Source: an uncultured delta proteobacterium (GTDB lineage: Bacteria > RBG-13-61-14 > DRUE01). Taken from it: a stretch of DNA of 21,852 nt. Below, in pieces: positions 1 through 21,852 of the stretch (positions are counted from its first letter, which is position 1; each line of letters begins with the position of its first letter). Both the position numbers and the translations under genes were made by a program. Under the pieces are notes generated by a model, which searched no databases, was not told the origin of the DNA, and saw only the letters and a list, made by a program, of their open reading frames with translations. The stretch is from contig CAIYYW010000146.1 in NCBI GenBank assembly GCA_903930515.1, forward strand, positions 1 to 21,852, read 5' to 3'.

Positions 1-5
1 CTATA

Positions 6-282
6 TTACTTACTTGATGGGCTATCCTGAGCAATCTTCTTCAGCAGATCCGCCCGGCTGATCTTCAAATTCAATTTTCCCGGCGACCCCGGGCATTGCT
101 TTTGTTTGGGGGTCAAATCCCAGGGGTTTTTTCCGGAAGAGATAATTGCCGGCCTCTGCGGTAAAAATTCAACTGAATTATATTTATCCGGGTTGAATAA
201 AAGGCCGGAATTGAACAGAATATCCCTAAGGCAAATGAAGGTGATGTCAAAAGAAGAGATGCTGAAGCGGAGTCAGGCCCGA
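6..282 (-). other. start-less open frame upstream of mutS2
   Basis: On the minus strand a frame stays open for about 90 codons, from just after a TGA near 282 to a TAA at 8..6. It has no ATG or GTG, and its only TTG is about 38 codons from the end. The last residues read SRADLLKKIAQDSPSSK, which looks protein-like, but I do not recognise a family. It overlaps the first codons of mutS2 head to head, an unlikely layout for a working gene. It could be a decayed gene fragment or chance. Nothing else is visible in 1-234 apart from the weak ribosome site of mutS2. Confidence 0.15.
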
Positions 283-2637
283 CTGGAGTATCAGGAGTTG
301 CTCAAGTTTCTGGCCGGGCACTGCAAGAGCGATCCGGGGAGGGCGCGGGCGCTTGGTTTGGAGCCGGCTTTTGTCCTGGAAACAATTCAAAAGGATTTGG
401 GCCTGCTTTCCGAGATGATCGCCCTGTTCAATCTCGGACTTAACCCGCCGCCGGGATATTTTTCGGATTTGGGTCCGAGCCTTGAAAATGCGGGGATCGG
501 TTCTGTGCTCTCCACCAAAGAGTTGCTGGAGATATTGAGATTCCTGGACCAGGCTGAGCAGGGCCGGAATTTTTTTAAGAGCCGCCCGGAAAAATTTTCC
601 GGCCTGGCGGAACTGGCGGGTCGGATTCAAGATTTCTCCGGCCTGAAAAACAAGCTGGACCGGACCATTGACGAGCACGGCGAGATCAAGGACTCGGCGA
701 GCGCCGCGCTTTCCGGGCTTAGGCGCGAGTTCTTGGGCTTGCGCGGCCAGATCCAGAAAAAGCTGGACCGGATGCTGAGTGCGAGCGAGATGGCGCCTTC
801 GATCCAGGACCATTTTTACACGGAGCGGGAGGGACGGTTCGTGATTCCGGTCAAGAGCGCGGACCAGGCCGTGGTCTCGGGGATTGTGCACGACAGCTCC
901 GCGAGCGGGGCCACCGTTTTTATTGAGCCGATGGAAATGATCCCGCTCAATAACCGGCTGCGGATATTGGAGCGCGAGATTGAGGCGGAGATTCAAAAAA
1001 TCCTGGCGGACCTTACCGGGCAAGTCGCGGAGGCGAAAGATCAGCTCCTGATCGGCCTGGACAGTCTGTCGGAACTGGATTTGATCCAGGCCAAGGCGCA
1101 ACTGTCCCAACAGCTTTCCGGGTCCATCCCGCAGATAAAACCAGGCGCCCTGCTCAAGCTCTTGCGGGCGCGGCATCCGCTCCTGATGCTCAAGGGCAGA
1201 AAGACCGTCCCCAACGACCTGACGCTGGATCCCGAGATCAAGGCGCTGGTGATTTCCGGGCCGAACACCGGGGGCAAAACCGTGCTTTTGAAAATGGCGG
1301 GCCTGCTCAGCCTGATGCTGCGGGCGGGAATGGCGATCCCGGCGCATCCGGACTCGGAGCTGGGATTGTTCCCGGAGATTTACGCCGAGATCGGAGACGA
1401 GCAGAGTTTGTCCCAGGACCTGTCCAGCTATTCCGCGCATCTTTTGGACCTGATCGCGTTCCTCAATTACGCCGGGAAGGCGTCGCTGATTTTGGTGGAC
1501 GAAATTTTCGGCTCAACCGATCCGGAGGAAGGGTGCGCGCTGGCGATCTCGGTTTTGAAGGAATTCCAGAAGCGGGACTGCCTGACCATCGTGACCACGC
1601 ATCTCTCCCGGCTCAAGGCGTTTGCGGAAAACGAGGCCGGGTTCAATAACGCCAGTTTTGAATTTGATCCGGAGCAGCTCACCCCGACCTATCATCTCCG
1701 GATCGGACTGCCCGGCCCGAGCTACGGGATCGCCACGGCGAAGAAGCTGGGCTTGAAGCCGGAGATGGTTGCGCTGGCGGAGCAGATGCTGGAGCCGGAG
1801 TCCAGGCGGATTATGGAGCTGGTGAATCAACTGGACCGGAAGCAGACCGAATTGGACCAGCGATTGCGGAAGCTGGCCGAGGAAGAACTGGAAACGCAAA
1901 ACCGGGCGAAAGAGCTTGATGAAAAAGGACGGCAGCTTTTGGAAAAGGAAAAGGAGTTGAAGCGCGAACTCAGGAAGGCATTGGAATCGGAATTGCGGGC
2001 GGCCAAGGTCCAGCTCAACCGGATCTTGGAGGAGGCGAAAGCGAGTCCGAGGCGGGAGAAAATTCTAAGCGCGGAAAAAGAGGTCTCGCTGGTCCGGGAA
2101 AAGATGGATGAGAAATATCCGGTGGAGGACCAGGGGGTTGAGATCAAGTCGGAAGAATGGCAGGTTGGGGATCTGGCTTGGGTAAAAAAACTGAAGACGG
2201 CCGCGGAGGTGATTGATCTGGACCGGGCCTTGAAGGAAGCGACCTTGGCGATCGGGTCCATCCGGCTTAATGAAGAATTTTCGGGTTTGAGACGGATCAA
2301 GGAGAGGATGGATTTTGCGGTTCGGCCGGAGCGCAGGGTTGAACCGGAGCCGGAAGACGCGGCGTATCTGTCGCCCTCTCCGACCAATACTTTAGATTTG
2401 CGGGGGAAGCGCGCGGATGAAGCGGAGATTGAGTTGATCAACCACCTTGACCAGGCGGCTCGCGAGGGCAAGCCCGCGGTTTATATTATTCACGGACACG
2501 GCACGGGCGTGTTGAAAAAATTGGTGCGGGAATATCTGGCGGGATCGGTTTATGTGAAATCGTTCCGGGCCGGGGAGCGCAACGAGGGCGGGGACGGAAT
2601 CACGCTCGCATTTTTGGAAAGGATGCGGGCGGGTTAG
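235..2637 (+). CDS. mutS2: MutS2 family ATPase/endonuclease
   Basis: MutS2 proteins are MutS-like ATPases that, in different bacteria, suppress recombination or rescue collided ribosomes. They are cytoplasmic and dimeric. The order here is a MutS-type core/clamp region (about residues 1-320), Walker A GPNTGGKT at 342-349, Walker B ending in D422-E423 followed by STDPEEG, a charged coiled coil (about 510-640), and a C-terminal Smr domain from about 720 with LDLRG and HGHGTG (753-758). The MutS mismatch-recognition domain is absent, as is normal for MutS2. The frame is open from a TTG at 106, but the added 43 residues fit nothing in the family. ATG 235 or ATG 244 gives the usual 800 or 797 residues; AAGG at 228-231 lies close upstream, so the exact start is uncertain. 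No partner gene is adjacent. Confidence 0.95.
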   Translation: MKVMSKEEMLKRSQARLEYQELLKFLAGHCKSDPGRARALGLEPAFVLETIQKDLGLLSEMIALFNLGLNPPPGYFSDLGPSLENAGIGSVLSTKELLEILRFLDQAEQGRNFFKSRPEKFSGLAELAGRIQDFSGLKNKLDRTIDEHGEIKDSASAALSGLRREFLGLRGQIQKKLDRMLSASEMAPSIQDHFYTEREGRFVIPVKSADQAVVSGIVHDSSASGATVFIEPMEMIPLNNRLRILEREIEAEIQKILADLTGQVAEAKDQLLIGLDSLSELDLIQAKAQLSQQLSGSIPQIKPGALLKLLRARHPLLMLKGRKTVPNDLTLDPEIKALVISGPNTGGKTVLLKMAGLLSLMLRAGMAIPAHPDSELGLFPEIYAEIGDEQSLSQDLSSYSAHLLDLIAFLNYAGKASLILVDEIFGSTDPEEGCALAISVLKEFQKRDCLTIVTTHLSRLKAFAENEAGFNNASFEFDPEQLTPTYHLRIGLPGPSYGIATAKKLGLKPEMVALAEQMLEPESRRIMELVNQLDRKQTELDQRLRKLAEEELETQNRAKELDEKGRQLLEKEKELKRELRKALESELRAAKVQLNRILEEAKASPRREKILSAEKEVSLVREKMDEKYPVEDQGVEIKSEEWQVGDLAWVKKLKTAAEVIDLDRALKEATLAIGSIRLNEEFSGLRRIKERMDFAVRPERRVEPEPEDAAYLSPSPTNTLDLRGKRADEAEIELINHLDQAAREGKPAVYIIHGHGTGVLKKLVREYLAGSVYVKSFRAGERNEGGDGITLAFLERMRAG

Positions 2638-2699
2638 TTGTGCGCGGGCAATTTAAATTATGCGCAGACAAGGGTGTCTGCGCCGCGGGGAGTGCGCTG

Positions 2700-3890
2700 A
2701 TGAAAAGAATATTTTTGACGGCGATAGCGTTTTTGCTGGCGGGCCAGGTCTCGGCGAAAGAGTTGGGCCGGATTAAGGTCCTCACTTACAATGTGTTCGG
2801 GGTGATGGTTGCGCCGGCTCGGAAGGCTCGGATGGAAAAGATCGGGGAGGAGATCGGGAAGCTAAACCCGGATGTAATCGGGTTCCAGGAGGCGTTCGCG
2901 GAAAGGCATAAGCAGGAGATCCTGGCGGGATTGGAAAAATCCGGCTGGGGCAAGCCTTACCAGTTTTATCAAAAGAAATGGTATGGGCCGGGCGCTTGGA
3001 TCGTGAGCAAGTATCCGCTGGAAGATGCGCAAATGCATTGCTATCCGGTGAACGGAACCGCGCTGGATTCTGATTACTACGCGAAAAAGGGGATGGCCTA
3101 CGCGCGGGTCCAGACCCCGTTCGGGCCGCTGGATTTTTTCACCACCCACCTGATCGCCCGCTACACCGATTTGTATGACCGGGAGGGGAAGCTCCGGGAA
3201 AACGACTGGATCAAAAACGACCGGCTCCTGCAGGCCGAGCAGGCGGCCTGGTTGATCCAGAATTCCAATTCCAAATCCGGGACCCGGAGCCTGGTCGCGG
3301 TGGGCGATTTCAACTCGCCGCCGCTTCTGCTGGAGTATAAATTGTTCAAGGATCTTTCCGGCCTGAACAATGTCGCGGATGAAACGCCGATCCTGAATTG
3401 CTCCGCTCAAAATGAGGATTGCCGGCTGGACCAGCGGATTGACCATATTTTTTATCAGAACTATCCGGGCCCAAGCGGGTTTTACCTTCAGCCGGTGAAG
3501 ACCGAGCTGGTCCTTGATCAGCCGGTTTCCACCCGGAGAGGCCGAATCAAGTTGAGCGACCATAACGGCCTCCTGACCGAGTTCGCGGTCCTGGGAGATG
3601 ATGATCCGGGGGCGAAAATATCCGACCGGAGCCGGGCGGAGGTCTCGCTGACGGCTCAGGCGGCGGCGGGAAATTTTTCCGGGCTGAAGGCTCAGTTGGA
3701 CCGGGGAGACGGTCTGCTCAAGGATCCGGCCTGGAAAATTTTCGCGGTGAAAAATCTGGATCAATTCAACCGGGAGGGGAACCGGACCAACCGGGCGACT
3801 ATTCTCCTGGCCAAGGTTTTGACCGCAACTCAGCCGGTCGCGCTGTCTTCTTCGGAGGTCGCTCAAATCAGGGAATTGCTTCCGCCCTAG
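2700..3890 (+). CDS. secreted endonuclease/exonuclease/phosphatase-fold hydrolase (neutral sphingomyelinase-like)
   Basis: This is a 396-residue exported phosphodiesterase-fold protein. The signal peptide is residues 1-19 (MKRIFLTAIA..., cleavage after VSA). The EEP catalytic set is visible: N31 in YNVFG, E64 in FQEAF, H150 in TTHL, D203 and N205 in GDFNS, D248-H249 in RIDHIF and D287-H288 in SDHNG. The long TxH and GDFN spacing resembles neutral sphingomyelinases and related phosphodiesterases more than exonuclease III, but the substrate cannot be read from sequence. About 95 C-terminal residues after the fold are unassigned. An in-frame GTG exists at 2640, but ATG 2700 starts exactly at the signal peptide and has GGGGAG seven bases upstream. 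The gene follows mutS2 by 62 bases and ends head-on against lpxB, sharing the four bases CTAG. Confidence 0.8.
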   Translation: MKRIFLTAIAFLLAGQVSAKELGRIKVLTYNVFGVMVAPARKARMEKIGEEIGKLNPDVIGFQEAFAERHKQEILAGLEKSGWGKPYQFYQKKWYGPGAWIVSKYPLEDAQMHCYPVNGTALDSDYYAKKGMAYARVQTPFGPLDFFTTHLIARYTDLYDREGKLRENDWIKNDRLLQAEQAAWLIQNSNSKSGTRSLVAVGDFNSPPLLLEYKLFKDLSGLNNVADETPILNCSAQNEDCRLDQRIDHIFYQNYPGPSGFYLQPVKTELVLDQPVSTRRGRIKLSDHNGLLTEFAVLGDDDPGAKISDRSRAEVSLTAQAAAGNFSGLKAQLDRGDGLLKDPAWKIFAVKNLDQFNREGNRTNRATILLAKVLTATQPVALSSSEVAQIRELLPP

Positions 3891-5026
3891 GATTTGAGCA
3901 TCGCCCGGATCGCTTCGGCGGCCTCGGCGGAGGCGTCTTTTTCTCCGAGCTTTTCGCGGATCCGGCTCAACTCGGATTTCATTTGGACGCGCAGTTGCGG
4001 TGCCGCGATCAATTTTTCCAGCTCCAGATAAATCCGCTCCGGGTTCACTTGAGACATAATCAATTCGGGCGCGATTTTCTTTTCCGCGATTAGGTTGGGC
4101 AGTCCGACAAAATCGGTATGCACGAACCACCGGGCCATCCAGTAATTGAAGGTTGCGCTCCGGGCCAGGATTACCATCGGGAGCCCGGCCAGGCCGGCCT
4201 CCAGGGTGGCGGTTCCAGACCCGATCAGGCCCAAATCTCCGGCAAAAAGGAGGTCATAGGTCCTTCCGGAAACCAATTCCATTTGGGCGTCGCTTTGGTC
4301 CAGATATGACCGCGCCAACTCCTCTTTGAGGGTGGGCGCGAGCGGCATGATCACCCGGAGCGGGAATAGCTTTTGCAGATTGGCGATGGCGCAAAGGGAG
4401 GGGGGGAGATAATGCTTCAACTCTTCTTTCCGGCTGCCGGGCATAAACACCAGCAACAATTCCTCCGGCTTGATCCCGAACCCGGCCCGGAGTTGGTCGC
4501 GGCTTTGGTCGGAGCGCACCCTCCGGATCAGGGGATGTCCCACAAAGGTCACCGGCACTTGCGCCTGCTGATAAACCTTTTCTTCAAAGGGAAAAATCAC
4601 CAGCATCCGATCCATATATTTCCTGATGGTATTGACCCGGCCGCTCCTCCAGGCCCAGACCTGGGGGCTGATGTAGTAAATGATTTTCTGATCCGGATGT
4701 TTGGTTTTGATCTTTTTCGCCAGGCGCAGGTTGAAGTCGGGCAGGTCCAGCAACACCACCAGGTCGGGTTTTTCCGTGGAGATGCTTTGGCAGAGCCGGT
4801 CACAGGCGGCCAGGAAAAACCTCAACTTGGGAATCACTTCCAGAATCCCCACCACGCCCATCCTGGAAAAATCAAACCAAAGCTCGGCGCCGGCTTTGAC
4901 CAGATTCTCCCCGCCCACTCCGTAGAATTGGATTTCCGGCTCAAGCGCTTTCAGCTTTTCCACCAGGGCCGCGGCGTGAAGGTCCGCGGAAGCCTCCCCG
5001 GCCACGATCATAATTTTTTTCCGCAT
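3887..5026 (-). CDS. lpxB: lipid-A-disaccharide synthase
   Basis: LpxB (GT19) joins UDP-2,3-diacylglucosamine and lipid X into the lipid A disaccharide at the inner face of the cytoplasmic membrane. This is the clearest evidence that the host has a lipopolysaccharide outer membrane. The 379-residue product begins MRKKIMIVAGEASADLHAA, the family's N-terminal nucleotide-fold signature (usually GEASGD; the G to A change is minor). It continues with SPQVWAWR, the PGSR loop and a C-terminal IGSGTATLEAGL donor-site motif. An upstream in-frame ATG at 5059 lies inside the preceding lipoprotein gene; the start at 5026 fits the family and sits five bases after that gene's stop, so translation is probably coupled. 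No strong Shine-Dalgarno is seen. The other lpx genes are not in the window. Confidence 0.95.
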   Translation of the reverse strand: MRKKIMIVAGEASADLHAAALVEKLKALEPEIQFYGVGGENLVKAGAELWFDFSRMGVVGILEVIPKLRFFLAACDRLCQSISTEKPDLVVLLDLPDFNLRLAKKIKTKHPDQKIIYYISPQVWAWRSGRVNTIRKYMDRMLVIFPFEEKVYQQAQVPVTFVGHPLIRRVRSDQSRDQLRAGFGIKPEELLLVFMPGSRKEELKHYLPPSLCAIANLQKLFPLRVIMPLAPTLKEELARSYLDQSDAQMELVSGRTYDLLFAGDLGLIGSGTATLEAGLAGLPMVILARSATFNYWMARWFVHTDFVGLPNLIAEKKIAPELIMSQVNPERIYLELEKLIAAPQLRVQMKSELSRIREKLGEKDASAEAAEAIRAMLKS

Positions 5027-5031
5027 TGCTT

Positions 5032-5436
5032 TCAGAAGGGAGGTCCGGCCAGGAGCCATCTGCCGTTGATCAATTTCCAGGTCTGGATCAACTCTTCCTC
5101 GCGTGGGTTCACCGAGGGAGACAGGTAGAACGACCGCCTGATCTTGACCTGGGCCAGGTATCCGCCCTGGGAAATGTTCGCGCCAATGATGGTATGTTCC
5201 AGGATGTTGAAAATAGTGGAATTGTCCTTGACAAAGGAGTCGAATTGCGCCAGCGCCTCGGGCGCCATCAAAGCCCGGGCGGAATCAAAATCCTTCCAGC
5301 GCAAGGCATCCTGGTATCGGTCCGCGGCTTCCTCGGGCGGCTGATACCCGAGCTTGAGATGAGGGGCGTTGGAACAAGCGCCGCAAGCAAAGATCAGAAT
5401 GGCCGCCAAGAAAAAAACCGAGCCGCATTTTTTCAT
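5032..5436 (-). CDS. small putative lipoprotein
   Basis: A 134-residue protein with a type II signal sequence: MKKCGSVFFLAAILIFAC. Lipidation at this C (IFAC) or at the next one (CGAC) would leave a mature protein of about 115 residues. The rest has a predicted helical stretch (PPEEAADRYQDALRWKDFDS) and a C-terminal beta-rich part ending in TWKLINGRWLLAGPPF, a pattern seen in NTF2-like or DUF4878-type lipoproteins. I cannot name the family. The start has a strong GGGAGGT nine bases upstream. It is the first gene of a two-gene unit with lpxB, so an envelope role is likely, but this is inference from position. Confidence 0.7.
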   Translation of the reverse strand: MKKCGSVFFLAAILIFACGACSNAPHLKLGYQPPEEAADRYQDALRWKDFDSARALMAPEALAQFDSFVKDNSTIFNILEHTIIGANISQGGYLAQVKIRRSFYLSPSVNPREEELIQTWKLINGRWLLAGPPF

Positions 5437-5465
5437 CGTTTTATACCTCCCGCTTGACTGAACCT

Positions 5466-5494
5466 AATTTAGCGGGATGCGCGAAAAGAATCAA
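5466..5494 (-). promoter_or_regulatory. candidate promoter for the lipoprotein-lpxB unit
   Basis: On the minus strand TTGATT (5494..5489) and TAAATT (5471..5466) are separated by 17 bases, giving four of six matches at each box. It lies 30 bases before the lipoprotein start. Just downstream, CCCGCT and AGCGGG form a six-base inverted repeat whose 3' arm runs into the GGGAGGT ribosome site, so a leader hairpin could affect translation. Confidence 0.4.
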
Positions 5495-5518
5495 GCCGCG
5501 CCGCTTCAATTCCGAAAA

Positions 5519-5547
5519 TTGACATTGCCGTTTAAAACCCTTAATTT
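5519..5547 (+). promoter_or_regulatory. candidate promoter for the TPR glycosyltransferase gene
   Basis: A perfect TTGACA at 5519-5524 is followed after 17 bases by TAATTT (5542-5547), a weak -10 with three of six matches. It would place the transcript start only a few bases from the TTG start codon at 5557, giving a very short or absent leader. This fits the lack of a good Shine-Dalgarno there. Confidence 0.35.
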
Positions 5548-5556
5548 AGATGGGAA

Positions 5557-7668
5557 TTGAAACAGGATTACAAAAAATTATGGGGATTTTTCGCCGCGTT
5601 CGCGCTCGCGGCCCTGGCATATCTTCCGGCGCTTAAGGGCAATTTCCATTTTGACGATTTCCACCATATCGTTGACAACCCGGCGGTAAAGAATTTCCCG
5701 GGCTGGTGGTATTTTTTCGGACACCCGGAGGGCTTTTCGGTTTTCGGCAAATCCACTTTGTACCGGCCGCTGACGCTCCTGAGCTTCGCTCTGAATTACC
5801 GGCTGGCCGGGAAAGACCCGGGCTTATGGCTGATCGTAAACCTCCTGCTCCATTCTCTCAATGCCGGTTTGGTTTTCCTGCTCCTGAAAAAATGGACGGA
5901 TAAGTTCCGGCCGGCATTAATCGGGGGAATCCTTTTCGCGGTGATGCCGATCCTGAGTCAGCCGGTGAATTACCTTTCCAACCGAGCCACTTTGCTGGCC
6001 GCGGTATTTGTCATCCTCGGCCTGCTGCTGGACCGGCCGGGGCCGGAGCCGGCGGGCTGGAAAAGGCATCTCCGACTGGTCCTGACCTTGGTTTGCTTCT
6101 GGCTCGCGCTATTATCCAAGGAGCTGGCCGCGGTGTTCCCGGCGCTGGTTTTGATTTCGGATCTGTTCCTGAGACGGCGCAAGCTTGACCGGGAAAGAAT
6201 TTTTTCCCACATCCTGTTCTGGCTCAGCCTGGGCATTTTATTCCTGCTGCGATTTAAGTTGTTCGGGACGGTCGGGTCCAATTTCTACCCGCGCGGCTTT
6301 CAGGAAAACGCCCTGATCCAGGCCAAGGCGGTTTTTTTATACCTGGCAATGATCCTCTGGCCGATCCATCTGTCCATTTTGCCGGAAATGAATTGGATTC
6401 CGGCCCAACTGATTTTCTCGGCTGCGGTTATCGCCCTGCTCAGCGGCCTGGCTTTGATCTACCGGAAGAAATACGCTCTTTTGGCCTTTGGATGGTTCTG
6501 GTTCCTGCTCGCGCTTTTGCCCGGCAGTTTGATGCCGCTCAATGTTTTAGTGAACGAGGAGCGGGTATATCTGCCGGCGCTGGGGGTGATCCTGGCTCTG
6601 GCCTGGCTGATGGAGGGCGCGGTTATTGCCGCGGGCCGTCGGTGGTATTTAATTTTGGGATTAATTTTATTGTGCAACCTGGCGTTGTTGGAGAAGAGGA
6701 TCCCGGACTGGAGGGATGAGAAAAGTCTGTGGCGGGAGGCGATCCGGACCTCTCCGCGCCTGAGCGCAAGCTATGTCAATTACGCGAATGTTTTCAGCAA
6801 GGCCCATCAATACGACCGGGCAATAAAATATTACCAGATGGCCCTGGCCTGCGATCCCGATAATCCGCAGGCGTTCTCGGGCTTGTGCCGGATTTATCTG
6901 CAAGGCCAAAAACCGGAGCTGCTCAAGGAATTATCCTTGAGATACAAGGAGGTGTCTTTCCAGCCATATCAAAAGGCGGAAGCGTTGTCCTACCAGGCGG
7001 TATCCGAGCTTTTGCTCAAGAATAATGCTCGGGCGGAGGAGTTGGCGAGGCAATCGCTGGAACTAAACGGGAATCAGGCCAAATCGTATTATGTGCTGGG
7101 GGTGGTGAGCAATTCCCGCGGGGACCAGGTCAAAGCGGAGGAATATGGCCGGAAGGCGCTGGGGGTTGACCCGGATTTCGGCCTGGCGCACGCCCTGGTG
7201 GGGCTGGTTTTAAGCCGGCAGGGACGGAGCGAGGAAGCGGTTATTCATCTGGAGAAATATGTTGATCAGAACCCGGAACAGGCGGCTGGCTGGTTCAACC
7301 TGGGAATGGCTTACTATCAGGACCGGGATCTGGGGTTGGCCGAAGCCGCGCTGGAAAAGTCGGTGGAAAAGAATCCGAAATACCCGCAGGGGTATTATGG
7401 GCTGGCCCTGGTGGAATGGGCGGAAGGCAAAGCCGGGCCGGCCCTGGAATCAATCCATCAATCACTCTCGCTGGATCCGGAGCTGGTCCCGGCTCATCAG
7501 ATGCTGGCGGGGATGCTTCTCCAGAGGTTGGAACAAGGGGAGATCGGCGATCCCAAAGAGCGGCGGCGGGTTTCCGGGGAATTCCAGGCGGAGCTAAAAT
7601 GGCTGAAGGCTCATCATCAGGAGACCGGCATTTTGGAAGAAAAATATCAGGGCATATTTCAGAAATAA
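5557..7668 (+). CDS. TMTC-like membrane glycosyltransferase with C-terminal TPR repeats
   Basis: A 703-residue protein in two halves. Residues 1-390 hold about ten hydrophobic segments; the first external loop has FHFDDFHHIVDNP with the acidic pair D33-D34, typical of GT-C glycosyltransferases of the TMTC/DUF1736 type, which use lipid-linked sugar donors. Residues from about 400 to 700 form seven or eight tetratricopeptide repeats, such as VNYANVFSKAHQYDRAIKYY and AGWFNLGMAYYQDRDLGLAE, probably facing the periplasm. The likely role is adding a sugar to an exported protein or polymer; donor and acceptor are unknown. The TTG start at 5557 is forced: ATG 5550 is in another frame. The gene ends ten bases past the stop of the convergent kinase gene. 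Confidence 0.75.
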   Translation: MKQDYKKLWGFFAAFALAALAYLPALKGNFHFDDFHHIVDNPAVKNFPGWWYFFGHPEGFSVFGKSTLYRPLTLLSFALNYRLAGKDPGLWLIVNLLLHSLNAGLVFLLLKKWTDKFRPALIGGILFAVMPILSQPVNYLSNRATLLAAVFVILGLLLDRPGPEPAGWKRHLRLVLTLVCFWLALLSKELAAVFPALVLISDLFLRRRKLDRERIFSHILFWLSLGILFLLRFKLFGTVGSNFYPRGFQENALIQAKAVFLYLAMILWPIHLSILPEMNWIPAQLIFSAAVIALLSGLALIYRKKYALLAFGWFWFLLALLPGSLMPLNVLVNEERVYLPALGVILALAWLMEGAVIAAGRRWYLILGLILLCNLALLEKRIPDWRDEKSLWREAIRTSPRLSASYVNYANVFSKAHQYDRAIKYYQMALACDPDNPQAFSGLCRIYLQGQKPELLKELSLRYKEVSFQPYQKAEALSYQAVSELLLKNNARAEELARQSLELNGNQAKSYYVLGVVSNSRGDQVKAEEYGRKALGVDPDFGLAHALVGLVLSRQGRSEEAVIHLEKYVDQNPEQAAGWFNLGMAYYQDRDLGLAEAALEKSVEKNPKYPQGYYGLALVEWAEGKAGPALESIHQSLSLDPELVPAHQMLAGMLLQRLEQGEIGDPKERRRVSGEFQAELKWLKAHHQETGILEEKYQGIFQK

Positions 7669-8855
7669 ACCTTGATCCAATCCCGGATGTTTGCCAGGTA
7701 GCCTTGGGATTGAAGCAGGTATCCGATCAAAATCAAGGCCAGGGTCGCCACCATCAGGATCACGGTCTTGAGCATCCAGTCTGATTCGCCGGACGGGGCC
7801 CATTCCTCTCCGATAATGCCGCGCGAATCGTCCTTGGGAGAGGCCTTGCTTTTGGCGCGGGATTTCTTGGAACGCTCCCGGGTGGCCACCCGGACCGGCT
7901 CGGAATCCAACTGATCCGCTTTTTTGGTCCGGTCCTGTTCGGTCAATCCCCGGACCATCCGCAGGTATTGCGCGATCAACTCGTCTCCCTGGGAGACGGT
8001 CTTCCGTCCCAGCACCCGGTCCAGGGCCTGGATCAATTCTTCCGCGTCATTGAACCTCTTGGCGGGATTTTTCTTCAGGATCCTCTTGACCATCCGCGCC
8101 AGCCTTCTCGGAACCTCGGGGTTATGGGAACGGACGGCTTTTTCCTTCTCGGTGGTGATCTTCAAAATCATCGCCTGTTCGGTCTCGGCCTTGAAGGGCT
8201 TTTCCCCGGTCATGATTTCATAGGCCACGATTCCAAGGGAAAACAGGTCGCTCTTCGCGGTCACGCCCTGGCCCTTGAGTTGTTCCGGGGACATATAGGC
8301 CGGGGTGCCCAGGAACGCCCCGGTCTGGGTCAGCTCGGAATCCATCCGGCGCACGATCCCGAAATCCATTATTTTCACCTCGCCCCGGAAGCTGAGCATA
8401 ATGTTCCCCGGCTTGATGTCGCGGTGGATGAAGCCGCGCTGGTGGGCGAATAGCAACCCCTGGGCCACTCCGCGCAGGATCAGCCCGGCGATCTGCCAGG
8501 GGATTTTGCCCGCGCTTTTGAGGATGTTTTTCAGGTCCATCCCTTCCACGAATTCCATCACGATGTAATGCTCGTTGTCGGCCATCCCCATTTGATAAAC
8601 CTGGACGATATTTTCGTGGGGGAGATTGGCTCCGCTCTGGGCTTCACGCAGGAACCGCTCCATCATCTCCGGGTTCTGGCTCAGGGCCGCTTTCAGCTTC
8701 TTGACCGCCACCATCCGGCTGAGCGAAGTCTGTTCCGCCTTGAAGACCTCGGCCATTCCGCCCACCCCGAGCAGGCCGATGATTTTGTATTCCTGATCCA
8801 GCTTGAGCCGGCCCTTGGAGCCGTGTTTAGGGGGCTGGGTCTTATCCTCGGTCAA
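7659..8855 (-). CDS. membrane-anchored Hanks-type Ser/Thr protein kinase
   Basis: A 398-residue eukaryotic-like kinase. Residues 22-285 carry every catalytic element: glycine loop GVGGMAEV, lysine K52 in VAVKK, E71, HRDIKPGN at 144-151, DFG at 164-166, GTPAYMSPEQ in the activation segment and SDLFSLGIVAYE. A basic, Lys/Arg/Ser-rich linker (about 305-355) leads to one membrane helix (361-381) and only 17 residues beyond it. It therefore lacks the PASTA or other sensor domain of PknB-type kinases and must be controlled by partners or by its linker. The TTG start overlaps the TGA of the PP2C phosphatase gene (TTGA), so the two are translationally coupled and probably form an opposing pair. It is the last gene of the nadK-recN-pmbA run. 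Confidence 0.93.
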   Translation of the reverse strand: MTEDKTQPPKHGSKGRLKLDQEYKIIGLLGVGGMAEVFKAEQTSLSRMVAVKKLKAALSQNPEMMERFLREAQSGANLPHENIVQVYQMGMADNEHYIVMEFVEGMDLKNILKSAGKIPWQIAGLILRGVAQGLLFAHQRGFIHRDIKPGNIMLSFRGEVKIMDFGIVRRMDSELTQTGAFLGTPAYMSPEQLKGQGVTAKSDLFSLGIVAYEIMTGEKPFKAETEQAMILKITTEKEKAVRSHNPEVPRRLARMVKRILKKNPAKRFNDAEELIQALDRVLGRKTVSQGDELIAQYLRMVRGLTEQDRTKKADQLDSEPVRVATRERSKKSRAKSKASPKDDSRGIIGEEWAPSGESDWMLKTVILMVATLALILIGYLLQSQGYLANIRDWIKVYF

Positions 8856-9610
8856 TCCGTAACCTCCGCCATCACCACTGTGATATTGTCGTACCCGCCT
8901 TCTTCATTCGCGCGCAGGATCAGGCCGGCAATCGCCTCCGCCAGGTCTTTCTCCAAAGCGATTTTTAAAATCTCCTCGTCCTTGACCATATTGGTCAGGC
9001 CGTCCGAGCAGAGCAGGTATTTGTCCCCCACCCGGTATTCGGTCTTGACCAAGTCGGCCCGGATTTCCCGCTCGTGTCCGATTGAGCGGGTGATGATGTT
9101 CTTGAGCGGATGGTTCCGCGCTTCCGCCGGACTCAATACCCCCATCTTCACCTGCTCCTGCACCCAGGAATGATCTTCGGTCAGTTGCGAGATTTGGTTC
9201 TCCCGGATCAGGTAGGCGCGGCTGTCCCCGATATGGGCTAAATTGGCGAACTTGCCGTCAAACTGGAGCGCGGTCAGGGTGGTGCCCATTCCGCGCAGGT
9301 GCGGTTCCTTGAGCGAGGTGTCATATAGCTCCTGGTTGGTGCGCTGGATTCCGCGCAAAAGCCGGACCTGGGTAATGGTGCGCTCGCCCAGGCTTTGCAA
9401 GGGCTGGGTGATCTCCTGTGCCTGTTCCAGCTTGATCAGTTCCTCCCGGACCAACTCCAACGCCTTCTGGCTCGCGTATCCTCCCCCCTGGTGGCCGCCC
9501 ATCCCGTCCGCCACCATATAAAGAGATCGCTCTTGATCAATCAGGAAAGCGTCTTCGTCTGCTTCTCGGAGCTTGCCGATGTCGGTAGCTCCCGCGGATT
9601 TAAACTTCAT
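8852..9610 (-). CDS. PP2C-type protein serine/threonine phosphatase
   Basis: A 252-residue metal-dependent phosphatase of the PrpC/Stp type. The manganese or magnesium ligands are in place: EADED at 16-20, VADGMGGH at 33-40, GDSRAY, SDGLTNM and GGYDNITVV near the C-terminus. There is no signal or membrane segment, so it acts in the cytoplasm. It presumably removes phosphates placed by the kinase encoded next to it; this partner assignment follows from the overlapping genes. The ATG has GGAG six bases upstream and begins nine bases after the pmbA stop, so it is transcribed with pmbA. Confidence 0.95.
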   Translation of the reverse strand: MKFKSAGATDIGKLREADEDAFLIDQERSLYMVADGMGGHQGGGYASQKALELVREELIKLEQAQEITQPLQSLGERTITQVRLLRGIQRTNQELYDTSLKEPHLRGMGTTLTALQFDGKFANLAHIGDSRAYLIRENQISQLTEDHSWVQEQVKMGVLSPAEARNHPLKNIITRSIGHEREIRADLVKTEYRVGDKYLLCSDGLTNMVKDEEILKIALEKDLAEAIAGLILRANEEGGYDNITVVMAEVTD

Positions 9611-9619
9611 TTCTATCTC

Positions 9620-10990
9620 CTAATTCCCGCTTATTTCCAGGTCTTCCACCAGCAGGGAGGGCGAAGCGCAGTTGCCGATGAACCTGAGATCGCTCCCCGT
9701 CTCGCGCACCCGGCTGAATAAATCCCGGAGCGTGCCCGAAATCGCCACGCCGCTCACCGGCCCGCGGATTTTTCCTTGCTCGATCCAAAGTCCGGACGCT
9801 CCTACTGAGAACTCCCCGGAGATTTCATCCGCAGTGTGCATCCCCATGGTCTCCTTGATCAACATCCCGGAGCCGATCCCGGCGATCAACTCCTCCTGGC
9901 TCCTGCTCCCCGGCTCCAGATAAAAATTGCCCGGGCCGACCGTGGGCGGAACCGAGGCCTGCTCGCGCCGGGCGTTGGCGGTGGAGGGGGTATTGAATTT
10001 GCGGCCATAGTAGCTGTCAAACAAGAATCCTTCCACCACCCCTTTTTCAACCAGGACCTTTCTCCGGCCGGTTAAACCCTCGCTGTCAAAGGGGAAGCAA
10101 TCCGGGCCTTTCAGCAGCAGGCCGTTGTCAATAATGGTTACGGGTTCGGAAAAGATCTTCTTCCCCTGCTCTCCCCGGAGCCAAGTCTTGTTCTTGACCA
10201 GGTTCTCCCCGCTGAAAGCATAGCTCATCAACTCCAAAAATTCCCCCGCCACCTCCGGGCTGAAAATCACCGGCGCCTTGACGCTCTTGATCTGTTTTCC
10301 GCCCAGCTTGAGAATCGCTTTCTCCCCCGCTTTTTTCCCCACTTGATCAGGAGCGAGCATATCATATCGGAAGCTCCAGTCAAACTCCCAGGAAATCTGA
10401 GCCTCTTTTCCCTGCTCGGCCAGGGCGGAGGTGGACAGGTTGTAAATGGTGGACATCCCCTTCCGGTCCAAGCCGAAGGAATTGCGGATCCGGACCTCGC
10501 TCAAACCCTCGTTATACTGACATTCCCGAACCCGCTTGATCCGCGAATCAACCGCGTAGGCGTTTCTCTCCAAACGCATCGCCATCTGGATTTTTTCCTT
10601 CTCGCTCCTTCCCTCAAAACCAGGATCATAAATCCCCGGCAAGTCCGGGGCCGGCTCCGATCCCTCCGGGAAACCCAGGAACTGGTCCGGATCGGATTCC
10701 TTCATCCGCGAAAAAACTCCTTCCACCAATTCCTTCAATTGCTCCGGCCGAAAATCAGTGGCGTAGCCAAACCCCAGCCGATCCTGGCTGAGCACGCGCA
10801 GGGCCAAGCTCAGGTGGTCCTCCTGCTCGAACGATTCAACCTTCTGATCCCGAGCCTCCACCGCGCTCCCCTGCTCGCGCAAGAGATAAATCTCCCAGGC
10901 CGAAAGCGCGTATCCCTTCAGGCTCCGCGCCAGTTCCGCCATCAATTCCTCCGGCGTGATTTTGAGTTCCTGCTTCTTTTTCGTCAGCAT
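9620..10990 (-). CDS. pmbA: PmbA/TldE-type metalloprotease subunit
   Basis: A 456-residue protein of the TldD/PmbA family, known from the maturation of microcin and lasso-type peptides and the degradation of CcdA antitoxin. The zinc motif HExxxH of TldD subunits is absent, and the C-terminal GMHTADEISGEFSVGASGLWIEQG and SPSLLVEDLEISG are typical of the PmbA/TldE partner. PmbA normally works with TldD, which is not in the window. The ATG is preceded by AAAAGG at a five-base spacing. The first 55 bases of coding sequence plus the 15 bases upstream (10924-11005) are duplicated at 13522-13603. pmbA is separated from recN by the DUF1016/DUF262 insert but keeps its direction and probably once followed recN directly or closely. 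Confidence 0.9.
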   Translation of the reverse strand: MLTKKKQELKITPEELMAELARSLKGYALSAWEIYLLREQGSAVEARDQKVESFEQEDHLSLALRVLSQDRLGFGYATDFRPEQLKELVEGVFSRMKESDPDQFLGFPEGSEPAPDLPGIYDPGFEGRSEKEKIQMAMRLERNAYAVDSRIKRVRECQYNEGLSEVRIRNSFGLDRKGMSTIYNLSTSALAEQGKEAQISWEFDWSFRYDMLAPDQVGKKAGEKAILKLGGKQIKSVKAPVIFSPEVAGEFLELMSYAFSGENLVKNKTWLRGEQGKKIFSEPVTIIDNGLLLKGPDCFPFDSEGLTGRRKVLVEKGVVEGFLFDSYYGRKFNTPSTANARREQASVPPTVGPGNFYLEPGSRSQEELIAGIGSGMLIKETMGMHTADEISGEFSVGASGLWIEQGKIRGPVSGVAISGTLRDLFSRVRETGSDLRFIGNCASPSLLVEDLEISGN

Positions 10991-11050
10991 TTTTGCCTTT
11001 TCCCCTAAACTCAGAGCATAGATCTGCTCTCTGCCTTAGTTTCTGAGCGG

Positions 11051-12634
11051 TCACGTTAGGAATTCATTCAGCCTATTTGCCAATAATTTTAGACGCGCAG
11101 CAATGAAATCATCATACCGATCAACCAACCATAGCCTTTTATCCAACGGTATACACTGATCTTCAAGATCCTTTTTATTGATTCTCAATTTTTTTATGTA
11201 AGAAGCAGGCTCTTCCTTCAAAATTTCAAGATTGGTATCCTTGCTAATTATAGTGTAATTGGCGAAAGTATTTATTTTTTCAGAATAATATCCTTTTTTC
11301 AAAAGCAAAGCCTGAGGGAAAAAGTGATGCACTTGAAGTTCAGCGTTATGCCCAATTACGCTCCCATCCAAGGGATTGCGATTCTGCCAATCTCGGGCAT
11401 GGCAATTACGAAGCATGGAAATATACAGGGACATTGCCGCGCCCGTCTTTCTACGGGTCTCAAAATGATAAGGCTTGATTTTGCCCGTCTCTCTTCTGGT
11501 CAGGTTAATCAATTTTTGGATCGTGGGCTTTTTGCCTAATCCGCGAAGAATTCGATCAAGTTCACTGTAAACCGCGCCACTAAAGACAGCATGAATATTG
11601 GCCGCCAGCAACCAATTACGCGCCTTCCTGCGTTCTGATGCGGTCAATTTCCTGCGGGAAAACAGATAGACTAAAGGGATGATTGAATTGATGGAAGGTA
11701 ATAAAGTATCTGAATCCCATTTAACAGAGCCGGTCAGAAATTCGATTGTGCGGCCAAGGCCAATTTCCGTTTTTTTCCATGATTTTCTTATGGCCTTTTC
11801 CTTGCCGGTCCAGATATCTTTTGGTTTCTTCAATTTCATTTTTCCTGTGTAGTTAGCCGCCAAACATTGGATTAAAAAGGGCGTGCTGAAGCAGAAGCGG
11901 GGCGCAAATCTATGGCAAGCTCTGTTTATGCTATTTGAAACCAATTCTGGAACACTTAAAGCAAGTTCTGCGGCAATCAGATCCATCCCTTTTAGTTTCT
12001 TTCCGGTTGAATTGAATCGTATAAAAAGCTCGGTCGCTTTTCGATAATGGTTATCCTCGTACTCTATAACACCCACTTCATAATCCATAATTGCTTGTAA
12101 TCTGCTGGCGCTGGCCAGGATGTTATTAGAGTCTTTTTCGGAATCGAAATCCGTGCCTTCTTTACGCACCCTTTCAAGTAATTCATAAGGCTGCGCCTCT
12201 CCATTTATGATATCGGCAACCGGAACAAACCAAGGATTATCCGAGGTCCAGGATGATCGCCAAGAAAAACGTCCTTCATCCGGGCCATCATCTTGAGGAT
12301 ACAATGCAAACATTAGAGGATAGTTTTCATCGCCATCCTTAACTAGTTTGATGGCGGTAAGGCGCTGTTGGCCATCAAGAAGATAGCCATAAAAGCTATC
12401 AATATTCTGGCCGACTTTTCTCTTTATCTTTCCTTTAAACATTTTGCGGCCCACCTCACTTTTTGCCTTCCAAACCAGCATGTATCCAATCGGAAGGCCC
12501 CGATATAAAGAATCGAATAGCAGCAGGACATTATTTCGATTCCAAACGAAGTCTCTCTGAATCTCGGGCAAAGCTAATTCACCTGAGTCCATCAGTTCCA
12601 ACATTGTTTTTAAGCTTTTACTATTTGCGCCCAT
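11051..12634 (-). CDS. DUF262 and HNH nuclease protein (GmrSD-like)
   Basis: A 527-residue protein. The N-terminal DUF262 (GmrS-type, ParB/Srx-like NTPase fold) has ALPEIQRDFVW at 21-31, LLDGQQRLTAIK at 85-96 and FIRFNSTGKKL. The C-terminal part has an HNH-type nuclease motif, VHHFFP with H436-H437 followed by NTFANYTIISKDTNLEI, as in DUF1524. Proteins of this type include the modified-DNA-specific restriction enzyme GmrSD and phage-defence proteins; that this one restricts phage DNA is inference. The ATG has a strong GGAAGGAG seven bases upstream. The gene is clearly AT-richer than recN or pmbA (about 40% GC in sampled lines), a sign of transfer. The sequence before its start preserves the last codons of a lost DUF1016 gene, and its own 5' end is duplicated at 13605-13761. 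Confidence 0.85.
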   Translation of the reverse strand: MGANSKSLKTMLELMDSGELALPEIQRDFVWNRNNVLLLFDSLYRGLPIGYMLVWKAKSEVGRKMFKGKIKRKVGQNIDSFYGYLLDGQQRLTAIKLVKDGDENYPLMFALYPQDDGPDEGRFSWRSSWTSDNPWFVPVADIINGEAQPYELLERVRKEGTDFDSEKDSNNILASASRLQAIMDYEVGVIEYEDNHYRKATELFIRFNSTGKKLKGMDLIAAELALSVPELVSNSINRACHRFAPRFCFSTPFLIQCLAANYTGKMKLKKPKDIWTGKEKAIRKSWKKTEIGLGRTIEFLTGSVKWDSDTLLPSINSIIPLVYLFSRRKLTASERRKARNWLLAANIHAVFSGAVYSELDRILRGLGKKPTIQKLINLTRRETGKIKPYHFETRRKTGAAMSLYISMLRNCHARDWQNRNPLDGSVIGHNAELQVHHFFPQALLLKKGYYSEKINTFANYTIISKDTNLEILKEEPASYIKKLRINKKDLEDQCIPLDKRLWLVDRYDDFIAARLKLLANRLNEFLT

Positions 12635-12717
12635 CTTTTACTCCTTCCGGATATTGACAACTATTTTTCATCTTCTTTTTGGAATTTTGTTTTTTCGCTG
12701 GTCCGCAACTCCTTGCT

Positions 12718-12742
12718 ATTTCGCAGATGGCATCTGCGAAAT
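12718..12742. repeat. 25-bp perfect palindrome at a recombination edge
   Basis: Two 12-base arms, ATTTCGCAGATG and CATCTGCGAAAT, flank a single G. The palindrome begins exactly where sequence shared with the second DUF262 5' copy (13641-13761) ends, so it marks the edge of a replaced segment. It is not followed by a T run on either strand that would make it a simple terminator. Confidence 0.7.
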
Positions 12743-12775
12743 TGGCAACTTGCGCCCTCGAATCTTGCATATTTG

Positions 12776-13408
12776 CTATGATGTTACTCCCTTTTCGAGC
12801 TTTTGGGTTTCTGTCAGCCGTTTGACGGTACGCGAACCCTCCTGACGAACTGTCAAGTATTCCTTGACCGTTGCCGTGCGGCCTTGGATCTGGAGCGCCA
12901 GGATATTTCGGCTCCAGCCCTGTTCAACGGTCTTGCGGGCATACCAGAGGCGGTCCTCCGCAGGGCTCAGTTTCTCCAGCAGAGTCAGGTTGTGATACCA
13001 GGTGATTTGTGCAAGCGTCCCTTGCACAATTGCCCGATCGGGCCAGGCCGCGGCAAAGGCGCGCATATATTTAAGATTGCGGGGTGATAATCCCTGCATT
13101 TCGGGAAAAGATACCCAGAGGTCCGATGACAACCGGTCAATAATCCGGGCGCCCCAGCCCTCGCGGTCCTGCCGCTCCAGGATCATCCGCCCAATATCCC
13201 AGTAGAGCAGCACCATGGCCGAGTTCGCCGCCATAACCGTGCGCAGCCGCTCGGTCTGAATCCGGCGCTTGATCTCGCCCAGAACCTGAGCGTAACCGCC
13301 CGGCAAACCCGGACGGGGACCAGCCGCGGGAAATATGGCTTCCTTGCGTTGGCGTCCCCGCGCCAGCCGTTCTTCCCCGCCAGCGCGTCCTTTTGCTTTA
13401 GCCGCCAT
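12776..13408 (-). CDS. truncated DUF1016 (YhcG N-terminal domain) protein
   Basis: A 210-residue product. Residues about 40-180 match the DUF1016 N-terminal helical/winged domain: YAQVLGEIKRRI, VLLYWDIGRMILERQ, LSPRNLKYMRAFAAAWP, ITWYHNLTLLEKL and RLWYARKTVEQGWSRNILALQI. A full DUF1016 protein continues with a PDDEXK nuclease domain of about 150 residues, which is missing. The last residues, TATVKEYLTVRQEGSRTVKRLTE, instead recall RhuM/KilA-type proteins, suggesting an in-frame fusion of two broken genes. The ATG has GGAG eight bases upstream. The GC content is high, unlike the adjacent DUF262 gene, and the protein is far from the DUF1016 copy at 13718-14932, so the two are not recent duplicates. 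Without its nuclease domain it is probably a pseudogene or a binding-only protein. Confidence 0.65.
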   Translation of the reverse strand: MAAKAKGRAGGEERLARGRQRKEAIFPAAGPRPGLPGGYAQVLGEIKRRIQTERLRTVMAANSAMVLLYWDIGRMILERQDREGWGARIIDRLSSDLWVSFPEMQGLSPRNLKYMRAFAAAWPDRAIVQGTLAQITWYHNLTLLEKLSPAEDRLWYARKTVEQGWSRNILALQIQGRTATVKEYLTVRQEGSRTVKRLTETQKLEKGVTS

Positions 13409-13432
13409 ATCCCAACTCCGCCGTCTTTAATC

Positions 13433-13535
13433 GCCAACCGGACTTTTTCATTTCTGGCTATCCTCCAGCATCTCCCGCGCGTACGCCCTAGTCTTGTCCG
13501 TGATCTTGATCCCGCCCAGCATCCGCGCCAGTTCC
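13433..13535 (-). repeat. duplicated 3' end of recN
   Basis: This 103-base segment matches the native recN end at 14951-15053 with two visible differences. It keeps the codons from ELAR-type residues through TDKTRAYAREMLEDSQK, the TGA stop and about 17 bases beyond. It is out of place and fused to a pmbA fragment at the shared 14 bases TCCGCGCCAGTTCC (13522-13535). Confidence 0.9.
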
Positions 13536-13684
13536 GCCATCAATTCTTCCGGCGTGATTTTGAGTTCCTGCTTCTTTTTCGTCAGCATTTTTGCCTTTTC
13601 CCCGCCAGCATGTATCCAATCGGAAGGCCCCGATATAAAGATCAGTTCCAACAATGCTTTTAAGCTTTTGCTATTTGCGCCCAT
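13448..13684 (-). pseudogene. chimeric remnant ORF: DUF262 start, pmbA start, recN end
   Basis: A 78-codon reading frame built from three genes. It starts like the DUF262 gene (MGANSKSLK, with the same GGAAGGAG ribosome site), passes out of frame through a second scrap of DUF262, then enters pmbA's first residues in frame (MLTKKKQELKITPEELMAELAR). It finishes with recN's last residues (GGIKITDKTRAYAREMLEDSQK) and recN's stop. It is a by-product of rearrangement rather than a functional gene, although it keeps a good ribosome site and could be translated. It lies between the two DUF1016 genes. Confidence 0.85.
13522..13603 (-). repeat. duplicated 5' end of pmbA
   Basis: These 82 bases match 10924-11005, the pmbA start and its ribosome site, with one visible difference (CAATTCT against CAATTCC). 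The copy ends at GGGG just before pmbA's ribosome site and then jumps into the DUF262 interior. Both source sites contain a T-rich run ending in TTTTTGCCTT, a possible deletion microhomology. Confidence 0.9.
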
Positions 13685-13761
13685 CTTTTACTCCTTCCGG
13701 ATATTGACAACTATTTTTCATCTTCTTTTAGAGTTTTGTTGGCCGCTGCGCAACTCCTTGC
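13605..13761 (-). repeat. decayed second copy of the DUF262 5' region
   Basis: Two blocks match the intact DUF262 gene: 13605-13640 equals 12475-12510 (codons around GLPIGYMLV), and 13641-13761 equals about 12591-12716 (the first 14-15 codons, ribosome site and upstream DNA). The 80 bases between them in the intact gene and everything after about codon 53 are deleted here. A few base differences show that the copies have had time to diverge. The copy includes the end of the DUF1016 gene at 13718, so that gene once led directly into a DUF262 gene 33 bases away. Confidence 0.88.
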
Positions 13762-14932
13762 TTTTACCTTTTCGGTTTCCGGGTTGAGCCTTCCTTAAGG
13801 GGGGTGGCTCCCATTCTTCCACATCGGTCCATTCCATTAGTTTTTGTTTGAACTCCGCTTTGGAGGGCAGATACAATTTATACTCGGAAGCAAAGACATT
13901 GGCGTTTTTGGGCAGGGTTAGTTCCACCAGCGCCCTATTTTTCATTTTGCAGAGGACGATGCCGATGGTGGGATTCTCTCCGCCGGATCGGATATGACGG
14001 TCGAAGTAATTAACATACATTTGCATTTGGCCCAAATCCTGGTGGGTGAGCTTGCCGATCTTGAGATCAATCAGGATGTAGGACCGGAGCAGACGGTTAT
14101 AGAAGACCAGATCGACAAAGTAGTGCTCTTCTTCAAAGGTGAACCTTTTCTGGCGGGCTTCAAAGAGAAAGCCTTTGCCGAGTTCAAGGAGGAAGTGTTC
14201 AAGTTTGCTGATGATGGCGGTCTCGAGATCGGTTTCGGAATAATTGGTTTGCTCATCCAGTCCGAGGAACTCCAATACATAAGGTTCTTTGAGCAGGTCG
14301 CGAGGCTGGGTAACCAGTTGTCCCTTCCGGGCGAGTTCCCGGATCCCTTTCCGGTCTCGGCTCAAGGCCAGCCGTTCAAAAAGACCGGAGTTAAACTGGC
14401 GTTTGAATTCCCGCAAGGACCATGCCTGACTGGCGGCCTCGATTTCGTAGAAACTGCGCTCTCCCGGATTCTCGATTCCCATCAAAAACACATAATGCGA
14501 CCAGGAGAGGGTGAATTTCCGAAACGGCGCTTCATAAATCTGATTTTTCGCCAACGGCGCCAATTGGTCAGACGGTGTCTGACCGATTCGGGAAGGCGGC
14601 AATTGGCCAGACGGTGTCTGACCGATTCGGTCCTGGTTTATGAAGTAAAATTGGCGCATCAGTTTGAGATTGGTCAGAGAAAAACCTTTGCCGAATTCGA
14701 TCATAAGCTTTTCGGAAAGCGCCTTGAGAATCTGTTTGCCGTATCCCGCCCGGCTGGAGCCTCGTTGTTCGTGTTCCACGATCCGGCGACCGATCTCATA
14801 GTTGGTCACGACTTGAACGGTGTCCACACTGCGGTAGGCCGCTTTTCGCGCGGAAACGATCAACTCCCGGACCTGATGAAACAGGCCGCTGATTTCACTC
14901 ACCGTTGGGTCCTGTCTCCGGCTGTAGGTCAA
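13718..14932 (-). CDS. DUF1016 / PDDEXK nuclease family protein (YhcG-like)
   Basis: A 404-residue complete member. The N-terminal DUF1016 domain covers about residues 10-170 (NYEIGRRIVEHEQRG, SLTNLKLMRQFYF, LSWSHYVFLMGIENPGERSFYEIEAA). The C-terminal PDDEXK nuclease domain covers about 240-365, with E250, D274 in YFVDLVFYN and D289-L-K291 in LIDLKIGK. Family members occur in defence islands and alongside restriction systems; the biochemical role is poorly defined. A 13-residue tandem repeat (RIGQTPSGQLPPS, RIGQTPSDQLAPL) interrupts the N-terminal domain. The start is a TTG without a clear ribosome site; GTG a few codons later (VSEIS) is an alternative. The basic tail (KSKELRSGQQNSKRR) is encoded in DNA shared with the region before the intact DUF262 gene. 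Confidence 0.85.
   Translation of the reverse strand: MTYSRRQDPTVSEISGLFHQVRELIVSARKAAYRSVDTVQVVTNYEIGRRIVEHEQRGSSRAGYGKQILKALSEKLMIEFGKGFSLTNLKLMRQFYFINQDRIGQTPSGQLPPSRIGQTPSDQLAPLAKNQIYEAPFRKFTLSWSHYVFLMGIENPGERSFYEIEAASQAWSLREFKRQFNSGLFERLALSRDRKGIRELARKGQLVTQPRDLLKEPYVLEFLGLDEQTNYSETDLETAIISKLEHFLLELGKGFLFEARQKRFTFEEEHYFVDLVFYNRLLRSYILIDLKIGKLTHQDLGQMQMYVNYFDRHIRSGGENPTIGIVLCKMKNRALVELTLPKNANVFASEYKLYLPSKAEFKQKLMEWTDVEEWEPPPLRKAQPGNRKGKSKELRSGQQNSKRR
14553..14630. repeat. 39-bp tandem repeat with palindromic core inside the DUF1016 gene
   Basis: Two nearly identical 39-base units (14553-14591 and 14592-14630) encode RIGQTPSGQLPPS and RIGQTPSDQLAPL. Each contains GTCAGAC or CCAGAC, GGT and GTCTGACC; in the first unit GGTCAGAC-GGT-GTCTGACC is a perfect eight-base inverted repeat. 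The unit length is a multiple of three, so the frame is kept. Confidence 0.85.
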
Positions 14933-14965
14933 ATGCGGTTATTTTAAGCTGCCAACCGGACTTTT

Positions 14966-16627
14966 TCATTTCTGGCTATCCTCCAGCATCTCCCGCGCGT
15001 ACGCCCTGGTCTTGTCCGTGATCTTGATCCCGCCCATCATCCGCGCCAGTTCCTCCACCCGCTCCTCCGATCCCAAGTTTTTTATCCGGGTCACCGCGCG
15101 GCTCTTCTCCGTTTGTTTCCAGACATAAAAATGACGGTCCGCGAACCTTGCGATCTGGGCCAGATGGGTAACGCATAAAACCTGGTTCTTGCGCGAAAGC
15201 TCCTTCAGCTTCTTCCCCACCACTTCGGCCACCGCCCCTCCGATCCCGGCGTCCACCTCGTCAAAAATCATCACGGCCGCCCCGGACTTGCCGGCCAGGA
15301 TCCCGCGCAAGGCCAGCATAATCCGGCTCAACTCGCCCCCGGAGGCGATTTTGGAAAGCGGTTTCAACTCCTCTCCCGGGTTGGGAGAGATGAAAAATTC
15401 CGCCTGGTCCGATCCCTCGGGACCGGGTTCGGGCATTTTTTCAAAATTGACCTCGAACCGGCATTTCTCCATCCCCAGTTCCTTGAGCAACTGCTCCATC
15501 TGGCGGGACAAAGTTTTGGCCTGGGATTTTCTTTCCTTGCTTAAACCCTCGGCCAGCTTGAGCAAATCCTGCTTTTTCCCCGCCAGCTTTTGCTCCAGCT
15601 CCGCGCTCCTGGATTCGTAATTAGCCAGGCTTTCCAGCTCGTTCCTGCTTGATTCCGCCAATTCCATCAGCGCCTTGATCTCCAATTGATATTTCCGCTT
15701 CAGCCTCCGGATGTCGGCCAGCCGGTCAGAAAGCTCCTCCAGCCTCCGCGGGTCAGCGTCCAACCCGCGCAGGTAGTTCCCGACTTCCGCGCCCGTCTCT
15801 TCCACTATTGCCCGGGCCTCGGAAAGGTTTTTCGCCAGCCCGCTTAATTTCGGGTCGAACTTGCCGGCCTTTTCCAGCTCAGCCTGAATCCGCGCCATTT
15901 TTTCGGCAATGGACCCGTCCTGGTTATACAGCTCCTGAAAAGACAGCTCCGCGGCCTGGCGCAGGGTCTCGCTATGCTTGAGCCGCTCCCGCTCCAGCTC
16001 CAGTTCCTCTTCTTCCCCTGCTTTAAGGTTGGCCCGTTCCAGTTCGGAAATACGGAATTGTAAAAAATCCACCCGCTCCTTCCGCTCCTGCTCGCTCATC
16101 CGGGTCTTTTCATATTCCTGCGCCTGGATTTGATAGTCCCGGTAAAACTGCCGGTAGCTCCCAAGCTCCTGCTCCAGCGATGCGTATCCATCCAGCAATT
16201 CCAAATGCTGTTCCGCCCGGAGCAAAGTCTGATACTCGTGCTGGCCGTAAATGTCCACCAGCTTCCGGCCCAACTGGTATAGAAGCGAAATCGGGCTGGA
16301 TCGGGAATTGATCCAGCCCCGGCTTTTTCCCGGGACCGAAACCTGGCGCCGCAAAATGACTTCCGGGTCCGAGACGCCTTGCTCAAGCAGGAAATTTTTC
16401 AACTCCGCTTCCGGATCAATTTCAAAAACCGCCTCCACTTCCGCGTTCTCCGCTCCGGTGCGCACCTGGTCGGAGTCGGCTTTTCCGCCGATGGCCAGGA
16501 TCAGGGCGTCAATCAGGATGGATTTACCCGCCCCGGTCTCTCCGCTCAAGACCGTGAACCCGGGCGTGAATTCCACTTCCACTCGGTCAATGATGGCGAA
16601 ATTTTCCACCCGGATCCGGCTGAGCAT
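14966..16627 (-). CDS. recN: DNA repair protein RecN
   Basis: RecN is an SMC-like ATPase that holds broken DNA ends and sister chromosomes together during double-strand break repair. The 553 residues show Walker A GETGAGKS at 29-36, a long coiled-coil arm region (about 150-370), the ABC signature SGGELS near 429-434, Walker B IFDEVDAGIGG with D456-E457, and CVTHLAQIA. The ATG directly follows the nadK stop (TAA then ATG, no spacing), the usual nadK-recN arrangement, so the two are co-transcribed. Its last 100 bases are duplicated at 13433-13535. Between its stop and the DUF1016 start there are only 33 bases. Confidence 0.97.
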   Translation of the reverse strand: MLSRIRVENFAIIDRVEVEFTPGFTVLSGETGAGKSILIDALILAIGGKADSDQVRTGAENAEVEAVFEIDPEAELKNFLLEQGVSDPEVILRRQVSVPGKSRGWINSRSSPISLLYQLGRKLVDIYGQHEYQTLLRAEQHLELLDGYASLEQELGSYRQFYRDYQIQAQEYEKTRMSEQERKERVDFLQFRISELERANLKAGEEEELELERERLKHSETLRQAAELSFQELYNQDGSIAEKMARIQAELEKAGKFDPKLSGLAKNLSEARAIVEETGAEVGNYLRGLDADPRRLEELSDRLADIRRLKRKYQLEIKALMELAESSRNELESLANYESRSAELEQKLAGKKQDLLKLAEGLSKERKSQAKTLSRQMEQLLKELGMEKCRFEVNFEKMPEPGPEGSDQAEFFISPNPGEELKPLSKIASGGELSRIMLALRGILAGKSGAAVMIFDEVDAGIGGAVAEVVGKKLKELSRKNQVLCVTHLAQIARFADRHFYVWKQTEKSRAVTRIKNLGSEERVEELARMMGGIKITDKTRAYAREMLEDSQK

Positions 16628-17428
16628 TTACTTCCAACCCCAGCCGAGCTTGGTTCTCAAAATCTCGTAATAATTCATTGTGGGCGAACACACCAGCCGG
16701 AGCGGTTTTCCCGCGGCGCTGACCTTGATCTGTTCCTGGCTGGAAATTTTTCCCCCGGGCCGTCCGTCAACGACCAAAAAAACTTCCCCGCGATCCCGGG
16801 CCTGGAACCGGAGGGAAATTTTGGAATGAGCCGGGATCACCAGGGGCCGGATCGCCAGGCTGTGCGGGCAGAGCGGGATCAGGCTCAGGGAGGAGATGCG
16901 CGGATCAACGATCGGCCCGCCGGCTGCCATCCCATAGGCGGTGGACCCGGTGGGGGTGGAGATGATGATGCCGTTTCCGCGGAACCGGCTCAACTCATGC
17001 CCGTCCACCTTCAGTTCCACCTCGATCATCCGGCTGACCGGGGATTTTTCCAAAACCAGATCGTTCAAAGCCAGGTATTGGTCCCCGCCGGTCTCGGCCT
17101 TGAGCAGCATCCGCTCCTCAATGGGAAACTCTCCCTGAAGACCTTTCCCGAGCAGGAAAAACAACTCCTCTTCCTGGACCTCGGTCAGGAACCCCAACCC
17201 GCCCAGGTTCACCCCCAGGATCGGAATGCCCTTCTCTCCCACCAGTCCCGCGGCATAAAGCAAGGTCCCGTCCCCGCCCAGCACCAGGATCAAATCCGGA
17301 TTAGCTCCGGTCAATTTATCCGTGATCTGATAGTGCGGGCAGGAATGGCGCTTGAGAAAAACCTGAACCTTCTTTGCCAGTCCCTTCGCTTCTTTAGATC
17401 CCTGCTTGAGCAAAAGGCCTACTTTCAA
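16628..17428 (-). CDS. nadK: NAD kinase
   Basis: NAD kinase phosphorylates NAD to NADP with ATP in the cytoplasm. The 266-residue protein has the phosphate loop GGDGT at 51-55, then LGVNLGGLGFLTE, NDLVLEK and GSTAYGMAAGGPIVDP, all standard for the family, and a C-terminal beta region with VDGRPGG. The start is TTG with GGGGGATGGG just upstream; a nearby ATG is out of frame. It heads the minus-strand unit nadK-recN-(insert)-pmbA-phosphatase-kinase and has a good promoter 30-60 bases upstream. Confidence 0.96.
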   Translation of the reverse strand: MKVGLLLKQGSKEAKGLAKKVQVFLKRHSCPHYQITDKLTGANPDLILVLGGDGTLLYAAGLVGEKGIPILGVNLGGLGFLTEVQEEELFFLLGKGLQGEFPIEERMLLKAETGGDQYLALNDLVLEKSPVSRMIEVELKVDGHELSRFRGNGIIISTPTGSTAYGMAAGGPIVDPRISSLSLIPLCPHSLAIRPLVIPAHSKISLRFQARDRGEVFLVVDGRPGGKISSQEQIKVSAAGKPLRLVCSPTMNYYEILRTKLGWGWK

Positions 17429-17456
17429 ATCCCATCCCCCTTGTTAGATTTTTACC

Positions 17457-17485
17457 ATTATCAGGGCGGATCGGCTAAAGTTCAA
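17457..17485 (-). promoter_or_regulatory. candidate promoter for the nadK-recN unit
   Basis: On the minus strand TTGAAC (17485..17480) and GATAAT (17462..17457) are 17 bases apart, matching four and five of six consensus bases. The -10 box is 28 bases before the nadK start. No LexA-like box is evident, although recN is SOS-controlled in some bacteria. Confidence 0.5.
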
Positions 17486-17494
17486 GTGAGCATA

Positions 17495-17555
17495 TCCGGT
17501 TTCCGGGTTTCCGGGTTTCTGAAGTTTCCCGGGGTTTGATCCCGGAACCCGGAAC
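17495..17555. repeat. imperfect GC-rich inverted repeat before nadK
   Basis: A short tandem motif (TTTCCGGG twice, near 17500-17518) is roughly complementary to CCCGGAACCCGGAAC at 17541-17555, giving a stem of about 15 pairs with mismatches. It lies between the nadK promoter and the tRNA-Asp gene. It could end the tRNA transcript or be a dispersed intergenic repeat. Confidence 0.3.
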
Positions 17556-17570
17556 TGGGAACGCGAATTA

Positions 17571-17648
17571 TGGCGGGGTGGACGGGATTTGAACCCGCGC
17601 CCTCTGGCTTGACAGGCCAGCGTTATTACCAGGCTTAACTACCACCCC
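17571..17648 (-). tRNA. tRNA-Asp (GTC)
   Basis: The minus strand folds as a full cloverleaf. The acceptor arms GGGGTGG and CCACCCC are followed by discriminator G and an encoded CCA. The D stem is GTTA/TAAC, the anticodon stem CTGGC/GCCAG with loop CTGTCAA, and the T arm GCGGG-TTCAAAT-CCCGT. The anticodon GTC and discriminator G73 both specify aspartate. It is 78 bases with CCA. Confidence 0.95.
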
Positions 17649-17671
17649 GTTTAGGGACAATCTATTTTCAA

Positions 17672-17699
17672 TGGTGGGCGGAACAGGCCTTGAACCCGC
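17672..17699 (-). pseudogene. tRNA 3'-end fragment
   Basis: On the minus strand these 28 bases read GCGGG-TTCAAGG-CCTGT followed by TCCGCCC, A and CCA: a T arm with wobble pairs, the 3' acceptor strand and the CCA end. No matching 5' acceptor (GGGCGGA) or anticodon stem occurs in the next 100 bases, so it is only the 3' part of a tRNA. Such pieces are left at attachment sites of elements that integrate into tRNA genes. The DNA between here and 17838 shows no other feature I can support. Confidence 0.6.
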
Positions 17700-17838
17700 T
17701 CGCGCCTCAAAGCAAAAGTCGTTTAACTCGGATACAAGTGTAGCACAAAACTCCGCACAAACAAACAGTAGCAAGGACAAGGACTCGCCAACCGATGACT
17801 AAACCATACCAACTTCCGGACAAGAAAAACACACCTTT

Positions 17839-18063
17839 TTGCACTCAAAGTGTGCTGCCAGCGTGCGCCAGGATTCTCTCCGGCTCTCACCCGAGTTGGA
17901 GCTTATCATAAAGGCTTGGCCCGACCTCTCTGATGAGGCCAGGGAAAAAATCATGGACATAATCGTATCTGAAAATCCCCCTCCTTTTTCCGGCATGAAA
18001 ATTATGAGGAAGGAAAGTGTCCTTTCTGAACTCAAAAATTTTACCAAAGAGGAGGGGGGATAA
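17839..18063 (+). CDS. small protein of unknown function, mobile-element context
   Basis: A frame of 74 codons from a TTG without a clear ribosome site; the true start could be a GTG at 17863 or lie further upstream. The central LRLSPELELIIKAWPDLSDEAREKIMDIIVS is well formed and, from memory, resembles a short conserved tail or companion ORF seen with phage-type integrases; I cannot verify this. Its stop overlaps the presumed former start of the DUF1249 gene, the layout of a coupled pair. It may be the remaining 3' end of a larger gene. Confidence 0.4.
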   Translation: MHSKCAASVRQDSLRLSPELELIIKAWPDLSDEAREKIMDIIVSENPPPFSGMKIMRKESVLSELKNFTKEEGG

Positions 18064-18317
18064 TTTACAAGCAAAACTGCCAGCGGTTGAAGCAGTTGGT
18101 TCCGGACCTAGACACCCTTGCCACGGAGACGCACCGGAAAAGCAAGGGCCACAGCTTTATGGACTTGAGCTTTGAAACCATAAACAGGCACACTGACCAA
18201 TTCACCTGTGCGATGGCGCACTATTTTGAGCAGAACAGCGAACTGGTTTCTGGTCCGGATATTCAATATTTGCCGTCAGAATTTTTAGGTGTTAGATTTG
18301 AGGTATCAAGATCATGA
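18060..18317 (+). pseudogene. truncated DUF1249 family gene without a normal start codon
   Basis: The frame IYKQNCQRLKQLVPDL, then FMDLSFETINRHTDQFTCAMAHYFEQNSELVSGPDIQ, follows the pattern of DUF1249 proteins (about 130-140 residues, function unknown; typically MIYxxNYxxLxxLIPDL and LSHYYEQNGDLIPDPDM). Matching residues begin at an ATA (18060-18062) where ATG is expected, overlapping the TAA of the preceding ORF, behind GAGGAGGGGG. After GPDIQ the similarity stops and 17 unrelated codons lead to a TGA just inside the sialidase leader. Start loss and a missing C-terminal half make this a probable pseudogene. A TTG at 18087 could still start a fragment. Confidence 0.55.
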
Positions 18318-18331
18318 CGGGAGGCCAGGGT

Positions 18332-19402
18332 ATGAGAAAGATTTTGTATGTTTGTGGGTGGGTGCTTTTGGGAATTGCAATTGCGATGGCCTCGAGGGCT
18401 TCGGAAGTTGTCTCGCGCGATGTTTTTGTCGGGGGCCGCGATGGTTACATTACTTTTCGCATCCCGGCAATGGTCGTGACCAGGAACAATGTGGTTCTGG
18501 CCTTTTGTGAAGGACGCAAGACCGGCATTTTGGACCACGGCGACATAGACCTGGTGCTGAAGCGAAGCTTCGATGGCGGCAAAACCTGGGGGCGGCTCCA
18601 GGTAATCCAAGGCAAGGGGTTCACGACCTGGGGCAATCCTGCGCCAGTTGTGGACCGCGCAACCGGCGCGGTTTGGCTCCTTTTTTGTCTGGATAACGAC
18701 CGCGTATTCGTGACCTCCAGCAATGACGACGGCGCAACCTGGGCAAGCCCGCGCGAGATAACCCAATCGGTTAAGCCCGCGGGATGGGGTTGGTACGCCA
18801 CCGGCCCGGGCCATGGCATTCAGCTTGTGAGCGGCAGGCTGCTGGTTCCGTGCGACCATAAAGAGAAAGGCATGGCATCGCATGTTGTCTATTCCGACGA
18901 CCACGGCAAGACCTGGCGGCTTGGCGGGGTGCTTGAGCCGGGCACGGACGAGTCAATGGCGTTTGAGGCGGGGGACGGCCGGGTCTATCTAAGCATGAGG
19001 AACAGTTACGGCAAAAACCGCAGGGCCTATTCCTGGAGCGAAGACGGCGGCATTAAGTGGGCTCCGGTAAAACTTGATGAAGTGCTTGTTGACCCCAACT
19101 GCCAGGCAAGCATACTTCGCATTGCCGGAAAGCAGCTGTCTCAAGGCATGGTCTTGTTCGCAAACCCGGCGAGCGCCCGTCGCGAGAGCATATCGGTTCG
19201 CGTGAGTAGCGATGATGCAAAGAGCTGGGGGAATCCAACAACTATATATTCCGGTCCGTCAGCTTACTCGGACCTGGCTGCGATTTCGGATGGCGCTGTT
19301 GGGGCGCTTTATGAGAACGGCAAGGCTTGGCCTTACCAAAAGATAACCTTCACAGTCCTTCTGGTAGAAAAACCGGGCGCCGGCAGTCAAATCTCGCCTT
19401 GA
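18332..19402 (+). CDS. exported sialidase (GH33, exo-alpha-sialidase)
   Basis: A 356-residue enzyme that would cleave terminal sialic acids from glycans. A signal peptide spans about residues 1-24. The mature part is a six-bladed propeller with the FRIP motif at 42-45 (R43), aspartates at D71/D73 (HGDIDLVLKRS) and five Asp boxes (SFDGGKTW 79, SNDDGATW 130, SDDHGKTW 188, SEDGGIKW 236, degenerate SSDDAKSW 292). It also has E207 in TDESMAFE, R223 in SMRN, R284, Y312 in AYSDLA and the LYENG glutamate E327. All expected catalytic residues appear present, so it is probably active outside the cytoplasm. ATG 18332 is chosen over ATG 18314 because GGGAGG lies seven bases upstream and the signal peptide starts there. 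Downstream genes share its direction. Confidence 0.9.
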   Translation: MRKILYVCGWVLLGIAIAMASRASEVVSRDVFVGGRDGYITFRIPAMVVTRNNVVLAFCEGRKTGILDHGDIDLVLKRSFDGGKTWGRLQVIQGKGFTTWGNPAPVVDRATGAVWLLFCLDNDRVFVTSSNDDGATWASPREITQSVKPAGWGWYATGPGHGIQLVSGRLLVPCDHKEKGMASHVVYSDDHGKTWRLGGVLEPGTDESMAFEAGDGRVYLSMRNSYGKNRRAYSWSEDGGIKWAPVKLDEVLVDPNCQASILRIAGKQLSQGMVLFANPASARRESISVRVSSDDAKSWGNPTTIYSGPSAYSDLAAISDGAVGALYENGKAWPYQKITFTVLLVEKPGAGSQISP

Positions 19403-19645
19403 GACAATTCCAACAAAATTACAGGCAAAGGCTTTCTTCTAAAGGCATTCGCCAAGCCACCTAAGAGTTGCCTGCCATACCTCCGGACTACGTTAACCCC
19501 TCTCCGGTGTGCGACCAGTCACTTCTTCGCGCTCGATATTAGTCGGCAAATTCTTCCTCTTTCAGAATCAGCCCCGAGATCCAGATCCGGCCAAAACGAT
19601 TAGAAATTGGCTGGGCTATGCCAGGAACATCATACCACAATTAAA

Positions 19646-19706
19646 AATACTACTATATCAGCCATATCTACAGATTTAGCTTGACAAGACTTGAAAAAGT
19701 AGTATT
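19646..19706. promoter_or_regulatory. inverted repeat around the regulator promoter, possible operator
   Basis: AATACTACT (19646-19654) and its exact complement AGTAGTATT (19698-19706) lie 52 bases apart centre to centre, close to five helix turns. The first is upstream of the -35 box, the second overlaps the -10 box. This fits autorepression by a dimer or a loop made by the FadR-type regulator encoded next. The half-sites do not match the FadR or NanR operators I know. Confidence 0.4.
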
Positions 19707-19708
19707 AT
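19681..19708 (+). promoter_or_regulatory. strong promoter for the regulator gene
   Basis: TTGACA (19681-19686) and TATTAT (19703-19708) with a 16-base spacer match six and five of six consensus bases. The leader to the ATG at 19738 is about 22 bases and contains GGGAG seven bases before the start. Confidence 0.65.
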
Positions 19709-19737
19709 TTGCGGAAAATGCGAACGGGAGAATCGTG

Positions 19738-20436
19738 ATGCGAGAACCAGGCAGCGCCAAAAACCTAACCGATCAATTGGTGGAAGAAATCCGGGAGCAG
19801 ATCATCAAATCCGACAAGGCTAAGGGCGAACTGTTCATGACAGTCGATCAGATTACCGAGCACTATGGCGTCTCCCGGACCATTGCCCGCGAGGCGGCCA
19901 GTCAGCTCCAAGCGCTTGGCTTTCTGAAGGGAAAGCAGCGGCTGGGTCTGGTGGTGGAGCGTCCTGATGTCAACGATCTGATGAAACAGTGGCTGCCGAT
20001 CTATTCGCGGAGCCTGGGCCGCCAGAACATTCAGGACCTTGCTCAGCTTCGTTATGTGCTGGAGGTGGGGGCGATCGGTTTTGCGGTGGCCAACGCCTCC
20101 CCCGAGCAGGTGAAGGCGCTAACCGGGCTGGCCGAACGATTTGAGGAGATCACGGGCCAGTCGGGGCAGACGGAGGAGGCCGACCGGATCGAGCTCGAAT
20201 TCCATGGACTTATCCTGTTAATGACAGGAAACCCGCTCATCGCCGGCATGCACCGGGTGCTGGTCGATTACTTTGAGGAGGCGAAGTCGAAAAACCCCAA
20301 ATGGCGCAAGGTCTCGGCCGATGCGATTTGGGAGCATAAGGCGATTGCGGCGGCCATTGCGCGGGGCGACTTGGAACAAGCGCGCAGCATTCTTCGGCAT
20401 CACTTGGAGAACACGCTGGCCGAATTACAAGGGTAG
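19738..20436 (+). CDS. GntR family regulator, FadR/FCD subfamily
   Basis: A 232-residue transcription factor. Residues about 8-75 form the winged helix-turn-helix (LTDQLVEEIREQIIKSD, MTVDQITEHYGVSRTIAREAASQLQALGFL). Residues about 100-225 form the all-helical FCD ligand domain with LRYVLEVGAIGFAVANAS, the metal-site stretch EFHGLILLMTGNP and HKAIAAAIARGDLEQARSILRHHL. FCD regulators such as NanR, UxuR and LldR sense sugar acids, sialic acid or carboxylates. With a sialidase before it and a symporter after it, a sialic-acid-like or sugar-acid ligand is likely, by context only. The frame is open from TTG 19681, but that codon is the -35 box; ATG 19738 has a ribosome site and gives the family length. 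Confidence 0.88.
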   Translation: MREPGSAKNLTDQLVEEIREQIIKSDKAKGELFMTVDQITEHYGVSRTIAREAASQLQALGFLKGKQRLGLVVERPDVNDLMKQWLPIYSRSLGRQNIQDLAQLRYVLEVGAIGFAVANASPEQVKALTGLAERFEEITGQSGQTEEADRIELEFHGLILLMTGNPLIAGMHRVLVDYFEEAKSKNPKWRKVSADAIWEHKAIAAAIARGDLEQARSILRHHLENTLAELQG

Positions 20437-20456
20437 TAACAAGAAGGAGGTATATC

Positions 20457-21644
20457 ATGCGAGGAATGATTGAGATGGCTGCGATCCAAACCCGTCTGCT
20501 GCCGGAGGAGGAGCAGGCCGTGCTCCGGGTGCTCCGGGAAGGCAAGACCCTTTCCACCGGCCCGGAAGGCGCGGCGTTCGAAAAGGAGTTCGGGGAATTC
20601 ATCGGCTGCGGAGACGCGGTGGCGGTGTGCAACGCGACCGCTGGCCTGGAATTGTGCGCGGTGATTTCGGGCCTGAAGAAAGGCGACGAGGTGATTTTGC
20701 CGGCGCACACCTTTGTATCGTCGGCGGTCCCGTTCGGCCGTACCGGGGCCACGCTGAAGTGGGCGGACATTGATCCGGACACCCGGCTGATCTCGGCAAA
20801 AACCATAGAGCCTTTAATCACATCGCGCACAAGAATGGTTGTGGTTGTCCATTTGTACGGCCTGTGCGCGGATATGGACCCGATTATGGAACTCGCCCGA
20901 AAGCACCGCCTGGTGGTGGTTGAAGACTGTGCACAGGCCCCGGGCGCGCACTACCGCGGCCGGAGGGTCGGGTCGCTCGGCGATTTCGCCTGTTTCAGTT
21001 TCCACACCCAGAAGAACATCACCACCCTGGGCGAAGGCGGGATGATGACCTTGAAAGACAAGCAAAACGGGACCTTGGCGCGGCGGCTGCGCTGGATGGG
21101 CAACTGGCCTTTTGAGGAAAAACGCGAAAACTATTGGAAACCGGCAATGGGCAACATTGTCGAGCCCGCGCCCGGGCTGTGGCCTTCCAACTACTGCATG
21201 GCCGAGCCGAACTGCGCGGTCGGCAGGCTCCTGATCAAGCGGCTGGACGCGATCAACGCCTCGCGCCAGGCGCAGGCGAAAAAAATCAAGGGCCTGCTCG
21301 CGGACATCCCCGAGCTCAGCTTCCAGAAAATCAACGACGGCTGCGAGCATGTCTTTCACCTGATGTCCGCGCGGTTTGACGGCACCAAAGACGGCAAGCG
21401 GCGCGACGACCTGATCAAGCTCCTCCATGAAAAGTACAGTTTGAAATGCATCGTGCAGTACTGGCCGCTCTACCGGTCCGAGCTGTTCAGCAAATTCGGC
21501 TTTGGCAAGGCGGAGGTCCCCAACACCGATCAGTTTTTTGACAACATGATCAGCTTTCCGTGGTGGTCGGACATGGGGAACGAGTTGCTGGAAGACATGG
21601 CCGAGCGGATCCGTGATGCGGTCGGCGAACTCCGCGAGTCATAG
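20457..21644 (+). CDS. DegT/DnrJ/EryC1/StrS family PLP-dependent aminotransferase
   Basis: A 395-residue fold-type I aminotransferase of the family that aminates keto-sugars or acts on inosose-type cyclitols. The PLP site is visible: STGPEGAAFEKEF near 33-45, CNATAGLEL for phosphate binding, D157 in VVEDCAQAPGAHYRG, and the Schiff-base lysine K186 in SFHTQKNITTLGEGGM. The C-terminal half has VQYWPLYRSELF, as in family members. The ATG has an excellent AAGGAGGT six bases upstream and starts 20 bases after the regulator stop, so they share a transcript. It has no sugar-nucleotide partner genes in the window. In a catabolic cluster it might work in the reverse direction or on a free sugar; the substrate is not predictable. 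Confidence 0.9.
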   Translation: MRGMIEMAAIQTRLLPEEEQAVLRVLREGKTLSTGPEGAAFEKEFGEFIGCGDAVAVCNATAGLELCAVISGLKKGDEVILPAHTFVSSAVPFGRTGATLKWADIDPDTRLISAKTIEPLITSRTRMVVVVHLYGLCADMDPIMELARKHRLVVVEDCAQAPGAHYRGRRVGSLGDFACFSFHTQKNITTLGEGGMMTLKDKQNGTLARRLRWMGNWPFEEKRENYWKPAMGNIVEPAPGLWPSNYCMAEPNCAVGRLLIKRLDAINASRQAQAKKIKGLLADIPELSFQKINDGCEHVFHLMSARFDGTKDGKRRDDLIKLLHEKYSLKCIVQYWPLYRSELFSKFGFGKAEVPNTDQFFDNMISFPWWSDMGNELLEDMAERIRDAVGELRES

Positions 21645-21664
21645 GCGGGAGAAGCGAGGTTTTG

Positions 21665-21852
21665 ATGCAGCAGTTGTCGTTTGGGGCGCTGAATTACGGC
21701 ATCCTGGTGGTCTACATGGTCTCGATGGTGGCGATCGGGGTTTCGGTGACGCGCCGCCAGAAAACCTCCCAGGACTATTTTTTGGCCGGCCGGAACATGC
21801 CCTGGATCCTGGTCGGGATGAGCATGTTCGCGTCCATGACCAGCGCGGTGTC
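21665..21852 (+). CDS. sodium:solute symporter (SSS family), N-terminal part
   Basis: The gene runs off the window after 62 codons. MQQLSFGALNYGILVVYMVSMVAIGV is the first membrane helix; QDYFLAGRNMPWILVGMSMFASMTSAV is the typical SSS/SLC5 start of helix 2, seen in transporters for sialic acid, sugars and inositols. A full member would have about 500-600 residues and 13 or so helices. The ATG lies 20 bases after the aminotransferase stop with GAGG at a suitable distance. The N-terminus cannot tell the substrate; the upstream sialidase makes a sialic-acid or related sugar a reasonable candidate. Confidence 0.88.
   Translation, partial: MQQLSFGALNYGILVVYMVSMVAIGVSVTRRQKTSQDYFLAGRNMPWILVGMSMFASMTSAV

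Follow-up and report, generated by a model that had tools for sequence, protein, structure and literature searches.

The 171-base fused segment at 13433-13603 of the window (the whole stretch of 21,852 nt analysed, in its own coordinates) is very probably a duplication join point, a scar to which no function is assigned. It would have been left by unequal exchange between recN-cargo-pmbA arrangements at a 14-bp identity, with later decay. The segment consists of a copy of the recN end (recN′) fused to a copy of the pmbA start (pmbA′), between two units of cargo. The features are given below in minus-strand order, followed by the short sequences and the open frame that bear on the join.

14966-16627, minus strand: recN, intact native copy (Pfam SMC_N/AAA; 76% identity to the same-genus recN)
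13718-14932, minus strand: DUF1016-A, intact, YhcG-type, DUF1016_N plus PDDEXK nuclease domain (PF17761 and PF06250; PADLOC PDC-S02)
13604-13684, minus strand: DUF262 remnant of the first unit (repeat finder and alignment to the intact DUF262)
13522-13603, minus strand: pmbA′, the pmbA start and 15 bp upstream (1 difference in 82 bases from 10924-11005)
13433-13535, minus strand: recN′, the last ~29 codons, the stop and ~15 bp beyond (2 differences in 103 bases from 14951-15053)
12776-13408, minus strand: DUF1016-B, DUF1016_N domain alone, without the nuclease domain (PF17761 only)
12690-12720, minus strand: relic of a DUF1016-A 3′ end, ahead of the intact DUF262 (81% to 13735-13765; 88% over 12591-12720)
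11051-12634, minus strand: DUF262 (GmrSD_N), intact (PF03235; PADLOC HEC-05/PDC-M55C; 42% G+C)
9620-10990, minus strand: pmbA, TldD/PmbA metallopeptidase, intact native copy (Pfam PF19289, PF19290, PF01523)
13522-13535, no strand: crossover interval, the 14-bp identity (motif search of the window)
15040-15053, no strand: the 14-bp identity TCCGCGCCAGTTCC inside native recN (motif search of the window)
10924-10937, no strand: the 14-bp identity TCCGCGCCAGTTCC inside native pmbA (motif search of the window)
13448-13684, minus strand: 78-codon open frame over the DUF262 start, pmbA′ and recN′ (ORF list)

The Fused Segment and Its Switch Point

The sequence-only reading had described 13433-13535 as a repeat of the recN end and 13522-13603 as a repeat of the pmbA start, and coordinates and identities alike were confirmed. 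In both the repeat-finder and the BLAST output, 13433-13551 pairs with 14951-15069 and 13522-13603 with 10924-11005. Considering that the own-genome BLAST E-values were 1e-46 for the recN part and 3e-35 for the pmbA part, a chance origin of the flank copies was ruled out. The changeover from the recN copy to the pmbA copy falls exactly on TCCGCGCCAGTTCC, which is common to both native sites, as had been proposed; it is present in exactly 3 copies in the window (10924, 13522, and 15040), with 0 expected in 100 shuffles. That some 14-bp identity exists between recN and pmbA is only mildly unusual, since a second exact match of 15 bp was found elsewhere in the two genes and codon shuffles gave a match of at least 14 in 8 of 300 cases; the weight lies in the switch falling on it. 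Along the minus strand pmbA′ comes before recN′, so that at the join the distal end of the first unit is followed by the proximal start of the second.

When the fused segment was sought elsewhere in its own genome and in two relatives, only short chance matches were obtained. The 41-bp exact junction pattern was not found in IMG/VR, and the phylum-wide search (three genomes) returned the junction from its own genome only. It was also possible to see an in-frame pmbA′-recN′ fusion in the inner 46 codons, counted from the pmbA ATG, of the 78-codon frame, whose residues 42-74 weakly match TIGR00634 recN. This 46-codon frame is putative only, and nothing indicates its use or expression.

Organization of the Two Units

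The first unit, next to recN, contains DUF1016-A, with an alternative GTG start near 14905, and what is left of a DUF262 gene. Positions 13641-13729 match 12591-12679 at 97% over 89 bp, which is a duplication of the DUF262 start and its upstream region, and 13605-13641 is identical to 12475-12511, a piece of 37 bp of internal DUF262 sequence. The remnant has an 80-bp deletion at 13641, with a 1-bp overlap and a frameshift, and a deletion of 1,469 bp, with one filler base at 13604, that reaches pmbA′. Since the start, the upstream region, and the internal piece persist around two deletions, the alignments indicate that this unit once had the full DUF262 gene. With the deletions restored its length is ~3.07 kb (1,518 + 80 + 1,469), and the second unit measures 2,598 bp.

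In the second unit, next to pmbA, the bases just downstream of the recN′ stop are not the same as those that follow native recN, and the DUF1016-B ORF starts directly after recN′. The DUF1016-A and DUF1016-B proteins share 24% identity over ~160 aa; what is present twice between the sites is the DUF262 start, the upstream region, and the A-like tail. The last ~40 codons of DUF1016-B are a RhuM relic (RhuM being PF13310): residues 168-205 match the same-genus RhuM at 63%, and 12818-12883 has 91% DNA identity to L002:965-1030, which lies in the RhuM gene of the same-genus recN-pmbA interval. Taking into account this DNA match, and that the other RhuM genes in these genomes show only 47-52% protein identity to the RhuM of that interval, the relic is probably the ortholog of the same-genus RhuM at the same site. 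The order recN, DUF1016, DUF262 remnant, junction, DUF1016, DUF262, pmbA, which had been read from the letters, was confirmed, and its DUF262 pair is real; the two DUF1016 genes, however, are not copies of each other, the second being without the YhcG nuclease domain.

At the start of DUF1016-B, 18 bases (13402-13419; on the minus strand GAGTTGGGATATGGCGG plus one neighbouring base) are identical to L043:3540-3557, on the own-genome contig C190. This match is the start of an hsdS-like gene, downstream of hsdM and a DUF1016 gene, and it is possible that the identity is the trace of an exchange between defence loci.

Comparison with Related Genomes and Age of the Join

The comparison was carried out among three genomes of the phylum: the own genome, one of the same genus, and one of the same order. 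In the same-order genome, RBG_13_61_14, recN and pmbA overlap at TTGA with no cargo between them, and pmbA itself begins at the recN stop overlap. By this arrangement, the cargo of the recN-pmbA interval is an insertion. The G+C content is 57.5% for recN and pmbA and 42% for the DUF262 gene.

The same-genus contig CAIUDS010000233.1, from a sediment MAG, has recN, relics of the DUF1016-A start and linker, RhuM, and the first pmbA codons before it ends. The A-head relic is 82% identical over 195 bp, including recN, and the A-linker relic 85% over 52 bp. This suggests that DUF1016-A was once also in the same-genus interval, and both cargo types, A and RhuM, appear from these matches to be old at the recN-pmbA site. 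The sequence-only reading had expected some relatives to have a single DUF1016-DUF262 pair or no insert; of the two relatives, the same-order genome has no insert and the same-genus one carries a different cargo.

The end of the same-genus contig falls in pmbA, two bases within this 14-bp identity (L002:1-12). The rest of this pmbA was not found in its bin, and neither was a second recN end; the same-genus recN differs inside the 14-mer. The contig end is suggestive of an assembly branch, and considering the different 14-mer and the single recN end in the bin, no conclusion is drawn from it.

The few base differences had been taken as an argument against a very recent event, and the comparison agrees with this. 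The copies are ~98% identical (~2% diverged), and the same recN stretch shows 86% identity to the same-genus recN. Since the divergence of the copies is far below that one, the join is, by these identities, younger than the same-genus split, yet not very recent. The one recN amino-acid difference is ATG in native recN and CTG in recN′; as the same-genus recN also has CTG, it was probably native recN that changed and not the copy. The same-genus genome has the base of the native gene at the recN C/T and pmbA G/A differences, which indicates a change in the copy. This outgroup polarity fits a duplication that then acquired a few private mutations.

An ATG overlaps the stop codon of recN (ATGA). 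The bases that follow (14920-14968; L002:1350-1400) show a weak resemblance to the same-genus pmbA start; in nine comparisons, three stretches related to one another each had a random-window p of ~0.002-0.003. This DNA may be a remnant of the original start of pmbA, dating from the first entry of cargo. We keep it as a lead only, because in the second unit part of the resemblance is the 18-bp match to the start of the hsdS-like gene elsewhere in the genome and because the ATGAAAAAG shared in the comparison is a common sequence.

Origin of the Join and Rival Readings

The direct observations are the copies, the switch point, the deletions, the mosaic cargo, the empty site of the same-order genome, and the same-genus RhuM gene with its A-like relics. 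From these we infer the exchange mechanism, the succession of events and their direction. One molecule or sister chromosome with recN-cargo-pmbA would recombine unequally with another, and the exchange would link the pmbA start, in the region of codon 22, to the end of recN through the chance 14-bp identity. The product would be recN - cargo 1 - pmbA′/recN′ - cargo 2 - pmbA, where both flanking genes remain intact. Cargo 1 (DUF1016-A and DUF262) would later lose most of DUF262 by two near-homology-free deletions. Cargo 2 (the other DUF1016 with the RhuM relic, the A-like tail, and the intact DUF262) would come from a different allele or strain, or would have been remodelled after the duplication.

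A short-homology tandem duplication with later decay fits the flanks because of the flank copies, the switch at the 14 bp, the DUF262 start present twice, and the two deletions. The tandem duplication of the cargo that had been proposed is thereby upheld as to junction, order, switch, and the duplicated DUF262 start with its deletions, but the cargo was not duplicated whole, given the different DUF1016 with the RhuM relic and the A-like tail being short. As not all the cargo genes are duplicates, one-allele duplication alone is insufficient, and a later replacement in the second unit is therefore needed to obtain two different DUF1016 genes. Two cargo versions were probably joined, either by between-strain unequal exchange or by duplication and then cargo replacement.

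The heteroallelic case, in which the exchange took place between the loci of two strains, recN-A-DUF262-pmbA and recN-B/RhuM-DUF262-pmbA, for example after DNA uptake, has about an even chance of being correct. The cargoes would have differed from the outset, and a single step would yield different DUF1016 genes with near-identical flanks. It is consistent with the unlike post-stop sequences of recN′ and native recN, and with the probable orthology of the RhuM relic to the RhuM of the same-genus interval, where the A-head and A-linker relics are found too; no strain with the B/RhuM allele alone is known, however, and duplication followed by gene replacement reaches the same end state. The homoallelic case, where recN′-A-DUF262-pmbA′ was duplicated in tandem in one genome and B/RhuM then replaced A in the second unit, is a more tentative possibility. 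The A-like tail ahead of the intact DUF262 argues for it, as unit 2 would once have had an A-like gene upstream; against it, a separate replacement is needed, with endpoints close to recN′ and to the A tail, and this tail, at 81%, has diverged further than the rest. Since the relics suggest that A and RhuM cargo were both in the recN-pmbA interval of the genus, the exchange between alleles is somewhat more likely than one-allele duplication with replacement.

It is unlikely that the recN end and pmbA start are a recurrent exchange point in this lineage, at which strains stack different defence-like cargo units between the two genes by repeated unequal exchange on this coding-sequence match and where the same-genus contig breaks from a junction of its own. 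A chimeric contig, built from contigs of two strains or from collapsed repeats, is also improbable. The genome is a draft of 401 contigs, and since the same-genus contig ends at this 14-bp site, two bases within it, assemblies may break here. Nevertheless, short-read assembler word sizes are normally longer than 14 bp; misassembly is unlikely because the identity is below them and the copies have private base differences. The region also has two private deletions and no N runs. Site-specific integration, with the 14-bp motif as attachment core and unit 1 as an integrated circular element carrying pmbA′-recN′, is very improbable. It would presumably give the same end product topologically, but the cargo ORFs include no integrase or recombinase, the motif belongs to the coding sequence of recN and of pmbA and is inexact in the same-genus recN, and there is no reason for such an element to bring along the ends of both flanking genes. 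A recombinase gene or paired attachment sites, as expected of an integrase-type island insertion, were sought at the cargo and were not found.

Relation to Known Duplications and Nature of the Cargo

Duplication junctions with short homology or none are well documented in bacteria. Junctions with 0-5 bp of identity have been described in the cat amplification of Acinetobacter (PMC9997567), the pneumococcal patAB duplication has 2 bp of identity at its junction (PMC4432121), and duplications with designed 9-bp borders have been made in bacteria (PMC11111574). An identity of 14 bp could plausibly serve the same short-homology process. The recN-pmbA scar resembles these joins (PMC9997567, PMC4432121, PMC11111574) in the end-of-unit/start-of-unit order, the very short shared sequence, and the intact flanking genes. 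Unlike them, it is natural, old, and ~2% diverged, with 14 bp versus 0-9 bp; its first unit is partly deleted and the cargo of the two units is different.

The locus is also similar to hot spots of turnover of defence-like genes, with variable DUF1016/YhcG, DUF262/GmrSD_N, and RhuM between two conserved genes and differing among relatives, although here the comparison covers three genomes of the phylum and the defence role is a family-level guess from PADLOC candidate models. The candidate defence families in the cargo are PDC-S02, HEC-05, and PDC-M55C, and by family the cargo is probably a set of candidate anti-phage genes. A search for a conserved DUF1016-DUF262 pairing, in ~1.5 kb on each side of each of four distant DUF262 relatives (one flank of one locus was shorter) from 290 genomes, gave no convincing DUF1016, the best tblastn E-value being 0.48. 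The neighbourhoods of distant relatives thus do not support a paired DUF1016 and DUF262 anti-phage system.

The short-homology tandem join is real and decayed; it lies in a hot spot for cargo, at a mildly informative locus, and is of an ordinary kind. It is a clear natural case, with flanks that can be dated against relatives and cargo that differs between the units, and it illustrates one route for defence-like gene blocks to accumulate beside core genes without a recombinase; the general understanding of bacterial duplications is unchanged.

Two minor features were seen in the cargo. Between the RhuM relic and the tail relic of DUF1016-A there is a 25-bp near-perfect palindrome (12718-12742; opposite-strand BLAST self-match of 96%). 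Inside DUF1016-A, 14556-14630 contains a tandem repeat with a unit of 36 bp (94%, 39-bp spacing) that codes for a linker with two RIGQTPS motifs, and a piece similar to this repeat persists beside recN in the same-genus genome.
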